A program made the position numbers and the translations under genes. This document shows positions 1 to 64,000 of a DNA stretch of 64,000 bases, one piece after another. Source of the stretch: Halobaculum gomorrense. GTDB taxonomy: Archaea > Halobacteriota > Halobacteria > Halobacteriales > Haloferacaceae. The notes beneath the pieces were generated by a model. That model saw nothing but the letters and a program-made list of their open reading frames with translations, ran no database searches and was not told the DNA's origin. The stretch is taken from contig NZ_FQWV01000001.1 in assembly GCF_900129775.1 (NCBI RefSeq), positions 331,780-395,779 on the forward strand, read 5' to 3'. How positions within the stretch are numbered: the first letter of the stretch is position 1; the number at the start of each line of letters is the position of its first letter.

Positions 1-438
1 CTTGGAATCGGGGTCCTCGCGGGCGCGCTGGAACCACTCATGCTCCGTCGAGGTGTGATTGAGCACGAGGTCGGTGATCAGTCGCATCCCGCGTGCGTCG
101 AGTTCGGCCACCAGATCGTCGAACGCGTTGAGCGAGCCCAGGCGCTCGTCCACGTCGCGGTAGTCGGCCACGTCGTAGCCGTTGTCCCGGAGCGGGCTGG
201 GGTAGAACGGCCGGATCCACAGGCAGTCGACGCCCAGGTTCTCGAGGTAGTCGAGTCGGTCGATCAGTCCCCGGAAGTCGCCCCAGCCGTCGCCGTCGCT
301 GTCCTGGAACGTCTTCACGTCGAGGCTGTACACGACCGCATCACGGTACCACCCCGGCTGTCCCCCATCGGCGAGCGGCGCGAACGCGTCGGCCGCGGCG
401 CTCACTCGCTCTCCGTCCCCGGCGGCGTCGGCATCCAT
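1..438 (-). CDS. GH13 alpha-glucosidase / trehalose synthase-like enzyme, N-terminal part
   Basis: The gene runs off the left edge, so only the first 146 residues are visible. After a short acidic leader the protein enters the GH13 (alpha-amylase) barrel: [15 protein letters not shown], then [11 protein letters not shown], then a segment containing [16 protein letters not shown] and LVLNHTS. The FYPSPLRD-x-GYD-x-ADY wording is typical of trehalose synthase / maltose glucosyltransferase (TreS) rather than secreted amylases, and no signal peptide is present, so a cytoplasmic enzyme of trehalose or maltose metabolism is likely. Catalytic Asp/Glu residues lie outside the window. Other GH13 subfamilies remain possible. 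The ATG chosen is the only Met near the conserved start. Confidence 0.8.
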
Positions 439-587
439 ATCGCTCGCTCGTCGTCACGGCAGGCGGTAAAACCCCTCGGAGCGACGTGGCGTCGACGCGG
501 CTCCAACGCGCCGGCGGTTCGGGGTGGACGCGACCCTGACAGCCGACGGTTCGGCGGCGCGAACGACGCGAGCGCGGGCCGTCCGAC

Positions 588-1388
588 TCAGCGGTCGGTG
601 CCTGTCAGCCGGTCGTCCCAGTCGATCCACTCGTGCTCCCAGCCGGTCTTCGCGAAGTAGCCCTGCTCGGAGAACTCGGCTTCCTCACGCCGGGTGCGGT
701 TTCGGACGCCGGCGCCGGCCTGCTCGCCTTCGACGAGCAGCGGCGACAGCGACACCGGGCCGGCGGTGTCGACTTCGGCCACCGTTCCGTCGCCGGCGCC
801 GTCGTTGCCAGCGTTCCCGCCACCGGGTTCGTACGCGACGACGGTCTGGTCAGCGCCGCGGCCGCGCGGGAGCACCAGCCGGCCGCCGGGCGCGAGCTGG
901 TCGACGAGGTCACGCGGCGGCTCAACGGCGGCCGCCTCGACGAGGATCCGGTCGAACGGCGCGTACGCCGGCAGGCCGCGCGCGCCGTCGGCGCGGTCGA
1001 CGAGGACGGCGCCGTACCCCGCCGCCGAGAGGTTCTGTCTCGCGTCGTACACCATCCGTCGGGAGATGTCGACAGCGTGGACGCGACGCGCGCCGGCGAT
1101 CTCCGCGAGCACCGCGGCGGTGTAGCCGACGCCGCCGCCCACGACGAGCGTCTCGTCGCCCGCGTCGGGGGCAAGCGCCGACAGTAGCCGCGCGACCGTC
1201 GCCGGCGAGAGCACGCGCGTGCCGCCCTGTTCGCCCGCCCGGTTCGCGTACGGCGCCTCCGCGACGAACTCCTCGCGAGGGACCGTCGCCATCGCCTCGC
1301 GAACCGTCGGCGGGACCGCACGGCCGAGGCTGTGCTCGACGGAATCGAGCATGTCCTCGCGCAGCAGTGCCGGGTCGGGTCCGTCCAT
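588..1388 (-). CDS. Protein-L-isoaspartate O-methyltransferase family protein (diverged paralogue)
   Basis: 266 residues. The PCMT-type SAM fold is recognisable: a helical N-terminus ending in TVPREEFV, then the SAM loop LVVGGGVGYTAAVLAEI, HAVDIS, and a C-terminal GGRLVLPRG. The SAM loop is GGGVG instead of the usual G-T/S-G-S/C-G found in the second homologue at 2999-3652. The C-terminus carries an extra segment of about 60 residues ending in an aromatic-rich tail (GWEHEWIDWDD), which the classic repair enzyme lacks. It probably methylates a protein or small molecule with SAM in the cytoplasm; isoaspartate repair is the family role but is less certain here. I used the internal ATG that places PALLREDML at the N-terminus; an upstream start would add 12 residues. 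Confidence 0.75.
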   Translation of the reverse strand: MDGPDPALLREDMLDSVEHSLGRAVPPTVREAMATVPREEFVAEAPYANRAGEQGGTRVLSPATVARLLSALAPDAGDETLVVGGGVGYTAAVLAEIAGARRVHAVDISRRMVYDARQNLSAAGYGAVLVDRADGARGLPAYAPFDRILVEAAAVEPPRDLVDQLAPGGRLVLPRGRGADQTVVAYEPGGGNAGNDGAGDGTVAEVDTAGPVSLSPLLVEGEQAGAGVRNRTRREEAEFSEQGYFAKTGWEHEWIDWDDRLTGTDR

Positions 1389-1573
1389 TATCAGGCGATG
1401 GCGCTCGCCGAATATGAACCGCACGCTCGGCGTCGCCGACGGCGTCGTCGGTGTCGCCGTCGCCCCGTCACTCCACCCGTCCCCGCGATCGGAGGTCAGC
1501 CGGCCGATCGGTCGTGCGCGCGGAACGCACAGTACGGCGAGCGTCTTTATGATGCCGAGTGTGGACCGAACCG

Positions 1574-1867
1574 ATGGTTACGGATCCCCGCGAGGCGGTC
1601 GCCGATCTCCCGCCCAGCGCGAAGCTCGTCTTCGTCGTCTTAGAGAACCACGAGCGGCTGACTCAGGCGGCGATCGCCGAGGAGACGCTGCTCCCACAGC
1701 GGACGGTTCGCTACGCGCTCGAAGAGCTCCGCGAGGCCGACGTGTTGCACGAGGAGTTGAACATCATGGACGCTCGCCAGCGCTTCTACTCGCTGTCCGC
1801 GGACGAGCCCGACGACGACGACCCGCCCGTCGGGCTGGCGTCGGAGTCGCCGGCGTCGGCGCGGTAG
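1574..1867 (+). CDS. Small winged-helix transcriptional regulator (MarR/TrmB-like HTH)
   Basis: 97 residues. A single winged helix fills residues 10-75: AKLVFVVLENHERLTQ, then AAIAEETLLPQRTVRYALEE as helix-turn-helix, then a wing around DVLHEELNIMDARQRFYSL. The C-terminal 25 residues are acidic and probably disordered. No ligand-binding domain is present, so it is either a chromatin-type regulator or a partner of another protein. It starts divergently from the preceding methyltransferase gene. The internal ATG is preferred because a TATA-like TTTAT at about 1545-1549 lies some 27 nt upstream, as expected for a leaderless haloarchaeal transcript. Targets cannot be told from the sequence. Confidence 0.75.
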   Translation: MVTDPREAVADLPPSAKLVFVVLENHERLTQAAIAEETLLPQRTVRYALEELREADVLHEELNIMDARQRFYSLSADEPDDDDPPVGLASESPASAR

Positions 1868-1998
1868 CGCATCACCGGTCGCCGGGTCGCTCCTCGAAGA
1901 CGCGCTCACCGCGGCGCTTGGTCACCCTGTTGCCTCGGCGTGAGCGGCCGCACTCCGCTGCGTTCTGGTGCGTTGTGGTACCGCGCTCGCGCGGGCCG

Positions 1999-2922
1999 TC
2001 ACTCGTCGCCGACGCCGATCGCGGCCCGTCTGTCGGTCTCCGGGATCGACCGGATCCGAACGTCGGCGAGTCCCGCCTCGATGAACCACTCGCGGACGGC
2101 CTCGGGCCCGTGCGCACCGCCGTGGCCGCTCGCGAGCCCGCGGACCTCCGCCGCGACCGACGCCTCGCCGGCGCCGGCGAAGACGCCCGCGGCGACGACG
2201 ACGCCGTCGCCGCCGAGCAGGTCCGCGGCGGTGACGCAGGTCGCGCGCGCCTCCGCGGGGTCCATCGACGAGAGCGCGTCCCCGAGGAACGCCAGGTCGA
2301 ACGACCGGTCGAGCGCCGCGGGGGTGCCGGTGTGAACCCGCACCCGATCGCCGTGGACCCGACCGAGCCGCTCGGCCGCCGTCGGCGAGGTGACCAGCGT
2401 CGCGTCGACGCCGCGGGCGGCGAACTCGCGGGCGTACACGCCCGAGCCGCCGCACACGTCCACGACGGAGCGGGCGTCCGGATCCGCTCGGATCGCAGCG
2501 GTGACGCACGCGCGGACGACGGCGTCGTCGGTGGCGTAGTGGGCGCCGAGGGCGTTCGCCTCCCAGTCGTCCCGTCGCTCGGGCGGGACGCCAGTCTCCA
2601 GCGTCTCGGGCAGCCCGACCAGTTCGTCGAGGCGGTCGAGGGCGTGCGGGACTGTCCCGATCGAGCGCACGTCCCGCTTGGCGAGCAGCCCGAGCGCGCG
2701 GTTCGTCGGCTCGTACTCGTCGCCGACGGCCTCGAAGAAGCCCAGATCCGCGAGCGCCGCAACCAGTCGCCGCGCCTGCGGCTCGGCGAGGTCGGTTTCG
2801 GCCGCCACCTCCGCGGGGGTCCCGGCGCTCGACAGCAACGCCTCCAGCGTCCCCGTCCGGCGCGCCGCCCACAGGAGGTGCAGCGCCTCGGTCCCCAGCT
2901 CCGTCCGCTCGTCCGTCGGCAT
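1999..2922 (-). CDS. Class I SAM-dependent methyltransferase with N-terminal winged helix
   Basis: 307 residues. Residues 1-90 form a dimerisation/winged-helix domain like those of plant and bacterial small-molecule O-methyltransferases (EALLSSAGTPAEVAAETDL, then ARRLVAALADLGFFE). A class I methyltransferase domain follows, with the SAM loop VVDVCGGSGVYAREFAARG near residues 150-170 and DLAFLGDALSSM further on. The substrate is unknown; a small molecule is more likely than a protein or RNA given the N-terminal domain. It is followed on the other side by pcm in the same orientation, about 75 nt upstream, so the two could share a transcript. The ATG chosen lies just after an AT-rich ATAAAAGG stretch that could be part of its promoter. 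Confidence 0.8.
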   Translation of the reverse strand: MPTDERTELGTEALHLLWAARRTGTLEALLSSAGTPAEVAAETDLAEPQARRLVAALADLGFFEAVGDEYEPTNRALGLLAKRDVRSIGTVPHALDRLDELVGLPETLETGVPPERRDDWEANALGAHYATDDAVVRACVTAAIRADPDARSVVDVCGGSGVYAREFAARGVDATLVTSPTAAERLGRVHGDRVRVHTGTPAALDRSFDLAFLGDALSSMDPAEARATCVTAADLLGGDGVVVAAGVFAGAGEASVAAEVRGLASGHGGAHGPEAVREWFIEAGLADVRIRSIPETDRRAAIGVGDE

Positions 2923-2998
2923 GGCTCGTTCCCGACGCTTCGAGAGCGAACATAAAAGGGCATCTCTCCGGTCGCCGCGGGCGCCGGGGGCAGCCGGC

Positions 2999-3652
2999 TC
3001 ACGCGTCGCCGCCGCCCCCGCGCATCGACACGAACCGGACACCTCCGTGGTCCTCGCGCTCAACGCCGTCGCTCCCGACCCGCAGGGACACGAGCCGCTG
3101 GCCCCCGATCCGCCGTCCGCCGGCCTCGACGGGGGCGACGACCCGGCCGCCGTCGCGGACCTGGTCGACCACGGGATCGGGGATCTCCGGGGCCGCGCAG
3201 GTGAGGTACGCCGCGTCGTAGGGCGCGTGCTCGGACCACCCCTTCCGGCCGTCGCCGACGCGGACGCGGACCGCGTCGTACCCGAGCCGCGAGAGCCGTT
3301 CGCGCGCGTCGGCCGCCAGGTCCGGGGCGTACTCGACGGAGTAGACCCCACCGGGGTCGACGAGTTCGGCCGTCACGGCGGCGTGGTAGCCGCAGCCGGT
3401 TCCGACCTCGAGCACGTCGTCGCCCGCGCCGACGCCGAGCAGCGAGCACATCAGCCCCACCACCGAGGGCGCGCTCGCTGTCTGCCCGTCACCGATGGGC
3501 ACCGGCCGATCCGCGTACGCCGCCTCGACGCCGGCGTCGGGGACGAACTCGTGGCGGGGGACGGCTTGCAGGGCCTCGAGAGCCGGGTCGTCGATGTCCG
3601 AGCGCCGACGCAGCCGGTTGATCAGTTGCTCGCGGGCCGCCTCGGAGTCCAT
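2999..3652 (-). CDS. pcm: Protein-L-isoaspartate O-methyltransferase
   Basis: 217 residues, the normal size for the family. It repairs isoaspartyl residues in aged proteins by SAM-dependent methylation in the cytoplasm. All family landmarks are in order: LQAVPRHEFVP, YADRPVPIGDGQTASAP (substrate loop containing the GDGQT-S signature), SAM loop VLEVGTGCGYHAAV, the acidic ribose-binding position in SVEYAP, and YDAAYLTCAAPEIPDPVVDQ before GGRVVAPV. It is clearly the canonical copy, in contrast to the diverged paralogue at 588-1388. The only plausible start is the ATG used. Confidence 0.93.
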   Translation of the reverse strand: MDSEAAREQLINRLRRRSDIDDPALEALQAVPRHEFVPDAGVEAAYADRPVPIGDGQTASAPSVVGLMCSLLGVGAGDDVLEVGTGCGYHAAVTAELVDPGGVYSVEYAPDLAADARERLSRLGYDAVRVRVGDGRKGWSEHAPYDAAYLTCAAPEIPDPVVDQVRDGGRVVAPVEAGGRRIGGQRLVSLRVGSDGVEREDHGGVRFVSMRGGGGDA

Positions 3653-3713
3653 GTCGGCACTTCGGGCGCCGTCCGCAAAACTGCTCGTCCGAGCGCCGGG
3701 GCGCTCGCGCGGG

Positions 3714-4841
3714 CTACGGTTCCCCGAGCCCGTCGATCACGTCGCGAAACGCCTCGCCGTCGAGGGCCGCGGATGGCCCCGCCCACGCGGCGTACCGGAC
3801 GCCCTCCTCTGCCCACAGCGCCTCCCATGCGCCGTGTTCTTCCGTGAGCGCGGCGTGGTACGCGTCGGTCCCGCGGAGGGAGACCCGCTCGCGCGTCTCG
3901 GCGGACTGGTCGGCGGGCTCCGGGGGGAAGTCGGGTGCGAGCGGGCTGTCGGGCCCGGCCGCGGTGATCCAGAGGTGGTCGCTCGCGTTCGCGCGGTTGC
4001 GGAACACCAGCTCGACGGCGTCCGCCTCGGGGAACGCCAGCGCCGAGTCGAGCACGAAGCGGTCGTGGGTGTCGTCGCGGTCGCCGTCGTCGCGGTTGTA
4101 GCTACCGCCGCCCGCGCCAACGGGAACCAACGGGCGCACCGGCGGATCGTACGCGAGCGACGCCAGCGAGACGGGATGGCTCTCGTCGTAGGGCCGCGGC
4201 TCGGAGTGGTCCCACAGGCCGTGGGGAACGCCCGGCGGCCGACAGCCGAAGCGGACCCAGTAGTTCAGCGCGTGAAACGGCGCCTGTCGGACGCCGCGAC
4301 TGGCGGCCGCGTCGGCGGGGGCGAACCCGCTGACGACCGCCGAGAGGTCGCCGGCGTCGAACTCGCCGTCCGTGACCGACACCTCGATCTGGGCGCGCTC
4401 GCGCTGGAGGCACGCGCCGCGGCGGCCCTCGTAGTCGGTGCCGAGCCACCCCATGGCGTCGCCGCAGTCGACCGGCTCCGGGTCGGGCGTGCGCCACAGC
4501 GGCGCCACGCCGGCAGCCGGCGGCGCCCAGTCGTAGAGGAACTGCTTGATCCGGAGCGCGCGGCCGTCGCCGCGGACGACCGCCCGGACGCTGCAGGGGT
4601 TGCCGTCGCTCCAGGGCGTCTGGCCCAACTCCTCGGCGCTCACGCCCTCCGGCCGGCCGGGCGGCTGCTCGTGGCGGTAGGTGACCGCCTCGACGGCGCA
4701 GTCGTCGGGGAGCGTCGTCGGCGCGTGGACGACGAAGTTCGCGCGCGCGGCGGCGTCGGCGAACGTCGTCTCGCGGGGCGGATCGGCCGCCTCGGGATCG
4801 GTTAGGCGGGCGGTCGGATCGGCGACGCGCCACTCGCTCAT
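3714..4841 (-). CDS. Uncharacterised acidic protein
   Basis: 375 residues with good haloarchaeal codon bias and a single open frame, so it is very likely a real gene, but I do not recognise the family. There is no signal peptide or membrane segment. Visible features are a central region rich in aromatic residues (HALNYWVRFGC, GLWDHSEPRPYDESHP), three scattered Cys residues that do not form a metal-binding pair, and a segment TTLPDDCAVEAVTYRHEQPPGRPEG near residues 42-66 that reads like the outer-membrane-assembly or DUF4367-type beta folds seen in some stress proteins; this last point is only an impression. Convergent or co-directional partners give no clue: pcm is downstream and a zinc-finger gene is upstream, in the same orientation. 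Confidence 0.75.
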   Translation of the reverse strand: MSEWRVADPTARLTDPEAADPPRETTFADAAARANFVVHAPTTLPDDCAVEAVTYRHEQPPGRPEGVSAEELGQTPWSDGNPCSVRAVVRGDGRALRIKQFLYDWAPPAAGVAPLWRTPDPEPVDCGDAMGWLGTDYEGRRGACLQRERAQIEVSVTDGEFDAGDLSAVVSGFAPADAAASRGVRQAPFHALNYWVRFGCRPPGVPHGLWDHSEPRPYDESHPVSLASLAYDPPVRPLVPVGAGGGSYNRDDGDRDDTHDRFVLDSALAFPEADAVELVFRNRANASDHLWITAAGPDSPLAPDFPPEPADQSAETRERVSLRGTDAYHAALTEEHGAWEALWAEEGVRYAAWAGPSAALDGEAFRDVIDGLGEP

Positions 4842-4990
4842 CGTCGACCTCCGCGGGCTGCGGGTCGGTCGCGTCGGGAACTGGATCGCACGCTCGGTGC
4901 GTGTCGGAGGAGGGAGAAAAGCGCTCGCTGAAACGCGTTTCAGCCGGTCGCGCGCCGTGGTCGACGGCGCCGGCGGTCGGGGTTGAGGGC

Positions 4991-5644
4991 CTACCAGGCC
5001 GACCAGGCGGCGGTCTTCGTGTCGCGGGCGTACACACGCTTCACATCCTTCGCGTACACCATGTCGCCCTCATGGTCGAACTTCTCGTGGCGGTAGGCGT
5101 CGGCGGACTCGTCGCGGACTTGCACGCCCTCGATCTCGATCTCGTCGTCGCCGAACGATGCCGTCTCGCCGACGACGAACTCGTAGTCGCCAGGGACGTA
5201 CACCTTCAGGCTCCGCGTCTCGTCGCGGCGGCCGTCCTTTGGGTGGATGGTGATGTTGACGGCGACGTTGTCGACGACGCGCGTCCAGACGGTCGCGGCG
5301 TGGTCGAGGTCGGACTGGTCGACGCGGCGGTCGCCCGACAGCTCGATCGAGGTGACGCGCACCTGCTGGATCGCCGCATCGGTCTCGACGATGAACTCGT
5401 CACCGGTCGCGACCTCTTGGTCGGGCTCGCCGTCGAGCGTCGCGGTGTACGACTCGCCGTCCTGGGAGACGACCACGTCCACGTCGACGGTCGTCGGCTC
5501 CGGCACCTCGACCTTGTGGGTGTGGCCGCAGACCGTACACTGCACCGTGGCGTGACCGCCGGGCTTCAGCACCTCGTGGGGTGTCTCCTCGCCGCAGCCC
5601 GGGCACTCCACGGGCACCTGCGAGGGAACGTCGGAATCGCTCAT
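4991..5644 (-). CDS. HVO_0476-type zinc-finger protein
   Basis: 217 residues. The N-terminus carries two CxxC knuckles, VECPGCGEE (residues about 13-17) and VQCTVCGHTH (about 35-39), typical of a zinc ribbon. The rest is a beta-rich region that includes EVATGDEFIVETDAAIQQVRVTSIEL and ends in a conserved-looking KRVYARDTKTAAWSAW tail. It matches my memory of the haloarchaeal HVO_0476 zinc-finger family, and the neighbourhood (ATP-grasp, GAPDH) resembles the Haloferax volcanii region around that locus, which supports the assignment. The role is unknown; a nucleic-acid or translation-linked function would fit a zinc ribbon but is inference. Confidence 0.8.
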   Translation of the reverse strand: MSDSDVPSQVPVECPGCGEETPHEVLKPGGHATVQCTVCGHTHKVEVPEPTTVDVDVVVSQDGESYTATLDGEPDQEVATGDEFIVETDAAIQQVRVTSIELSGDRRVDQSDLDHAATVWTRVVDNVAVNITIHPKDGRRDETRSLKVYVPGDYEFVVGETASFGDDEIEIEGVQVRDESADAYRHEKFDHEGDMVYAKDVKRVYARDTKTAAWSAW

Positions 5645-5801
5645 ACCCTCGCTACCGCATCGCGCCGTAAGAAGCCTCGTTTCTCCGGATGCGCGTGTGG
5701 GATCGTGTCGGGGTCGCGGGTCGCCCACTCCGTCGGATCGCCGGTATCGCGCCCGGAGCCGAACCGCTATACGCGGGGCGCTCGTCGGCTCCGACAGAGC
5801 G

Positions 5802-6728
5802 ATGACAACGGCGCTGCCCGACCCCGACCTCCGGCTCGCGGTCACGACGCGGGCGGAGACGTTCGAGCGCCTGCGCGACCGGCTCGCCCCGCACGGCATC
5901 GCCGTCGAGCACGTCCGACCGGACGAGCGCGTGCTTCGAGTGGCGGCCGGAGGCGCCGATGAGTCCGTCGCCGACGGCGCGGAGGCCGACGAGTTCGCCG
6001 GCTTCGACGCCGGCTGGGTGTACCCGTCGCGGCTGATGGAGGGCGCCGTGATCGACGCGCGCCTCGACGTACCGTGGGTAAACGGCCGCGAGGCGGTGCT
6101 CGCCTCGCGCAACAAAGCCGGGACGCTCGCGACGCTGGCCGACGCCGGGCTCCCGGTGCCCGAGACGCGGCTCGTGTCCAATCCCGTCGACGATGAGGCG
6201 GTGCTGGCGGCGGCCGACGAGATCGGGTACCCGGTGGTCGTCAAGCCCAACTCGGCGACGCGCGGCGTCGGCGTCGCGAAGGCGACGGACCCGGACTCGC
6301 TGCTCGGCGTGACCGACTACCTCGACCTCGTCCACGACTACCGCGCGACCGGCGACAAGTCGTATCTGCTCCAAGCGTTCCTCCCCGACGCGACTGACTA
6401 CCGGGCGATGGTGCTCGACGGGACGTACGCTGGCGCGGTGGAGCGCCGCCTCCCTGAGGCGGCACTGGCCGAGGGGAAGTGGAAGCACAACGTCCACCGC
6501 GGCGCGGTCGCCGAGGGCGTCGACCTGCCCGCGGAAGCGCGTGGGCTCGCCGAGCGCGCGGCCGCGGCGCTCGACGCTCCGCTGCTCGGGGTCGACCTGC
6601 TGGAATCCGACGGGCGGATCGTCGTCTCGGAGACGAACGCGCGCCCGACGATCGACGCCGCGAAAAAGTACCGCGAGGGGTTCGACGCGGATCTCGCGGC
6701 GCTGGTCCGGCGGACCGCGGATCGATGA
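5802..6728 (+). CDS. RimK-type ATP-grasp ligase
   Basis: 308 residues. The ATP-grasp fold is clear: NKAGTLATLADAGLPVPETRLV starts the central domain, YPVVVKPNSATRGVGVAKA is the ATP-binding glycine-rich loop, LLQAFLPDATDYRAMVLDG holds the adenine-contacting strand, GKWKHNVHRGAVAEGVDLP is the usual RimK-family loop, and GVDLLESDGRIVVSETNARPTID holds the Mg-binding E-x-N. Such enzymes join an amino acid, often glutamate, to a carboxylate substrate (ribosomal S6, coenzyme F420, LysW or mycosporine precursors). Which substrate is used cannot be told. A TATA-like CTATACG at about 5767 lies near -35 of the ATG. Confidence 0.85.
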   Translation: MTTALPDPDLRLAVTTRAETFERLRDRLAPHGIAVEHVRPDERVLRVAAGGADESVADGAEADEFAGFDAGWVYPSRLMEGAVIDARLDVPWVNGREAVLASRNKAGTLATLADAGLPVPETRLVSNPVDDEAVLAAADEIGYPVVVKPNSATRGVGVAKATDPDSLLGVTDYLDLVHDYRATGDKSYLLQAFLPDATDYRAMVLDGTYAGAVERRLPEAALAEGKWKHNVHRGAVAEGVDLPAEARGLAERAAAALDAPLLGVDLLESDGRIVVSETNARPTIDAAKKYREGFDADLAALVRRTADR

Positions 6729-6772
6729 GGGCGGAACTGAACGGGACGGAGCGGCGAGACGGACCCGACGCG

Positions 6773-7156
6773 CTACTCGACGTCGATGTCGGCCGAGGGC
6801 TCCAGCGCGTCGAAGGTGACCTCGAGAACGCCGTTGTTGAACGACGCGGACGCGGAGTGCTCGTCGACCCGGACCGGAAGCCGAACGCGCTCGTCGAACC
6901 GCCGGCTCGCGCCCGCCGCGGAGACGGTGAGCGTCCGGCCGTCGCACTGGAGGTCGATCGACTCCTTCTCGACGCCCGGCAGGTCGGCGACGAGGCGAAG
7001 CGTTTCTCCCTCCTCGTACACCGCCACGTGGGTCTCGTCCCCGAAACCGGCGTCGCCGGCGCCTGCTTCGCCGGCAGCGGCGCCGGTCATCTCGCTCATC
7101 ATCCGCTCGATCTCATCGAAGATATCGCCGAACGGATCGTCGCGGTCGTCGCGCAT
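6773..7156 (-). CDS. Hsp20 / alpha-crystallin family small heat shock protein
   Basis: 127 residues. Residues 1-40 are a short flexible region (DPFGDIFDEIERMMSEM followed by Ala/Gly-rich linker) and the rest is an alpha-crystallin domain: LRLVADLPGVEKESIDLQ, RTLTVSAAG, and the signature FNNGVLEVTF (the A-x-x-x-n-GVL motif). It acts as an ATP-independent holdase that keeps unfolded proteins soluble. The C-terminal I-x-I/V motif may be represented by DIDVE at the very end. It is transcribed divergently from GAPDH. The internal ATG is preferred because upstream residues show no crystallin features. Confidence 0.9.
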   Translation of the reverse strand: MRDDRDDPFGDIFDEIERMMSEMTGAAAGEAGAGDAGFGDETHVAVYEEGETLRLVADLPGVEKESIDLQCDGRTLTVSAAGASRRFDERVRLPVRVDEHSASASFNNGVLEVTFDALEPSADIDVE

Positions 7157-7352
7157 GCTGCCGATCGTAGTTCGCTCCGCCGAATAAGCTTTCTCCCCCC
7201 GGCAGCGTCCGGCGGCGCCGGCGATCGCGATGGGGGACCCACCGCCGTGATGATCCACCGCCGTGATCTCCCACGAGCGCGGGGACGCCGCACTGCCGGA
7301 CCAGGCTGCGTCACCCGCAAGCGATAAGACCCTGGATAGCAGTTATTCGGAT

Positions 7353-8411
7353 ATGAGTAAATCGCACCTCGACGCGGGCGACGATGTCGACGACCCCGTG
7401 CGCGTTGGCCTGAACGGCTTCGGTCGGATCGGGCGGAACGTCTTCCGCGCGGTGCTGGAGGACCCCCGGATCGAACTCGCCGGGATCAACGACGTGATGG
7501 ACGGCGAGGAGATGCGGTACCTCGCCTCCTACGACACCGTGATGGGTCGCCTCGACGGCGTCAGCTACGACGCCGAGTCCCGCGAACTGAGCATCGGCGA
7601 CACGGCGGTGCCGCTGCTCGACGAGCAGGACCCGGCGGACCTCCCGTGGGGAGAGTTCGATGTCGACGTGGCACTGGAGTGCACCGGCGTCTTTCGGACG
7701 AAGGGCGACGCCCAACGGCACGTCGAGGCGGGCGCGGACGTGGCCGTCATCTCCGCGCCGCCGAAGGGCGAGGAGCCAGTCAAGCAGCTCGTGTACGGCG
7801 TCAACCACGCCGAAGAGTACGACGGCGAGTCGGTCGTCTCGAACGCGTCCTGTACGACCAACTCCGTGACGCCGGTCGCGATGGTGCTCGACAAGGAGTT
7901 CGGTATCGAGTCGGGAACGCTGACGACCGTCCACGCGTATACGGGGAGCCAGAACCTCGTCGACGGGCCGAAGGCGAAGACCCGCCGCGGCCGCGCGGCC
8001 GCCGAGAACATCGTCCCCACGTCGACGGGCGCCGCGCAGGCGGCCACCGAGATTCTGCCCCAGCTGAAGGGGAAGCTCGACGGCATGGCGATGCGCGTGC
8101 CCGTCCCGAACGGCTCGCTCACCGAGCTCGTCGTCGACCTGGAGGCGTCTCCGTCGGCCGAGGCGATCAACGATGCGTTCCGCGACGCGGCCGACTCGGG
8201 CCCGCTGGCCGGCGTGCTCGGCTACACCGACGACGAGGTCGTCAGCCGCGACATCCTCGGGCTCCCGTTCTCCTCGTACGTCGACCTGCGCTCGACGAAC
8301 GTCGTCGGCGACGACGACGACGGGATCGCGAAGATCCTGACGTGGTACGACAACGAGTACGGCTTCTCGAACCGTCTGCTCGACGTGGCCGCCTACGTGG
8401 ACGGCTACTGA
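7353..8411 (+). CDS. gap: Type I glyceraldehyde-3-phosphate dehydrogenase
   Basis: 352 residues. It interconverts glyceraldehyde-3-phosphate and 1,3-bisphosphoglycerate. The Rossmann start VGLNGFGRIGRN, the acidic residue in GINDVMD (usual for NAD preference), the active-site SNASCTTN with Cys167, HAYTGSQ, and the C-terminal WYDNEYGFSNR are all intact. This is the bacterial-type class I enzyme, not the archaeal class II. Haloferax has two such paralogues (glycolytic and gluconeogenic) in a comparable neighbourhood; which one this is cannot be decided here. The chosen ATG lies about 27 nt after a TATA-like GATAAGA, which fits leaderless transcription; an in-frame upstream start would add 30 unconserved residues. 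Confidence 0.94.
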   Translation: MSKSHLDAGDDVDDPVRVGLNGFGRIGRNVFRAVLEDPRIELAGINDVMDGEEMRYLASYDTVMGRLDGVSYDAESRELSIGDTAVPLLDEQDPADLPWGEFDVDVALECTGVFRTKGDAQRHVEAGADVAVISAPPKGEEPVKQLVYGVNHAEEYDGESVVSNASCTTNSVTPVAMVLDKEFGIESGTLTTVHAYTGSQNLVDGPKAKTRRGRAAAENIVPTSTGAAQAATEILPQLKGKLDGMAMRVPVPNGSLTELVVDLEASPSAEAINDAFRDAADSGPLAGVLGYTDDEVVSRDILGLPFSSYVDLRSTNVVGDDDDGIAKILTWYDNEYGFSNRLLDVAAYVDGY

Positions 8412-8430
8412 CGGTCGGTCGGGCTCCCGA

Positions 8431-9531
8431 CTACCGCGCCCGCGAGGCGGCCGCCCCGCCGGGCGCGGAGTCGCCTCCCTTCGGCGCGGGATCCGGCTCC
8501 GCACACGCGTCCTCGATCACCAGCTTGACGCCGCCCTCGTAGTCGCCGTCGACGGTGGCGCTCCAGCCGTGGACGCGCGCGAGTGTCCGGACGTTCGGCA
8601 GCGCGATCCCCGCCTCGGCGTCCGGAACCGCGCCGCCGTACTCAAAGAACGACTCCGGGTCCAGCGCCGAGTGCTCGCGCCCGTCGTCGGCTACCGTCAG
8701 CCCGTCGTCGGTGAGCCGCACCGTCACCCGCGTCGCCTCGTTGTGGACGGCGAACCGGAACGCGCTCAACAGTAGCGAGCGGAGCCGGTCGTCCTCGTCG
8801 AGATAGACCAGTCCGTCGTCGACGCCGTCGGACAGCTGGACCGAGAGGAAGCGGTCGTCGAAGGCGTACAGCGTGCCGACGGCGAACGCCGCGACGCCGA
8901 CCGGCTCGAGGCTGAGGTCCAGCAGCGACGCGCTGGCGATCTCGACCACGTCGAACGCGACCGGGAGCGCCGTGACGCCGACCAGCGCCGCCAGCGGTCG
9001 CGTGTCGAAGTCGGCCTCCAGGAACTGTTCGAACAGCATGAAGAAGCCGACGGTGACGAGCGCGTACGACAGGCCGGTGACGACCCAGTGGGCCATCCCC
9101 TGCTGGATCGCGAGGTGGACGAACGGCGTCGCGACGCGTTCGGCCGTGAAGTACAGCTCGTGGACGGGGTTGGTGAGCTTGACCGCGACGATCGCGAGGT
9201 AGGTGCCGACCGCCGCGCGGCGGTACGCCGGAGTCCGGTGGAACGCCCGGCCAGTGTACGCCGAGGCGAAGTACAGCCACGCCCCGACCGTCGTGAGCCC
9301 GACGATCAGCCCAGCGAGATACAGCGCGTACTGGTACGCCGGCGGCGCGAGGAGGTACGCGAGCTGCGCGGCGGCCCACCCGCCGCTTGAGACCAACAGT
9401 CCGACGAGGCCGCGCCGGGTCTCGTCGTCGTCGATCACCACCGCCCGCCGAAGCGCCGCGCTGCAGCCGACGATCGCGACCGCGTACACGAGCACGTACG
9501 CGAGGAGTTCAGTTGTGCCTGTCCCGAGCAT
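8431..9531 (-). CDS. 7TM sensor protein with degenerate histidine-kinase-like ATPase domain
   Basis: 366 residues. Residues 5-225 hold about seven hydrophobic segments, the layout of the haloarchaeal 7TM histidine-kinase sensor region (HisKA_7TM type). The C-terminal part resembles a HATPase domain: FRFAVHNEATRVTV where the N box should be, VADDGRE as D/G1 box, and AGIALPNVRTLARVHGW as G2-like helix. A phospho-accepting HisKA helix with an H-E/D motif is not visible between the membrane part and the ATPase-like part, and the N-box Asn is not evident. It may therefore be a non-catalytic sensor or pseudokinase. No response regulator lies next to it. The ATG was chosen over an adjacent in-frame GTG. 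Confidence 0.75.
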   Translation of the reverse strand: MLGTGTTELLAYVLVYAVAIVGCSAALRRAVVIDDDETRRGLVGLLVSSGGWAAAQLAYLLAPPAYQYALYLAGLIVGLTTVGAWLYFASAYTGRAFHRTPAYRRAAVGTYLAIVAVKLTNPVHELYFTAERVATPFVHLAIQQGMAHWVVTGLSYALVTVGFFMLFEQFLEADFDTRPLAALVGVTALPVAFDVVEIASASLLDLSLEPVGVAAFAVGTLYAFDDRFLSVQLSDGVDDGLVYLDEDDRLRSLLLSAFRFAVHNEATRVTVRLTDDGLTVADDGREHSALDPESFFEYGGAVPDAEAGIALPNVRTLARVHGWSATVDGDYEGGVKLVIEDACAEPDPAPKGGDSAPGGAAASRAR

Positions 9532-9675
9532 CACCGTCTTTACTCGGTGTGGATTCTAAACGCATCCGTTCCAGCTATCCAGATTGATACTGGCGTGGGG
9601 CCGCCCGCTCGCGGGGCCGTCGGGGTCCGCCGTCGAATACCAAAGGATTACTCGGGAGCGACCGACGGGTCGGAT

Positions 9676-10848
9676 ATGACGCTCCGGAAGCCGCCGTTGC
9701 GCGCGGGTCACGCCGAGCGCGACGCGAAGTTCACCGAGTTCGGCGGCTGGGACATGCCCGTCGAGTTCGAGTCGATCCAGGCCGAGCACGCGGCGGTGCG
9801 CGAGGCCGCCGGCGTCTTCGACGTCTCCCACATGGGCGAGATCGAGGTCGCCGGCCCCGACGCGACTGCCCTCCTGAACCGGCTCACGACCAACGACGTG
9901 GCCGCGCTCTCGCCCGGAGACGCGCAGTACGCCGCGATTACCCGCGACGACGGCGTGATGCTCGACGACACCGTCGTCTACCGTCTCCCCGACGAGCAGC
10001 GATCGGTCGAAGCAGGGTCCAGCGAGGCGAGGTCCGAGGAGGCAGGGTCCGACGGCGGGCGATCGGAGACGGTGCCGGCGTACCTGTTCGTCCCGAACGC
10101 GGGCCACGACGCCGAGATGCACGAGCGGTGGGTCGACCACCGCGACGAGTGGGACCTAGACTGCGAGGTCCGCAACGTCACCGAGGACTGGGCGATGTTC
10201 GCGGTGCAGGGGCCCGAGGCGCCCGACCTCGTCGCCAGCGCTGTCGACGACGGCGGCCCCGACGTACGCGATCTCTCACGGTTCTCTGCGACGTTCGCAC
10301 CGTTCGCCGGCGCGGACTGTTGGGTCGCCCGAACCGGCTACACCGGGGAAGACGGCTTCGAACTGCTGTGTCCGTGGGACGACGCGGAGGCGGTGTGGGC
10401 GCTGTTCGCCGACGATGCGACGCCGTGCGGCCTCGGCGCGCGCGACACGCTGCGCATCGAGGAGGGCTTTCTCCTCTCGGGGCAGGACTTCCACCCCGAA
10501 GACGAGCCGCGGACGCCGTACGAGGCCGACATCGGCTTCGCGGTCGATATCCACACTGAGTTCGTCGGCCGCGATGCGCTCGCCGCGCAGGCAGAGTCGG
10601 GGATCGAGGAGACGTTCGTCGGCATCGAACTGCTCGACCGGGGGGTGCCGCGCCACGGCTACGACGTGACCGACGAGGACGGCCACGTCGTCGGGACGGT
10701 CACCTCGGGGACGATGAGCCCCTCGCTGGGCAAGCCGATCGCGCTCGGGTACCTCCCCGTCGACTTGACCGACCCGGGAACCGAGGTCAACGTGGTCGTC
10801 CGCGGGCGCGAGAAGCGCGGGAAGGTCGTCTCGGTCCCGTTCGAGTGA
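9676..10848 (+). CDS. gcvT: Glycine cleavage system T protein (aminomethyltransferase)
   Basis: 390 residues. It transfers the methylene group from the lipoyl-bound aminomethyl of GcvH to tetrahydrofolate (or its archaeal equivalent), releasing ammonia. Landmarks: KFTEFGGWDMPVEF, FDVSHMGEIEV, LNRLTTNDV, the folate-site region TGYTGEDGFELL, LGARDTLRIEEG, and YEADIGFAVD. A run around residues 112-133 (SVEAGSSEARSEEAGSDGG) is an acidic, imperfectly repeated insertion not usual in the family. It heads the gcv cluster on the plus strand, separated from gcvH by a GH3 gene. Start chosen at the ATG immediately before LRKPPL. Confidence 0.94.
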   Translation: MTLRKPPLRAGHAERDAKFTEFGGWDMPVEFESIQAEHAAVREAAGVFDVSHMGEIEVAGPDATALLNRLTTNDVAALSPGDAQYAAITRDDGVMLDDTVVYRLPDEQRSVEAGSSEARSEEAGSDGGRSETVPAYLFVPNAGHDAEMHERWVDHRDEWDLDCEVRNVTEDWAMFAVQGPEAPDLVASAVDDGGPDVRDLSRFSATFAPFAGADCWVARTGYTGEDGFELLCPWDDAEAVWALFADDATPCGLGARDTLRIEEGFLLSGQDFHPEDEPRTPYEADIGFAVDIHTEFVGRDALAAQAESGIEETFVGIELLDRGVPRHGYDVTDEDGHVVGTVTSGTMSPSLGKPIALGYLPVDLTDPGTEVNVVVRGREKRGKVVSVPFE

Positions 10849-10926
10849 GCGCATGCCCGCCTCTCGCGGCAGCCCGGACCGGCTCGCTTGGGCGGGGTAT
10901 TTTGCGCCGCTGAGAGACGTGGGTGT

Positions 10927-13185
10927 ATGAACGAACGCGCGCGGTCGGTCCTCAAGGAAGCGACGCTCGACGAGGCGGTCTCGCTGTGTCACGGCGCCGT
11001 CGACCCCGAGGGTGACGCCACCGGTTACATTTCCGGTATCGAGCGCCTCGGTGTCTCTCCGACCCGTTTTGTCGACGGGTCGCTCGGCGTTCGCGTCCCC
11101 GGCCAGGCGGCAACAGCGTTCCCCGCGCCGCTGGCGGTCGCGGCGACGTTCGACACCGAGATCGCGGCCGACGTGGGCGCGGCGATGGGCCGGGAGGCGG
11201 CCGCGCTCGGACAGGACGTGCTGCTCGCGCCGGGGACGAACATCGTCCGGGTGCCCCACGGCGGTCGCAACTTCGAGTACTACTCCGAGGACCCGGTCCA
11301 CGCCGGCGCGTTCGCCGCCGCGACGGTCGAGGGCATCCAGTCGGCAGGCGTCCTCGCGTGCGTGAAACACTACGTCGCCAACAACCAGGAGACCGAGCGG
11401 GCGGCCGTCAACGTCGATGTCGACGAACGAACGCTCCGGGAGGTGTATCTCCCGCCGTTTCGCGCGGCCGTCGACGCCGATGTCGCGGCCGTGATGTCGG
11501 CGTACAACGCGGTGGGCGGCACGCCGATGAGCGAACACCGGCGGCTCCTTCGCGAGGTGCTGAAGGGGGAGTGGGGGTTCGAGGGGTTCGTCGTCTCCGA
11601 CTGGTTCGGCACCGGCGACGCCGTCCGGACCGCCAACGGCGGCCTGGACATGGAGATGCCGGGCGTCCCGCTCTCGACGTTCGCGACGGAGATGGGGGCG
11701 CCCGAGGGGGGTGACGAGGAGGAGGCGTTCGGGGACGAGGCGGACGCCGGCGCGGATGACCACGGGGTGTCCGAGGAGTCCGCGGGGGGCGAGGGCGCGC
11801 CGCCCCACGGCGGCCTGCCGGACCCGCGGACCGTCGCGCGCTTCGCCGAGACGCTCGCGCCCGCCGTCCGCTCGGGCGAGGTGTCCCGCGACCGCGTCGA
11901 CGACATGGCGGGGCGGGTCGTCTCGCGGCTGGCGGCGTTCGACCGCCTCGACGGCGACCGCCCGGCGGGCGCCGTCGACACCCCCGACCACCGCGCGCTC
12001 GCCGAGCGGGTCGCCGTCCGCGGCACGGTGCTTTTGGAGAACGACGGCGTCCTCCCGCTCGCTGACGCCGCCGCCGTCGCGCTCGTCGGCCCGAACGTGG
12101 ACCGCGCGCTCGCAGGGGGCGGCGGCTCGTCCTCGGTTGAGGCGGCGGCCGAATCGACGCCCGTCGAGGGGCTGCGCGACCGCGCCGCGGGCGAGGTGAC
12201 GGTCGCCCCGGGCCACCCGCTGATAGCCGATCCCTCGATGATGGACGCTCCCGACGACGGAGACGGGTCGGTGACGGCGACCGGAGGCCCGCCCGGCGCG
12301 GTCGATCGCGCCGACGGGTCCCCCGACTCGACCCGCACGCTCGCGGCCGCGGTCGACGCGGCCGCGTCCGCGGACGTCGCGGTCGTGTTCGTCCGCGACC
12401 GTGCGACGGAGGCGTGGGACCGCCCGGACCTCTCGCTGCCGGGAGCGCAAGACGACCTCGTCACCGCCGTCGCCGACGCCGCCGAGCGGACGGTCGTCGT
12501 GATCAACTCCGCGGGGGCCGTGGAGACGCCGTGGCGCGAGGCGGTCGACGCGGTCGTCGAGAACTGGTACCCCGGACAGGCGCACGGCGCGGCGACCGCG
12601 GCGGTCCTGTACGGCGACTGCGACCCGGGCGGACGGCTCCCGGTGACAGTCGCGCCCGAGGAGGCGTACCCGAAGGCGGACCCGACGCGGTTCCCCGGCG
12701 AGGACGGCGTCGTCGAGTACGGCGAGGGCCGACTGGTGGGGTACCGCCACTTCGACGCGACCGACGCGGAGGCGACGTACCCGTTCGGTCACGGCCACTC
12801 GTACGCCGCCTTCGAGTACCGCGGCGCGACGCGGGTCGACGAGCGGACGGTCCGCGTGCGCGTCGCCAACACTGCCGACCGGGACGGCCGAGAGGTGGTG
12901 CAGGCGTACGTCCGGTACGCGCGCGACGCCGATGCGGACGGCGCGGATGCGAGCGCCGACGATGCCGACGCCGCCCGGTTCGCGGACGAGCCCCGCCGCG
13001 TGCTCGCGGGGTTCGCCTCGGTCCGCGTCCCGGCCGGGCAGACGGTCGCCGTCACCGTCGACCTGGCGGACCTGCCGTTCCACCGCTACGACGACGGGTG
13101 GACGGAGCGCTCGGGCCCGTTCGTCGTCGAGGTCGGCCGGTCGGCGACCGATATCCGGACCGCGGTCCGGTTCGAGCGAGAGTAG
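10927..13185 (+). CDS. Glycoside hydrolase family 3 protein (beta-glucosidase-like)
   Basis: 752 residues with the full GH3 layout: TIM barrel (residues about 1-300), alpha/beta sandwich, and a C-terminal fibronectin-III-like domain. The catalytic nucleophile is Asp225 in VVSDWFG, preceded by the expected CVKHYVANNQETER (Lys-His substrate motif) and MSAYNAVGG. There is an acidic Gly-rich insertion at about residues 255-300. No signal peptide, so hydrolysis is intracellular; beta-glucosides or beta-xylosides are typical substrates. Its place between gcvT and gcvH is unexpected, since it has no role in glycine cleavage; whether it is co-transcribed is unclear because 78 nt separate it from each neighbour. 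Confidence 0.9.
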   Translation: MNERARSVLKEATLDEAVSLCHGAVDPEGDATGYISGIERLGVSPTRFVDGSLGVRVPGQAATAFPAPLAVAATFDTEIAADVGAAMGREAAALGQDVLLAPGTNIVRVPHGGRNFEYYSEDPVHAGAFAAATVEGIQSAGVLACVKHYVANNQETERAAVNVDVDERTLREVYLPPFRAAVDADVAAVMSAYNAVGGTPMSEHRRLLREVLKGEWGFEGFVVSDWFGTGDAVRTANGGLDMEMPGVPLSTFATEMGAPEGGDEEEAFGDEADAGADDHGVSEESAGGEGAPPHGGLPDPRTVARFAETLAPAVRSGEVSRDRVDDMAGRVVSRLAAFDRLDGDRPAGAVDTPDHRALAERVAVRGTVLLENDGVLPLADAAAVALVGPNVDRALAGGGGSSSVEAAAESTPVEGLRDRAAGEVTVAPGHPLIADPSMMDAPDDGDGSVTATGGPPGAVDRADGSPDSTRTLAAAVDAAASADVAVVFVRDRATEAWDRPDLSLPGAQDDLVTAVADAAERTVVVINSAGAVETPWREAVDAVVENWYPGQAHGAATAAVLYGDCDPGGRLPVTVAPEEAYPKADPTRFPGEDGVVEYGEGRLVGYRHFDATDAEATYPFGHGHSYAAFEYRGATRVDERTVRVRVANTADRDGREVVQAYVRYARDADADGADASADDADAARFADEPRRVLAGFASVRVPAGQTVAVTVDLADLPFHRYDDGWTERSGPFVVEVGRSATDIRTAVRFERE

Positions 13186-13262
13186 TCCACCCAGTCCCAC
13201 CGGCGATCCCGCGGAGGTTCGGATACACCCAAGTACCCCCGCCCCGGCATCTCCGATAGACG

Positions 13263-13637
13263 ATGAGCTTCGACGTTCCCGACGACCTTCGCTACCGCGA
13301 GTCACACGAGTGGATCGACCCGGAGACCGGCCGCGTCGGCATCTCCGAGTTCGCCCAAGACGAACTCGGCGACGTGGTGTTCGTGGAGCTTCCGGGCGAG
13401 GGCGACGCCGTCGACGCCGGCGGCGAGTTCGGCGTCATCGAGTCGATAAAGGCTGTCTCGGACCTGTACGCGCCGGTCTCCGGCGAGGTGGTCGCCGTCA
13501 ACGAGGCGCTGTTCGACGCGCCCGAACTCGTCAACGACGCCCCCTTCGGCGACGGCTGGATGCTCGAACTCGACTTCGAGGAGGGCGACCTCGACGACCT
13601 CCTCTCGGCCGACGAGTACGCCGACCAGATCGCGTAA
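13263..13637 (+). CDS. gcvH: Glycine cleavage system H protein
   Basis: 124 residues, normal length. It carries the lipoyl arm that shuttles the aminomethyl group between the P, T and L proteins. The lipoylation site is Lys63 in ESIKAVSD. The surrounding lipoyl fold is complete: [43 protein letters not shown], and GDGWMLELD. The acidic tail is typical of haloarchaea. Same strand as gcvT, gcvPA and gcvPB. No L protein (dihydrolipoamide dehydrogenase) lies in the window. Confidence 0.96.
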
Positions 13638-13765
13638 CGGTCGGCCCCTGCGATCGTCCAGATCCCACGCCGGGACGCCCGTCGGGCCTCGGTCGACCGC
13701 CGGTCGCTACAATCGCCGTTTTCGCCTCCGGACGCTTCTTGCCGTTCCTCCCCGTACCGGCGGTC

Positions 13766-14785
13766 ATGTCACTCGACCGCCGCTCGTTCCTCGCGACGAC
13801 GGCAACGCTCGCTGCGACGGCCGCCGGCGGGTGTACTGGCTGTGCGGCCTCCCCGACCGCCTCCCTCCGACTGACCGCCGAGGACGATGCCGGCCTCGCG
13901 CGGGAAGCCCTCACGGTCTTCGGCGACGGCGGCGACGGCGGCGACGGCGGCGAGGCCGACCCGAACCCCCGCGGCGGCCTCGCGGTCCGGGTCGTCGAGG
14001 CGGGGCCCGTGACGACTGAGGACACCGACGTGCCCCTCCCGACCGGTCGGCCGGTCGTCGTGAACGACGGCGTCTACCGCTTCGCCGCGGAGCCGGTCGA
14101 CTCCCGAGAGCTGCGGTCGTTCTCCGTGACGATCAATCCGCTCCGCGTCGACGAGGGCGCGGAAACCCCCGGTCCGGGCGACCGGATCCGGTTCGAGGAG
14201 CTCCCGGCGGTGGACAGGAGGAAGTTCCGCGAGCTGGGGTTCGTCGACGAGCGCCCGTTCGGGATCGGCACGAGCCTCTCGTACCGACCGGAGGCCGTCG
14301 AGGAGTCGGTGCTCGTTCCGGAGCCGGAGTACTCGGTGATCGTCTGGCCGGACGGCCCGGCCCGGTTCGAGGTCGACGGCGGCGGCTCGTACACGGTCTA
14401 CACCTACGAGCTGACGGCCGATCGCGTCACCTCAGCGACGGCGTTCGGCGCGGACGTGCGCGAGCGGTTCGGCTTCTCGCTGGCGGTGCTGCCGCGCGAG
14501 GAGCGGGAGATCCTCGACGCCGCGATCGATCCCGAGACCCCCGCACCCGACGGCGACGACTACTCGGGGTACCACGTCGCGAGCGACCAGGAACCCAGCG
14601 ACGCGCTCCGGTCGCTCGTGAACCGGTTCCGCGAGCGCGAGCCCGTCGTCTTCGAGTGGGAGCGCCGGCCCGAGCCGTGGCGCGCCAGCGGCGAGTACGT
14701 CGTCCGCTACGACGGCGCGGTGTACTGGGCGTCGCTGTGGGTCGAAGAGTCGGCGTTCACGGAGACGCCGACGCCGGGCGCGTAG
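13766..14785 (+). CDS. Tat-exported lipoprotein, function unknown
   Basis: 339 residues. The N-terminus MSLDRRSFLATTATLAATAAGGCTGC has a twin-arginine motif (RRSFL) and a lipobox-like end (AAGGC), so it is expected to be exported folded and anchored by lipid at the outer face of the membrane. The Gly/Asp run GDGGDGGDGG near residue 55 comes from a short triplet-type repeat. The mature part is beta-rich with no domain I can name. It sits between gcvH and gcvPA, with about 130 nt on the gcvH side, and has no evident relation to glycine cleavage. Confidence 0.8.
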   Translation: MSLDRRSFLATTATLAATAAGGCTGCAASPTASLRLTAEDDAGLAREALTVFGDGGDGGDGGEADPNPRGGLAVRVVEAGPVTTEDTDVPLPTGRPVVVNDGVYRFAAEPVDSRELRSFSVTINPLRVDEGAETPGPGDRIRFEELPAVDRRKFRELGFVDERPFGIGTSLSYRPEAVEESVLVPEPEYSVIVWPDGPARFEVDGGGSYTVYTYELTADRVTSATAFGADVRERFGFSLAVLPREEREILDAAIDPETPAPDGDDYSGYHVASDQEPSDALRSLVNRFREREPVVFEWERRPEPWRASGEYVVRYDGAVYWASLWVEESAFTETPTPGA

Positions 14786-14880
14786 CCGTCCCGTCGGAGC
14801 GGCCGACGGCGGAGCGGACGACCGCGGAGTGATTTGAGGCGCGAGAGGAGGTCAAGCGATGGCGCCGCGGCGACGCGCCG

Positions 14881-15078
14881 TCAGCTCCACCGCGCGAGCA
14901 GGAACCGCTCGGCCGCCTCGCGGCCGTGCTCGTCCACCCAGTCTTCGGCGTCGGCCTCCGGACAGTCTCGGGCCTCCATGAGGCCGTGCACGAGGTCGGC
15001 GTACGGTCGCGGCGACACCGACGCCTCGTCGTCCACGTCGAGCGGGTCCGTCTTCGGGGGATCGACCGGATCGGTCAC
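14881..15078 (-). CDS. Small acidic protein, unknown
   Basis: 65 residues from the GTG chosen, or 110 residues if an upstream ATG at 15213 is used. The conserved-looking part is YADLVHGLMEARDCPEADAEDWVDEHGREAAERFLLARW, a helical acidic stretch with normal haloarchaeal composition. The extra N-terminal residues of the longer version are Arg/Pro/Gly-rich and look like non-coding translation, which is why I prefer the GTG. It lies antisense to the gcv genes in the gap before gcvPA. I cannot name its function. Confidence 0.5.
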   Translation of the reverse strand: MTDPVDPPKTDPLDVDDEASVSPRPYADLVHGLMEARDCPEADAEDWVDEHGREAAERFLLARWS

Positions 15079-15277
15079 GCCACCGCTTGGCGGCGCCGAC
15101 GGATAGCGCTCTCGACCGGGGCGTCCGCCGCTCGCGCCCGGCCCGCGCGCAGCCGGCTTCCGGCCGCACCGCCCGGGAACGAACGACTCTTGGTGGGCGC
15201 GCCGTAGGCACATCTATGGACAGAGGTGGACACGCGGCGGCGGCGAACCCACACGGACGTGTCGGGGTGGCGGCCCG

Positions 15278-16618
15278 ATGAGCGGACGGTCCGCGGGCGC
15301 GAGCGGGTCGCCGTTCGCCCCCCACACCGCCGACGAGACGGCGGCGATGCTCGACGCGCTCGGGGTCGACGACGAGGCCGACCTGTTCGACATTCCCGAC
15401 GAGGTCGCCTTCGACGGCGCGTTCGGCATCCCGCAGCGCGACGAGCGAACGGTCCGGGCTGATCTCCGGGAGACGTTCGCGCGCAACGACGACCTCACCG
15501 AGTTCCTCGGGCGGGGGCACTACTCCCACTACGTCCCCGCGGTCGTCGACGACCTCTCGGCGCGCTCGGAGTTCCTCACCAGCTACACGCAGTACCAGCC
15601 GGAGATCACCCAGGGATTCCTCCAGGCGCTGTTCGAGTACCAGTCGATCCTCGTCGAGCTGACGGGCCTGCCGATCGCCAACTGCTCGATGTACGACGCC
15701 GCGACGGCGCTGGCGGAGGCGGCACTGCTTTCGGACCGACTCCGCTCGACCTCCGGGTCGACCGTCCTCGTCCCCGAGGGCCTGCGCGACGGCAAGCGCG
15801 GCACCCTCGACAGCTACGTCGACGGATCGGACCTGACCGTCGAGACGTACCCCTACGTCGACAACACGGCCGACCTCGACGCGATCGCGGACGCGGTCGG
15901 CGAGGACACCGCGTTCGTGTACGCCGAGACGCCGACCGTGACGGGGGCCATCGAGCCGGCGCTTGCGGCGATCGGCGACCTCGCCGAGGACGACGACGCG
16001 CTGTTTTGCGTCGGCTCCGACCCGGTCGCGCTGTCGCTGCTCGAGGAGCCGGCGTCGGTCGGCGCCGACGTGGTCGTCGGCGAGGCGGGGGCGCTGGGGC
16101 TGCCCGCCAGCTACGGGATGGGGCTCGGCCTGTTCGCCTGCACGGAGGAGCACCTCCGGCAGGTGCCCGGACGCCTCGTCGGGAAAAGCGAGGACGCCGA
16201 CGACCGGCGGGCGTTCACGCTGACGCTGCAGACGCGCGAGCAGCACATCCGCAAGGAGCGCGCCACCTCGAACATCTGCACGAACCAGGCGTGGGTGGCG
16301 CTGCGGGCGGCGATGCACGCGGCGTACCTCGGTCCCGAGGGACTGGTCGATCTGGCCGAGGACTGCGTCCGCGACGCCGCCTCAGTGGCCGCCTCCCTCG
16401 ACGCGCTCGACGGCGTGACCGCGCCGCTGGACGACCGCCACCACTTCCGGGAGTTCACCGTCGGCGTCGACGACGCCCCCGGCGTCGCCGAGGGACTGGC
16501 CGAGCGCGGCTTCGCCGTCCACACGCTCGACGACGAGACGCTGCAGGTGTGCGTGACCGACCTGAACGTCGAGGCGGCCGACGACCTGGTCGCCGCGTTC
16601 GCGGAGGTGACAAACTGA
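15278..16618 (+). CDS. gcvPA: Glycine dehydrogenase (decarboxylating) subunit 1
   Basis: 446 residues. This is the N-terminal half of the split P protein, which decarboxylates glycine together with subunit 2. The family-specific segments [54 protein letters not shown] and [13 protein letters not shown] are all present. It lacks the PLP lysine, as expected, since that lies in gcvPB. Its stop overlaps the gcvPB start by one base (TGATG), implying translational coupling and equal synthesis of the two subunits. Confidence 0.95.
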
Positions 16619-18168
16619 TGAACTACGACCAGGCCCGCTACGGCGACGACACGCGAAACGAGCCGCTGCTGTCGGAGAAGGACTCCACGACCGTCGACCC
16701 CGGCGCGGGCTCGGCGCTCCCCGACGACCTGACGCGCGACTCGCTGGAGTTGCCGGGGCTGTCCGAGCCCGAACTGGCGCGCCACTACACCCGCCTGTCG
16801 CAGATGAACTGGAGCGTCGAGGCGGGGCCGTACCCGCTGGGGTCGTGCACGATGAAGTACAATCCTTCGTTCGCGGACGCGGTCGCCGCCGACCCCAACG
16901 CGGCGGTTCACCCCGACCGCGACCCCGAGACCGTACAGGGGAACCTCGAACTCCTCCACGGGCTCCAGGAGTACCTCGCGACAATCGGCGGGATGGACGC
17001 CGTCACGCTCCAGCCGCCCGCGGGCGCTGCCGGCGAGTTCACCGGCATCGCCGTCGCGAAGGCGTACCACGAGCACCACGGCACCGACAAGTCCGAGGTG
17101 ATCATCCCGGCGTCGGCCCACGGCACCAACTTCGCCACCGCGGCGATGGCCGGCTACGACGTGGTCGAACTCCCCTCCGGCGAGGACGGCCGCGTCGACG
17201 TGGCGGCCCTGGAGGCGGCCGTTTCCGAGGACACCGCCGCGCTGATGCTCACCAACCCCAACACGGTGGGGCTGTTCGAGCGCAACATCACCGAGATCGC
17301 CGAGGTCGTCCACGACGCCGGCGGCCTGCTGTACTACGACGGCGCGAACCTCAACGCCCTGCTGGGCCGCGCCCGTCCCGGCGACATGGGGTTCGACATC
17401 ATGCACTACAACGTCCACAAGACGTTCGCCACGCCCCACGGCGGCGGCGGTCCCGGCGCGGGACCGGTCGGCGTCGTCGAGGAGCTGGCGCCGTTCCTTC
17501 CCCGGCCAAGGGTGCGCGAGGTCAACGCGGCGTCCGGCGGCGACGCCGACGGGGCCGACGCGTCCACCGCCGCCGACGGCGGCGCGCTGGCGGGCCACGA
17601 CCACGGCACCGCGGACGAGGCGGGCGGCGCCGCGTACGAGCTGTTCGATCCCGAGCAGTCCATCGGCAAGGTGCACGGCTTCTCGGGCAACTGGCTCGTG
17701 TTGATCCGGGCGTACGCGTACATCCGTCGGCTGGGCGACGAGGGGCTGCTCGACGCCTCCGCGAAGGCGACGCTGAACGCGAACTATCTCGCGAGCCTGC
17801 TCGACCTGGAGGTGCCGTACGGCCCGTTCCACCACGAGTTCGCCGCGACCGCGGGCGAGCGCGACGCCGCCGACGTGGCGAAGGGGATGCTCGACTACGG
17901 CGTCCACCCGCCGACGACGAAGTGGCCCGAGATGGTGCCCGAGGCGATGCTGACCGAGCCGACGGAGGTGGAAAACAAGCGCTCGCTGGAGGATCTGGCG
18001 AACGCGTTCAACGAGGCGTTCGCCGACACCGATGAGGAGCTGCACGCGGCGCCGTCGAAGACCGCCTCACGCCGGGTCGATCAGACCTCCGCCGCACGGA
18101 ACCCCCGGCTGTCGTGGCACGCGCTGGAGGCGGCGCGCGGCGCCTCGGAGAACGCAAGCGGGGAGTGA
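16618..18168 (+). CDS. gcvPB: Glycine dehydrogenase (decarboxylating) subunit 2
   Basis: 516 residues. It is the PLP-binding half of the glycine decarboxylase P protein. The Schiff-base lysine is Lys268 in HYNVHKTFATPHGGGGPG; other landmarks are GPYPLGSCTMKYNP, LQPPAGAAGEFTG, LMLTNPNTVGLFE, YYDGANLNALLG, and VHPPTTKWPEMVPEAML. An acidic, Ala/Gly/Asp-rich insertion of about 40 residues follows REVNA (roughly residues 303-343), not usual in the family and probably a surface loop suited to high salt. Start overlaps the gcvPA stop. Confidence 0.95.
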   Translation: MNYDQARYGDDTRNEPLLSEKDSTTVDPGAGSALPDDLTRDSLELPGLSEPELARHYTRLSQMNWSVEAGPYPLGSCTMKYNPSFADAVAADPNAAVHPDRDPETVQGNLELLHGLQEYLATIGGMDAVTLQPPAGAAGEFTGIAVAKAYHEHHGTDKSEVIIPASAHGTNFATAAMAGYDVVELPSGEDGRVDVAALEAAVSEDTAALMLTNPNTVGLFERNITEIAEVVHDAGGLLYYDGANLNALLGRARPGDMGFDIMHYNVHKTFATPHGGGGPGAGPVGVVEELAPFLPRPRVREVNAASGGDADGADASTAADGGALAGHDHGTADEAGGAAYELFDPEQSIGKVHGFSGNWLVLIRAYAYIRRLGDEGLLDASAKATLNANYLASLLDLEVPYGPFHHEFAATAGERDAADVAKGMLDYGVHPPTTKWPEMVPEAMLTEPTEVENKRSLEDLANAFNEAFADTDEELHAAPSKTASRRVDQTSAARNPRLSWHALEAARGASENASGE

Positions 18169-18361
18169 GACGACCCGCGGACGAGAGCGAGGACGGGTAC
18201 CGACCGCATCGCTCCCTCCCTCGGGTCCCGGACTCGGACGCGCCGCTCGACGTGGCGGGCCGTCCGCGACCACCGGTCGCGACGCTCGGAAGCGAAGCGG
18301 TGTGTCGCGTCAAAATCGAAGTGACCGGTCGTCGTCGCCGCCGCGGCGACGCGGAATCGGC

Positions 18362-18556
18362 TTAGTTGCGGACGACGTTCGTCGCGCGCGGGCCCTTCGG
18401 GGCCTGTTCGATGTCGAATTCGATCTCCTCACCCTCCGTCAGATCCGGACCGCCAACGTCCTCCATGTGGAAGAACACGTCGTCGTCCTCGTCCTCAGTC
18501 GAAATGAAACCGTAGCCGCCAGTGTCGTTGAAGAAATCAACCTTTCCGTTTGCCAT
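18362..18556 (-). CDS. Cold shock domain protein (CspA family)
   Basis: 64 residues, one cold shock domain. The two RNA-binding motifs are present: RNP1 as GYGFIS and RNP2 as VFFHMED. KVDFFNDTGGYGFI begins the barrel and GPRATNVV ends it. It binds single-stranded RNA or DNA, acting as an RNA chaperone. The acidic loop EDEDDD between RNP1 and RNP2 is a salt adaptation. It is monocistronic, with a TATA-like element upstream. Confidence 0.95.
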   Translation of the reverse strand: MANGKVDFFNDTGGYGFISTEDEDDDVFFHMEDVGGPDLTEGEEIEFDIEQAPKGPRATNVVRN

Positions 18557-18580
18557 TGCAAACAAACGTATGGGTGGACC

Positions 18581-18590
18581 CGGCATAACC
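18581..18590 (-). promoter_or_regulatory. Candidate TATA element of the cold shock gene
   Basis: On the minus strand this reads GGGTTATGCC, centred about 29 nt upstream of the csp start codon. The spacing suits a leaderless or nearly leaderless archaeal transcript. It is based on position and AT content only. Confidence 0.4.
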
Positions 18591-18654
18591 CTTCCGAGGG
18601 TCGTGGTACCACGAGGGTTCGGTTCGATCCGATCGCTGCCTGGGCTGTCGCCGC

Positions 18655-19095
18655 TTATCGAACGACGGTCACCGGAACCGACGACCGCCGCGTCACCTTC
18701 TCGGCGACGCTGCCCATGAGCACGCGGCTGAGTCCCCTGCGCCCGTGGCTCCCCATCACCACCTGGTCGATGTCGTCGCCCTCGTCGTCGAGATACTCCA
18801 AGATGGACTGCGCGGGCCCGCCGACGAGCCGGACCGTCTCCGCGTCGACGCCGCGCTCGCGGGCGCGCTCGGCGGCCGACTCCAGCAGCTCGTCGCTCGC
18901 CTCCTTTGCGGACTCCTCCAGCTCTTTCGAGTAGTACGAGTCCATCCCCTCGGCGTCGCCGGCGGACACCCACCGCGTGGGGTCGACGACGTTGACGAGC
19001 ACCAGCGTCGCGCCCTCGTGCACGTCGAGCGCGTGATCGAGCGCCTTCGTTGAGTGATCGGATCGATCGAGCGCGACGAGTACGCGTCGTGACAT
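18655..19095 (-). CDS. Universal stress protein (UspA family)
   Basis: 146 residues, a single Usp domain. It starts with RVLVALDRSDHSTKALDHAL and ends with the ATP-binding signature GSHGRRGLSRVLMGSVAEKV followed by SSVPVTVVR, so nucleotide binding is likely. The residue run GDDIDQVVMGSHGR is standard. Cytoplasmic; role in stress tolerance is a family property, not visible here. The upstream in-frame ATG at 19140 adds 15 residues without family features and was not used. Confidence 0.92.
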   Translation of the reverse strand: MSRRVLVALDRSDHSTKALDHALDVHEGATLVLVNVVDPTRWVSAGDAEGMDSYYSKELEESAKEASDELLESAAERARERGVDAETVRLVGGPAQSILEYLDDEGDDIDQVVMGSHGRRGLSRVLMGSVAEKVTRRSSVPVTVVR

Positions 19096-19215
19096 ACCCG
19101 CGACGACGCGGGGCGGGGACTCGGGCGTTTCGGTCCTCACGGACGCCGCGAGCGACGTGGTCCCCGCGAGCGGCTCGGTCGGCGCGGACGGCGCAGGGGA
19201 ACGCGCCCGGATCGA

Positions 19216-19656
19216 TCACGCCGCGCCGGGGGGTCCGGCGGCAGCCGCGACGACGGCCGCGAGCCCGACCGCGGCGCCCGCGAGGAGGGTGTTGCCCGCG
19301 ACGAACAGCGCGGCGCGGCCGCGGTCACCCCGCTCCCACAGCCGCACCGTCGACACCGAGAACGACGAGAACGTGGTGAAGGCGCCGCAGGCGCCCGTCC
19401 CCGCCAGCAGGAGGGCGTCGCCGCCGACGGGCCAGAACACGAGCAGTCCGAGCAGGAAGCTCCCGAGGACGTTCACCGTCAGCGTCCCCAGCGGGAACGC
19501 ATCGCGGTCGACCGCCGACCCGAGCAGGTGGCGCGCGACGGCCCCGACGGCGCCGCCGAGGGCGACGAGCGCGGGATCGGGAACCGTCGCGAGCGTCGCG
19601 ACGGACGCAAGTGCGACGACGGCGCCCCCGAGCGCAACGGCGGCGGTCGCGATCAC
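19216..19656 (-). CDS. crcB: CrcB/FluC fluoride channel subunit (second of pair)
   Basis: 146 residues with four hydrophobic segments. The FluC signature elements are visible: GGAVGAVARHLLG, TVNVLGSFLLGLL (polar Asn track), and TTFSSFSVST (the Phe/Ser/Thr lining). It exports fluoride as a dual-topology or heterodimeric channel. Its GTG start overlaps the stop of the first crcB gene by four bases (GTGA), so the two are translationally coupled, as expected for a heterodimer with oppositely oriented subunits. An extra N-terminal hydrophobic stretch precedes the first signature. Confidence 0.88.
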   Translation of the reverse strand: MIATAAVALGGAVVALASVATLATVPDPALVALGGAVGAVARHLLGSAVDRDAFPLGTLTVNVLGSFLLGLLVFWPVGGDALLLAGTGACGAFTTFSSFSVSTVRLWERGDRGRAALFVAGNTLLAGAAVGLAAVVAAAAGPPGAA

Positions 19657-20045
19657 GCCCGCACCTCCCGACCCTCCCGCGGGTCGACGCGGGCGGCGAA
19701 GTCGCGGCCGACGAGCGCGGCCCCGAAGCCGAGGGCGTAGCTGCCGAAGAGGTACGCGGCACCGACGAGTGGCTCCGCTCGCGTCGTCTCGACGATGAAG
19801 GTACTGTACGTCGTGTACGAGGAGAGGACTCCCGTCGCCAACAGCGTCCGCGTGCGGTCGCCCAGCCGGTCGGTCCGAAGCGCCTCGTACAGCAGGAAGC
19901 CGAGCAGCAGGCTGCCGGAGCCGTTCGCTGCGAGCGTGCCCCACAGGCCCGGCAGCGCCCCGCCGACGGCGTGGCGGGCCGACGCGCCTGCGGCGCCGCC
20001 GAGCGCGACGAGCCCGAGCGTGAGCGTCTGCGAGTCCCGCGACAT
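19653..20045 (-). CDS. crcB: CrcB/FluC fluoride channel subunit (first of pair)
   Basis: 130 residues, four membrane segments. Signatures are GGAAGASARHAVGGALP, NGSGSLLLGFLLYEAL and SSYTTYSTFIVET. It partners with the next gene to form a fluoride-export channel in the membrane. The ATG lies about 27 nt after a weak TATA-like GGATACG on the minus strand. I looked for the crcB-type fluoride riboswitch upstream and did not find the GGNGATGG core, so regulation is by other means or constitutive. Confidence 0.9.
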   Translation of the reverse strand: MSRDSQTLTLGLVALGGAAGASARHAVGGALPGLWGTLAANGSGSLLLGFLLYEALRTDRLGDRTRTLLATGVLSSYTTYSTFIVETTRAEPLVGAAYLFGSYALGFGAALVGRDFAARVDPREGREVRA

Positions 20046-20175
20046 GGGAGGGGCGTCTCGCGTGGGTCGTATCCGAGTGTCGATCGCCGCGCGGCGACTA
20101 TGTCAACTAATACCAAATAAGGGATTCTCATGGGGTAAAACCAGTTATAGAATATTATCATTATAGTTCGTTACA

Positions 20176-20185
20176 TTTATTATAT
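20176..20185 (+). promoter_or_regulatory. Strong TATA-like box before the mini-ORF/aceA transcript
   Basis: TTTATTATAT stands at the right end of a roughly 90-nt AT-rich block (20098-20190) that contrasts with the surrounding G+C-rich sequence. A start about 26 nt downstream would place the transcript 5' end near 20206, some 12 nt before the first mini-ORF ATG. Upstream, TTATAG occurs twice 16 nt apart (20145 and 20161), a possible regulator site. Confidence 0.6.
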
Positions 20186-20218
20186 CTCCTCGGCTCGACA
20201 CGGGTGAGGCGACACAGC

Positions 20219-20323
20219 ATGGGTGTACATCACCGGAAATCCGCCGCAGGACACGCACAGGCTACGACGACCGACCGCGACCCGCCGACGCCACCCACAC
20301 CACCCGAACGACCCACACCATGA
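20219..20323 (+). CDS. Mini-ORF 1 upstream of aceA (34 residues)
   Basis: A 34-residue frame starting MGVHHRKSAAGHAQ and ending in a Pro/Thr run (PPTPPTPPERPTP). It begins about a dozen bases after the expected transcription start, and its stop overlaps the next ATG as ATGA. Composition is basic and Pro-rich, unlike typical acidic haloarchaeal proteins, so it may act as a leader peptide rather than a stable protein. Two more mini-ORFs and isocitrate lyase follow in the same overlapping chain. I do not recognise the sequence. Confidence 0.45.
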   Translation: MGVHHRKSAAGHAQATTTDRDPPTPPTPPERPTP

Positions 20324-20409
20324 CGTTCAACCCGAACCCGAAGACCGACCTCGACGAGATCGACAACCGCGAACTGAGCCTGTTCTCGACGGAGGGCGAC
20401 GACCGATGA
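20320..20409 (+). CDS. Mini-ORF 2 upstream of aceA (29 residues)
   Basis: A 29-residue acidic frame, starting MTFNPNPKTDLDEIDNREL and ending FSTEGDDR. Its ATG overlaps the stop of mini-ORF 1 and its stop overlaps the ATG of mini-ORF 3, both as ATGA. The acidic composition and the block DLDEIDNRELSLF look like a true haloarchaeal small protein more than the preceding frame does. Function unknown. It is below the size usually annotated. Confidence 0.55.
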   Translation: MTFNPNPKTDLDEIDNRELSLFSTEGDDR

Positions 20410-20621
20410 GCCGTCGCACCACCCGCGCCACTTCCGGCAGCAGTCCGCCGGAGGAGACGGACGCGCCACTGGTCCCCGACCTGGGGACGCGAACGGGCCG
20501 CACCGCCACGACGACCGACACCGCAGACATCGCTGACACCGCAGACACCCGACGCGACCGCGCCGAGCGCCGCCGTCGCCGCGACCCGTTCGAGATCGCG
20601 CTCATGGAGGATTCCGAATAA
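20406..20621 (+). CDS. Mini-ORF 3 upstream of aceA (71 residues)
   Basis: 71 residues. A Thr/Asp-rich, probably disordered N-terminal two-thirds with the repeat-like [11 protein letters not shown] leads into a basic helix ([12 protein letters not shown]) and the end [11 protein letters not shown]. It overlaps mini-ORF 2 by four bases, and its TAA stop shares one base with the ATG of isocitrate lyase (TAATG), so ribosomes finishing here are well placed to restart on aceA. Function unknown; a regulatory or partner protein of the lyase is a reasonable guess only. Confidence 0.6.
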
Positions 20622-21658
20622 TGCACCCCTCAGAACTCGACCAGGACGTCTTCACGAAGGATATTGATAACCCGCAGGGCGCGAAGCTGCGCCAGATGCT
20701 CGACGAGCAGGACTACGTCTTCGCCCCCGGGATGTACCACGCGCTCGACGCCCGGCTGGCGGAGATGGCCGGTCTCGACGCCGCGTACATGTCGGGCTAC
20801 TCCACCGTCCTCGGCCAGTTCGGCTTCCCAGACCTGGAGATGGTGACCATGACCGAGATGGTCGAGAACGCCAAGCGCATGGTCGAGGCGACGAACCTCC
20901 CGGTCATCGCCGACTGCGACACCGGCTACGGCGGCACCCACAACGTCCGCCGCGCCGTCCGCGAGTACGAGAAGGCCGGCGTCGCCGCCGTCCACATCGA
21001 GGACCAGACTACCCCGAAGCGCTGCGGTCACATCGCGGGCAAGCAGATCGTCTCCCGCGAGCAGGCGCGCTCGCGCTTCGAGGCCGCCGTCGACGCGAAG
21101 CAAAGCGAGGACACGGTCGTCATCGCCCGTACCGACGCGTACGGCTCGGCCAACGGCGACTGGGAGGAACATCTCGAGCGCGGTCGCATCTACGCCGACG
21201 CCGGGGTCGACCTCGTCTGGCCCGAGATGCCCGACCCCTCGCGCGAGGACGCCGTCGAGTACGCCGAGACGATCCACGAGACGCACCCCGACCTGGATCT
21301 GGCGTTCAACTACTCCTCGTCGTTCGAGTGGGGCGCCGAGGAGGACCCGCTCACCTTCGAGGAGCTGGGCGACCTGGGCTACACGTACCAGTTCATCACG
21401 CTGTACGCCCTGCACTCGGGCGCGCACGCCGTCTACGAGGACATGCAGAACATCGCCGAGAACGGCGCCGAGGCGCAGTGGGACCTCGAAGAGCGGTACA
21501 TCGGCCACGAGACCGAGAGCCACCACGCGCTGTCGTTCGTCGACCGCTACCAAGAGATCGAGACGCGGTTCGACCCCGAGGCCGAGGAGCGCATCGAGGA
21601 CTCGGCCGGCTTCGCGGAGGACCGCTCGGAGCCGATCACCTCGAACGACGACGACTGA
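20621..21658 (+). CDS. aceA: Isocitrate lyase
   Basis: 345 residues, the short haloarchaeal form. It splits isocitrate into glyoxylate and succinate, the first step of the glyoxylate shunt used on acetate and fatty acids. The catalytic motif is KRCGH with Cys135, and the Mg/substrate loop is [22 protein letters not shown] and YMSGYS are typical of the ICL/PEP mutase superfamily. The KRCGH signature separates it from methylisocitrate lyase-like and mutase members, though 2-methylisocitrate activity cannot be excluded. No malate synthase gene is within the window. It is the last gene of a chain of overlapping frames starting at 20219. Confidence 0.92.
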
Positions 21659-21767
21659 TCGCCGACGCGCCGTCCGCTCGTCACCGACCTGATTTTTCCG
21701 GCTCGTCGTCACTCCAGCGGCCCCGCTAACCGCCGGAACTACGTCCCCTCGCGCTCAGACCCGACTG

Positions 21768-22406
21768 ATGACCGACGCCGACGCGCCGGCTCGCCCGAAC
21801 GGCGGGGAGAGCGCTCCGGACGAGACCGGTCCGCGGGAACCGGCAGAGCCGGCAGACCCGCTCGACCCGACCGTCGAGGACCTGATCGAGGACCTGGAGA
21901 CGCTGGAGGCGGCCGTCGACGACACCGACGAGCGGCGGAAAGTCCGCGCGGCGATGCGGACCGCCCGCGACCTGTCGACCTCGCGGCCGACGGTGTTCGG
22001 GCGGGTCGTCCGCGGATTCGACCGCGGCGACATCGCTGAGGCGCTGCTCGGGAGCGTCCTGTTCGGTATCCCGATGCTGGTCGAGGGCGGCACGACTGAG
22101 GTGGGCACGTACCTGGCCGCCCACCCCGCGTCTCTGCTCGTGACGGCGGCGGTGACGGTGCTGCTGGTCGTCGGTATCATCTACGTCGCGGATTTCCAGG
22201 ACGTGCGCGTCCACCGGCCGATTCTCGGGGTTGTCCCGAGGCGACTGGTCGGCGTCCTCGGCGTCGCCGCGCTCACGGCGGTCGTCGGGCTGACCGCGTG
22301 GGGCCGCATCGACTGGGGCGACCCGGCGGTCGCGCTCGGGAGCATCGTCGTGGCGGCAGTCCCGATGGCGGTGGGAGCGGCGCTGGGGGACCTGCTGCCG
22401 GGATAG
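21768..22406 (+). CDS. DUF2391-like membrane protein
   Basis: 212 residues. Residues 1-80 are acidic and soluble with a coiled-coil-like stretch (VEDLIEDLETLEAAVDDTDERRKVRAAMRTA), followed by about four membrane segments: around LLGSVLFGIPMLVEGG, LLVTAAVTVLLVVGIIYVADF, LVGVLGVAALTAVVGL and VALGSIVVAAVPMAVGAAL. The FGIPMLVEGGTTEVG loop matches what I recall of the DUF2391 family. Function unknown. It stands alone on the plus strand after aceA. Confidence 0.75.
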   Translation: MTDADAPARPNGGESAPDETGPREPAEPADPLDPTVEDLIEDLETLEAAVDDTDERRKVRAAMRTARDLSTSRPTVFGRVVRGFDRGDIAEALLGSVLFGIPMLVEGGTTEVGTYLAAHPASLLVTAAVTVLLVVGIIYVADFQDVRVHRPILGVVPRRLVGVLGVAALTAVVGLTAWGRIDWGDPAVALGSIVVAAVPMAVGAALGDLLPG

Positions 22407-22496
22407 CTGTGCGTCGGGCGGGCGGAGCGGTCGACGCCGTCTCCGGCGGACCGCCGACCGCAGAGCCGGTCGTCGAACCCAGAGGAACCGCTTCCG

Positions 22497-22667
22497 TTAC
22501 GCCTCTACCGGGTCGGCGCGGTCGCCGTTGATCCGCGTGAGGCCGTAGTCGCACTCATTGCAGCGCCACTTCGTCTTCTCGCCCAGGTGGAGCGTCATCG
22601 CGGCGACGCGCCAGAAGTCCCGGTCCTCGCCGCAGCGCGGGCAGGAGAATTCCATTTCGAGGCTCAT
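22497..22667 (-). CDS. Small zinc-ribbon protein
   Basis: 56 residues. Two CxxC knuckles, FSCPRCGED (residues 9-12) and WRCNECDYG (about 36-39), spaced for a single zinc ribbon, with an aromatic and charged linker (FWRVAAMTLHLGEKTKW) between. Haloarchaea have many such micro-proteins; most are uncharacterised and may bind RNA, DNA or ribosomes. The ATG is preceded by an unremarkable region shared with the divergent HPP gene. The tail is acidic. Confidence 0.8.
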   Translation of the reverse strand: MSLEMEFSCPRCGEDRDFWRVAAMTLHLGEKTKWRCNECDYGLTRINGDRADPVEA

Positions 22668-22795
22668 ACCCGTGGATGGGTGGCCGGAGACTTTCAAAAC
22701 ACCGGTCCCCGCCGCGGCCGGGGCGGGCGTCGAACCGGCGGGGGTCTCATCGCGAATCGCCGAGTTCATTCGCGTCGCGGCCGGCAGTCGCGACC

Positions 22796-23314
22796 GTGCG
22801 ACCGATCCCCGACGCCGTCGCCGGCGCGCTCTACGCCGCGGGCCTGCTCGCCGTCGCCGGCGCGCTCGCGTGGGCGACGGGCCGTGCGCTCGTGTTCCCG
22901 AGCCTCGGTCCGTCGGCGTACCTGCTCGCCGCCGGCTCGGATCGCCCGAGCGCGCGGGCACTCCTCGGCGGACACGCCGTCGGGATCTTCGCCGGCCTGC
23001 TCGCGTACCACGGGCTCGCCGACGGCGCGGCGATCACCGGCGCGCTGGCTGCCGGGGGGTCCGCCGGCGCGCGTCTCGCGGCCAGCGCCGTCGCCTCGGT
23101 CGGCCTCACGACGCTCGGGATGGCGCTGACGGACACGCGCCACGCTCCCGCGTGCGCGACGACGCTCATCGTCTCACTGGGGCTGCTTCCCTCGCCGGCG
23201 GACGCCGCGGTCATCGCCGTCGGCGTGTTCGCGCTGTGGCTCGCCTCGCGAGCGACCGCGCTGGCGTCGCGCGCGGGTCTGACGGTCGCGGCCGTCGGAC
23301 GCGTGGACCGGTAA
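22796..23314 (+). CDS. HPP family integral membrane protein
   Basis: 172 residues with four to five hydrophobic segments. The HPP-family block FPSLGPSAYLL is clear, followed by ARALLGGHAVGIFAGLLAYHGL and RHAPACATTLIVSLGLL. Some HPP proteins have been linked to nitrite transport in chloroplasts, but here no partner supports that, though the nitrate operon lies about 2 kb away. The start is a GTG directly before RPIPDAVAG; residues before it in frame are Arg/Pro-rich and not convincing. Confidence 0.78.
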   Translation: MRPIPDAVAGALYAAGLLAVAGALAWATGRALVFPSLGPSAYLLAAGSDRPSARALLGGHAVGIFAGLLAYHGLADGAAITGALAAGGSAGARLAASAVASVGLTTLGMALTDTRHAPACATTLIVSLGLLPSPADAAVIAVGVFALWLASRATALASRAGLTVAAVGRVDR

Positions 23315-23345
23315 ACGATAGCCCGAAACCCCCGGCGGTCCACCC

Positions 23346-23738
23346 ATGCGTATGACCTTCGAGACGACGGTTCCGGTCCGCTACCGCGACCTCGATCCGA
23401 TGAGCCACGTGAACAACGCCGTCTACGCCACCTACTTCGAGGAGGTGCGCACCGCCTTCTTCCGCGAAGAAGTCGGCATCGAACTCGCCGACTCGCGGGC
23501 CGCGCTGGCGTCGCTGGATATCGACTTCCGCGCCCCGATCGAGGGCACCGGCGCCGTCCGCGCGGCGCTGGAGGTGATCGAGGTGGGGACGACCAGCCTC
23601 ACTTTCGGCTACCGGTTGCACCACGACGGGCGGCTCGTCGCCGAGGGGGAGACCGTCCAGGTCGCGCTCGGCGAGGACGGCCCCGAGCCGCTCCCCGACG
23701 CGGTCCGCGAGGCGGCCGACCGGCACGCGACCGAATGA
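23346..23738 (+). CDS. Acyl-CoA thioesterase (hot-dog fold, 4HBT family)
   Basis: 130 residues. The 4-hydroxybenzoyl-CoA thioesterase/YbgC-type motif is visible: VRYRDLDPMSHVNNAVYATYFEEVR, with the catalytic Asp in RDLDPM and the helix following HVNNA. It likely hydrolyses an acyl-CoA in the cytoplasm. The stop overlaps the start of the following MFS gene (ATGA), indicating co-translation. A second Met two codons on could be the true start. Confidence 0.88.
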   Translation: MRMTFETTVPVRYRDLDPMSHVNNAVYATYFEEVRTAFFREEVGIELADSRAALASLDIDFRAPIEGTGAVRAALEVIEVGTTSLTFGYRLHHDGRLVAEGETVQVALGEDGPEPLPDAVREAADRHATE

Positions 23739-24940
23739 CCGGGCGGGACGCCGCCGGCGCGTCCTCGGTCGACAGCGGTCGGCGCCGCCTCGCGCTCGCG
23801 GCCATCAGCGGCGGCAACTTCAGTCAGTTCGGCGCCCGGATCCTGCTGGGCGCCGTGGTTCCGTTCATTCTCCTCGAGTTCGACACGACGGAGGCGACGC
23901 TGGGGCTTGCGCTCACGGGGATGTGGGCGACGTACGCGCTCGCGCAGTTCCCCAGCGGCGTCCTCGCGGACAGACTGGGCGAGCGACCGCTCGTCCTCGC
24001 CGGCATCGTCGGCGCGGCCGTCGGGACGGCGCTAGTCGCGGTGTCGCCGACAGTGCTCGTGTTCGGCGCGGCGACGGTCGTCCTCGGCGCCGGGGCCGGC
24101 CTCTTTTTCGCGCCGGCGACCGCGCTGCTGTCTCGCCTCTACGACGAACGCGGCGGCGCGCTGAGCGTCCTCACGGGTGCCGGCGCCGTCGCGGGTGCGG
24201 CGTTCCCGGCGGCGGGCGGCGTCATCGCCGAGCGGTTCGGCTGGGAGGTCGCCGTCGGTGCCGGCGTCGCCGTCGCGGTTCCCGCGGTCGCGGCGACCCT
24301 GCTGTTCGTCCCCGCCGTGCCGCCGGCGAACCCCGAGCGCGACCTCTCGGCGCTGGTCGACCCGGCGCGTATTCGCGGGATCCTCGCTCGGCCGCCGCTG
24401 GCGTACACGACGGCGCTCGCGGTGCTGTGCGGGTTCACGTTCCAGGCTGTCTCCTCGTTCCTGGCGGCGTTCCTCGTCGCCCACCGTGGCCTCGCGCCGT
24501 CGACGGCCGCGACCGCCTTCGGCGCGGTGTTCGGCATCAGCGCCGTCGCGCAGCCGGCGAACGGCCGGGTGTCGGACGCGCTTTCTCGGGACGCCGCCGT
24601 CGCCAGCAGCGTCACCCTCGCGGGCGTCGGCATCGCGACGCTGGTGCTCATGCCGGGGCTCGCCGGGACCGTCGTCGGCGTGGCGGTGCTCGGCGCCGGC
24701 ATCTCGTGGCCCGGGCCGATACAGGCGCGGTTCATGGACCGGCTGACCGACGCCGAGCGCGGCTACGGGTTCGGCCTGCTGCGCACGGTGTACATGTTCC
24801 TCGCCGCGTCGGGCTCGGTCGTCACGGGTGTCGTCGCGAGCGCGGCGGGGTGGCCCGCCGCGTACGGACTCGTGATCGCGCTGCTTGCGACGTGTCTCGG
24901 GCTGTTGGGCGCGAATCGCGTGCTGGGACTCGGGCTGTAG
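23735..24940 (+). CDS. Major facilitator superfamily transporter
   Basis: 401 residues, twelve hydrophobic segments expected. The A-type MFS loop GVLADRLGERPLVL between helices 2 and 3 and the mirrored NGRVSDALSRD in the second half are present; NFSQFGARILLG opens helix 1. It is an inner-membrane drug/metabolite-type exporter or permease; substrate unknown. It is coupled to the thioesterase by a four-base overlap, which might hint at an acyl or aromatic acid substrate, but that is inference. Confidence 0.88.
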   Translation: MTGRDAAGASSVDSGRRRLALAAISGGNFSQFGARILLGAVVPFILLEFDTTEATLGLALTGMWATYALAQFPSGVLADRLGERPLVLAGIVGAAVGTALVAVSPTVLVFGAATVVLGAGAGLFFAPATALLSRLYDERGGALSVLTGAGAVAGAAFPAAGGVIAERFGWEVAVGAGVAVAVPAVAATLLFVPAVPPANPERDLSALVDPARIRGILARPPLAYTTALAVLCGFTFQAVSSFLAAFLVAHRGLAPSTAATAFGAVFGISAVAQPANGRVSDALSRDAAVASSVTLAGVGIATLVLMPGLAGTVVGVAVLGAGISWPGPIQARFMDRLTDAERGYGFGLLRTVYMFLAASGSVVTGVVASAAGWPAAYGLVIALLATCLGLLGANRVLGLGL

Positions 24941-25000
24941 CGCGGCTCCTCGCGCCGCCGCGCTTCTCGCGTCGGTCGTCTCTCGGCGCTCGCCACTGGC

Positions 25001-25603
25001 CTACTGCCAGGTGCGCTCGGCCAGCGCTTTCGAGGCGTCCGTCACGGCCGCGGGCGTGTCCACGCTCGCGAACGGCGCCGGCGGCACCGACGCCTCGACG
25101 GCGTCCAGCCGGTCGAGCACGGCCAGCATGCGGCCATCAGCGCCGACGGACTCGCAGGCGGCCAGCGTCGGCGAGACACGATAGACGGCGCCGAACGGCT
25201 GTCGCCGTTCCTCGGCGACCGGGACCACGACGTCGGCGTCGCCGAGACGAGTCGCGAGCGCGCAGACGGTCGCGGCGTCCAGCCAGGGCATGTCACAGCC
25301 GACGACGACGGCGCGGTCGGCGCCCGCGTCTGCGGCCGCCGACAGTCCGGTCGACAGTCCGGCCACCGGACCGGCGTCCGGCGTCGGATCGATCGCGAAC
25401 CGCACCGCTCGCTCCGGCAGGACGTCCGCGATCGCTGGGCGTTGGTCCGCACGGCAGTTGATCACCGTTCGTTCGACCGCCGACGCGAGTCGCTCGACGA
25501 CCAACGCGACCATCGGTCGCCCGGCCACGTGAACGAGTGCCTTCTCGCGGTCGCCGAAGCGGCGCGACCGCCCGCCCGCGACGACGACGAGCGCGCCGAT
25601 CAC
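25001..25603 (-). CDS. mobA: Molybdenum cofactor guanylyltransferase (NasC/MobA type)
   Basis: 200 residues. It attaches GMP to molybdopterin to give the bis-MGD-type cofactor needed by nitrate reductase. The nucleotidyltransferase motif GALVVVAGGRSRRFGDREKALVHVAGRPM, the metal-binding VVVGCDMPWL and a family-typical end are clear. It is the last gene of the nitrate operon; in Haloferax mediterranei a MobA-like gene has the same place and is called nasC. The GTG start overlaps the stop of the preceding tiny gene as GTGA. Confidence 0.9.
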   Translation of the reverse strand: MIGALVVVAGGRSRRFGDREKALVHVAGRPMVALVVERLASAVERTVINCRADQRPAIADVLPERAVRFAIDPTPDAGPVAGLSTGLSAAADAGADRAVVVGCDMPWLDAATVCALATRLGDADVVVPVAEERRQPFGAVYRVSPTLAACESVGADGRMLAVLDRLDAVEASVPPAPFASVDTPAAVTDASKALAERTWQ

Positions 25604-25728
25604 GTGAGGAACCCCGCCTGCCCCGTGAACGCGAGGTACAGCGAGAAGCCGGTGACGAGGATCGCGATCACCATCTCCGCGTACAGTACCACGCGTCCCC
25701 ACGTGTACCAGTCGTCGTAGTCGGCCAT
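25600..25728 (-). CDS. 42-residue single-pass membrane protein in the nitrate operon
   Basis: A short frame, MADYDDWYTWGRVVLYAEM followed by VIAILVTGFSLYLAFTG, giving an acidic/aromatic N-terminus, one clear membrane helix and a short tail. Its ATG shares a base with the nitrate porter stop (TGATG) and its stop overlaps mobA (GTGA), so it lies precisely in the translational chain. The position suggests a helper of the porter or of membrane attachment of the system. I do not recognise the family; it is too short for most annotation pipelines. Confidence 0.75.
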   Translation of the reverse strand: MADYDDWYTWGRVVLYAEMVIAILVTGFSLYLAFTGQAGFLT

Positions 25729-27083
25729 CAGTCATCACCTCCTGCGACCGCGGCGTCGCCCCCGCCGTCGCCGAGCCACCGTTCGGCCGAGCCGATGCCG
25801 TACTCGCGCGGGTCGTCCTCGTGGCGCATCGCCCACGCGAAAAACAGCATGATCGGCACGAAGATGCCGAGCGCGACCGCGGCGTACCCAAGGTGAATGT
25901 TCGGCAGGTAGCCGTACACCAGCGGGTAGACGATGCCGCCGCTGGTTGAGACGCCGCCGATGAATCCGGAGGCGGTTCCCGGGCGGTCCTCGAACAGCAC
26001 CGGGACGATGGCGAACACGCCGCCGGTGCCAAAGCTGACCGTGACGCCGAACACTGCGAGCACGACGACCGAAATGGGAAGCAGACCCGCGAGTCCCGCA
26101 ATGGTCAGTGCGACCATCGTGACGGTGATGCACACGAGCGCGGTCATCAGCCAGTGAACGCGCGGGGAGTACTCCTGCATCGTCGACAGGAACGGGTACG
26201 GCGTCCAGTCCTTGCGCTGCCAGAGGTCGGACATGTACCCCGAGAACGGCCGGAACAGCGACGCGTTGAACGACTGCACCGCCGCGAACGTCCCGGCAGC
26301 GGTCTGGACGGCCGCGACGCCCTCGAAGCCCAGATCTGCGATGGGATCGGCAAAGCCCGCCGCGTAGTAGCTCGGGAGCCAGGAGTTCATCGCGATCTCC
26401 AGGCCGAACGACATCGCGTACGCCAGCATCAGCCCGATGGCGGCGTAGCGCGTCCACACGTACAGCGTATCGCCGAGCGACGTGTTCGACTTCGCCGTCT
26501 CGGCGGTCGCGCGGTCGCGAGCGGCCTGCCCGCGCCACTTGTACACCGCCGCGATGGCGACCGCGACCAGCCCGAGGTGGAGGAACGCCTCCGAGAAGTC
26601 CGTCCCGTAGATCCGCGGGAGCAGGAGGGCGCCGACGCCGGCGCCGACGTTACCGGTGCCCGCGTACAGCCCCTCGGCGGTTCCGATCTCGTGTTCGTCG
26701 AACCACTGGGCGACGTGCTGGATGCCGACGACGAAGGTGGCGCCAGCGCTGGCGACGACCATCCGCTCGACGAACAGCACCTCGAACGCCGAGAGGAACG
26801 CCACCTCAGAGGCGTACGCCGACAGCACCGAGACGCCGCCGGTGACCGCCAGCACGAACGCGAACACGTTGTGCGCGCCGAACCGGTCGGCGGCCCACCC
26901 GGCGGCGACGCGGCCGGGCGGCGCGAGCCAGATGGCCGAACTCGCGAGCAGCGCGAGTTGGCCCGTCGAGAGCCCGTAGAACTGGCCGATGCTCGGCGAG
27001 AACGCCGCCGTCGAGAACCACAGCAGGAACGCCCAAAAGAACGCGACGGTCGCGAGGACCAGCTGTTCGATCTTGTTAGTCAT
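25728..27083 (-). CDS. nasB: Nitrate/nitrite porter (MFS, NasB/NarK type)
   Basis: 451 residues, twelve membrane segments. NNP-family features are visible: the F/W-rich first helix (LVLATVAFFWAFLLWFS), the loop GRVAAGWAADRFGAHNV between helices 2 and 3, the nitrate signature GTAEGLYAGTGNVGAGVGALLLP in helix 5 and its counterpart GTASGFIGGVSTSGGIVYPLVYG in helix 11. It brings nitrate into the cell for the reductase. Overlaps the nitrate reductase gene by eight bases at its start. Confidence 0.92.
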   Translation of the reverse strand: MTNKIEQLVLATVAFFWAFLLWFSTAAFSPSIGQFYGLSTGQLALLASSAIWLAPPGRVAAGWAADRFGAHNVFAFVLAVTGGVSVLSAYASEVAFLSAFEVLFVERMVVASAGATFVVGIQHVAQWFDEHEIGTAEGLYAGTGNVGAGVGALLLPRIYGTDFSEAFLHLGLVAVAIAAVYKWRGQAARDRATAETAKSNTSLGDTLYVWTRYAAIGLMLAYAMSFGLEIAMNSWLPSYYAAGFADPIADLGFEGVAAVQTAAGTFAAVQSFNASLFRPFSGYMSDLWQRKDWTPYPFLSTMQEYSPRVHWLMTALVCITVTMVALTIAGLAGLLPISVVVLAVFGVTVSFGTGGVFAIVPVLFEDRPGTASGFIGGVSTSGGIVYPLVYGYLPNIHLGYAAVALGIFVPIMLFFAWAMRHEDDPREYGIGSAERWLGDGGGDAAVAGGDD

Positions 27084-29253
27084 CGCTCATCACCTCCGAG
27101 CCGACCGCGACCGCGTCGGGATCGTCGGCGCTCACTGTCGTCAGCCGCACCGCACACTGCTTCAGGTTCGGCTCGTCGGACTTCGGGTCGGTGTCGGGCA
27201 GCGTCACCTCGTTCACGGCCGGGTGGTGGATCGGGAGCCACACGAGGCCGGTCGGAACCGCCCCGTCGGCCCGCGGGCGGACGCGTATCTCCCCGCGCCG
27301 AGAGCCGAGCGTCGCCGTGTCGACAGGGTCAACCGGGGCGGCCCCGTCGGCTGCGTCGTCGTCCGCCTCCTCGTCCGCGTCGCCGGCAGGTTCGACAGCG
27401 GCGGCGTCCGCGAGCAGTCCCAGCTCGGCCAGCGTTTCGGGGTGCACCCGTGCCACGGGTGGGGAGTCGTTCACGCCGCCGCGCGAGCGGACGCCGGTGT
27501 TGTAGCCGTCCGCCTCGCGGGCGGTCGTCAGCGTGAGCGGGTACGCCTCGTCGGTCGGCTCCGCGAGCCCGCCGTCGACAGCCGACGAGAAGCGCGCCTT
27601 CCCCGAGGGGGTCTCGAACGCCCATCCGCCGAGATCCGTGCGGTAGCGGTACCCGCCCTCCGAGAGTGCGTCGGGCGCGGGCCACCGAACCGCGCCGGCG
27701 TCGTCGAGGCGGTCGTAGCTGATCCCCGAGCAGTCGGCGGGGGTGCCCGCCGTGAGCGCGGCGAACTCCTCAAAGACGGACTCGGGGTCGGTCGCCGGGA
27801 ACAGCCCCGGACAGAGTCGCTCACCGATGGTCGTGATCGCGTCGAGGTCGGTGCGGATGTCGGGAGGGAGCTCCGTGACCGGGCGCACCCGCGAGACGCG
27901 CCGCTCCATGTTCGTCGTCGTCCCCTCGGACTCCCCCCACGTCGCCGCCGGCAACACTACGTCCGCGCGTTCGACCGTCTCCGTGCGGAAGGCATCCTGC
28001 ACGACCAGGAAGGCGTCGTCGAGACGCTCGCGCACGGCACCCGCGTCGGGCATCCCGGCGGCGGGATTGGTCGCGACGGCGTACACCGCCTCGACCGGGC
28101 CGTCGGCGATAGCCTCGATGGTGCCGACCGGGCCGGGACCGGTTTCGTCCGGAAGCCGGCCGGAGGGAACGCCCCACGCCTCGGCGATCACCCGGCGCTC
28201 CGCGGGGTCGTCGAACGGGCGCTGGCCGGGCCACGATCCTTTCGAGGAACAGATCCGGGTCCCCATCGAGTTCGCCTGCCCGGTGAGCGAGAACGGCCCG
28301 GTGCCCGGTCCCATGTTCCCCGTGGCGAGACAGAGATCGATGAGCGCGGCGGCGGTGTCGGTGCCCTGCACGCTCTGGTTCACGCCCATCCCCCAGTAGA
28401 CGAGCGTCGGGTCGGCGAACGCGGCCGCGAGCGCGTCGACTGTCTCGGGGTCGACACCGGCCTCCGCGGCCGCCGCGCCACTGTCCGGGAGTGCCGCTTC
28501 CAGGTCGTCGAACCCGACCGTCGCCTCGTCGACGAACTCTCGGTCGACCCCGTCGCGGTCGAGCACGCGGGCCAACACCGCCCGCGCGAGCGCGAGGTCG
28601 GTTCCGGGGTCGGGCGCGACGTGGGCGTCTGCGACGCCGGCGGTCTTCGTCTCGACGGGGTCGACGACGATCAGCCGGGAGCCGTCGTCGCGGGCGCTCG
28701 CTTCGATCCACCGGAACATGACCGGGTGCGCGACTGCGGGGTTCGCGCCCCACACGACGTGCGTGTCGGCGTCGTCGATGTCGTCGTAGGTGCACGGCGG
28801 CGCGTCGCTGCCGAAGGCGTCGTCGTACGCCGTCACCGCGCTCGCCATACACAGCGTCGTGTTGGCGTCGTAGTAGCGCGTCCCGAGGCCGCCCCGGGCG
28901 AGTTTCCCGAGCGCGTACGCCGCCTCGTTCGTCTGCTGACCGCTGCCGAGCACGGCGACGCCGTCGGGATCGCCGGCGGCCGCGGCGCCCAGCCCCGTCA
29001 CGGCGCGGTCGAGCGCCACGTCCCACGTCGTCGGGTGGAGGTCGCCGTCCTCGCGCACGAGCGGTCGGGTGAGCCATTCGCCGTCGGGGTTCGCGGTCTC
29101 GTCGATGCCGCGCTGACACGCGAGGCCGCGGTTGGCCGGGTGCGACACGTCGCCGCGGACGGAGGCGATGCCGTAGCCGGCGTCGACGCCGATCTGGAGG
29201 TGTCCACAGCCCACCGCACACCGCATGCACGTGGTCGGAACCGGGTCGCTCAC
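27076..29253 (-). CDS. nasA: Assimilatory nitrate reductase catalytic subunit
   Basis: 725 residues. A molybdopterin oxidoreductase that reduces nitrate to nitrite in the cytoplasm, most likely with ferredoxin as electron donor. Cys9, Cys12, Cys16 and Cys46 form the N-terminal [4Fe-4S] site. The Mo-ligand Cys is probably in TTLCMASAV, the usual place in Nas enzymes. The partner domains include NPAVAHPVMFRWIE and the C-terminal cofactor-binding domain, which is interrupted by an acidic Asp/Ala-rich loop (about residues 625-650, DADEEADDDAADGA). The GTG start overlaps the preceding small gene (GTGA). No Tat signal, in line with an assimilatory role. Confidence 0.94.
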   Translation of the reverse strand: MSDPVPTTCMRCAVGCGHLQIGVDAGYGIASVRGDVSHPANRGLACQRGIDETANPDGEWLTRPLVREDGDLHPTTWDVALDRAVTGLGAAAAGDPDGVAVLGSGQQTNEAAYALGKLARGGLGTRYYDANTTLCMASAVTAYDDAFGSDAPPCTYDDIDDADTHVVWGANPAVAHPVMFRWIEASARDDGSRLIVVDPVETKTAGVADAHVAPDPGTDLALARAVLARVLDRDGVDREFVDEATVGFDDLEAALPDSGAAAAEAGVDPETVDALAAAFADPTLVYWGMGVNQSVQGTDTAAALIDLCLATGNMGPGTGPFSLTGQANSMGTRICSSKGSWPGQRPFDDPAERRVIAEAWGVPSGRLPDETGPGPVGTIEAIADGPVEAVYAVATNPAAGMPDAGAVRERLDDAFLVVQDAFRTETVERADVVLPAATWGESEGTTTNMERRVSRVRPVTELPPDIRTDLDAITTIGERLCPGLFPATDPESVFEEFAALTAGTPADCSGISYDRLDDAGAVRWPAPDALSEGGYRYRTDLGGWAFETPSGKARFSSAVDGGLAEPTDEAYPLTLTTAREADGYNTGVRSRGGVNDSPPVARVHPETLAELGLLADAAAVEPAGDADEEADDDAADGAAPVDPVDTATLGSRRGEIRVRPRADGAVPTGLVWLPIHHPAVNEVTLPDTDPKSDEPNLKQCAVRLTTVSADDPDAVAVGSEVMSDD

Positions 29254-29426
29254 GGGTGAATCACCCCGGTTGGTGCGGCGTCAGTAGTCGGATCGCGGTC
29301 GCGGTCGGACGCGGCCGGATCGAACGGAGCGACCAGTTCTGGCGCCGCGTCGGCGGGCGCGTTCGTCGGGGCGGTCTCGACGGGCGGTGCCGCCGTCGTC
29401 GCCGGCGTGGGTTCGTTCTCAGTCAT
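29250..29426 (-). CDS. Small Ala/Pro/Thr-rich disordered protein in the nitrate operon
   Basis: 58 residues from the ATG (MTENEPTPATTAAPPVETAP at the start, GVIHP at the end). It is low in hydrophobic residues and high in Ala, Pro, Thr and Asp, so it is probably unfolded. Its start overlaps the nitrite reductase stop by eight bases and its own stop overlaps nasA (GTGA). It may serve only to couple translation of nasD and nasA, or be a tether or partner peptide. A GTG six codons upstream is an alternative start. Confidence 0.6.
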   Translation of the reverse strand: MTENEPTPATTAAPPVETAPTNAPADAAPELVAPFDPAASDRDRDPTTDAAPTGVIHP

Positions 29427-31242
29427 CGCTGGGGAGTGGGTCACCGGTCGCGTCCGTCGGGGCGGGGCTGTCGCCGTCGGCGAAGGGGTACCACGACTGC
29501 TTGGCGTCGTGGAGGCAGGGGTCGTCGTAGGAGGTCTCCTCCGGTTCGGCGAGTTCCACGAGCGTCTCGTGGCCCGTCGCGTCGACCCACTCGCGGAACG
29601 ACTGTCCCTCGGAGCGAAGCGCCGCGAACGCCTCGACGAGGTTCCGAATCAACCCCGGAACCTCGTCGGCGGGCACGCGCTGGCGCGTCCACTCGATGAA
29701 CGACGGCTCGGTCCCGATTCCACCCCCGACGCCGACGTCCATCGCCTCGACCATCTCACCGCCTTTGCGGGCGCGCATCCCCTGGAGACCGATATCGGCA
29801 GTCATCGCCTGCCCGCAGTCCGCCGTACATCCGGAGAAGTGGATCTTCAGTTCGGACACGTCGTCGGGCGTCTCGACGGTGCGCCGCAGCCACCGCAGCA
29901 TGACCGCCATGCGCGCTTTCGTCTCCGTCAGCGCCAGCGAGCAGAACTCCGTGCCCGTGCACGCGATGGCGCCCCGGTCGAACAGCGTCGGCTTCGGCGT
30001 GTGGGTCTCCAACAGCGGCTCGTCGAGGAGGTCGCCGACGGCGCCGTCGGGCACGTCCATGATCAGGGGGTTCTGTCGACGGGTGAGCCGGATCTCGCCG
30101 GAGCCGTACTCGTCGGCGAGGTCAGCCAGGTCGATCGCCTCCTCGGCGCCCATCCGTCCCACGGGAACCGAGAGGCCGACGTAGTTGCGGCCGTCGGCCT
30201 GCGGGTGAACGCCGACGTGGTCGTGTTTGCCCGCGTCCGACCCGCGCCCGGCGTTGTACGTGTACTCGTCGCGGAGGTTCGTCCCCGCGTGGGCGGGCTC
30301 GAAGTCGAGGCGCTCGACGAGGTCAGCGCGGATCGCGTCGGTGCCGCGCTCGTCGACGAAGAAGCGCGCGCGGTTCTCGTTGCGGTTCTCGCGGTTTCCC
30401 TCCTCGTGGTAGTACTCTACGAACTCGCGGACCACCTCGTAGGCGTGTTCGGGGCGGACGAACAGATCCAGCGAGCGCGCCCGGCGCGGCTCGCGCCCGC
30501 CGAGGCCGCCGCCGACGCGGACGTTGAAGCCGCGGACGCACCCGGCGTTCCCGGTCGCGTTCGAGGGCTCGCCGCTCGTGTCGCCTCCGGCGTCTCCGTC
30601 GGCGTCGACCAACTTGCGCGCGGGTTCGAGCGCGACGTCGTTGATCGAATCTTGCGCGCAGCCCTCGCGACACCCCGTCACGGAGATGTTGAACTTGCGG
30701 GGCATGTTCGACAGCGCGTCGTCGCCGCGCAGGTCCGACTGGATCCGGTCCAGCAGCGGCCGCGTCTCCACGAACTCGCCGGCGTCCGTCCCCGCGACCG
30801 GACAGCCGGAGACGTTGCGCATCGTGTCGCCGCCGGCGGAGCGCGAGGAGACGCCGACCGCCTCCAGCTTCTCCCAGACCGCCGGAATGTCCTCCAGTTT
30901 CAACCAGTGCAACTGGATCGACTGCCGGGTCGTGAAGTCGACCCAGGCGTCGCCGAACTCGGGGTTGTCGACCGGGCCGGAGGCGTACTCGCGGGCCACC
31001 TCACCGATCGCCCGGAGCTGCCCCGGCTCCAACACCCCGCCGCAGTTCGTCAACCGCAGCATGAAGTAGCTCTCCTGGCCGCTCCGTTGGTGGAACACGC
31101 CCCAGAATTTGAACCGCGAGAACCACTCCTCGCGTTCGTCCTCCGGGATCGACTCCCACCCCTCCTCGGCGAACTCCTCGATCCGTTCTCTGACCGCGTC
31201 TCCGTACAACTCGTCTTTCCAGCGTTCTTTCTTATGTGGCAT
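29419..31242 (-). CDS. nasD: Ferredoxin-nitrite reductase (siroheme)
   Basis: 607 residues. It reduces nitrite to ammonium by six electrons with siroheme and a [4Fe-4S] cluster. The two half-repeats of the nitrite/sulfite reductase fold are present (HWLKLEDIPAVWEKLEAVG, ISVTGCREGCAQDSINDV in the first half; TRRQNPLIMDVPDG, then CTGTEFCSLALTETK and HFSGCTADCGQ in the second). The cluster ligands are the four Cys in CTGTEFC and GCTADC. An acidic insert GDAGGDTSGEPSNATGNAG interrupts the first half. It is the first gene of the operon; sulfite reductase activity is the alternative, but the neighbours argue for nitrite. Confidence 0.93.
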   Translation of the reverse strand: MPHKKERWKDELYGDAVRERIEEFAEEGWESIPEDEREEWFSRFKFWGVFHQRSGQESYFMLRLTNCGGVLEPGQLRAIGEVAREYASGPVDNPEFGDAWVDFTTRQSIQLHWLKLEDIPAVWEKLEAVGVSSRSAGGDTMRNVSGCPVAGTDAGEFVETRPLLDRIQSDLRGDDALSNMPRKFNISVTGCREGCAQDSINDVALEPARKLVDADGDAGGDTSGEPSNATGNAGCVRGFNVRVGGGLGGREPRRARSLDLFVRPEHAYEVVREFVEYYHEEGNRENRNENRARFFVDERGTDAIRADLVERLDFEPAHAGTNLRDEYTYNAGRGSDAGKHDHVGVHPQADGRNYVGLSVPVGRMGAEEAIDLADLADEYGSGEIRLTRRQNPLIMDVPDGAVGDLLDEPLLETHTPKPTLFDRGAIACTGTEFCSLALTETKARMAVMLRWLRRTVETPDDVSELKIHFSGCTADCGQAMTADIGLQGMRARKGGEMVEAMDVGVGGGIGTEPSFIEWTRQRVPADEVPGLIRNLVEAFAALRSEGQSFREWVDATGHETLVELAEPEETSYDDPCLHDAKQSWYPFADGDSPAPTDATGDPLPSDD

Positions 31243-31270
31243 CGATATGGATGAATGAACTGAATCTCGC

Positions 31271-31278
31271 TGTATACC
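31271..31278 (-). promoter_or_regulatory. Candidate TATA box of the nitrate operon
   Basis: GGTATACA on the minus strand, centred about 32 nt before the nasD ATG, suits a transcript with a leader of only a few bases. The preceding bases CC may be part of a weak BRE. It is the best-placed candidate in the AT-richer region upstream of nasD. Confidence 0.5.
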
Positions 31279-31382
31279 GGTCCAATTGTCCAGCCTATTT
31301 CGGATAGACTGACGAATATGCTCAGTGAAAAGCGCTATCCTGGATCGGCCTTAGTATGATTGAAGGTATTATCATTCTGCAT

Positions 31383-31396
31383 TGATCGGCCGATCA
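31383..31396. promoter_or_regulatory. Perfect 14-bp palindrome TGATCGGCCGATCA
   Basis: The sequence equals its own reverse complement and lies about 140 bp upstream of nasD inside an AT-rich tract, a setting in which a dimeric regulator could bind. No regulator gene lies beside it. It could be chance given the frequency of CG-rich GATC strings in this genome. Confidence 0.35.
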
Positions 31397-31656
31397 GCAA
31401 GACGTATTACTACCATTGGTCACATCTAGTGTTTGAATGTCCAATTACGACCGACCTGGCTGGTAGCCTCCGACCGCGCGTGTGATCGGGTCCGATAGCG
31501 AGCGTCAACTCCGAGGACGTGTTCGTCTCTGAGGAGGAACTCGCGGACGACGATCTGCAGGACAGTAGTTTGGTGGCCGTTCTCCGTCGCCTCTCGTGGG
31601 CGGCTCGGCACGAAGACCTCGCCGCCGTGGTCCGTGGCCTCAGTCGTTCGCTTCGC

Positions 31657-33852
31657 TCACGGCTCGCCCTGCTCGCCGTTCGCACTCGAGGCCTCACGTT
31701 CGTTCGGCCTCGCACCGCTCACTCCTTCGGCCACGCTCGGTTCGTGCGTCTCGAACCACTCCGTCAACTCCTCGATCCGATGGGTCGCCCGCTTGGGGGT
31801 CCCGATGTTGTGGTGCTCGTCCGGGTAGATGACGAGCTTCGCGTCGACGCCCCGCTTGCGGACGCTGACGTACAGCTGCTCGGCCTGCGTCGGCGGACAC
31901 CGCCAGTCCTCCTCGCCCGCCGTGATCAGGAGGGGAGTGTCGATCTGGTCGACGCGGGTGATCGACGAGATGTCGCGGTACAGATCCGGGTTCTCCCACG
32001 GCATCCCGAACTCCCACTGGTGCCAGTTGTGGTTGTCGTCGGTGCCGAAGTTGCTGTAGAAGTCGTAGATGCCGTGCTCGGGCGCGGCGGCGGCGAAGGT
32101 GTCCGTCCGGGCGACGGCGTGCGCCGTCGTGATCCCGCCGTAACTGAAGCCCGTGCAGAACAGCCGGTCGGGGTCGGCGACGCCCTCGTCGACGAGGTGC
32201 TCCATCGCGGAGATCACGTCGTCGGACTCCAGCTCCCCGCGGCTCCCCTTCAGCACCTCCGAGAACGCCCGGCCGTAGGAGGTCGACCCGCGGTAGTTCG
32301 GCTTCGCGACGACGTACCCCCTGCTCGTCCAGTAGTCGATCGCGAAGCGGTAGGCGGGCGCGTCGTAGCTCATCGGCCCGCCGTGGATCGAACAGATCGT
32401 CGGAGCGGGATCGTCCGCATCGGCGTCGAAGTCGTTCGGGTAGTACACGACCGCCTCGACCTCCTCGCCGTCGCCGTTCTCGTAAGCGACGACCTCGCAG
32501 TCGGGCAGCGGGTCCTCACGCTCGTCGAGCCACCCGTCGTTGAGCGCGGAGACGCGCCTCGTCGGACCGCCGGCGTCGTCCTCGCGCAGCTCGGCGCCGG
32601 GGACGGCGTACACGTCCGGCGGCTGGTCGGCGGCGGTCAGCCCGAGCGCGACCGTGTCGCCCGCGAGGTCGAACGCGGCGACGGTGCGGTCGCGGCCCTG
32701 CCGGGTGAAGGCCCGTCGAGGTTCGCCGTCGACGGGACACACCGCCAGGCGCGTCCACGCCTCGTCGGCGATCGGGACGACGACCATCTCGCCGTCGAGC
32801 CACCGCGGCGCGCCCGAGCGCGCGAGCGTCCGGTCCAACTCGCCGGAGACGGACGCAACGTCGGCGTCGGCCTCGTCGGGCGCGACGTACGCCTCGTTCG
32901 GCTCGTACCAGTTGTCGTAGTTGCTGCCGTCGAACGCGATGCGGTCGCCGTCGGGCGACCACGTCGGCGAGGCGCACCGGAGGCTCCCGTCGGTGACGAC
33001 CCGGCGCTCGGACCCGTCGGGCGCGATCGTGCACACGTCGTAGGCGCCGGAGTCGTCGGGGTCGTCGTCGACGCAGGTGGTGAACGCGATCCGGTCGGTC
33101 GGCCCCCACGCGGGCTGGAGCCCCGCGAGCGGTTCGGCCGAGCCGGCCCCGGAGGCGTCGTCGAGGCGGTCGAAGCCGTCGGCGTCGGCTTCATCGGCGC
33201 CGATCTCGCCGACGAACAGGTAGGCGGTCACGTCGTCGAGCCAGCCGGCGCCGTCGCGCTTGTGCTGGAGCCGCGTCACCTCGATCGGGCCGCCGTCCTC
33301 GCGCTGATCGAGGTACTCCGCTTGCTCGTCGGTGGGGTCGCGCGCGGCGACGACGAGGCGCTCGCCGTCCGGCGCGAGGTCGAACTCCGTGACTCCCCGA
33401 TCGAAGGCGGTCAGCTGGCGCGCGTCGCCGCCGCGGGCGAGGTCGAACGCCCACACCTGCTGTGTCGGCGTCTCGTCGCCGTCGGTCCCGCTGCCGCCGT
33501 CGCCGTCGTTCCAGTCGGCTCCCTCGGCATTCGACTCGGCCGCCTCCTCGCCGTCGCCCTCGTCGTCGATGCGGCCGCGCTCGCGGTCGAGGTCGGTGTC
33601 GCGAGCGGCGAGAAAGGCGAGGGTGTCCCCGTCGGGCCCCCACGTCGGCGACGACGCCGTCGACGCGCGAGTGAGACGGTGCGGTTCGCGGCTCCCGTCG
33701 GTCGGCGCGACGTACAGCCCCGTCCGGTGTTCGTCGGCCGCGGGATCGGACTCCTGTGCGGTGAACGCGACGCGGTCGCCGTCGGGCGACACCGACACCG
33801 CCGCGAGCAGGCGCAGGTCGTAGTACGACTCCAGGTCGATACCGTGCTGCAT
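31657..33852 (-). CDS. S9 family serine peptidase (acylaminoacyl/dipeptidyl peptidase type)
   Basis: 731 residues. The first two-thirds form a WD40/TolB-like beta propeller with repeated SPTWGPDG, SPDGDRIAF-type blades that gate access to the active site. The last third is an alpha/beta hydrolase: the oxyanion segment IHGGPMSYD, the nucleophile Ser570 in GFSYGG, the Asp in TAGEEDWRCPP, and the His in DEHHNIG. It likely removes short peptides or acylated residues in the cytoplasm, as no signal peptide is seen. An Asp/Glu/Gly-rich loop near residues 95-130 is a haloarchaeal insertion. Start set at the ATG before QHGIDLESYYDL. Confidence 0.92.
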   Translation of the reverse strand: MQHGIDLESYYDLRLLAAVSVSPDGDRVAFTAQESDPAADEHRTGLYVAPTDGSREPHRLTRASTASSPTWGPDGDTLAFLAARDTDLDRERGRIDDEGDGEEAAESNAEGADWNDGDGGSGTDGDETPTQQVWAFDLARGGDARQLTAFDRGVTEFDLAPDGERLVVAARDPTDEQAEYLDQREDGGPIEVTRLQHKRDGAGWLDDVTAYLFVGEIGADEADADGFDRLDDASGAGSAEPLAGLQPAWGPTDRIAFTTCVDDDPDDSGAYDVCTIAPDGSERRVVTDGSLRCASPTWSPDGDRIAFDGSNYDNWYEPNEAYVAPDEADADVASVSGELDRTLARSGAPRWLDGEMVVVPIADEAWTRLAVCPVDGEPRRAFTRQGRDRTVAAFDLAGDTVALGLTAADQPPDVYAVPGAELREDDAGGPTRRVSALNDGWLDEREDPLPDCEVVAYENGDGEEVEAVVYYPNDFDADADDPAPTICSIHGGPMSYDAPAYRFAIDYWTSRGYVVAKPNYRGSTSYGRAFSEVLKGSRGELESDDVISAMEHLVDEGVADPDRLFCTGFSYGGITTAHAVARTDTFAAAAPEHGIYDFYSNFGTDDNHNWHQWEFGMPWENPDLYRDISSITRVDQIDTPLLITAGEEDWRCPPTQAEQLYVSVRKRGVDAKLVIYPDEHHNIGTPKRATHRIEELTEWFETHEPSVAEGVSGARPNEREASSANGEQGEP

Positions 33853-33983
33853 ACGCGGCGGTGTGGGGAGCATTACTTCACCGTTCGGGAACCGGCCGGC
33901 GGGGCCCCGAGTACGCCACGCCGCCCTCGGCTCGCTGTCCCCGACCCCACGTCACGGCACGAAACTGATATTGGCTAGCTGAA

Positions 33984-33990
33984 TACTATA
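33984..33990 (+). promoter_or_regulatory. Candidate TATA box of the substrate-binding lipoprotein gene
   Basis: TACTATA, about 33 nt before the ATG, within the only AT-rich patch in this intergenic space. Position-based call. Confidence 0.4.
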
Positions 33991-34019
33991 CCGTAGCCGG
34001 TTGTACTCACGAACCGACG

Positions 34020-34934
34020 ATGCCGGTGACGCGACGAACGGCGCTGTCGGCGCTGGCCGCCGGACTCGGCGTCGGCGGCCTCGCCGCCTCGACCGGCTGT
34101 GTCGGGTCCTCGAACGCGAGTCGTGCGTCCCCGGGCGGCGACTCCGTGTCCGTGCTCGCGGCCGGGAGCCTCGCCCGCGTTTTCGACGAGCGTCTGCGGC
34201 CGCTCGCCGGCGACGGCGTCGACCTCGACTTAGAGTTTCACGGGTCGGCCGCCTGTGCGCGGCTGGTCCGCGAGGGCCTGCGAGACCCCGACGTGCTCGT
34301 GCTCGCGGACCCGGCGCTGTTCGAGGGGATCGCCGAGCGGTACACCGCGGTCGCGACGAACGAGCTCGTGGTCGCGCACGCGGGCGACACCGTCGGCGGA
34401 CGAGCCGTCGCGCGCGCCGAGTTCCCATTGGACCCGGTGCTCGAACGGGAACTTCGCTGGGGTCGGACCGATCCCGACGCGGACCCGCTCGGCTATCGGA
34501 CGCTGTTCGCGTTGCGGCTCGCGGAGCGCGCACGCGGGCGACCGTACCCCGAGGCGCTCGCGTCGAGCCGGCTGTTCCCCGAGGCGGAGCTGCTCGCCGT
34601 GTTCGAGGCGGGAGCGCTGGACGCCGCGGTCGTCTACCGGAACATGGCCCTGGACCACGGCGTCTCTCATCGGGTGCTTCCGGCCTCGGTGAACCTCGGG
34701 TCGCCGGCCCGCGCCGAGGCGTACGCGCGGGAGACGTACGAGCTCCCCGACGGCACCGTGGTTCGCGGCTCGCCGATCCGCTACGGCGCCGTCGCCCGTC
34801 GCGAGTCGGCCGCAGTCGCGGCGGTCTTCGACGCCGTCGTCGCCGGCGCGTGGACGGGCGACGCGTTCGGCACGCCGCCGTCGTACCCGCGAGTGGAGTC
34901 GGTCGGGTCGCCCGGGTCGGACACACCGGCGTGA
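34020..34934 (+). CDS. Substrate-binding lipoprotein, molybdate/tungstate type
   Basis: 304 residues. Tat-type signal with lipobox: RRTALSALAAGLG followed by AASTGC. The mature part reads as a periplasmic-binding protein of the ModA/WtpA group: VLAAGSLARVFDE, then FHGSAACARLVREGLRDPDVLVLADPALFE, LVVAHAG, and a C-terminal AAVVYRNMA. It would bind an oxyanion outside the cell. The permease and ATPase genes are not next to it, so either they are elsewhere or the protein works alone. Its closeness to nitrate reductase, a molybdenum enzyme, agrees with molybdate but the substrate is inferred. Confidence 0.78.
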   Translation: MPVTRRTALSALAAGLGVGGLAASTGCVGSSNASRASPGGDSVSVLAAGSLARVFDERLRPLAGDGVDLDLEFHGSAACARLVREGLRDPDVLVLADPALFEGIAERYTAVATNELVVAHAGDTVGGRAVARAEFPLDPVLERELRWGRTDPDADPLGYRTLFALRLAERARGRPYPEALASSRLFPEAELLAVFEAGALDAAVVYRNMALDHGVSHRVLPASVNLGSPARAEAYARETYELPDGTVVRGSPIRYGAVARRESAAVAAVFDAVVAGAWTGDAFGTPPSYPRVESVGSPGSDTPA

Positions 34935-34969
34935 CAAGCTACTTGCCGACAGCGACCCACAATCGCGAT

Positions 34970-35209
34970 ATGTCCATCACGCTGTACGCGCTGGACGGCT
35001 GCCCGTGGTGCGAGAAGGTCCACGACGCGCTGGAGGATGCCGATATCGAGTACGAGACGGTCTGGACCGAGGCCCTGCACTCGAAGCGCGACGAGGTCGC
35101 GCGCGTCAGCGGCCAGCGCGGCGTCCCCGTGCTCGTCGACGACGAGCGCGGCGTGACGATGAACGAGTCGGCGAACATCCTCGAGTACGTCGAGCGAACA
35201 CTCGCCTGA
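34970..35209 (+). CDS. Glutaredoxin-like protein
   Basis: 79 residues, one thioredoxin-fold domain. The redox motif is CPWC (Cys11, Cys14), the cis-proline loop is GVPVLV, and the end NILEYVERTL matches the glutaredoxin / GST N-terminal type. Haloarchaea use gamma-glutamylcysteine instead of glutathione, so the thiol partner is probably that. It lies eight bases before the cobalamin adenosyltransferase gene on the same strand and is probably co-transcribed with it. Confidence 0.9.
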   Translation: MSITLYALDGCPWCEKVHDALEDADIEYETVWTEALHSKRDEVARVSGQRGVPVLVDDERGVTMNESANILEYVERTLA

Positions 35210-35215
35210 GACCCG

Positions 35216-35758
35216 ATGACGATCTACACCGGCCGCGGCGACGAGGGGAAGACGGATCTCCGCGACATGTCGCGGGTGTCGAAGACCTCCCGTCGCATCG
35301 AGGCGTACGGGACTGTCGACGAAGCGAACGCGCTCATTGGGACGATCCGGCCCACCGGGCACGACGACGTGGACGAGCTGCTGCGCGCGGTGCAGGACCA
35401 CCTCCACGTCCTCCAGGCGGACTTCGCTAACCCCGACCCCGACCCCGACGAGGGCGACCCGGTCGTCCGCCCACGGCACACCGAACAGCTGGAGGACTGG
35501 ATCGACGAGCTCGACGAGGAACTGGAGCCGCTGACCCACTTCGTCCTCCCCTCGGGGAGCGAGGCGGGCGCGAAGCTCCACCACGCCCGGACGGTCGTCC
35601 GCCGGGCCGAACGCCGTGCGGTCGACCTGGCGGACGACGAACCGGTCAACGCCGAGGCCGTGGCCTACCTCAATCGCCTGTCGGACGCGCTGTTCACGTT
35701 CGCGCGGATCGTGAACGCCCGCGACGGCGTCCCCGAGGACGCTCCGGACTACGAGTAG
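35216..35758 (+). CDS. Cob(I)alamin adenosyltransferase (PduO type)
   Basis: 180 residues. It transfers adenosyl from ATP to cobalamin to make coenzyme B12. The PduO/MMAB landmarks are the N-terminal MTIYTGRGDEGKTDL phosphate loop, VDEANALIG, FVLPSGSEAGAKLHHARTVVRRAERR (the conserved Arg-rich helix) and YLNRLSDALFTFAR. The central PDPDPDEGDP is an acidic insert. It follows a glutaredoxin gene with a gap of a few bases. Confidence 0.93.
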   Translation: MTIYTGRGDEGKTDLRDMSRVSKTSRRIEAYGTVDEANALIGTIRPTGHDDVDELLRAVQDHLHVLQADFANPDPDPDEGDPVVRPRHTEQLEDWIDELDEELEPLTHFVLPSGSEAGAKLHHARTVVRRAERRAVDLADDEPVNAEAVAYLNRLSDALFTFARIVNARDGVPEDAPDYE

Positions 35759-35814
35759 CCGGACGCGGTCGCGGCGTCACGCGGGTTGCGCGGGTCGCCG
35801 GCCCCCACAAACGA

Positions 35815-35820
35815 TTTATT
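35815..35820 (+). promoter_or_regulatory. TATA box of the coiled-coil gene
   Basis: TTTATT, centred about 26 nt before the start codon: the ideal spacing for a leaderless haloarchaeal mRNA. Confidence 0.5.
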
Positions 35821-35842
35821 CGTTCTTCCACAACCAACAGAT

Positions 35843-36109
35843 ATGTCCAAGCACTTCGAGGACGCGCGCTACTACCTCGGTCGTGCGGCGGATCACGCGA
35901 AGGAGGGTGTCAAAGAGGAGCTCGAACCGGTCGAGGACCGGGTTCGCGAGATCGTGGGCCGCGAGAAGGAGCCCGAGCCCTCGCGGCTCGACCGGCTCGA
36001 GGCGGACCTGACGGAGCTGTCGAAGAAGGCGGAGGGGGAGGCGAAAGCGGCCGTCCAGCAGGCCCGCGAACGCCTCGACGAGTACCGCTCCGAGCGAAAC
36101 GCGGAGTAA
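35843..36109 (+). CDS. Small coiled-coil protein
   Basis: 88 residues, nearly all helical and highly charged: YYLGRAADHAKEGVKEELEPVEDRVREIVG, then LDRLEADLTELSKKAEGEAKAAVQQARERLDEYR. No Cys, no membrane segment. It resembles haloarchaeal small proteins of unknown function that begin with HFEDARYYL. A TATTTATT-like box (TTTATT, 35815-35820) lies 26 nt before the ATG, so the transcript should be leaderless. Confidence 0.8.
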   Translation: MSKHFEDARYYLGRAADHAKEGVKEELEPVEDRVREIVGREKEPEPSRLDRLEADLTELSKKAEGEAKAAVQQARERLDEYRSERNAE

Positions 36110-36154
36110 CGGGGTCGATGAGAACGCGGTCGGATTCAGCCCGACCCGTTCGCT

Positions 36155-36406
36155 TCAGAACGTCGGCTCGTCGCCCATGTCGTCGTCGAGTGCGGCGGGG
36201 TCCTGCTGTTCGTCGATGGCGTCGGTGAAGAGGTCGCCGTCGGCCTCCCCCTCGGTCGTGCCGTCTTCCTCCACGTCGTACGCCTGCAGGCCGCGCGTGA
36301 GGAAGTCCTCGATCGCTTCGTTGCGGTTGAGGAACTCCCCCTGCTCGGCGAGACGCGAGATCTCGCTGTCGATTCGGTCGGGCAGGTCGACTTCGATCTT
36401 CGTCAC
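36155..36406 (-). CDS. Ribbon-helix-helix (CopG-type) DNA-binding protein
   Basis: 83 residues. The N-terminal 45 residues form an RHH fold: VTKIEVDLPDRIDSEISRLAEQ as strand and first helix, FLNRNEAIEDFLTRGLQAY as second helix. The rest is an acidic tail. It should bind DNA as a dimer, possibly autoregulating. No toxin gene lies next to it, so a solitary regulator is more likely than an antitoxin. GTG start chosen because it begins the ribbon strand directly. Confidence 0.8.
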   Translation of the reverse strand: MTKIEVDLPDRIDSEISRLAEQGEFLNRNEAIEDFLTRGLQAYDVEEDGTTEGEADGDLFTDAIDEQQDPAALDDDMGDEPTF

Positions 36407-36509
36407 GTCCGCCCGTCGGTCGGCGGGCGGGATTAATCCTCGGGTCGGTCTCGGCGCCCCCGTCACGGACGGTAAGTCTTAAGAGTTCGACCGGGGTACG
36501 TCGTGATGC

Positions 36510-36584
36510 GGGTTGGTGGTCTAGTCCGGTTATGACGGCTCCTTCACACGGAGCAGGTCGGCGGTTCGAATCCGCCCCAACCCA
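36510..36584 (+). tRNA. tRNA-Val (CAC anticodon)
   Basis: A complete cloverleaf: acceptor GGGTTGG (36510-36516) pairs with CCAACCC (36577-36583), anticodon stem GCTCC/GGAGC with loop TTCACAC (anticodon CAC at 36545-36547), and T arm GGCGG-TTCGAAT-CCGCC (36560-36576). Discriminator base A, no encoded CCA. No intron. The last 24 bases are duplicated 135 bp downstream. Confidence 0.96.
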
Positions 36585-36613
36585 TTGTTTCGCGGCGCAT
36601 CGACGACGAGCGG
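36561..36613 (+). repeat. 53-bp direct repeat, copy 1 (in tRNA-Val 3' end)
   Basis: Starts in the T arm of tRNA-Val and continues 29 bases past the tRNA. An exact second copy begins 135 bp later. The layout is that of attachment sites used by tRNA-targeting integrases. Confidence 0.9.
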
Positions 36614-36695
36614 AGCGAGGAGTCCACGTCGTGGCTGGTGGTGTCCGGCAGACTCGAAGCAGGGAGAGAAGCGAGCAGACGCGAGCGGAACGACC

Positions 36696-36748
36696 GCGGT
36701 TCGAATCCGCCCCAACCCATTGTTTCGCGGCGCATCGACGACGAGCGG
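36696..36748 (+). repeat. 53-bp direct repeat, copy 2 (partial tRNA-Val)
   Basis: Identical to 36561-36613 over all 53 bases. It holds only the T-loop/acceptor half of a tRNA, so it is not a functional tRNA gene. The 82 bp between the copies have no gene. Confidence 0.9.
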
Positions 36749-36811
36749 TGTGAACGACGCGCCGACTGGACCGTGTGTCGGGACGGTGACCACGACGAAC
36801 GCGACCGCGAT

Positions 36812-37348
36812 TCAGTCGTCGCGAGGGAGGTCGTCGTTCTGCCTCCCGGCGACACGGTCACGGATCTCCGCGGCGCGGCCGCGGACAGCCTCGACTCGAC
36901 GTTGGATCTGGCCGGGGCGCTTGCCACAGAAGGACGCGACGTAGTGGAGGTCGGTCCCCGACATCGTCAGCAGGTACGCGGCGACGGTGTCGCCGCCGGC
37001 CTGAACGACCTCCGGCGGGATGCCGCGGTCGCCGGTGCCGACCTCCTCGAACCCGTTCACGTCGAAGAACACGTCGACGAAGACCTCGGCGTCTTCGGCG
37101 TCCTCGAAGTCGACCACCTCGCCGTCGGGGATCTCGACACGGTACTCGGCGCCGTCGGGCGACCGCCGTTCGACGATCCGCACGTCGAGGACGTACTCCC
37201 GGTACGTCGATTCCTCGACCGTCGGGGATCTGTGTTCGCGGCCGACGCCGTTCCCGCAGTGGCCGTACGCGTCCGTGGCGTCGCTGCGCCGGTCGGTTCC
37301 GGTTCCGTCGTGGTAGTGCTGGTCGTTGGGTTGCATCGTCGGTGTCAC
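36812..37348 (-). CDS. Uncharacterised acidic protein of the PhoX/cohesin cluster
   Basis: 178 residues from a GTG that overlaps the stop of the cohesin-like gene (GTGA), or 174 from an ATG four codons later. The N-terminal 35 residues are polar and low-complexity; the middle (TYREYVLDVRIVERR then YRVEIPDGEVVDFEDAEDAEVFVDVFFDVNGFEEVG) looks like a compact alpha/beta domain; the end is a basic helix. No signal peptide is evident, so it should be cytoplasmic, unlike its two exported neighbours. Function unknown. Confidence 0.7.
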   Translation of the reverse strand: MTPTMQPNDQHYHDGTGTDRRSDATDAYGHCGNGVGREHRSPTVEESTYREYVLDVRIVERRSPDGAEYRVEIPDGEVVDFEDAEDAEVFVDVFFDVNGFEEVGTGDRGIPPEVVQAGGDTVAAYLLTMSGTDLHYVASFCGKRPGQIQRRVEAVRGRAAEIRDRVAGRQNDDLPRDD

Positions 37349-38100
37349 GTTCGTCGCCGCCCGCGAGCGAGCGCGAGCAGCGTCGCGGCCGCAAGCCCCG
37401 CGAGCACGACGGTGACCGGGAGCGCTCCGGTTGTCTCCGTCGTCGCGCCGGCGTCGACTGCGGTCGCGGCGGTCGTCGATTCGGCGGTCGCGGCGGTCGT
37501 CGATTCGGCGGTCGCGATCCCGACGGCGACCGTCGCGTTCGTCGCGGCAGGGGCGATTCGGGTACCGGAGTCGGCGTCGAACTGCACGGGATCGAGCACG
37601 AGTCGAGTCGTCCCCGAACCGTTGCCGACGATCGTCACCGTCGCGACCGTCACGTCGGTCGCACCGGCGTCGACAGCACCGTCGAGGTCCGCCGCCTCCA
37701 GCGCGAGGCCACCGTCCGTCGTGCGCTCCGGTGGCGTCGTGAGCCCGAAGGCGTCCGGGTAGCTCGCGTTCGCGATCCGGGCGACTCCGGACCCTGAGAG
37801 CGACACCTCGAAGTAGTACCCCGAGAGCCCCTCCGGAACGCTAGTCAGGACGATCTCGACGGTCGTTCGACCGTCAGTGTCGATGCGGATCGGATCTGTC
37901 GCGGGCCGAAGCGACGGGTTCGGTCGGATCGCGTCGGCCCCGGGCCCGGCATCGTCGACCGCGAGTCCGACGGCCTCGGTGCCGCTGTCGACGTGCGCGT
38001 CCACCGCGACGACGCCGTGGCCCGCTGCGGTCAGACACGCTGCCACCAGCGCGACCGCGAGGACGACGCGACCGGTTCGTTCTGTGAGTCGGTAGGTCAT
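37345..38100 (-). CDS. Membrane-anchored cohesin-like protein
   Basis: 251 residues. An N-terminal Sec-type signal/hydrophobic segment (VVLAVALVAACLTAAGHGVVAV), then a cohesin-like beta domain at about residues 50-205: GRTTVEIVLTSVPEGLSGYYFEVSLSG, then VARIANASYP, then TDVTVATVTIVGNGSGTTRLVLD. A Thr/Ala linker with two 8-residue repeats (ATAESTTA) leads to a C-terminal membrane helix (LPVTVVLAGLAAATLLAL) with an Arg tail. It should display its beta domain on the cell surface. The same gene order holds a dockerin-bearing PhoX protein just upstream, suggesting a partner. The stop overlaps the next gene. Confidence 0.75.
   Translation of the reverse strand: MTYRLTERTGRVVLAVALVAACLTAAGHGVVAVDAHVDSGTEAVGLAVDDAGPGADAIRPNPSLRPATDPIRIDTDGRTTVEIVLTSVPEGLSGYYFEVSLSGSGVARIANASYPDAFGLTTPPERTTDGGLALEAADLDGAVDAGATDVTVATVTIVGNGSGTTRLVLDPVQFDADSGTRIAPAATNATVAVGIATAESTTAATAESTTAATAVDAGATTETTGALPVTVVLAGLAAATLLALARGRRRT
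37461..37516. repeat. 24-bp tandem repeat in the linker of the cohesin-like gene
   Basis: Two exact 24-bp units (37461-37484 and 37485-37508) plus eight bases of a third. They encode the Ala/Thr/Ser linker before the membrane anchor and give a locus able to change length by slippage. Confidence 0.85.
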
Positions 38101-38210
38101 GAAATGAGAGTGGTTGTGGTGGTAACGGCAGTTGTCGTGACGGACGGCGTCGGGGTCTGCGGGAGCAGTTCGTCGCCGCCCGCCGACGGCGGCCCGCCCG
38201 GGCCGGTCGC

Positions 38211-40898
38211 TCAGTTGACCTCCTCGTACAGGTCGACCACGTCGTCGAAGTCGAGCTGGCCGTTGTCGTTGAAGTCGTACGCCCACTTGTTGAGGCGGAC
38301 GCTGTCGCCGTCGAAGTTGCGGAACAGCGCCGTCACGTCGGCGTAGTCGAGGCGACCGTTGCCGTTCACGTCGGCGTAGTCGCCGTCGCCGTCGAGGTCG
38401 CGGGGGGCGTTCCCGCCGGCGACCGCCGGCGGACCGGTGACGACGAGCCCGGCTCGGCCCTCCGCGTCGATGGCGTCGCCGTCCTCGTCGTCCATCGCCT
38501 GCACCGTCACATCGATGTCCGCGGTGCCCGAGCCGGTCCCGCGCACCGTCAGCGTCGCGAGCGTCACGTCGCGGCCGCCCTGCCCGACGGTCTCGGTCGC
38601 ATCCGTCACCTGCAGGGTCGCCGTCGAGCCGTCGTCGCTGATCGCGCGCTTCGTCAGCGCGATCTCCTCGGGGAAGGAGACGCTCTCGATCGACGCTACC
38701 TCGGGATCGGAGACGACGAGCTTCACCCGCGCGCCCGAGAATCCCGCCGGGAGCGACGACGCCGTCACGTCGAGCGTGCCGGTCGTCCCGTTGCGGACGG
38801 CGACCGCGCCGGCGTCGACCATGACGTTGGGCTGGTACACCCACATGCAGTCGTTCTTGAACGAGCGGGCGAGCTGGTCGGCGTCCTCACAGCAGAGGAC
38901 GCGCCCGTCGTTCATCACGTACACGTTGTCGATGTTGAGCGGGGCCTGGTCGGCGACCTCGGTGGAGTCACTGCCGTCGAAACCGACGACGACCGGTTCG
39001 AGGCGCGTGATGTCGTAGTCGCGCTTCAACTGGCCCCGGTAGACGACGCCCCCGTCGACGCGGTCCATTCGGAGGTCACCCTCGTCGTCGGACAGGGCGT
39101 CGTTGTACTCGGCGAGCCCGAAGTAGACGAAGTCGCCCGGCCCGGCCCCCGCGACGCTGTCGACGCCCTCCGCCTTGTTGAACTCGATCGAGGCGCCGAT
39201 CTCCTTGGCGGCCGCCCGCGTCTCCAGGAACGGCACCTTCCGCAGCTCCTCGTCGACGTCCTCCGGGCCGCGTTCCTCGTACTGCTCGGCCCACTCGACG
39301 ATCTCCTCGTCGGTGATGTAGTTCCGGTTGCCGTTCTCGATGACTTCGCGGTCGGCCTCCTCGATGGCCGCGTCGAGGTCATCCCGCCAGTCGGTCTCCG
39401 CGTGGGTCTCCAGGTAGTCGACCTGCGTGATCCCGTCGTACTCGGCGATCCACGACTCGACCTCGCGGTTCGTGGCGTGGCCGAGCTCGATCCACTCGAT
39501 GTCCAGCGGGACGTTCGCCGGCGACCGATCCTTCGCGGCCGACGCGTTCGTGATCTTCGGGGCGTACAGCGTCCCCGACAGGTCCATCGGGTCGTCGTAG
39601 CCGTCGATGAGCTCGTCGGCGACGAACTTGTAGATCCCCTTGGCGTCGCCGTCGCTGGTCTCGTACACCGTCCGTCGGTCGCCGACGATGTCGGCCATCT
39701 CCCAGGCTCCCCGGCCCATCACGTAGTACTTCACCGGCGTCGGCGGGTCGGCCGCCGGGTCGCGGAAGTCGACGTGGTACCCCTGCCTGTAGGGGTTGGG
39801 GTAGCCCTCGCCGATCGGCTCGGTCGTGTTTGTCCCCTCCGCCTCGGCGCCCGTGCCGTTCGCGTCGGGCTCTGCGGTCGCCTCGTCGAAGTTCCGCTGG
39901 TCGACCGGCTCCGCGCCGTTGTAATACGCCAGCAGTTCGACGCCCGAGAGCGCCCAGTAGCCCTGGACGTACCAGCTCTGGAAGTCCTCGTCCGCCTCAG
40001 CGTAGCTGGCGACTGCGCTCTGTATCTCCGTGGGGTTGGGCCGGTTCCAGAACGGTCGAGCCCCCCGGAGCCCCTGCCCGGTGCCCTTCTCGAGGATGTC
40101 GCTCACGGTCGCGGTGAGCGAGACCGTCGGGTGGGCGTACTCCTCCTCCGAGGAGATCATCGTCCCCCACGGGGTGAGCTCGCCGGCGCAGTTGATCCGC
40201 GTCCCCTGGAGCGCGCGAAGCGGCTCCGTGTTCGCGAGGTTGATGGCGTTCTCGAGGTCGGCCTCCCACTCGCCGTCCTCGGTCCGGCTGATGGGGATCC
40301 GCGTGACGTTCCCCGGGCTCGTCTCGAAGTTCGTGTACAGCAGCCCTTCGGTCCCATCTTCGTTCGTCGGGATAAACTGGTTGCAGTCAGGCGTGTACCC
40401 CGGCTCGGAGTACCGCGATCCGGCGAACCGATCGATCGGAACGCCGTCGGGCGTCTCCGGCACGCCGAGCTGTTCGGCGCCGCCGTTGATCTCGTCTTCC
40501 TGCTGGGCGAGGAAGACGTACTCACCGTCGCTGACGCGGACCCGGGACTGTTGCTCGTTCGTCGTCGGGATCGGCAGCTCCGCGAAGTCGTCGTTGCTCC
40601 CGTCGAACCGGAAGTCGAACCCGCTAACGTACCCGATGCCGCCCCGGGAGAACTCCCCAGGATTGTCGCGGCTCGGGTGCTGGTGGCTGAACAGCAGCGT
40701 GCCGTCGTCGAAGACGAACGGACCCGTCACCTCCGCCCCCAGCGATGTCGTCGCGAATCGCTTGATGCTCCCTCTCGCGCTCGGTGCGCCGACGGTGTCG
40801 GCGTCGGCTGCGGCAGCCACGCCCGAGCTCGCCGCTCCCGCTCCCACTGCTGCGGCGACTGATGTCTTCATCAATCGCCGTCTGGATAGGTCGACCAT
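38211..40898 (-). CDS. Tat-exported PhoX-like phosphatase with cohesin-like and dockerin modules
   Basis: 895 residues. The twin-arginine signal (SRRRLMKTSVAAAVGAGAAS) sends it out folded. Residues about 40-690 belong to the PhoX/DUF839 family, alkaline phosphatases that use Ca and Fe; typical segments are PWGTMISSEE, and NCAGELTPWG before it. A cohesin-like beta domain follows (about 695-825: LDVTASSLPAGFSGARVKLVVSD, VTLATLTVRGTGSGTADIDV). The C-terminus is a dockerin with two Ca-binding loops, DVNGNGRLDYAD (843-854) and DFNDNGQLDFDD (875-886). The architecture suggests assembly with a cohesin partner at the surface. Whether phosphatase activity is kept cannot be told. Confidence 0.85.
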   Translation of the reverse strand: MVDLSRRRLMKTSVAAAVGAGAASSGVAAAADADTVGAPSARGSIKRFATTSLGAEVTGPFVFDDGTLLFSHQHPSRDNPGEFSRGGIGYVSGFDFRFDGSNDDFAELPIPTTNEQQSRVRVSDGEYVFLAQQEDEINGGAEQLGVPETPDGVPIDRFAGSRYSEPGYTPDCNQFIPTNEDGTEGLLYTNFETSPGNVTRIPISRTEDGEWEADLENAINLANTEPLRALQGTRINCAGELTPWGTMISSEEEYAHPTVSLTATVSDILEKGTGQGLRGARPFWNRPNPTEIQSAVASYAEADEDFQSWYVQGYWALSGVELLAYYNGAEPVDQRNFDEATAEPDANGTGAEAEGTNTTEPIGEGYPNPYRQGYHVDFRDPAADPPTPVKYYVMGRGAWEMADIVGDRRTVYETSDGDAKGIYKFVADELIDGYDDPMDLSGTLYAPKITNASAAKDRSPANVPLDIEWIELGHATNREVESWIAEYDGITQVDYLETHAETDWRDDLDAAIEEADREVIENGNRNYITDEEIVEWAEQYEERGPEDVDEELRKVPFLETRAAAKEIGASIEFNKAEGVDSVAGAGPGDFVYFGLAEYNDALSDDEGDLRMDRVDGGVVYRGQLKRDYDITRLEPVVVGFDGSDSTEVADQAPLNIDNVYVMNDGRVLCCEDADQLARSFKNDCMWVYQPNVMVDAGAVAVRNGTTGTLDVTASSLPAGFSGARVKLVVSDPEVASIESVSFPEEIALTKRAISDDGSTATLQVTDATETVGQGGRDVTLATLTVRGTGSGTADIDVTVQAMDDEDGDAIDAEGRAGLVVTGPPAVAGGNAPRDLDGDGDYADVNGNGRLDYADVTALFRNFDGDSVRLNKWAYDFNDNGQLDFDDVVDLYEEVN

Positions 40899-40931
40899 GC
40901 AAGTTCGCGATCGATGACATGCCTGAAAGCG

Positions 40932-40939
40932 TTTTATAT
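40932..40939 (-). promoter_or_regulatory. TATA box of the PhoX gene
   Basis: ATATAAAA on the minus strand, centred 37 nt before the ATG, in an AT-rich patch of otherwise G+C-rich DNA. The best consensus match of the window. Confidence 0.6.
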
Positions 40940-41068
40940 GACTGCTATTGATGCGTATCTATCTTCACCAGGTGCCGAATATATCTTCTCGGCCGGGTAC
41001 CGCTCGTGAGGGCTATTGTCCCATGCCTGTCGTGGGATACCGACGACGGCGCGTTTGCGACAGCGGGT

Positions 41069-41431
41069 TCACGACGCGAGCGCGCTCTCGACCTCCGAGC
41101 GCAGGGCGTCTTCCTCGACCGGCTTCGTGACGTAGCCGTCGGCGCCGGCCTTCACGGCCTGCTTCATCTTGTCGCGCTGCTCGACGCTGGTGCACATCAC
41201 GACGCGCGCGCCGGGGTCGCGCTCCTTGATGTCGCCGGTCGCCTCGATGCCGTTCACCTCGGGCATCATGATGTCCATCGTGACCAGGTCCGGGCGGGTC
41301 TCCTCGAACAGGGTCACCGCCTCCGAGCCGTTCTCGGCCTCGCCGACGACCTCGAAGTCGTCCTCGAGGATCCCTCGGATGAGCGTGCGCTGGAAGCCGG
41401 AGTCGTCTACGATGAGGATCCGTCGGGTCAT
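41069..41431 (-). CDS. CheY-like response regulator
   Basis: 120 residues, a receiver domain only. Acidic pocket Asp9 and Asp10 in LIVDDSG, phospho-acceptor Asp53 in LVTMDIMMPE, the Thr in VVMCTS and the Lys in YVTKPVEEDAL are all present. With no output domain it acts by protein contact, like CheY. It is divergent from the HemAT aerotaxis gene, with about 100 nt between, making a role in that taxis pathway reasonable. The internal ATG was chosen because it begins the first strand. Confidence 0.92.
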   Translation of the reverse strand: MTRRILIVDDSGFQRTLIRGILEDDFEVVGEAENGSEAVTLFEETRPDLVTMDIMMPEVNGIEATGDIKERDPGARVVMCTSVEQRDKMKQAVKAGADGYVTKPVEEDALRSEVESALAS

Positions 41432-41533
41432 GGCTGACACTCCCCGGTGCCGCAGATAAGCGTTCACCCGACAGATCCGGTCGTGATATTTTGAGCGGCA
41501 CAGTTAACGCGGTCTGGCGAGGGTAGCCGAACA

Positions 41534-43144
41534 ATGGGACCACGAGAACCACGGACGGACGACGGCGTGAACGAGACCGGACGCTCGAGAACACGGGCGG
41601 ACGGAGGGATCGCGGACACCGGTGGATCCGTCGGGGCAGGACCGCCGACCGCCGACTCATCGGGGCTCGCGGTGACCGACGCCACCCGGCGCGGCGTCGA
41701 CGGCGCCGACCTGGCAGAGCGGCTCGGCCTCGACGCCGCCGACATCGAGAAGCGCAAGCGATTCAGTAGACTCACGCCGAGCGACGAGGAGACGCTCTCG
41801 TCGCTCGAACCGCTCCTCGAGGAACTCGCGCCGGCGTTGGTCGACGAGTTCTACGACCACTTCACCGACCACGAGGAGACGAACGCCATCTTCGGGCGGT
41901 CGAGTAAGGGGATCGAGGCGCTCAAGCGAACCCAGCGCCAGTATCTGACCGATCTCGGCGGCGGCGACTACGGACGGGATTACTTCCAACGACGCGCCCG
42001 GATCGGGAAGATCCACGACATGCTGGACCTCGGGCCGCGGGTGTACTTCTCGGGGTACAGCGTCTACTACGAGGGGCTGTTGAACGCGCTCGCCGACGAG
42101 GCGCGGGAGACGGCCGGAGTCGAACCCGGGTCCCCGGGCGAGGAGGCACTCTCGCGGTTCACCGACCGCCTGCTCCCGCTGTTGAAGCTGCTGTTGTTGG
42201 ACCAACAAGTCGCGATGGACACGTACATCGACTCGTACGCAGAGCAGATGGAAACGGAGATCGAGCGCCGTCGCGAGCTGACCACGGAGGTCTCCGAGGA
42301 GGTCGAGGCCCCCCTCGAGGAGATCGGTGCCGGCGCCGTCAACGTCGCCGAGAACGCCGACGAGCTGGCGGCGTTGGCGGAGACGCAGGCGGATCGGATG
42401 GGCGACGTGGAGGCGGAGGTGGGGACGCTCTCCGCGAACGTCGAGGAGGTCGCCGCCAGCGCCGAGCAGGTCGCACACGTCTCCGCCGACGCCGAGCGGC
42501 TCGCCGAGGAGGGCGTCGACGCCGCCGGCGAGGCCCGCGACACGATGGAGGACATCGAGAACGCGACCGACGAGGTGACCGACGACCTCGACGAGCTCCG
42601 CGACCGCGTGGGCGAGATCGACGAGGTCGTCTCGGTCATCGACGGGATCGCCGACCAGACGAACCTGCTGGCGCTCAACGCGAACATCGAGGCCGCACGC
42701 GCCGGGGAGGCGGGCGACGGCTTCGCGGTCGTCGCGGACGAGGTGAAGAGCCTCGCCGAGGAGTCCCAACAGCGGGCCGGAGAGATCGAAGCGCTCGTCG
42801 AGAACATTCAGACGGGCGCCGAGGACACCGTCGAGAGCCTCGAACGGACCGAAGAGCGGATCCAAGGCGGCGTCGCCCGCGTCGACGAGGCGATGGAGCG
42901 ACTCGATAGCATCGCCGAGGCGATCCGGGAGGCGGCCTCCGGCGTCGAGGAGGTCGCACGAGCGGCCGACTCCCAGGCGTCGACGACCGAGGAGGTCGCG
43001 TCGCTGGTCGAGGAGGCCAGCGGCGAGGCGGCCGCGGTTCGCCGCACCGTCGAGGAGATCGCGGAGGCGGCCGACGCCCAGCGCGCTCGCCTCGACCGCG
43101 TTACCGACTCCGTCGGCCGACTCACCGACGGGTCCGACCGCTGA
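41534..43144 (+). CDS. hemAT: HemAT-type globin-coupled aerotaxis transducer
   Basis: 536 residues, soluble (no membrane segment). Residues about 60-240 form a globin sensor: SDEETLSSLEPLLEELAPALVDEFYDHFT, and the proximal heme ligand His161 in RRARIGKIHDML followed by LGPRVYFSGYSVYYEG. The rest is a methyl-accepting signalling coiled coil with the hairpin tip IADQTNLLALNANIEAARAGEAGDGFAVVADEVKSLAEES, which binds CheA/CheW. It senses oxygen and signals to the archaellum motor. The first 55 residues are a disordered, low-complexity extension. Confidence 0.94.
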   Translation: MGPREPRTDDGVNETGRSRTRADGGIADTGGSVGAGPPTADSSGLAVTDATRRGVDGADLAERLGLDAADIEKRKRFSRLTPSDEETLSSLEPLLEELAPALVDEFYDHFTDHEETNAIFGRSSKGIEALKRTQRQYLTDLGGGDYGRDYFQRRARIGKIHDMLDLGPRVYFSGYSVYYEGLLNALADEARETAGVEPGSPGEEALSRFTDRLLPLLKLLLLDQQVAMDTYIDSYAEQMETEIERRRELTTEVSEEVEAPLEEIGAGAVNVAENADELAALAETQADRMGDVEAEVGTLSANVEEVAASAEQVAHVSADAERLAEEGVDAAGEARDTMEDIENATDEVTDDLDELRDRVGEIDEVVSVIDGIADQTNLLALNANIEAARAGEAGDGFAVVADEVKSLAEESQQRAGEIEALVENIQTGAEDTVESLERTEERIQGGVARVDEAMERLDSIAEAIREAASGVEEVARAADSQASTTEEVASLVEEASGEAAAVRRTVEEIAEAADAQRARLDRVTDSVGRLTDGSDR

Positions 43145-43183
43145 TACGGAAGGCTTAGTAATTCGATCGCCGCATGTTAATAC

Positions 43184-43603
43184 ATGGGCGTCGTCAGCGT
43201 CTCGATGCCGGACAGCCTCGTCGACCGGATCGACGAGTTCACCGAGGAGCACGGCTACACCGGCCGCAGCGAGTTGCTCCGGGAGGCCGCCAGGAACCTC
43301 CTCGGGGAGTTCGAGGACAAGAAGCTGGAGGACCGCGAGCTGATGGGGATCATCACGGTCGTGTTCGACTACGAGGGCACCACCGTGGAGGAGCGTATGA
43401 TGCAGTTGCGCCACGAACACGAGGACATCGTCGCCTCGAACTTCCACAGCCACGTCGGCGATCACAACTGCATGGAGCTGTTCATCCTCGAAGGGAACCT
43501 GGAGCAGATCTCCACGTTCGTCGGGAAGATCCGCGCGACGACCGACACCAAGACGGTCGACTACTCGGTCACGCCCATCGGCGACGCCGAGGGGATCGTC
43601 TGA
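43184..43603 (+). CDS. nikR: Nickel-responsive regulator NikR
   Basis: 139 residues. RHH DNA-binding N-terminus ([38 protein letters not shown]) plus a C-terminal ACT-like nickel-binding domain. The ligand set matches the E. coli protein by position: His77, His88, His90 and Cys96 ([21 protein letters not shown]). It represses nickel uptake when the metal is abundant. No nickel transporter lies in the window, so its targets are elsewhere. It follows HemAT by about 40 nt. Confidence 0.94.
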
Positions 43604-43864
43604 TCGCGAGGGTACCGCCGCGAGCGTGATTGTGAACACAGCGAACAACTGTGGTCGCGAGCGGCGCGATCGGGCGGTCGGCGATGCACGGTTCCGGACC
43701 CGGTGCCGGTTCCGACCCGGCTGATCGCCGCCGGAGGATCCGCCGCGATCGGCCCGCAGTCGGTCGATCCGTTCGACTGCCTTGGTATGCGGTTGCACAC
43801 CTCCAGCCGTTGGGATCCGAACCAAGCTTCAATACACGTGGGATCGTACCCCCGTAATGGAGTT

Positions 43865-45007
43865 ATGGACATATCAGACATCGCCGTGCCGGAGTTCGTA
43901 GAGGTGGAAGCGGACGAACGTCTCGGGAAGATCCGCGCCATCTTCGATCGCGAGAATCCGAAGGGCATCATCGTGATGGACGACGGCGAGTACGCGGGCG
44001 TCATCGGCGAGCGCGAGCTGATCAACTCGCGGGTCGAAGACGACACCAAGGCGGCGGCGCTGCTGAAGCCGGCGCCGGAGGTCGCCCGCACCGAGGACGT
44101 GCGCGAGGTCGCGCGCGTCCTGGTCGAGGGGAACGTCAAGGTCGCGCCCGTTTACGAGGGCGAGCGGCTGTACGGCATCGTGACCGTCGACGACATCCTC
44201 GCGGCCGTCCTCGACAACCTGGACGCGCTGACCGTCGAGGACATCTACACGGAAGACGTGGTCACGGTACCCGAGGACGCCCACGTCGGGCAGGCGATCA
44301 ACCGCCTGCGCGAGAACGGTATCTCGCGGCTCCCGGTGGTCAACGAGGGAGGCCGCCTCGAGGGTATCATCACGACCCACGACATCGTCGACTTCGTCGT
44401 CCGCGACGGCGAGCGACAGGGACGCGGCGACCGGCGCGGCGACCTCGACCGCATGCTCGATTTGCCGGTGTATGACATGATGTCGTCGCCGGTGCTCACC
44501 GTCACCGCCGAGGAATCGGTGCGCGACGCGGTCGAGCTGATGATGGACAACGACGTGAGCGGGCTCGTCGTCACGCCAGAGGATCACGACGACCTCGTCG
44601 CCGGCGTGCTCACGAAGACCGACGTGCTGCGCGCGCTCACGTTCACCGAGGAAGACGCGATGGACGTGCAGGTGACGAACGTCAGCCTGCTCGACACCCT
44701 TTCGCGTGAGGACATCCGCGAGGCAATCGGCCAGGTCTCGGACAAGTATCAGGAGATGCGCGTCCTCCACGCGCACGTCCGCTTCCACGAGCACAAAGAG
44801 AAGCTCCGGGGCACGCCGCTCATCCAGTGTCAGATCCGGCTGCGGACGACCCACGGCCAGGTCGCCGGGTCGGGCGAGGGGTACGGCGCGGAACACGCGT
44901 TCCACGTCGCACTCGACAAGCTGGAGCGCAACGTCCTCGAAGTGAAGGGCGTCACCGCCGACGAGCGCTACCGCGGCCAGCTCCTCCGGAAGCTGGGCGA
45001 GCTGTAG
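43865..45007 (+). CDS. CBS-domain protein with C-terminal HPF-like (ribosome hibernation) domain
   Basis: 380 residues. Four CBS motifs in two pairs fill residues 1-275 (PEFVEVEADERLGKI, ARTEDVREVARVLVEG, DVVTVPEDAHVGQAI with ISRLPVVN, SPVLTVTAEESVRDAVEL), a module that binds adenine nucleotides. The C-terminal 100 residues (MRVLHAHVRFHEHKEKLRGTPL, then IRLRTTHGQVAGSGEGYGAEHAF, then HVALDKLERNVLE) look like the S30EA/HPF fold that sits in the ribosomal decoding groove. Together they suggest a factor silencing ribosomes under low energy. The HPF call is by eye. An AATACAC-type TATA lies about 30 nt upstream. Confidence 0.82.
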   Translation: MDISDIAVPEFVEVEADERLGKIRAIFDRENPKGIIVMDDGEYAGVIGERELINSRVEDDTKAAALLKPAPEVARTEDVREVARVLVEGNVKVAPVYEGERLYGIVTVDDILAAVLDNLDALTVEDIYTEDVVTVPEDAHVGQAINRLRENGISRLPVVNEGGRLEGIITTHDIVDFVVRDGERQGRGDRRGDLDRMLDLPVYDMMSSPVLTVTAEESVRDAVELMMDNDVSGLVVTPEDHDDLVAGVLTKTDVLRALTFTEEDAMDVQVTNVSLLDTLSREDIREAIGQVSDKYQEMRVLHAHVRFHEHKEKLRGTPLIQCQIRLRTTHGQVAGSGEGYGAEHAFHVALDKLERNVLEVKGVTADERYRGQLLRKLGEL

Positions 45008-45108
45008 GTCGACCGTCGCCTCGCCGCCCGGAGCCCACACGGCGACCGGCGGCGACCGCGCCGCCGACCCGCGTCTCTCGAACCCGAACGGCTCGACTGT
45101 CCCGTCCG

Positions 45109-45930
45109 CTACCGACCGAACAGCCGTGCCAGCCGCCCGCTCGACCGCTCGCCGCCGATTTCTGCGTCCGCGCGGAACCGATCGACGGCGTCGTCGTCGA
45201 CGCCGGCGGCGTCGAGCCGAAGCGTGTCCGCCTCGCCCTCGGTCTCGACGACGACCTCGCGCCCGCGAGTGGCCGCGTACACGCCCATGAGCGCCGCGCC
45301 GAGCAGCAGGGAGAGCGCACCGAGAACGCGGAGCACGTCGTCGACGAGCGAGAGCACCGAGAGCACGCTCCCGACCATCGAGAGGAGCCCGCCCAGCCCG
45401 GCGGCGCCGGCGCCCTCCGGCGTCGTCGCGCGCATCGAGTCGAGCGAGACCATCGAGCCGCCGAGCACCATCGCCAGGCCGCCGCCGACCGCGTACGCGA
45501 TGGGGCGGACGAGCCAGTCGGTCGCCGTCGACGACGGCGACACGTCCGTGACGTTGACGCGGTGGACCGCCCGGAGGGTCGCGCGCTCGTCCGGGTCCGC
45601 GTCGGGCGCGAACGCGAGCACGCGGTGGCTCGTCGCCACGAGCCGCCCGTCGGCGACCGGGAGGCTCGCGCGGACCTCCTCGCCGGCGTACAGCAGCGAC
45701 TCGACGGAGTCCGTCCCCGAGGTCGCTCTCGCGTCGCCGCCGCGTCCGGCGGCGCCGCTGGCGTCGTCGGTCGAGCCGAGAGAACCGGGGTCCGTGAGCG
45801 GCGACGGCTCGGCCGGCGAGACGACCGTGTCGGCGTCGTCGGCGCCGTCGGCGCCGAACGCGACGCCCCCATCGCCGGTCGTCGGGTCGCGGTCATCGTC
45901 CGCGTCGCCTCCGAAGTCGAAGCCGCCCAT
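45109..45930 (-). CDS. Two-helix membrane protein of the actin operon (PH-like domain)
   Basis: 273 residues. An acidic, disordered N-terminus of about 75 residues precedes a beta-rich stretch (LLYAGEEVRASLPVADGRLVATSHRVLAFAP) like the bacterial PH / short-PH membrane-linked domains. Two to three membrane helices follow (around PIAYAVGGGLAMVLGG, LLSMVGSVLSVLSLV, VLGALSLLLGAALMGVYAA), then a soluble tail. It is the third gene of the operon, eight nt after the actin homologue, and could anchor the filament to the membrane. Identity of the PH-like domain is by pattern only. Confidence 0.72.
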   Translation of the reverse strand: MGGFDFGGDADDDRDPTTGDGGVAFGADGADDADTVVSPAEPSPLTDPGSLGSTDDASGAAGRGGDARATSGTDSVESLLYAGEEVRASLPVADGRLVATSHRVLAFAPDADPDERATLRAVHRVNVTDVSPSSTATDWLVRPIAYAVGGGLAMVLGGSMVSLDSMRATTPEGAGAAGLGGLLSMVGSVLSVLSLVDDVLRVLGALSLLLGAALMGVYAATRGREVVVETEGEADTLRLDAAGVDDDAVDRFRADAEIGGERSSGRLARLFGR

Positions 45931-45937
45931 CGGTCCC

Positions 45938-47011
45938 TTACTGGCCGGCGAGCTTCTCGGCGATGCGCCGGGCGCCCTCGGCGGCCGCGAGGTCGGGCTC
46001 GTCGGGGACGACCACGTTCACGTCGCGGTCGAGTTCCGCACAGAGCCGCCGTTCGAACTCCTCGGCGAGGCCGGGGATGCACGCCATGCCGCCGGTGACG
46101 GCGATGTCGTTGTTCAGCGAGAGCTGGTACACCTTCATGTAGTCGTTGGCGAGTTCGGGGAGGAACTCGTTGGCGACCTCGTCGACGGCGGCGTCGAGAT
46201 ACCAGTCGAGCGCGTCGACGACGCTGTCCTTGATGGTGAACTCGTGGGAGCCGCCGCCGGGCTGCTGGATCACGTCCGAGAACGGCTCGAAGCCGCCGAC
46301 GTTGCCGTGCTCCTCCTTGTACTCGCGCGCGGTCGTCAGGTCGACGTGGACGCGCCCCTGCGTCTCCTCCTCGACGTTGGCGACGATGCGGCGGTCCACG
46401 TCGTTGCCCGTCACCGAGCCGGTGGAGAACGGTACGAGCTGGTCGCCGCGGCGGTACGCGCAGGCCTCCAGGTTGGTGGAGCCCATGTTCACGGAGATGA
46501 ACACGTCGTCGACGGCCTCGACGCCGTCGCCCATCGCGGGGATGGCGCCGCACAGCGACTCGGGGTACGCGCGCATGGTGTGGGCGCCGATGTCCGAGGA
46601 CTCGATGACCTCGGTGAGGTTCTCTAACCCGGCGTCGTTCTCCATCGTCGGGATGGCGTACACGACCGCCGAGTCGGACGGGACGCCGTTGGCCGAGAGC
46701 AGCTCACGGAAGAATCGGCCGGCGAGCTCCGCGCGCTCGTCGTCCTCCGGGAGCCCTGAGCGGAGCATGTACTCCACGCGGTCCGGGTACTCGGCGGCGG
46801 CCTGCTCCCCGAACAGGGCCTTCTCCTCCCCCGTGATCGCGTCCTCGTACAGCGCGAGGCAGGTGAGCGTTCGCACCGTCGTGAACTCGCCGCTGTCAGC
46901 GTCCTCGGGATACCGAAGCACGGTCCGAGTGGAGCCGAGCTTCACGCCGATGGGGGCCGGGTTGCTGGACTCGAAACTGTCGTCGTCTGCGGATTCGGAT
47001 TCTGCTGCCAT
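45938..47011 (-). CDS. Actin/MreB-family protein, salactin type
   Basis: 357 residues. Actin-fold nucleotide motifs are present: phosphate-1 loop GVKLGSTRTVLRY (residues 22-34), phosphate-2 loop ISVNMGSTNLEACAY, and the adenosine motif VTGGMACIPGLAEEF (305-319). The second loop lacks the acidic D-x-G-G-G-T form seen in DnaK and MreB; the haloarchaeal actin named salactin, from Halobacterium, is the closest known type I can think of. It should polymerise with ATP and help place or divide DNA or cell poles. It lies two bases after a FlaD/E-domain gene and seven before a membrane protein gene. Confidence 0.85.
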   Translation of the reverse strand: MAAESESADDDSFESSNPAPIGVKLGSTRTVLRYPEDADSGEFTTVRTLTCLALYEDAITGEEKALFGEQAAAEYPDRVEYMLRSGLPEDDERAELAGRFFRELLSANGVPSDSAVVYAIPTMENDAGLENLTEVIESSDIGAHTMRAYPESLCGAIPAMGDGVEAVDDVFISVNMGSTNLEACAYRRGDQLVPFSTGSVTGNDVDRRIVANVEEETQGRVHVDLTTAREYKEEHGNVGGFEPFSDVIQQPGGGSHEFTIKDSVVDALDWYLDAAVDEVANEFLPELANDYMKVYQLSLNNDIAVTGGMACIPGLAEEFERRLCAELDRDVNVVVPDEPDLAAAEGARRIAEKLAGQ

Positions 47012-47013
47012 GG

Positions 47014-47472
47014 TTATCGGAGCGCGGCGAGGCGGGCGACGAACAGCAGGCTCGTGCGGTGGTGGCCGACGGAGAGCCGCGAGCCGTCGGTGTCGTCGAA
47101 GGCTTCGAGGTACGCCGTGAGGGCGTCCTCGACGGACTCGTCGAGCCACTCCACGTCCCGATAGAAGGCGAGCGCCTCGCGGGCGCGTTCGCGCCCGCCG
47201 ACGCCGACGAGGTAGCGTAACCAGTCGAGCGCAAGCTGGGTCCCGACCACCGAGTCCGGAAGACTCGGCAGGTAGGGCCTGCTCGCGCCGCCGGCCGCCG
47301 CCTGAAGGAGGAAAGCGTCTTCCACCTGCGCCGCCCGCACGCGCGCGTCCGCTCGACTGAGGAAATCGTCCGGCTGCGTCCACCGGTCCGGTCCCTCGTC
47401 GGCGTGCGTCGGCGCCGCCGCTCCCGTCAACGCTCGCAACTCCTTCGGGTCGTAATCGCTCGGTCTGAGCAT
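47014..47472 (-). CDS. Archaellum FlaD/E-like domain protein (orphan), first gene of actin operon
   Basis: 152 residues. The N-terminal half is acidic and loosely structured (MLRPSDYDPKELRAL). Residues about 67-127 match the archaellum FlaD/E domain: YLPSLPDSVVGTQLALDWLRYLVGV, then ARERAREALAFYRDVEWLDESVEDALTAYLEAF. In archaella this domain forms part of the cytosolic motor ring linking to chemotaxis. No other archaellum gene is near; instead an actin homologue follows two bases later. It may link actin filaments to polar machinery. The ATG is preferred to a GTG six codons upstream. Confidence 0.8.
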   Translation of the reverse strand: MLRPSDYDPKELRALTGAAAPTHADEGPDRWTQPDDFLSRADARVRAAQVEDAFLLQAAAGGASRPYLPSLPDSVVGTQLALDWLRYLVGVGGRERAREALAFYRDVEWLDESVEDALTAYLEAFDDTDGSRLSVGHHRTSLLFVARLAALR

Positions 47473-47603
47473 GTCCTGGTTCGTCCGCACTCCCTGTGCC
47501 GCTACGCTTGCCTACCCGGAACCGTCGTAAATATGTACGCTCCCGAATATCACGGCTGAAATCGGACGCGTGGGAACGGTCGCAGCGACGCTTCGACTGG
47601 CCC

Positions 47604-48395
47604 TCAGGTGCCCGCGAGGGTGAACTCGACCCGCTCCTTGTCGCCGCCCTGGGTCGTCCGCCCCTCGACGGTCACCTCGCCCAGTTCCTCGGTGTTGCCG
47701 ACGTGGGTGCCGGCGCAGGCGGTGCGGTCGAATGGCTCCTCGTCGTCCCCGCCGCCGATTTCCACGATCCGCAGCTCCGTGATCGAACTCGGGAGCAGGT
47801 CGATCCGCGTGCGCTCGGCGTCGAGTTCCGCCTCGGCGACCTCGCGGTCCATCGTGTAGTGCTCCACCGAGAGCGCGTCGTCGACGAGGTCGTTCATCCG
47901 GGTCTCGATGTCGGCCAGATCGGTCTCGGAGAACTTCGGGTGCTCGGCGTCGAGGCGCGCGCGGTCGGCGTACAGTTGGTTGCCGACAGTCCGCGCGTCG
48001 AACTCGTCCAGCAGGACGGCCGAGAGGAGGTGCTGTGCGGTGTGATAGCGCATGTGAGCGCGGCGGCGATCCCAATCGAGGATGCCGCGGACGCGCGCGC
48101 CCTCGGGCGGCGCCGCGCCGTCGAGGTGGTGGTAGACGGTGTCGGTCTTCTCCACGTCCGCGACGGCGAACTCGTCGCCGGCCGCGTCGTCACCGGCGTC
48201 GCGGTCCCCGTCCGCGCCGGCAGCACCGTTGCCGCTGGCGTCGAGCACACGGATCGTCCCCGTGTCGGCGGGCTGGCCGCCGCCGGTCGGGTAGAAGTGC
48301 GTCCGGTCGAGCACGACGCGCTCGTCGAGCGACCGCTCGACGGTCGCCTCGAACTCGCTGACGGTGCTGTCGGCGAGATACAGCTGTTCGGTCAC
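47604..48395 (-). CDS. alaX: Alanyl-tRNA editing protein AlaX
   Basis: 263 residues. A free-standing editing enzyme that deacylates mischarged Ser-tRNA(Ala) or Gly-tRNA(Ala). The Zn motifs are HTAQH and CAGTH, and RTHFYPTGGGQPADTG is the standard start of the fold. The C-terminal EVTVEGRTTQGGDKERVEF matches the longer AlaX-M type. An acidic insertion (GAAGADGDRDAGDDAAGDE) sits near residue 60. The GTG start begins the conserved TEQLYLADS; in-frame residues before it are not conserved. Confidence 0.92.
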   Translation of the reverse strand: MTEQLYLADSTVSEFEATVERSLDERVVLDRTHFYPTGGGQPADTGTIRVLDASGNGAAGADGDRDAGDDAAGDEFAVADVEKTDTVYHHLDGAAPPEGARVRGILDWDRRRAHMRYHTAQHLLSAVLLDEFDARTVGNQLYADRARLDAEHPKFSETDLADIETRMNDLVDDALSVEHYTMDREVAEAELDAERTRIDLLPSSITELRIVEIGGGDDEEPFDRTACAGTHVGNTEELGEVTVEGRTTQGGDKERVEFTLAGT

Positions 48396-48561
48396 ACCGG
48401 ACGTGGGCAACGGGCGCACTTAGCGGTTCGCGACGCGGCGGTCCGGACCGGCCCCGACTGCCCACCCCCGACCACCCATCCCCTCGCGGCGACGGCGATC
48501 GCTCGTCGCCGGTCCGACTTGTCGTAACGACTAAGGACGAAACAGGCCGTATCGTTCCGTA

Positions 48562-48630
48562 ATGAGAACGACATTCGTCTCTTCGCAACGCAATCTACAC
48601 AGGGGGTGGCCGCAGTGGGCGTCGAAATAA
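48562..48630 (+). CDS. 22-residue upstream ORF overlapping the HD gene start
   Basis: A short frame (MRTTFVSSQRNLHRGWPQWASK) whose stop falls 16 bases inside the following HD-domain gene. It lies at the beginning of the likely transcript and carries the Shine-Dalgarno-like AGGGGGTGG for the next gene within its own coding region. It may control HD translation. The frame is short enough to be chance. Confidence 0.35.
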   Translation: MRTTFVSSQRNLHRGWPQWASK

Positions 48631-49310
48631 AGGGCTCGCGCGTCACCGCCGAGGAGTTGGCCGAGATGGAGCACTTCGTCCGCGAGTACCTCGCGGCGTC
48701 CGTCGAGAGCGAGGACGACGGCGGTCGGATGCGGTGGTATCCGTGGCACTCCGCGGAGTACCGCTTCAACCACATCCTGAACGTCGTCGACATCGCCGAG
48801 CGGATCGCGGCCAAGGAGGGCGCCGACACCGACGTGGTGCGCGTGGCCGCGCTGTTTCACGACGTCTCGAAGCTGGAGGCCGACCAGGACGTCCACGCCG
48901 AGGAGGGCGCCCGCGTCGCTCGGCAGTACCTCGAGACGCACGGCGACTACCCGGAGTCGTTCGTCGCCGAGGTGTGTTCGTCCGTCGAGGACCACTCCTA
49001 CCAGGGGCCGGTGACGGACCTCTCGCTGGAGACGCAGTGTCTCATCGAGGCGGACCTGCTCGACAAGGTCGGCGCCAACGGTACCACCCTCATGATCCTT
49101 CGGATGGGCTACGAGGCGCGCACGCACATGGACGCCGCGGAGATGGTTCAGCGCGTGTTGGAGCGCGGGCGCGAGCACGCCTCGCGCGTCGAGAGCGACG
49201 CCGCCGAGTCGATCGCCCACGAGCGCATCAAGCGCGTGAAGTGGTTCCGCGAGTGGCTGGAGGACGAGGTCGCCGAGATGAGCCACGACCGCGAGTTCGA
49301 CAGGGAGTAA
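48615..49310 (+). CDS. HD-domain phosphohydrolase
   Basis: 231 residues. The HD motif is present: His in YRFNHILNVV, HD in LFHDVSKLE, His in VEDHSYQG, and Asp in LIEADLLDKVG. Such enzymes remove phosphate groups from nucleotides or nucleotide signals; which one is used is unclear. The N-terminus (VGVEIKGSRVTAEEL) starts at a GTG preceded at proper spacing by the Shine-Dalgarno-like GGGGGTGG. A second GTG nine bases upstream is possible. Confidence 0.88.
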   Translation: MGVEIKGSRVTAEELAEMEHFVREYLAASVESEDDGGRMRWYPWHSAEYRFNHILNVVDIAERIAAKEGADTDVVRVAALFHDVSKLEADQDVHAEEGARVARQYLETHGDYPESFVAEVCSSVEDHSYQGPVTDLSLETQCLIEADLLDKVGANGTTLMILRMGYEARTHMDAAEMVQRVLERGREHASRVESDAAESIAHERIKRVKWFREWLEDEVAEMSHDREFDRE

Positions 49311-49428
49311 CACACCGGACTGGCGGTAGCCGGACCGATCTCCCGAAAGCGGGAGCGGCGGGCGCGGCGTCCCGATCCAGCGATACGGAGGCGATATCGG
49401 CCCACAACACACCGGAGACGACGCCGGC

Positions 49429-50421
49429 TTACAGGGTGTCGAGCACGCCGAGCACGCGCTCTTCGGTCTGGCGGCCGGGGTCGTGCTCGCTCCCGTCGCG
49501 GTCGCTCTCGCGGTGCTCGGCGACGGTCCGCTCCATCGCCTCCGCGAGCGGCGTCGACTCCCACCCGAGCGCGGACAGCTTGTTCGTGTCGAGGACGTGC
49601 GGGTACTCGCGGTAGAGGACGAAGTCGTCGGCCGAGAGGTCGGCCGCCGCGAGTTCGCGCTCGCCCGCGTGGACGATCTCGACCTCGGTGTCGGCGGCCT
49701 CCGCGATCAGATCGACCATCTCCTCCATCGTCACGAGCCGGCGGTCGCCGACGTTGTACGCCTCGCCGGGCTCGCCCTCCTCGGCGACGACCCGCAGGGC
49801 GCTGGCCACGTCCTCGACGTACCCGCGGTGCCAGAGGTTCTGGCCGTCGCCGGGGACGACCACGCGGTCGTGGTTCAGCACGCGGTCGATCCAGTAGTCG
49901 AGCCGCTCGGTGTAGTCGTGCGGGCCGTAGACGATGCACGGCCGGACGCTCATCGCGTTGACGCCCGCCTCGGCGGCCGCGGCTATCTCGCGGTCGCCCT
50001 CGGCCTTGCGGGGGCCGTACGACTCGTGGGAGTCGTCGGTCGCCTGCTCGTCGGTGCACTCGCACAGCTCGGTCTCGCCCTCGCGCTTGGGGATCTCCTC
50101 GACGCCGTAGGCCGACCCCGAGGAGATGTACACGTAGCCGTCCGCATCGGCGAAGATATCCGTGGCAACGTGCACATCCTCGGGGTAGTAGGCGACGCAG
50201 TCGACGACGATGTCGGGGTCGACCGACAGCGCGGCCGCCTGCAGGTCGGTGTCGTCGCGGCGGTCGCCCTCGACGTGGCGCACGCCCTCGTCGTCGGCGA
50301 AGGGGTTCTCGTGAGTGCCGCGGTTGACGATCGTGACATCGTAGCCGGTGTCGAGCAGGTCGTCGACGACGTGTCGCCCGATGAAGCGGGTGCCGCCGAT
50401 GACGAGCGCGGTGTCTGCCAT
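49429..50421 (-). CDS. NAD-dependent epimerase/dehydratase family protein
   Basis: 330 residues. Extended short-chain dehydrogenase fold with GGTRFIGRHVVDDL (NAD loop), YISSGSAYG, the catalytic Tyr and Lys in SYGPRKAE, and RPCIVYGPHDYTER. Related to plant and archaeal RNA-binding-type (CSP41) and sugar epimerases. It probably acts on a nucleotide sugar or related substrate in the cytoplasm. A close paralogue follows in the same orientation at 50525-51520. Confidence 0.9.
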   Translation of the reverse strand: MADTALVIGGTRFIGRHVVDDLLDTGYDVTIVNRGTHENPFADDEGVRHVEGDRRDDTDLQAAALSVDPDIVVDCVAYYPEDVHVATDIFADADGYVYISSGSAYGVEEIPKREGETELCECTDEQATDDSHESYGPRKAEGDREIAAAAEAGVNAMSVRPCIVYGPHDYTERLDYWIDRVLNHDRVVVPGDGQNLWHRGYVEDVASALRVVAEEGEPGEAYNVGDRRLVTMEEMVDLIAEAADTEVEIVHAGERELAAADLSADDFVLYREYPHVLDTNKLSALGWESTPLAEAMERTVAEHRESDRDGSEHDPGRQTEERVLGVLDTL

Positions 50422-50524
50422 ACGCGGGGCCTCGCGCGCGGCGGCCGAAAACCTCGCGGTCCCCTGCGGAATCGCCGGTTCGTGGCGGGCGCGTCGCCCG
50501 TCGGTTCGCGGTCTGCCGCCGTCG

Positions 50525-51520
50525 CTACTCGTCGCCCAGCGCTGCGAGCACCGCCTCCTCCGTCACCCTGTCCAGCGACTCGTCGGGGCCGGTGACGCCC
50601 GCGTCGACGTGCGCCCGCGCCGTCTCCGCGACGGACGCCGGCGGCGGCGTCGGCTCCCACCCCAGCGCCGCGAGCTTCCCGGTCGACACGAGCATCGGAT
50701 CGGGCGTGTAGAGGGAGATGTCGGTCGGCTCCACGCCGTGGGCGGCCAGCTCCCGTTCGCTCGCGTGCACCGGGGTCACGTCCGTGTCGAGGGCGTCGGC
50801 GATCAGCTCCAGCGAGCGGTCGAGGGAGTACGCCGACCGGTCGGCGGCGTTGTACGCCTCACCGGGCTCGCCCTCCTCGGCGACGAGCAGGAGCGCGCGG
50901 GCGAGGTCCGCGACGTACACGCGGTGCAGCAGCGACCCCCCGTCGCCGGGGACGAGCACCTCGCCGTGCTCGGCGACGCGGTTCACCCAGTAGCCGAACC
51001 GCTCGGTGTAGTCGTGGGGGCCCTGTACGAGCATGGGACGGACCGCCATCGCCTCGACGCCCTCGGCGGCCGCCGCGAAGACCGCGCGGTCGCACTCGGC
51101 CTTGCGGGGGCCGTACGTCTCGGCGGTGTCGTCGCCCTCCTGTTCCGGCTCGCACGGGTGGAGGGGCGTCTCGTCCTCGTACATCGGCACGTCGCCGGGG
51201 GCGTACGCCGACCCGGAGGAGACGTACACGTAGCGCGCGTCGGCGAACACGTCGGTCGCCGCGCGGACCTCGCCGGGGTGGAGGCCGACGAAGTCGACGA
51301 CGACATCCGGTTCGACGGCGTCGCGCGCGGCCGCCAGGTCCGCCCGCTCGGTTCGGTCGCCGGTGCGGTTCTCCACGCCGTCGCGGTCGGCGAACGGGTC
51401 GTCGTGCTCGCCGCGGGTGACGGTCGTGACCGCATAGCCGGCGTCGAGGAACGCCTCGACGGTGTGTCGGCCGATGAACCGCGTGCCGCCGACGAACAGC
51501 GCGGTGTCGTACTTGGGCAT
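50525..51520 (-). CDS. NAD-dependent epimerase/dehydratase family protein (paralogue)
   Basis: 331 residues, aligned end to end with the 49429-50421 protein: GGTRFIGRHTVEAF, YVSSGSAYAP, the catalytic Tyr/Lys in TYGPRKAE, RPMLVQGPHDYTER and LGWEPTPP. The catalytic residues are kept, so both should be active. About 100 nt separate the two genes, upstream paralogue first on the minus strand. Tandem duplication followed by divergence is the likely origin. The internal ATG before KYDTALFVGG is preferred. Confidence 0.9.
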   Translation of the reverse strand: MPKYDTALFVGGTRFIGRHTVEAFLDAGYAVTTVTRGEHDDPFADRDGVENRTGDRTERADLAAARDAVEPDVVVDFVGLHPGEVRAATDVFADARYVYVSSGSAYAPGDVPMYEDETPLHPCEPEQEGDDTAETYGPRKAECDRAVFAAAAEGVEAMAVRPMLVQGPHDYTERFGYWVNRVAEHGEVLVPGDGGSLLHRVYVADLARALLLVAEEGEPGEAYNAADRSAYSLDRSLELIADALDTDVTPVHASERELAAHGVEPTDISLYTPDPMLVSTGKLAALGWEPTPPPASVAETARAHVDAGVTGPDESLDRVTEEAVLAALGDE

Positions 51521-51760
51521 GGAAACCGATGCGCGAGGACGCACAAAGCCGTTCGTCTCCCGGCTGTCCGGACCGGCCGCTCGTGCCACTCGGTCGATGG
51601 GGAACGGAACGGCGGAACCCGACGACGGAGGGCGGTCAGAGCGGGCCGAAATAGAGTGGATCGCAACGAGAACCCGGTCAGAGCGGAACAGAGTGGGTCA
51701 TACCGGAACGGGCGGGAGCAGAGCGAACGCGCGCGGGACGCGGGTTACGGCGTCCGGACC

Positions 51761-52210
51761 TCAGACGATCGCGCTCCAGATCGGCTCGATGACGAAGAAC
51801 AGCGCCTGATAGCCGGCGTAGGCGACGACCAGCACGGAGGCGACGAGCGCGCTGTTCGGCCGGTCCAGTTCCATGTCGTTGCGCGCCTCGACGGTGCGGG
51901 CCTCGTACTCGAAGAAGTCGGAGATCACCATCCCGAGCACGAGGATGGACAGCACCATCCCGCCGTGCGGGTGGACGACCATGTATCCGAACGACAACAC
52001 GATGAGCAGGACGTTCACGATCTCGTGCGGAAGGTACCGACCCATCGCCTCGTCGTCGCCCTCGGCGGCGGCCTGCTCGTAGCTCCGTTGCGCGAGCACG
52101 CGCGTGAGGAGATTGACGAGCACGACCGCGAGGATGGCGAACGGCAGCACATCCGCCACGGACTCCAGCGCCCCGAGCGGGACGAGGAACTCCAGCGGTG
52201 ACGGTAACAT
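51761..52210 (-). CDS. Four-helix membrane protein, unknown
   Basis: 149 residues with about four hydrophobic segments (around VADVLPFAILAVVLVNLL, IVNVLLIVLSFGYMVVHP, MVLSILVLGMVISDFFEYEA, ALVASVLVVAYAGYQALFFVI). Conserved-looking polar residues are HPHGG, and the DFFEYEARTVEARND loop. No domain I can name. An acidic loop faces the cytoplasm. It stands between the epimerase pair and the NAD-kinase-like gene. Confidence 0.8.
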   Translation of the reverse strand: MLPSPLEFLVPLGALESVADVLPFAILAVVLVNLLTRVLAQRSYEQAAAEGDDEAMGRYLPHEIVNVLLIVLSFGYMVVHPHGGMVLSILVLGMVISDFFEYEARTVEARNDMELDRPNSALVASVLVVAYAGYQALFFVIEPIWSAIV

Positions 52211-52309
52211 GGTCACAACTCGGTCCACGACTCATTAGAAGCTTTCCAATCCCGGGCGGGGCGGCGTCGGAGCGGCGACTCGCACGCCTCGGACGGCCGC
52301 GCGCGACGG

Positions 52310-53035
52310 TCAGCGCCGCGGGCGAGCCGACTGCTCTGCGTGCGGCACTCGCATGAACGGAACGCGGCCGTCGACGGCGACGCGGATGTCGACGTTCGGC
52401 GGAACGGTGCCCGCGACCTCGCCGTCGGCGATCAGCCGCACGTCGCAGTCGTCGCGCTCGACGCGCAAGCGGGCCTCGTCGTCGAGGACCCACGTGTCGG
52501 CCGTCGTCGCGAACGGTGAGACGGGAACCACGGACAGTCCGGTCCCTGCCGCGAGCACGGAGCCGCCAGCGGCGCGCGCGTACCCGCTGGACCCCGCGGG
52601 CGTCGCGACCACGATTCCGTCCGACCGGACGCGACCGATCGCCTCGGGATCCCCGGCCTCGGCGACGGCGTACTCGGAGATGCGCGCCGGCTCGACGGTC
52701 ATCAGCGTCGCATCGAGTACGGCTCGCGCGCGCGACTCGCCCCCGACGGTCACCGAGAGCGTCGATCGCAGCTCCGTCCACCCTTCCCCGTCCGCGACGG
52801 CCGCGATCGCGGCCCCGGCGTCGGCCCGGGGGACGGCGTGGCGACCGTCGCCGGCGTCGACCGGGAGGATCGGCGCCGACGGGTCGCCGAGGGCGGTCTC
52901 GACGAGCGCGCGCTCGCCCAGCGTGACGACCGCGTCCGGGTCGGCCTCGGCGTCGACGACCGCTCCGCCGGCGACCCTGATGGCCTCGCGGAGAGTGTCG
53001 TCGTCGCCGGCCAGCGCCGCGCGGAAGTCGGTCAT
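52310..53035 (-). CDS. NAD-kinase-like protein lacking the GGDG motif
   Basis: 241 residues. The C-terminal half follows the ATP-NAD kinase fold closely: RVRSDGIVVATPAGSSGYARAAGGSVL (the substrate-binding T/S-D-G...TPTGS-x-Y segment), then VVPVSPFA and a VDGRVPF end. The N-terminal half is short and lacks the GGDGT catalytic motif; VTLGERAL and PVDAGDGR are the nearest strings. It may be a regulatory or altered-substrate paralogue. Haloarchaea often have two NAD-kinase-like proteins. Confidence 0.78.
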   Translation of the reverse strand: MTDFRAALAGDDDTLREAIRVAGGAVVDAEADPDAVVTLGERALVETALGDPSAPILPVDAGDGRHAVPRADAGAAIAAVADGEGWTELRSTLSVTVGGESRARAVLDATLMTVEPARISEYAVAEAGDPEAIGRVRSDGIVVATPAGSSGYARAAGGSVLAAGTGLSVVPVSPFATTADTWVLDDEARLRVERDDCDVRLIADGEVAGTVPPNVDIRVAVDGRVPFMRVPHAEQSARPRR

Positions 53036-53139
53036 GCTGTCGGGGTAGTCCGGGTGTTGACTTAATCGACGGGGTCTCCCCGTGACCTCGCGGGCTGGCT
53101 GGTGGAGGACCGCTCCTCGTTCTCGTTTTCGTTCTCGTT

Positions 53140-54486
53140 CTACTCGGTTACGGCGCCGTCGTCGTCGTACGGCCAGTCGCCGATGACCTTCATGCCGGTC
53201 GCCTTGTCCTCCGCCTCGAGCGCGGCGGCGATCTCGCTCGGGTCGCGGTGCGCGACGGCGGTGTCGGCGTCGGCGAGGTCGGCGACGAGCGCGGTCAGCA
53301 GGATCGCCTGCTCGCGGAGGTTCCGCACCGCCAGTTTCTCCAGCGTGTCGGCCTCGGTGTGGCCCCAGCCGCGGCCGCGGCCCTCGGTCTCGCCCGCGAC
53401 CATGTACCCCGGGACGCCGTGGATCACGAACGGCCAGTGGTCGCTGTGGGGGACCTGCTCCTCGCTGGTCGAGATCGGGTGATCGAAGCGGTCCGCGAGG
53501 CGGTCGGCCGCCGCGGTGAGGTCGTCGAAGCCGTGCGTCGACAGCGACAGCGTCCGGCCGAAGACGTTCGAGTCGACGTTGACGACCGCCTCGATTGCGT
53601 CGCGGTCGGCGCGCTCGGCCTCGATCCCGGAGCCGACGAGGCCCACCTCCTCGGCGCCGTAGGCGACGAAGCGGACCCGGGTGTCGAGCAGGTCCTCCAC
53701 TGCGGCCAGCGCGTTCGCCACCTCGACGATCGTGGCGGTCCCGGCGCCGTTGTCCATCGCCCCCTCCGCGATATCGTGGGCGTCGACGTGCGAGGAGACC
53801 AGGACCTCCTCTTCGGTGTCGGGACCCAGCTCGGCCATCGCGTTGCCGCTCGTGGCCTCGGGCGTCTCGCAGTCGACGTCGACGGTGACGGAGTCGCCCG
53901 CCGCTCGACGGGCGAGGCGCGCGCCGACCTCCGCGCTGACGCCGACGGCGGGGATGTCGCCGATGGGGGCGTCGTCGGTGCCGACGGAGCCAGTCGGCGG
54001 GAGACAGCCCTCCACGTGGTTGCGGAAGACGAACGCCGCGGCGCCGTGTTCGACCGCATAGTAGTACTTCTCCGTCCGGTGGATGAAGCGGTCGACGTCG
54101 TCGGGCGTGTCCGAGGACATCATGACGACGTTCCCCTCGATATCGCCCTCTTCGAAGTCGGCGGGGACGCCGTGCCCGAGGTCGACGAACTCGGCGGTCA
54201 CCTCGCCGGCGGGCGAGCGCGGGAGCGCGATGCACCGCTCGTCGCGGCCCGCGGCCCGGACGCCGGCGTCGCCGCGCTCCCACCCCTGCAGGTCGAACTC
54301 GTCGATGTGTGTGTTGCGACAGCCCGCCGCCGCGAGCGCGTCTCGAACGCGTTCGAGGCCCTCGCGTTCCCCGCGCTGGCCCGCCATACGGTTGCCCACG
54401 TCGACGAGGTCCTCCAGTAGGGCCCACCCGGCGTCGCTCGTGAACACGTCGCCGATCCAGTCGGTTCGTTCGGAGAGATCTGTCAC
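53140..54486 (-). CDS. M28 family metallopeptidase
   Basis: 448 residues. A zinc aminopeptidase with an inserted PA domain. Zinc ligands and catalytic residues are recognisable: SSHVDAHDIAEGAMDNGAGT (His and Asp), YGAEEVGLVGS (catalytic Glu pair), VNVDSN (Asp) and GWGHTEADT (His). The PA part includes AAAFVFRNHVEG. No signal peptide is evident, so it is probably intracellular. The GTG start directly precedes TDLSERTDW; other in-frame starts lie far upstream in non-conserved sequence. Confidence 0.9.
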   Translation of the reverse strand: MTDLSERTDWIGDVFTSDAGWALLEDLVDVGNRMAGQRGEREGLERVRDALAAAGCRNTHIDEFDLQGWERGDAGVRAAGRDERCIALPRSPAGEVTAEFVDLGHGVPADFEEGDIEGNVVMMSSDTPDDVDRFIHRTEKYYYAVEHGAAAFVFRNHVEGCLPPTGSVGTDDAPIGDIPAVGVSAEVGARLARRAAGDSVTVDVDCETPEATSGNAMAELGPDTEEEVLVSSHVDAHDIAEGAMDNGAGTATIVEVANALAAVEDLLDTRVRFVAYGAEEVGLVGSGIEAERADRDAIEAVVNVDSNVFGRTLSLSTHGFDDLTAAADRLADRFDHPISTSEEQVPHSDHWPFVIHGVPGYMVAGETEGRGRGWGHTEADTLEKLAVRNLREQAILLTALVADLADADTAVAHRDPSEIAAALEAEDKATGMKVIGDWPYDDDGAVTE

Positions 54487-54599
54487 ACTCGCCCGGTCCG
54501 CGGGTTCGGGTAAAGAGGTTCGGGAGCCGGCCGCGGGGGCCGGAAGTCGACGGGAGGACGGGGAGTCCCCGGAAACGGGGCCTCCGTCGATCGCCCCTG

Positions 54600-55241
54600 C
54601 TATCGGGCGACACGGACGAACTCGTAGGCGTACACCCAGTTGAGCAGCACGTACGTCACGACGCCCAGCGCCAGCGAGACGATCCACGTGCCGGCGGCGA
54701 TCCGGCCGATCTTCCTGTGGGGAGTCTCGGTGCGCAGTTCCTCGGGCGTGTGGGTCCACCCGAGCACGACCGCATACAGCACGACCGGCACCGTCAGCAC
54801 CGACAGCACGATATGGACCGCGAGCATCACGAGGTAGGCGACCTCGACGGCGCCGGCGTACGCGCCGAGGAACGCGGTCTCGCGGATGATGATGTGCTTC
54901 TCGCCCGGGCCGCCGCCGACCTTCGCGAGGTACATGACGAGAAACACCATGATGAGGCCGAACGAGGCGCTCATCGCGGCGGCGTGCTTTCGCACCTCGC
55001 CCGCACGTATCCAGCGCCACCCGAGCACGAGCAGCGCCGTCGTCACCGTGTTGACCGCGGCGATGGCGTGGCTCAGGAGGTTCACCTCGTCCTGCGTGAG
55101 CGTCGGGAACACCGACTCGGGGACGACGCCCGCGAACGTCCCGATGACGAGCGCGTAGCCGACGACCGAGACGACCGCGACCGTCGCGCGCGGGTACCGT
55201 TTCACCGTACCGAGCGGGCCGCTCGCGTCCGCTGTTGCCAT
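54600..55241 (-). CDS. DUF420 family membrane protein
   Basis: 213 residues with about five membrane segments. Conserved DUF420 features are the His/Asn-bearing helices LLSHAIAAVNTVTTALLVLGW and RKHAAAMSASFGLIMVFLVMYL, and ETAFLGAYAG before VAYLVMLAVHIVLSVL. The family has been tied to heme-copper oxidase assembly in some bacteria, but there is no oxidase gene here. Its function in haloarchaea is unknown. Confidence 0.85.
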   Translation of the reverse strand: MATADASGPLGTVKRYPRATVAVVSVVGYALVIGTFAGVVPESVFPTLTQDEVNLLSHAIAAVNTVTTALLVLGWRWIRAGEVRKHAAAMSASFGLIMVFLVMYLAKVGGGPGEKHIIIRETAFLGAYAGAVEVAYLVMLAVHIVLSVLTVPVVLYAVVLGWTHTPEELRTETPHRKIGRIAAGTWIVSLALGVVTYVLLNWVYAYEFVRVAR

Positions 55242-55345
55242 TGCTCGCGATTGGGGTGGGGCCGACTTGCGTCTTCGGGTTCAGGTCTCGGCGTCGACTT
55301 AACTCCGGGGAAAAGCCTACACGCGCGGACGCGGACTCGGCGGCT

Positions 55346-56125
55346 GTGTCTCCTCTCCCTCTGGTCTCATCGCCGGTGTTCCCCTCTTCGCTGTCGACCG
55401 CGTTGTCGTGGGCGGCCGACTGGTGGGAGCTGTGGGCGCTCATCGCCGTCGGCCTCGTCGGCGTCCGTCTCACTCCCGTGGTCGTCGCCCGGTCGGAACG
55501 GCCGGCCGGCCTCCCGGAGGATGCCGCCCGCGCGGTCGAACGCGCCGGCGTCCCCGCCGACCGGGTCGGCGTGCTCCGCCGCGACGGGCGGGTGCTCGCG
55601 TACGCTGCGGGGCTGACCGCGGGCCACGGCCGAGTGTTCGTCTCGACGGGCCTCCTGCGCGAACTCGACGCCGAGGGCGTTGCGGCGGTCGTTAGCCACG
55701 AGTACGCTCACCTCGCCAGGTCGCACGTCCCACTGCGGCTCGGCGTTCCCTGCGCGTACGCGGTCGCGTGGGCCGTCGACGCGACGCTGTTCGGACGGGC
55801 CGGGCTCGTCGCCGGTGCGGCGCTGGCGGTGCCGCTGGCGTACCTCTCGGTGCGCGTCGCACGCTGGACCGAACACGACGCCGACGCCGCGGCCGCACGG
55901 GGCGCCGGCGACGACTTCCGCGACGCGCTCGCCCGGCTCGCCGCCGGCGGTCACCTCGGGCGGACGGCACCGGCAGGGGGTCGACTCCGCGGGCTACTCG
56001 CCGCGCTGTCGATGCATCCGCCGCTCGCGGAGCGGCTCCGACGGCTCGACGAGGACACGGGCCGCAGCGGCGACACCCGGGTCGCCGACGGGCCGGCCGG
56101 ATCGGCCGCCCGCGGCGACGATTGA
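55346..56125 (+). CDS. M48 (HtpX-like) zinc metalloprotease
   Basis: 259 residues. The zinc site is HEYAH in AVVSHEYAHLARSHVPLR; the third ligand is probably the Glu in ARWTEHDADAAAARGAG. One N-terminal hydrophobic segment (WELWALIAVGLVGVRL) and two central ones make it membrane-bound, with the active site facing the cytoplasm as in HtpX. The GTG chosen lies just before the hydrophobic part. It is expected to take part in membrane protein quality control. Confidence 0.85.
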   Translation: MSPLPLVSSPVFPSSLSTALSWAADWWELWALIAVGLVGVRLTPVVVARSERPAGLPEDAARAVERAGVPADRVGVLRRDGRVLAYAAGLTAGHGRVFVSTGLLRELDAEGVAAVVSHEYAHLARSHVPLRLGVPCAYAVAWAVDATLFGRAGLVAGAALAVPLAYLSVRVARWTEHDADAAAARGAGDDFRDALARLAAGGHLGRTAPAGGRLRGLLAALSMHPPLAERLRRLDEDTGRSGDTRVADGPAGSAARGDD

Positions 56126-56141
56126 GGGAGAGTGGCGCGGA

Positions 56142-57188
56142 TCAGATGACGCCGGTGAACGTGGCGACCTCGACCGCCGCGTCCTCGTTGACGCCGTCGC
56201 CGAGGATGGTGTAGCGGTCGCGAATGGTGTGGGCGGTCGTCAGCGCCTCGATCACGGTCTCGTCGTCGATCCCCAGCTCCTCGGCGGTCGTCGGGGCACC
56301 GATCGCCTCCAGCGCGTCGCGGATGGCGCGCCACTGGCCGTTCTCGCCGGTGTGGAGGAACTCCGTGAGGACGGAGCCGACGCCGACCTGGTGGCCGTGC
56401 AGCGCCGGCGACTCGGCGACCCGGTCAAGCTGGTGGGAGAAGAGGTGCTCGGCGCCCGACGCCGGCCGCGAGGAACCGGCGATCGACATCGCGACGCCCG
56501 AGGAGACGAGCGCCTTCGAGACGATCCACGACGACTCCTCCAGCCCCTGCTTGATCGAGTCGGCGCTGTCGACGAGCATCTCGGCGGTCATCTCCGAGAG
56601 CGCGCCCGCGTACTCGCTGTACTCGACGTTCTTCAGCCGACGGGCGAGCCGCCAGTCCTTGACGGCGGTGTAGTTCGAGATGATGTCTGCACAGCCAGCG
56701 GTCGTGAGGGCCCACGGCGCGTTCGCCATGATCTCGGTGTCGGCGATGACCGCGAGTGGCGGGTCGGCGGCCACCGAGTGGCGCGTGTCCCCCTCCGGGA
56801 TCGACGAGCGACCGGAGACGATGCCGTCGTGGCTCGCGGCCGTCGGCACCGAGACGAAGCCGACCCCGAGCTCGTCGGCGGCCATCTTCGCGAGGTCGAT
56901 CGGCTTGCCGCCCCCGAGCGCGACGAGGAACGTCGCCCCGGCGGCCTCGGCGGCCTCGACAATCTCCGCGACCGCGCCGAAGCTCGCCGAGTCGACCGTG
57001 ACGGTCTCGGCGCCGTCGAACTGCGCCCGCAGGCGGTCGCCGGCGAGCTCGTTCGGCGTCGGCGAGGTGACGAGCAGCGGCGTGCCGGAAAGCGACAGCT
57101 CCGCGACGGCCGTCCCGGCGTCATCGAGCACGCCGTGTCCGACGAGGACGTTCCGCGGGAGCTTGATCCACGTCGACTTCGCGAACAT
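56142..57188 (-). CDS. egsA: sn-Glycerol-1-phosphate dehydrogenase
   Basis: 348 residues, full length. It reduces dihydroxyacetone phosphate to sn-glycerol-1-phosphate, the backbone of archaeal membrane lipids. Landmarks: the NAD-site loop LVALGGGKPIDLAKMAA, FVSVPTAASHDGIVS, the Zn ligand Asp in CADIISNYTA, and the two His in GAEHLFSHQLD and HGHQVGVGSV. It is a decisive archaeal marker. The ATG is the only sensible start. Confidence 0.95.
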   Translation of the reverse strand: MFAKSTWIKLPRNVLVGHGVLDDAGTAVAELSLSGTPLLVTSPTPNELAGDRLRAQFDGAETVTVDSASFGAVAEIVEAAEAAGATFLVALGGGKPIDLAKMAADELGVGFVSVPTAASHDGIVSGRSSIPEGDTRHSVAADPPLAVIADTEIMANAPWALTTAGCADIISNYTAVKDWRLARRLKNVEYSEYAGALSEMTAEMLVDSADSIKQGLEESSWIVSKALVSSGVAMSIAGSSRPASGAEHLFSHQLDRVAESPALHGHQVGVGSVLTEFLHTGENGQWRAIRDALEAIGAPTTAEELGIDDETVIEALTTAHTIRDRYTILGDGVNEDAAVEVATFTGVI

Positions 57189-57414
57189 GGACGGTGGTTC
57201 CGTGCGGGGGTGTAAAGGGGTTGCCGTGTCGCCGGGGCGGGCGGTCGCGGCCGGAATGACCGGACCAAGGCGAGCGTTCATATCCGATGACGGGGCCACG
57301 GTCGCCGATGCGGTGACGAGCGACCCGGCGCGCCAGCGGGTGTGCGACCACGCGCGTCGGGAGGGAATCCGGTCGCCTGTTCGCCATCCTCCGTTCAGCG
57401 ACGGCCGCGGCGGA

Positions 57415-58101
57415 TCACACGAGCGGCCTGAGCGTCCGCGCCGCGTCGAACAGGAACGCGACGCCGAAGCCGCCGAGCAGCAGCGCCGACAGTGCGGCGA
57501 CCGCGGGCGCCAGCGCCTCCACTCGGCGCTTGGCCGCAACGAGCGCGCCCGGGAAGCCGGTTACCCACAGGCCGATGCCGCCGAAGAAGCCGACGATCAG
57601 CGCGGGGCTCCCGGTCTCGACGACGAGCGTGCCGGCCAACTCGCTCACCTCGGCGGCGTCGAACACGTCGATCTGCCCCGGTTCGAGCAGGCCGACGCCC
57701 ACCGTGAGCCAGAACAGCACCTGATAGGGGTTCGCCAGCGCCAGCGCCAGCGCCTTCCGGAACCCCGCGGATTCCTCGTCGATCACGTCCGCGTCGATGT
57801 CGAGGAACGATCCGTGGATCTCGCGGACCGAACCGTACGCGTAGTACAGCATGAGGACGCCGCCGACGCCGACCATGAGCCCCTTGACGAGCGGCGCGTC
57901 GTTGAGGAATCCGACCACGCCGATTAGCGAGAGCACAAAGAAGATTGCATCCGCAGTGGCCGCGCCGAGCCCGGCGCGCACGCCGGCGGTCCAGCCGCGG
58001 AGCACGCTCTCCTCGGCGATGACGGCGTTCATCGGCCCCGGCGGCGCGGCCAGCGCGAGGCCGAACACGACGCCGGCGATCAGCGAGGCGACGACTGTCA
58101 C
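57415..58101 (-). CDS. LysE family translocator
   Basis: 228 residues from the GTG that begins TVVASLIAGVVFG. Six membrane segments, starting with GLALAAPPGPMNAVIAEESVLRGW, the LysE/RhtB signature (PGP-x-N followed by the E-rich helix). The middle has LANPYQVLFWLTVGVGLL. It likely exports amino acids or related solutes. A longer start at 58164 would add 21 residues without a membrane segment. Confidence 0.85.
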   Translation of the reverse strand: MTVVASLIAGVVFGLALAAPPGPMNAVIAEESVLRGWTAGVRAGLGAATADAIFFVLSLIGVVGFLNDAPLVKGLMVGVGGVLMLYYAYGSVREIHGSFLDIDADVIDEESAGFRKALALALANPYQVLFWLTVGVGLLEPGQIDVFDAAEVSELAGTLVVETGSPALIVGFFGGIGLWVTGFPGALVAAKRRVEALAPAVAALSALLLGGFGVAFLFDAARTLRPLV

Positions 58102-58173
58102 GTCCGGTGTCGAGGCGTGCTGCCGTGAACAATGCGCCGGTTTCCGCTCGGAACCGCCCGTCACCGCGCGCCG

Positions 58174-58875
58174 CTACACCAGCGCCAGCACCGCCGCCGA
58201 CACGGTACCGATGACCGTCTCCCAGACCGAGAACCCGGTCAACAGCGCCAACACGGTGTCGAGCCCGAAGAACGCGAACAGCGCCGCGCCGGCGAGGTGC
58301 GCCTTGCGAACGTCAAAGCGGTGGCTGAACCGGTGGAAGAAGAACGCGTTCGCCAGGCTGACCGGGATGATGACCGCCATCTCTCCCACCCAGATGGCCG
58401 GTGCCGCCCCGTACTGTGCGGCGAGGCTGATCGTCACCAGCTGCGTCTTGTCGCCGAACTCGCCGGCGGCCATCATCGCGAAGATGGAGAGGAAGCTGCC
58501 GAGTCGGCCGGTGATCTCGCGGCCGAACAGGGTCACTGAGCCGTCGATCCCGGGCATCACCTGCCCGCCGTCCGGCTCCGCGGAGGGGAGACCCTCGCCG
58601 CCGTCGGGCGCCGACCGGAGCAGCAGCACGGCGAACACGAGGAACATCGCGGCCGTGAACGCGTCCAGCATCGCTCCCGACAGCACCGACTGGAGCGCGG
58701 CGCCGAACCAGATCTCTAGCGCCGTCCACCCGGCGAACGCCGTCCCCGCGGCGGCGACGACGACCGCCGGGCGGTACCGCGTCGACAGCCCGGCGATAAT
58801 GAACTGCACCTTCTCGCCGGGGAGCACCGCCAACTGGGCGATGGCGGCGACGACGACGATCTCCCAGAAGCTCAC
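58174..58875 (-). CDS. GDT1/TMEM165 family cation exporter
   Basis: 233 residues, six to seven membrane segments in two repeats. The second repeat has the family motif E-x-G-D-K-T as GEFGDKTQLVTISLAAQYG; the first repeat has a relaxed form in LPGEKVQFIIAGLS. The family moves Mn2+ or Ca2+ across membranes. Between the repeats sits an acidic loop (APDGGEGLPSAEPDGGQ). The GTG start overlaps the DtxR regulator stop (GTGA), strongly linking it with metal-dependent control; Mn2+ export is the most likely role. Confidence 0.88.
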   Translation of the reverse strand: MSFWEIVVVAAIAQLAVLPGEKVQFIIAGLSTRYRPAVVVAAAGTAFAGWTALEIWFGAALQSVLSGAMLDAFTAAMFLVFAVLLLRSAPDGGEGLPSAEPDGGQVMPGIDGSVTLFGREITGRLGSFLSIFAMMAAGEFGDKTQLVTISLAAQYGAAPAIWVGEMAVIIPVSLANAFFFHRFSHRFDVRKAHLAGAALFAFFGLDTVLALLTGFSVWETVIGTVSAAVLALV

Positions 58876-59621
58876 GCGCCGCCCACCCCCGCGTCGGTCG
58901 CGGCGGCGCCGTTCACCTCTTCGACCGGGCGGACGCGGACCGCGCCGGCGATCGCCTCGGGAAGGCTCTGCTCGCGCTCGCCGCCGTCACCGTCCGCATC
59001 GCTGCCGTGCGGCTCCCTGTCGGGGCCGCCGACGACCGTCACCATCCCGAACGGTGCGATGTCGACCACCTCGACGGTCGTCCCGGGCGTGATCCCCGCG
59101 CGATCGAGGTACTCCAACTCCTCGTCGTCGCGGTCGCTGACGCGCGCGATGACGACCCGGTCACCGACAGCCACCTCGGTGAGGGGTCGGGTGTCGTCGT
59201 CCGCCGGCGGCTCGAGATCCGCCCCGGGAATGGGGTCGCCGTGGGGGTCGACCGCGGGATCGCCCAGCGCCGAGGCGACGCGGCGCTCGAACTCCTCGCT
59301 GATATGGTGTTCGAGCGCGTCGGCCTCCTCGTGAACCTCGCTCCATGAGTAGTCGAGTCGCTCGGCGAGGTACGCCTCCAGGAGCCGATGGTGTCTGAGC
59401 ACCTCCAGCGCGACGGTTCGGCCCTCCTCGGTGAGCTCCGCTCCCTTGTACTTCTCGCGCTCGACGAGACCGCGCTCTTCCAGCGTCTCCAGCATGCTCG
59501 TTACCGTCGGCGGCGTCTTGCCGACGCGCTCGGCGATCGCCGAGGTCGACACCGGTGGTCCCGATTCGGTCTGGAGAACGTAGATCGCCTTCAGGTAGTC
59601 CTCCATCACGTCGCTCAACAT
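58872..59621 (-). CDS. DtxR/MntR family metal-dependent regulator
   Basis: 249 residues. N-terminal winged helix (VMEDYLKAIYVLQ, VGKTPPTVTSMLETLEERGLV), metal-binding and dimerisation domain (VALEVLRHHRLLEAYLAERLDY, then LEHHISEEFERRV), and a C-terminal SH3/FeoA-like domain (VAVGDRVVIARVSD, GITPGTTVEVVDIAPFG). It would repress in the presence of Mn2+ or Fe2+. It is co-transcribed with a GDT1-type exporter, which is rather unusual for a repressor and suggests metal-dependent activation or autoregulation. A matching dyad lies just upstream. Confidence 0.92.
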   Translation of the reverse strand: MLSDVMEDYLKAIYVLQTESGPPVSTSAIAERVGKTPPTVTSMLETLEERGLVEREKYKGAELTEEGRTVALEVLRHHRLLEAYLAERLDYSWSEVHEEADALEHHISEEFERRVASALGDPAVDPHGDPIPGADLEPPADDDTRPLTEVAVGDRVVIARVSDRDDEELEYLDRAGITPGTTVEVVDIAPFGMVTVVGGPDREPHGSDADGDGGEREQSLPEAIAGAVRVRPVEEVNGAAATDAGVGGA

Positions 59622-59635
59622 GTCGTTGTGAAGGA

Positions 59636-59649
59636 TTAGACGAGTCTAA
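59636..59649. promoter_or_regulatory. Operator-like dyad TTAGAC-GA-GTCTAA before the DtxR gene
   Basis: Six-base inverted arms with a two-base centre, 15-28 bases before the DtxR start codon, over the expected TATA position. The half-site TTAGnC resembles the TTAGG/CCTAA sites of DtxR-family repressors, so autoregulation by the downstream gene is likely. Confidence 0.65.
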
Positions 59650-59720
59650 CTGAAATATGCTGCGGCTCGAACACGGGCGGAGAGGTCGTCGGATCCGTCG
59701 GAATCGTCGCGTCGGGGCGG

Positions 59721-60899
59721 TCAGATCCCCTTGCCCATCAGGTGGCTCCGGAGCACGTCGGGCGCCTTCACGCCCGCGTCCGGGTTCACGATCACGACCT
59801 CGTCGCTGTCGACGAGTGCTCCAGACTCCGCGAGGCGCCACGCGCCCGCGAGCGCGACCCCGCCGGCGCCGCCGACTTCGATGACCTCCGTCTGTGCAAC
59901 CGTGACGGCGCTCTCCAGCGCGTCGTCGTCCTCGACGGTCAGGGCGTCGCCGTCGACACGGTCGAGCGCCGCGAGCGCGAGGTCGCCCCCGGCGGGGGCT
60001 TCGATCTCCACCTCGCCGACGATCGTGTCGGGACCGGTCCACACCTCGATGGCGTCGGCGTCGGACTCGACAGCGGCCGCGATGGGGGCGCAGCCGGCCG
60101 CTTGCACGGCGTACACGTCCGGGATATCCTCAGCGAGTCCGAGGTCGACGAGGTCTTCCAGTCCCCGCACGACGCCGACGACGAGTTCGCCGGTGCTCGC
60201 CGGCAGGACGACCGCGTCGGGAAGCGTCGATCCGCCGGCGTCGAACAGCTCGTACGCGAGCGTCTTCGCGCCGTCGTGACGGTACGGCGTCGTGAACTCC
60301 TGGAGCGAGTGGTGCTTCGCGGCGAGCTGCTCGTCGACCGCCGCGGCGGCGTCGCCGTAGCGTCCGCCGACCACGCGCATCTCGCCGCCGTGGACATTCA
60401 CCATCGCCTTGTTCGAGAACGCCGTGCGCGAGGGGACGAACGCGTACGACCGGAGATCCGTCCGTCCGGCGTACGCGGCCGCCGACTGTCCGGCGTTGCC
60501 GGCGGCGGCGAGCGCAAGGGGTTCGAGCCCCCGGTCGGCGGCGGCCGTCACCGCGAGGCTCATCCCGCGGTCGACGTAGCTGCCGGTTGGGTTGCGTCCC
60601 TCGTCTTTCACGGACGCGGCGGCGACGCCGAGTTCGTCCGCGAGGCGGTCGGTCCGGACGAGCGGCGTCGCGCCCTCGCCGGCGGTGACCGCAGTCTCGG
60701 CGGGGAACGGGAGCAACGCGTCGAAGCGGTACTGCCCGGCTCCGGCGCCGCTGCTGAAGGCCTCTGCGTCGACCGCGTCGAGGTCGTACGTCGGCGACAG
60801 CGGCGCCCCGCAGTCGGGGCAGCGACCGTGTTCGTCGACGCCGAACGACTCCCCGCAACCGGTGCACGACAGGCCGTCGAACGCGTCCGTCGTCTGCAT
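59721..60899 (-). CDS. Threonine-synthase-like PLP fold protein lacking the PLP lysine
   Basis: 392 residues. The N-terminal zinc ribbon (Cys12, Cys15, Cys27, Cys30) and the fold-type II PLP scaffold of threonine synthase are complete: GATPLVRTDRLADEL, NPTGSYVDRG, AAAGNAGQSAAAYAG, PASTGELVVGVVRGL and a GGAGGVALAGAWRL end. In threonine synthases the second motif reads NPTGSFKDRG, with the Lys forming the Schiff base; here residue 109 is Val (codon GTC). The usual chemistry is therefore impossible unless another Lys substitutes. It is probably a paralogue with a non-enzymatic or regulatory role. The true threonine synthase must lie elsewhere. Confidence 0.85.
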   Translation of the reverse strand: MQTTDAFDGLSCTGCGESFGVDEHGRCPDCGAPLSPTYDLDAVDAEAFSSGAGAGQYRFDALLPFPAETAVTAGEGATPLVRTDRLADELGVAAASVKDEGRNPTGSYVDRGMSLAVTAAADRGLEPLALAAAGNAGQSAAAYAGRTDLRSYAFVPSRTAFSNKAMVNVHGGEMRVVGGRYGDAAAAVDEQLAAKHHSLQEFTTPYRHDGAKTLAYELFDAGGSTLPDAVVLPASTGELVVGVVRGLEDLVDLGLAEDIPDVYAVQAAGCAPIAAAVESDADAIEVWTGPDTIVGEVEIEAPAGGDLALAALDRVDGDALTVEDDDALESAVTVAQTEVIEVGGAGGVALAGAWRLAESGALVDSDEVVIVNPDAGVKAPDVLRSHLMGKGI

Positions 60900-61016
60900 T
60901 TGGACGCGGTTGGGGCCGCCGCCGCATGGATGTGCTGGTTCGGCTCCAGCGGAGACCCGCGCCGATCCGGCGACGCGACCGGGTACGCCTTTGTGTCGCC
61001 CGGCCCAAGTGCGGGT

Positions 61017-62342
61017 ATGTCGGACTCCCCGAACGTCGTCGTCGCGGGCGCGGGGCTCGCGGGACTGGTCGCCGCGCGGTACCTCGCCGAGGCGGGAGCC
61101 GAGGTCACCGTGTACGAGCGCCGCCCCGAGGTCGGCGGGCGCGTTCGAACGCGCCGCCAGGACGGCTTCACGCTCGACCGCGGCTTCCAAGTGCTTTTCA
61201 CGGGCTACCCAGCGGTTCGGCGCGAGCTCGATCTGGGCGCGCTCGACCTCCGAGAGTTCCGCCCCGGCGCGGTCATCTGCTCGACCGAGGCGGGCACCCG
61301 AAGCGTGCTCTCGGACCCGCTTCGCGACCCCCGGTCGCTGGTAGAGTCCGTCTTCAACCGCCGGGTGACGACGACCGATAAGCTCCGGACGCTCGCGCTC
61401 CGGCAGGACCTCTCACAGCGCGCGGAGTCGTGGTTCTTCTCCGGGCCAGACGCGAGCATCCGCGAGTACCTCCGCGACTGGGGCTTCTCCGAGCGGTACG
61501 TCGAGAACTTCGTCGCCCCGTTCTACGGCGGGATCACGCTCGATCGGTCGCTGTCGACCTCGAAGCACGTCTTCGCGTACACGTTCCGTGCGCTCTCGGA
61601 CGGCCGGATCGGCGTCCCCGCGGCGGGGATGGGCGCGATCCCAGAACAGCTTCGGGCGTCGGCGGAGGCGGCCGGGGCGACCGTCGTCACCGGGGAGGGC
61701 GTCGAGGGGATCGAGCGTGACGGAACGGCCCGATCTGACGCCGGCGACGGGATCAGCGCGACCGGCGGCGTCACCGTCGAGACGACCGACCGCGCCGTCG
61801 ACGCCGACGCGGTCGTCGTCGCCACCGATCCGCGGACGGCCCGCGAGCTGACGGCCGTCGACACGATCCCGACGGAGGGGATCCCGTCTACGACGCAGTA
61901 CTACCGGCTGTCGGATTCGACGCCGATCTCGACCGGCAAGAAGATCCTCCTCAACAGCGACGACCCCTCGCCGAACGTCGTCGTCCCACTCACCGACGTG
62001 GCTCCGGAGTACGCCCCCGACGGCGAGCAGTTGCTGTGCGCGACGTTCCTCGGCGACGACGCGCGCGTCCGGGACGCCGCCGACCTCGCGGCCGACACGC
62101 GCGCGGCGATGGACGCGTGGTTCCCCGAGCGCAGCGTCGACGGGCTGGAGCCGATCCACACCGATCGGATCGAGTTCGCGCAGTTCGCCCAGCCGCCGGG
62201 CGTTCACGAAGCGCTTCCAGACGCGACGGACCCGGAGGGGCCGGTGTACCTCGCCGGCGACTACACCGAGTGGTCGTCGATTCAGGGGGCGATGGAGAGC
62301 GGACGGGTCGCCGCCGACGCCGTCTCCGACGACCTGTCGTAA
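61017..62342 (+). CDS. FAD-dependent amine-oxidase/phytoene-desaturase-like protein
   Basis: 441 residues. Two-dinucleotide FAD fold: VVVAGAGLAGLVAARYLAEAGAEVTVYERR, then GGRVRTRRQDGFTLDRGFQVLF at the N-terminus, and a C-terminal FAD contact GPVYLAGDYTEWSSIQGAMESG. The central region YENFVAPFYGGITLDRSLSTS is typical of the squalene/carotenoid-type desaturase and protoporphyrinogen oxidase-like group. A membrane-linked isoprenoid or carotenoid substrate is likely but not certain. It is divergent from the threonine-synthase paralogue. Confidence 0.88.
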   Translation: MSDSPNVVVAGAGLAGLVAARYLAEAGAEVTVYERRPEVGGRVRTRRQDGFTLDRGFQVLFTGYPAVRRELDLGALDLREFRPGAVICSTEAGTRSVLSDPLRDPRSLVESVFNRRVTTTDKLRTLALRQDLSQRAESWFFSGPDASIREYLRDWGFSERYVENFVAPFYGGITLDRSLSTSKHVFAYTFRALSDGRIGVPAAGMGAIPEQLRASAEAAGATVVTGEGVEGIERDGTARSDAGDGISATGGVTVETTDRAVDADAVVVATDPRTARELTAVDTIPTEGIPSTTQYYRLSDSTPISTGKKILLNSDDPSPNVVVPLTDVAPEYAPDGEQLLCATFLGDDARVRDAADLAADTRAAMDAWFPERSVDGLEPIHTDRIEFAQFAQPPGVHEALPDATDPEGPVYLAGDYTEWSSIQGAMESGRVAADAVSDDLS

Positions 62343-62364
62343 CCGAGACCGACGGTTGACGGGA

Positions 62365-64000
62365 CTACCCCGCGAGCGGCCTCGGCGACACGTCAAACGT
62401 CGCGAGGAAGCGCTGCACCGCCTCGTCGGTTCCGACAATCACCAGTCGGTCCTCGGCTGCGATCGTCCGATCCGGATCGAGACTCGTGGTGAGTTCGCCC
62501 CCGTGCTCGACTGCGATGACGCGACAGCCCGTCTTCTCGTAGATCCCGCTGTCCGCCAGTGTCTTCCCCGCGAACGGCTCGGCCGGAACCCGGTCGATCC
62601 GGATCTGACTGCCGGCGCCGAGCACCTCCTCGCCGCGAAGCTCCCTAGCGACCATCCGCGCGCTGATGCGCGGGACCGAGAGCACGTAGTCGGCGCCGGC
62701 GCGAAGCGCCTTGGTCGTCGCTCTCGCGTCGCTCATCCGCACGAGGATCTCGATGTCGGGGTTCAGCGACCGCGCCAGCACGGTCGTCAACAGCGCCGTC
62801 GAGTCGTTCGGGACGCACACGAGGATAACCCCGGCGTCCTCGACGCCCACCTCCCGGAGCGTGTCGCGGGAACTCGCGTCGCCGACGACGTCCGTGTTCG
62901 GGCCCTCGACGATGTCGACGGTAGTCGCCGACACGTCGCTCTCCCCTTCGACGACCGACAGCGCCGCCCGCCCGACCTCGCCGAGTCCCGCGATGACCAC
63001 GCCCTCGTCGCGGCCGCGCGAACGGACTGGGCGAGCGGTCTCCCCGAGCTCCTCTAAGGCGTCGTGGTCACCGGATACGAGCAGCACCGTGTTCGGTCCG
63101 ATGACCGCGTCGGGGTCCGGCGGGAGCTGGAGCTCGCCGTCGATCCACGCGCCGACGACGTTCGCGCCCGTCCGCTCGCGGATGCGCGAGTTCCGGATGC
63201 TCGTCCCGTCGAGGGGGCTGTCGCGACTGACGGAGATCTCCGTCACCTCCAGTCCCTCGGCGACGCCGACCGTGTCGTGGAGTTCCGAGGTGTACAGCGA
63301 CATTGCCTTGCGCGCGAGTCGTTGGCCGAGGACGGCACGCGGTGACAGCACGCTGTCGGCGCCGGTAGCGAGGAGTACGTCCCGCAGGGAGCCGTCGTCG
63401 GTCAGCGTGATGACCTCCACGTCGGGCCGGACCGACCGGACGGTGAGGATCGTGTCGACGGTGGCCTCGTCGGCGTCGGTGATGACCGCCCGGGCCCCGC
63501 CGATGCTCGCGCGTTCGAACGTCGCCGCGTCCTGCGGCGAGCCGTGGATCGCCGAGTAGCCCTCGTCCGAGAGATCGATCGCCTCCTCTTCGTCCGAGGA
63601 GATGAGCACGTAGTCGATGCCGAGCTGTTCGAGCTCGTCGAGCAACACCGCGGAGTCGCGGTCGTACTCGCAGATGATGACGTGGTCGTTCTTCGGCGAG
63701 AGCCGGCTGTCGAGGTCGACCTCTGCGCCGGTGAACAGCGGAATGACGATCACCCGGAGCGTGAAGAAGCCGACGCCGATGCCGCTGAGCTGCATGAACA
63801 CCATAAAGAGATTCATCCACGGCGACTCCCACGGGGAGTCGGCGCCGTAGCCGGTCGTCGTCATCGTCTCGGTGACTGTCTGGAACGACCGGAAGATCGA
63901 CTGCTCGCGGCCCTCCAGAACGCTCATTCCAGTGTTGTAGATAACCGTGTACGTCAACACGAGCGCGGTCAGTCCGAACAGGTAGTAGACGATGAGCCGG
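62365..64000 (-). CDS. Potassium channel with RCK domains (5' end outside the window)
   Basis: At least 545 residues are visible; the frame remains open across the right edge. Two membrane segments (VYYLFGLTALVLTYTVIY near the edge, and WMNLFMVFMQLSGIGVGFFTL) flank the pore loop with selectivity filter MTTTGYG. Two RCK units follow: HVIICEYDRDSAVLLDEL with a NAD-fold, then an RCK-C (TrkA-C) region, then a second GVVIAGLGEVGRAALSVV with its own TrkA-C end. In MthK-type channels such units gate the pore in response to Ca2+ or nucleotides. The first TrkA-N lacks the classic GxGxxG; the second has it. Confidence 0.9.
   Translation of the reverse strand, partial: RLIVYYLFGLTALVLTYTVIYNTGMSVLEGREQSIFRSFQTVTETMTTTGYGADSPWESPWMNLFMVFMQLSGIGVGFFTLRVIVIPLFTGAEVDLDSRLSPKNDHVIICEYDRDSAVLLDELEQLGIDYVLISSDEEEAIDLSDEGYSAIHGSPQDAATFERASIGGARAVITDADEATVDTILTVRSVRPDVEVITLTDDGSLRDVLLATGADSVLSPRAVLGQRLARKAMSLYTSELHDTVGVAEGLEVTEISVSRDSPLDGTSIRNSRIRERTGANVVGAWIDGELQLPPDPDAVIGPNTVLLVSGDHDALEELGETARPVRSRGRDEGVVIAGLGEVGRAALSVVEGESDVSATTVDIVEGPNTDVVGDASSRDTLREVGVEDAGVILVCVPNDSTALLTTVLARSLNPDIEILVRMSDARATTKALRAGADYVLSVPRISARMVARELRGEEVLGAGSQIRIDRVPAEPFAGKTLADSGIYEKTGCRVIAVEHGGELTTSLDPDRTIAAEDRLVIVGTDEAVQRFLATFDVSPRPLAG

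Follow-up and report, generated by a model that had tools for sequence, protein, structure and literature searches.

In Halobaculum gomorrense, a gene of the PhoX phosphatase family that ends in a dockerin lies next to a gene for a cohesin-like domain with a C-terminal membrane anchor. The question raised by this locus is whether the dockerin and the neighbouring cohesin form a pair that holds an exported phosphatase at the cell surface of an archaeon. We analysed the locus within a window of 64,000 nucleotides (the whole stretch of DNA at positions 331,780 to 395,779 of contig NZ_FQWV01000001.1), and followed its modules through the genome and through other haloarchaea.

Modules of the phosphatase and its neighbour

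The ORF list of the window confirms the three minus-strand ORFs of the initial annotation, encoding PhoX, the cohesin protein, and a third protein. Their features are as follows.

38211–40898, minus strand: gene of a predicted PhoX-family phosphatase, 895 aa (Tat-like signal, PhoX domain, cohesin module, dockerin)
40806–40898, minus strand: predicted Tat-type signal peptide, motif SRRRLMK (residues 5–11) and hydrophobic stretch 13–31 (sequence, hydropathy)
38829–40796, minus strand: predicted PhoX catalytic region, residues 35–690 (PF05787, Cys237 alignment)
38403–38831, minus strand: predicted in-chain cohesin-fold module of PhoX, residues 690–832 (AlphaFold model, homology to the neighbour's cohesin)
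38214–38399, minus strand: predicted dockerin of PhoX, residues 834–895 (profiles, conserved columns)
38337–38372, minus strand: putative Ca-binding loop 1 of the dockerin, DVNGNGRLDYAD, residues 843–854 (sequence, conserved columns)
38241–38276, minus strand: putative Ca-binding loop 2 of the dockerin, DFNDNGQLDFDD, residues 875–886 (sequence, conserved columns)
37345–38100, minus strand: gene of the predicted membrane-anchored cohesin, 251 aa, ATG at 38100 (relatives have an orthologue of about 240 aa in the corresponding position)
37504–37920, minus strand: predicted cohesin module of the anchor protein, residues 61–199 (model with pLDDT 92, PDB matches)
37366–37422, minus strand: predicted C-terminal membrane helix of the anchor protein, LPVTVVLAGLAAATLLALA, then RGRRRT (hydropathy 2.25)
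36812–37348, minus strand: third gene, 178 aa from GTG, or starting from ATG at 37336

A scan with a bacterial sigma-70 promoter model, which is unsuited to archaea, gave nothing above chance.

The product of the 38211–40898 gene is assigned to the PhoX family by its domain and its metal-site cysteine, and is predicted to be active as a phosphatase. The Pfam match (PF05787, E 2.4e-21) exceeds the cut-off. Residue Cys237, which aligns with Cys179 of Pseudomonas fluorescens PhoX, is the same in all 12 haloarchaeal relatives compared. The bacterial enzyme (3zwu) resembles the haloarchaeal one in the PhoX domain, in the region around Cys179, and is remote from it (E 6e-7 with the single sequence, 1.9e-11 with the profile). 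Unlike the Halobaculum protein, the bacterial chain shows neither cohesin nor dockerin in this match. A genome search (genome 99.89% complete) identifies the 38211–40898 gene as the single PhoX. The Tat motif SRRRLMK scores 11.7 bits with TIGR01409, below the cut-off of 16.7; residues R6, R7, and L9 are kept in relatives.

The module at residues 834–895 is classified as a type I dockerin by its loop repeats and by profiles. The two intact Ca-binding loops described in the initial annotation are exactly placed. They form two predicted loop-helix repeats at dockerin spacing, and the acidic loop positions are conserved in 26 relatives. Residues 841–886 match EF-hand_7 (6e-5), and an alignment of the haloarchaeal dockerin profile with the CelS dockerin reaches E 7e-4. 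The window dockerin itself scores below the cut-off of Pfam Dockerin_1 (E 0.037; 14.6 bits vs 22.9), and relatives in the same haloarchaeal profile exceed that cut-off. Dockerin_1 finds nothing in the genome at E 0.001, and the haloarchaeal profile finds the dockerin at E 4e-29. In the AlphaFold model, the dockerin part has a pLDDT below about 60.

Both beta domains are predicted to adopt the cohesin fold, which contradicts the possibility, raised with the initial annotation, that they are unrelated to cohesins. For the beta domain of the anchor protein, modelled by AlphaFold with a pLDDT of 92, the top 43 PDB rows of a Foldseek search are, without a break, cohesins or cohesin-containing chains. 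Alignment with VIA-align gives Z scores of 15.2 for 2vo8, 15.0 for 2jh2, and 14.8 for 2xdh, a cohesin of Archaeoglobus fulgidus. The AlphaFold model of the beta module that precedes the dockerin in PhoX gives Z scores of 16.1 for 6kgc and 15.3 for 2xdh. In addition, the in-chain cohesin of PhoX is homologous to the anchor cohesin (E 1.8e-8). Pfam gives no cohesin match for either beta module; therefore, sequence annotation alone would miss them. Searching the PDB with a profile built from the cohesins likewise returned no cohesin, because the sequences are too diverged: the identity of the modules to solved cohesins is about 10–17%, which is under the reach of sequence profiles.

The membrane anchor of the neighbour, also claimed at the outset, is consistent with its hydropathy. 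The protein has hydrophobic segments at residues 13–31 near the N-terminus, read as a signal peptide, and at 227–245 near the C-terminus, the latter being the one before RGRRRT. It has no PGF-CTERM match, and a plain C-terminal helix is predicted instead. PGF-CTERM is above cut-off in three anchors of relatives (L015, L017, and L126), and the first two are orthologues of the window anchor.

Candidate partners in the genome and across haloarchaea

The haloarchaeal dockerin profile finds one dockerin in the genome, with no second up to E 1. Two cohesins are found (E 3e-44 and 3e-42), the next match being at E 0.37. The dockerin, both cohesins, and the single PhoX all lie within the two neighbouring genes. 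Therefore, the only candidate cohesin partners of the dockerin are that of the neighbour and, as a second possible partner, that of PhoX itself.

We consider it likely, from the modules and their arrangement, that PhoX is held at the outer face of the membrane by Ca-dependent docking of its dockerin on the cohesin of the neighbour. PhoX would be exported in the folded state through the Tat-like signal, and its C-terminal dockerin would bind Ca outside the cell. The anchor protein would be exported too, with its C-terminal helix holding it in the cytoplasmic membrane and its cohesin on the outer face. Docked in this way, the phosphatase would stay beneath the S-layer at the cell surface, where it would free phosphate near uptake systems. 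The in-chain cohesin-fold module before the dockerin is probably a spacer or support, by analogy with the X module that precedes type II dockerins.

The distribution of the modules in the family is in line with such a pair. The sample comprised 148 Haloferacaceae genomes with 120 listed dockerins and 47 PhoX genes. Dockerins occur in 63 of the genomes and cohesins in 60; a comparison of the two lists gives 57 with both. Of the 120 listed dockerins, 61 are followed within 3 kb by a separate cohesin ORF in the same orientation, mostly at a distance of 120–420 bp; 0.12 such cases would be expected by chance from the cohesin number per genome. Only two separate cohesins lie upstream. The PhoX genes fall into those with cohesin, dockerin, and separate cohesin (17), those with in-chain cohesin and dockerin and no separate cohesin nearby (4), those with an in-chain cohesin only (2), and plain ones (24). 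A separate cohesin stands beside 17 of the 21 dockerin-bearing PhoX genes and beside none of the 26 dockerin-less ones (Fisher 2e-9, uncorrected for ancestry), a co-occurrence to be read with the caveat that linkage by itself already leads to joint inheritance.

The pair is also present outside the family, where PhoX identity is inferred from ORF length: of 70 dockerin ORFs with the length of PhoX, 58 are followed by a separate cohesin ORF at 116–314 bp. In four of the 12 other cases, the ORF is the leading member of a tandem pair, and the separate cohesin comes after the second member. Across the class, dockerins of the haloarchaeal profile occur in 164 of 391 genomes. Gene content, adjacency, and loss patterns are all in keeping with the proposal that a dockerin–cohesin pair serves PhoX; the accompanying expectation that such a pair would be a rarity does not hold among haloarchaea.

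The residues at position 10 of the two dockerin loops define classes. The class of PhoX has aromatic residues there, and a second class has aliphatic ones; 35 dockerins are aromatic in both loops, 20 in neither, and 4 are mixed (35/1/3/20). Two-fold symmetric loop residues are typical of cellulosomal dockerins with a dual binding mode. The cohesin tree splits by dockerin class, with the mixed-label locus L130 on the aliphatic side. In loop 1, the tyrosine at position 10 is kept in 22 of 22 PhoX dockerins with an adjacent anchor cohesin. A point against docking on the anchor is that its cohesin shows no extra conservation on the sheet that binds dockerin in known complexes: anchor cohesins and in-chain cohesins do not differ there (p = 1.0).

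The third gene had been described as translationally coupled to the cohesin gene. Its GTG does overlap the cohesin stop codon (GTGA). Coupling is uncertain, because an in-frame ATG follows four codons later, the orthologues start further in, and the genes mostly do not overlap in relatives. The product is acidic, with neither signal peptide nor membrane helix by hydropathy, and has no relative in Pfam, NCBIfam, or the PDB. The gene lies within 3.5 kb of PhoX in 47 of 47 loci, whether upstream, downstream, or divergent, including all 24 PhoX loci without any cohesin or dockerin; its sole strong orphan (G062) adjoins a broken PhoX. Therefore, the third gene is a conserved companion of PhoX and not of the cohesin. 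As a guess, its protein could have a cytoplasmic role such as metalloenzyme maturation before export.

Alternative arrangements of the modules

Docking on the membrane anchor may extend beyond PhoX. In related genomes, rather than here, one membrane cohesin could serve PhoX, PhoD, choice-of-anchor-I proteins, and 5'-nucleotidase as a 'phosphatasome', an extension compatible with docking of PhoX that we put forward tentatively, as a serious possibility. Dockerins of the aromatic class occur on PhoD (L113, L115, L134, and L135), on choice_anch_I proteins (L112, L116, L132, and L133), and on a 5'-nucleotidase (L114). None of them has an adjacent anchor of its own, and their genomes also have the PhoX anchor. 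One genome (G048) has two dockerins of the aromatic class and one separate cohesin, and in four genomes outside the family, the matches listed comprise a tandem pair of PhoX-length dockerin ORFs with a single separate cohesin. On the other hand, further cohesin genes are present in G083 and G064.

Aliphatic-class dockerins, by comparison, are found on PKD, beta-helix, PQQ, malectin, and 5'-nucleotidase proteins, often with a downstream cohesin of their own. At two loci (L130 and L131), a dockerin protein is followed by one that combines several cohesins with a dockerin, and then by a single-cohesin protein; we read these gene series as putative scaffoldin-like chains. Taken broadly, haloarchaea may possess a widespread non-cellulosomal system in which PhoX, PhoD, 5'-nucleotidase, and choice-of-anchor-I proteins share a single membrane cohesin, separate aromatic and aliphatic dockerin codes define separate surface complexes, and some genomes have scaffoldin-like adaptors. 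This broader picture, too, we put forward tentatively, as a serious possibility.

A different arrangement would be self-assembly, in which the PhoX dockerin binds an in-chain cohesin, either that of a second PhoX molecule or the one in the same chain, to give oligomers or a closed form, and the membrane cohesin just caps or anchors the chain. Cohesin and dockerin share one chain in 70 of the 120 dockerin proteins. Self-association deserves consideration as an alternative or an addition, since PhoX with cohesin and dockerin occurs in some genomes that lack a separate cohesin: G018 and G060 have no second cohesin at E ≤ 1e-5. In G042, only two in-chain cohesins are found. The A. fulgidus genome reportedly contains one dockerin and two cohesins, both of which are said, in 2011 work by Voronov-Goldman, to bind the single dockerin. 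However, several dockerin proteins without an in-chain cohesin have a separate downstream one (e.g. L129 and L131). Moreover, the loop-1 residue at position 10 is altered in four of five PhoX dockerins without an adjacent cohesin (G in L002 and L004, H in L003, R in L016; Y in L042), as if the contact had been relaxed, although these changes represent few independent events, L002 and L004 being from one species and L016 from the same genus. We therefore regard self-assembly as unlikely to be the main arrangement.

Finally, it is very improbable that the dockerin is a mere Ca-binding or substrate- or surface-binding tail with no cohesin pairing, as some authors assume for haloarchaeal glycosidases (type I dockerin in mannanases; PMC10963439) and as the weak Pfam score of the window dockerin might suggest, given how strongly the dockerin is tied to a genuine cohesin gene in adjacency and in loss, the predicted cohesin fold, and the presence of just one dockerin and two cohesins in the genome.

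Relation to known systems

Docking of PhoX on the membrane anchor resembles the anchoring step of cellulosomes, in which the X-module–dockerin of the scaffoldin sits on an anchoring cohesin. The dockerin is on the exported protein and the cohesin on the cell-bound one, an extra beta module precedes the dockerin, and the loop residues are two-fold symmetric. Unlike in the cellulosome, there is a single cohesin per anchor, with no scaffoldin and no cellulose-binding module, and the enzyme is a predicted phosphatase instead of a glycosidase, on a high-salt archaeal surface. A cellulosome proper is ruled out here, as the genome has only two cohesins, one per protein, and the cargo is PhoX.

Knowledge of non-cellulosomal cohesin and dockerin modules in archaea goes back to 1999, the year in which a paper title described the A. 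fulgidus pair as an 'enigmatic vestige' (Bayer 1999, cited in PMC9012536). The A. fulgidus cohesin AfuCoh76 and dockerin AfuDoc75 bind each other (PMC9705933). This pair (AF2375/AF2376) likewise belongs to a non-cellulolytic archaeon and has the same cohesin fold (2xdh, Z 14.8 and 15.3). The available part of its description mentions no phosphatase cargo, whereas the Halobaculum pair has PhoX as predicted cargo and a membrane helix in the anchor, and recurs in many genomes. ANME archaea have many non-cellulosomal dockerin and cohesin proteins with varied cargo, for which surface attachment was proposed; these are mostly ABC solute-binding, multi-cohesin, and S-layer proteins, and the accessible portion of that study describes no phosphatase–anchor gene pair (PMC9012536). 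For haloarchaea, earlier studies describe dockerins on glycosidases and interpret them as substrate-binding (PMC10963439 and PMC13260240). Our literature search found no report of haloarchaeal cohesins or of a phosphatase–anchor pair; as the main survey (Peer 2009) lay outside that search, either may have been mentioned before. Archaeal cohesin–dockerin pairs as such are already known, and their proposed service in phosphatase anchoring would be the new use.

The pair speaks against haloarchaeal dockerins as substrate-binding domains. Its role is open to experiment in culturable haloarchaea, and salt-tolerant binding pairs for enzyme display could come from this system. The recurrence of the pair, sometimes with several phosphatases per one cohesin, suggests by analogy a surface enzyme-docking arrangement like that of the cellulosome, here for obtaining phosphate. 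A conserved pair of phosphatase and anchor would give the archaeal modules a concrete job, that of keeping nutrient-scavenging enzymes at the cell surface.

Conserved residues of the cohesins and the dockerin

At anchor-cohesin position 75 (numbering of model mb7fd01dc77a1), Glu is present in 21 of 21 anchor cohesins, whereas the paired in-chain cohesins carry Arg or Lys in that column, a charge swap in strand 6. In the dockerin, a DxDxDG motif (residues 834-843; 38370-38399) is positioned immediately ahead of loop 1, in addition to the two Ca loops. Residues D1, D3, D5, and G6 of the motif are unchanged across 26 haloarchaeal dockerins. The motif is a possible third Ca site.

Related loci in other haloarchaea

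L130 570-4422, scaffoldin-like gene set
L131 700-9510, scaffoldin-like gene set
G062:C1:1826500-1831000, decayed PhoX locus (L136)

In the first two loci, a dockerin protein gene is followed by genes for a multi-cohesin-plus-dockerin protein and a single-cohesin protein. These haloarchaeal gene rows are scaffoldin-like. Four surveyed genomes (G264, G273, G342, and G389) contain a tandem pair of PhoX-length dockerin genes ~3 kb apart, followed, among the matches listed, by only one separate cohesin gene. In L136, PhoX is reduced to its N-terminal 103 aa, a dockerin remnant (C1:1828615-1828800) lies in an open frame other than that of PhoX, and the third gene is intact.

Flanks and origin of the PhoX cassette

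40930-40939, minus strand, TATA-box-like ATATAAAACG
36510-36584, tRNA-Val(CAC)
36699-36728, repeat of the tRNA-Val(CAC) 3' end and flank

The TATA-box-like stretch, recognised by its sequence, lies 32-41 nt ahead of the PhoX start codon. The 30-nt repeat, an exact copy of 36564-36593 located 135 bp downstream, adjoins the cassette. PhoX is absent from 10 of 10 genus-mates searched. The duplicated tRNA 3' end looks like an attachment-site remnant, and the PhoX cassette looks acquired.

Follow-up and report, generated by a model that had tools for sequence, protein, structure and literature searches.

The salactin gene usually lies directly behind arlD in haloarchaea, suggesting that this actin filament is tied to the motility hub

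The stretch of Halobaculum gomorrense DNA analysed here (the window; 64,000 nucleotides, positions 331,780 to 395,779 of contig NZ_FQWV01000001.1) carries three consecutive open reading frames on the minus strand. We confirmed them between positions 47472 and 45109 of the window, with intergenic gaps of 2 and 7 bases. The locus is the arlD-salactin operon of haloarchaea, and it has the following features:

47528..47533, minus strand: putative promoter of the three genes, a TATA-like element 5' of arlD (sequence inspection)
47014..47472, minus strand: arlD, short FlaD/E-domain protein of 152 aa (PF04659, E=1.5e-20; the only short FlaD of the genome; groups with ArlD of the Halobacterium arl operon, not with ArlCE)
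47434..47472, minus strand: P..YD..ELR motif at the N-terminus of ArlD (no variation among 16 diverse members; low-confidence helix in the model)
47026..47283, minus strand: FlaD/E domain of ArlD, residues 64-149, helical, pLDDT above 90 (Pfam and structure model)
45938..47011, minus strand: salactin, actin-fold filament protein of 357 aa (PF25229, E=8e-173; NF053533, 568 bits)
45109..45930, minus strand: membrane protein of 273 aa with a split PH-like barrel (model and Foldseek; 12 genomes from 5 genera have a homologue 3' of salactin)

Inspection of the sequence places the TATA-like element about 60 nt 5' of arlD and indicates that the gaps between the three genes are too short for internal promoters. 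Both the spacing and the element are consistent with a single transcript, and a scan for bacterial-type promoters gave no match, as expected for an archaeon. The second gene had initially been annotated as an actin of the salactin type, and this assignment is confirmed by two curated models: The protein matches the Pfam family PF25229 (Salactin) over its full length (574.5 bits, cut-off 27.1; E=8e-173), and it passes the NCBIfam salactin equivalog NF053533 (568 bits, cut-off 400). It is 96% identical to the salactin of Halobaculum saliterrae. Volactin of Haloferax volcanii is also a haloarchaeal actin that forms dynamic filaments; however, it has a role in cell shape (PMC10869688) and belongs to another family, since the window protein reaches only 18.5 bits with the Pfam model Volactin (cut-off 35). 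About 2 kb past the operon, the window contains a gene for a protoglobin-type chemotaxis receptor, HemAT-like by our reading (41534-43144); among the loci searched, such a gene was otherwise found near salactin only in Halobaculum litoreum. The HemAT receptor, NikR and CBS neighbours were rejected as parts of the system, as they occur near salactin in Halobaculum and Halobonum only, with the exception of one NikR gene about 6 kb from salactin in Halobacterium.

For the first gene, the profile search revealed the claimed FlaD/E domain at residues 64-149 (PF04659 Arch_fla_DE, E=1.5e-20, 73.3 bits, cut-off 21). The description of this domain as an orphan had to be abandoned, however: The host genome encodes two FlaD/E proteins, the product of gene 1 and a protein of 499 aa that is followed by two archaellin-fold genes. 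From length and place, we read the 499-aa protein as ArlCE and the two genes as arlF and arlG. One long and one short FlaD/E protein is the pattern in most of 15 named haloarchaeal genomes, and an orphan or new FlaD/E paralogue is ruled out by the observation that the genomes mostly have a single short FlaD, which is gene 1 in this case. In Halobacterium, the short FlaD is encoded beside ArlCE, and salactin elsewhere. In a FlaD/E-domain tree built on 105 columns, 32 of 33 proteins encoded next to salactin fall on the side of the Halobacterium ArlD, away from ArlCE, with moderate support (81/83). Gene 1 agrees in domain, size, copy number and tree position with ArlD (FlaD), a cytoplasmic component of the archaellum switch complex ArlCDE, and is therefore arlD; the difference is that it is located here outside the arl operon and 5' of an actin gene. 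ArlD is needed for archaellation and binds the switch complex, as shown in H. volcanii and H. salinarum (PMC6509185, PMC2666748), and it forms one or two polar foci per cell (PMC6509185). Among the open papers searched, we found none that ties ArlD or FlaD to salactin.

The N-terminal motif P..YD..ELR is invariant in 16 diverse members of the ArlD family, and the structure model shows it as a low-confidence helix detached from the FlaD/E domain. The fold of this domain had no significant match in the PDB, either by structure or by sequence. Some variation in the family was observed as well: In ArlD of Halobellus (389-421 aa overall; L018:6748-7917, L063:6582-7847), a very long low-complexity linker rich in Arg and Asp separates the N-terminal motif from the FlaD/E domain. 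Haloferax species encode an extra short FlaD/E protein (L038:12964-13515, L044:9098-9559), the gene for which is located directly 3' of a second salactin gene in H. mucosum.

The third product matched no Pfam family, PH families included. Its structure model is of modest confidence (mean pLDDT 67) and consists of five strands, two long helices, two strands and one helix; the two long hydrophobic helices lie between strands 5 and 6 of a PH-like barrel, and the N-terminus is disordered and acidic. In a Foldseek search of the PDB, two PH domains from bacteria, 3dcx and 3hsa, gave the best matches, with a probability of 1.00, a TM by target of 0.57-0.66 and a best E of 2.7e-3. The proposed PH-like stretch of this protein is thus plausible, within the modest confidence of the model. 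Homologues are present in 90 of 194 genomes, both with and without salactin, and they lie directly 3' of salactin in 12 of the 97 salactin genomes (five genera, two families). This exceeds the expectation for a scattered gene, yet it is insufficient for an anchor role: Because the family is widespread and adjoins salactin in so few genomes, to label the protein an anchor is speculation. The three-gene machine of the initial annotation was therefore over-stated; beyond close relatives, the order of the first two genes is kept throughout the class, whereas the third joins them in some lineages only.

The conservation of the arlD-salactin pair was seen in two samples. In 71 of 80 named loci a FlaD/E gene is located directly 5' of salactin on the same strand; the other nine comprise two loci that end too early, three with the gene nearby in another arrangement and four without a FlaD/E gene, and the pair is thus directly adjacent in 71 of the 78 informative loci. 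In Halorubrum, start-stop overlaps of 4 or 1 bases between arlD and salactin point to translational coupling. In 28 of 32 genera a member of the FlaD family is encoded less than 4 kb from salactin; as an internal control, the next non-overlapping neighbour reaches 9. In an even draw of 194 genomes from the class, with adjacency taken from profile edges, salactin exceeded the cut-off in 97 genomes, and ArlD was encoded directly 5' of it in 77 of these (21 of 27 genera). This number is a lower bound, since closer inspection revealed adjacent genes also in the genomes G109 (convergent), G021 (4-base overlap) and G164 (head to head). These results show that arlD and salactin form a class-wide conserved gene pair, and they contradict the published view that synteny is poor even among Halobacterium genomes (PMC10746226). 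The salactin of H. salinarum, which belongs to the same family by both curated models, was described in that study (mBio 2023) without an informative gene neighbourhood; in Halobacterium, as in some other lineages, the two genes are apart, whereas salactin of the window is tied to arlD.

The two genes are also present and absent together. Among the archaellin-positive genomes, 91 have both an ArlD-type protein and salactin, 5 salactin only, 11 ArlD only and 51 neither, with the ArlD-type threshold set by us at 110 bits. For the archaellated Haloferacaceae, the corresponding numbers are 53, 0, 0 and 10. The Fisher values for this co-occurrence are tiny, but they ignore kinship, and the genomes are related rather than independent. 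Eight of the ten Haloferacaceae genomes with neither gene lack CheF as well; in G065 and G107 of this family, CheF and ArlCE are kept and both ArlD and salactin are absent. Moreover, archaellin was found in 96 of the 97 salactin genomes compared to 62 of the 97 genomes without salactin, and CheF in 95 compared to 33.

That salactin is nearly confined to archaellated, chemotactic haloarchaea might indicate that it belongs to the archaellum machinery proper, e.g. for the control of archaellum number or assembly, with its DNA phenotype being secondary. The genome G116 speaks for this as well. Here the order is cheD, arlCE, arlF, arlG, salactin, arlCE, arlH, salactin, arlCE, arlH (L153:1369-11350; the names arlF and arlG are based on matches to the archaellin fold, arlH on matches of the KaiC type), i. 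e. two salactin genes are located inside the archaellum operon. Salactin has thus become part of the motor operon as well. We nevertheless consider this explanation improbable: The salactin deletion mutant of H. salinarum has normal motility and rod shape, its only defects being in growth at low phosphate and in DNA distribution (PMC10746226), and one clade has salactin without archaella. Archaellin is absent from Halocatena pleomorpha, Actinarchaeum halophilum and YIM A00013, and their single FlaD/E protein is encoded next to salactin. The loss of the archaellum in the hyphal Halocatena/Actinarchaeum group has been published (PMC10067837). The FlaD/E domain of this clade sits on a long branch (1.43), and the N-terminal motif is retained. 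The persistence of the pair in these organisms argues that it serves beyond swimming, and they provide a natural separation-of-function case for a motor protein. A. halophilum (G182, with the same coordinates as G207) has an expanded salactin family of about four genes.

The genomic surroundings of the pair bear on a second alternative, namely that salactin is just a member of the motility-phase regulon that shares a transcript with arlD for timing, the two products never touching each other. In Haloferax larsenii, the gene order is a KaiC-type gene (at the position of cirA), two archaellin genes, an HTH gene (at the position of csmR), DUF7500, cheY, cheC, cheD, arlD and salactin, and the location of the pair behind cheY-cheC-cheD in Haloferax fits with a shared control. 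In H. volcanii, a unit designated ArlD/HVO_1202 rises together with all other arl and che units upon deletion of csmR (2026 paper; PMC13286277). Salactin was detected in H. volcanii in the control row of our search, and the gene order in H. larsenii suggests that HVO_1202 is salactin. Mere co-expression nevertheless seems rather unlikely to us: A regulon predicts salactin beside many arl and che genes rather than beside one, the pair stays together in Haloarcula, Halorubrum, Halobaculum and others although it has moved out of the arl and che clusters there, and it is still present in the Halocatena clade after loss of the archaellum.

Salactin forms dynamically unstable filaments that emanate from the cell poles, as known only from H. 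salinarum; its foci are polar, and monomers join at the inward-growing end rather than at the pole (PMC10746226). The deletion mutant has a DNA partition defect at low ploidy, and a role in DNA segregation has been proposed (PMC10746226). It is conceivable, then, that the pair is a chromosome-segregation apparatus in which ArlD has merely been borrowed as a ready-made polar mark; the retention of the adaptor, on a long branch, after archaellum loss would agree with this. A general segregation role does not predict, however, that salactin is almost confined to archaellated, chemotactic haloarchaea, and we regard this possibility as quite improbable. With dynamically unstable actins of the ParM/Alp7A type salactin would share an unstable filament with an adaptor at one end. 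In contrast to those systems, it has no centromere-adaptor gene, and the candidate adaptor is a motor protein; we therefore do not class it among them.

Outside the Halobacteria, salactin has other partners, and no FlaD/E gene was found adjacent to it there, apart from the case of a distant actin in family f32. In families f14, f15 and f33, salactin is the first gene of a row that also encodes a coiled-coil protein and a ParA/MinD ATPase (for f15, the two genes 3' of salactin were read from order and length); this row of a non-haloarchaeal salactin homologue and the two genes was the same in all five loci compared (L138:5336-7713, L139, L142, L143, L144). In family f18, salactin is located 5' of an archaeal type II prepilin peptidase; L134:5968-9415 and L136 contain a salactin homologue followed by this peptidase (PF06847) and an AAA ATPase, the families having been scanned in L134. 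ParA/MinD ATPases also have a role in polar positioning in a haloarchaeon: MinD2 and MinD4 of Haloferax volcanii act on the polar placement of chemosensory arrays and of ArlD foci, the latter being dependent on both proteins (PMC11588486). They are ATPases and not filaments, but salactin shares a gene row with a protein of this type in some of the non-haloarchaeal genomes. Finally, family f32 combines an MreB-like actin with a following giant protein that starts with a FlaD/E domain (888 or 1939 aa; L145:251-3987, L146:640-7564). This is an independent pairing with an unrelated actin, so that actins and FlaD/E domains have come together on at least two occasions.

The location of the salactin gene, usually directly behind arlD, suggests that the filament is tied to the motility hub. 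Such a link between cytoskeleton and motility hub had been put forward in the initial annotation, and it is now much better supported by the adjacency in 77 of 97 genomes, the joint presence and absence of the two genes and their locations in che and arl operons. There is good support for the coupling of salactin to the hub, while only a tentative outline can be given for the tether and for its cargo, which may be the hub, the chromosome or both. We suggest, with a probability of about one half, that salactin filaments are joined by their static end, through ArlD, to the motility hub at the pole. ArlD, its FlaD/E descendant or an ArlD-containing complex would bind the static end at the pole, and this tether would join the filament to the hub. 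The filament may then help to hold or position the polar hubs or to share them between daughter cells: By growing and collapsing from the hubs at the two poles, filaments would space the hubs and, at low ploidy, the chromosomes too. After loss of the archaellum, the adaptor would have been retained because salactin still requires it. Several observations weaken the proposed coupling by ArlD, i. e. the normal swimming of the H. salinarum salactin mutant (in a genus with a broken pair), the occurrence of ArlD without salactin in 11 archaellated genomes, the existence of salactin outside the Halobacteria without an adjacent FlaD/E gene (the f32 actin aside), and family f6, which retains the N-terminal motif without salactin and thus also weakens the idea that this motif is a salactin-specific hook.

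It is tempting to speculate further that FlaD/E is a recurring archaeal actin-adaptor fold, and that ArlD nucleates or caps salactin at the polar hub so that one apparatus hands both swimming motors and chromosomes to the daughter cells. We regard this extended idea as possible, though doubtful. If it were true, an archaellum switch protein would also serve the cytoskeleton, and this second function would persist after the archaellum is lost. The placement and inheritance of polar motors and chemosensory arrays in haloarchaea is partly explained by the MinD proteins and by unnamed "polar cap proteins". The arlD-salactin pair corrects the view of salactin as a gene without an informative neighbourhood, and its conserved tie merges the polar attachment of salactin with the placement and inheritance of polar motors and arrays into one testable question, which can be addressed in Haloferax, a genus with an intact pair and easy genetics.
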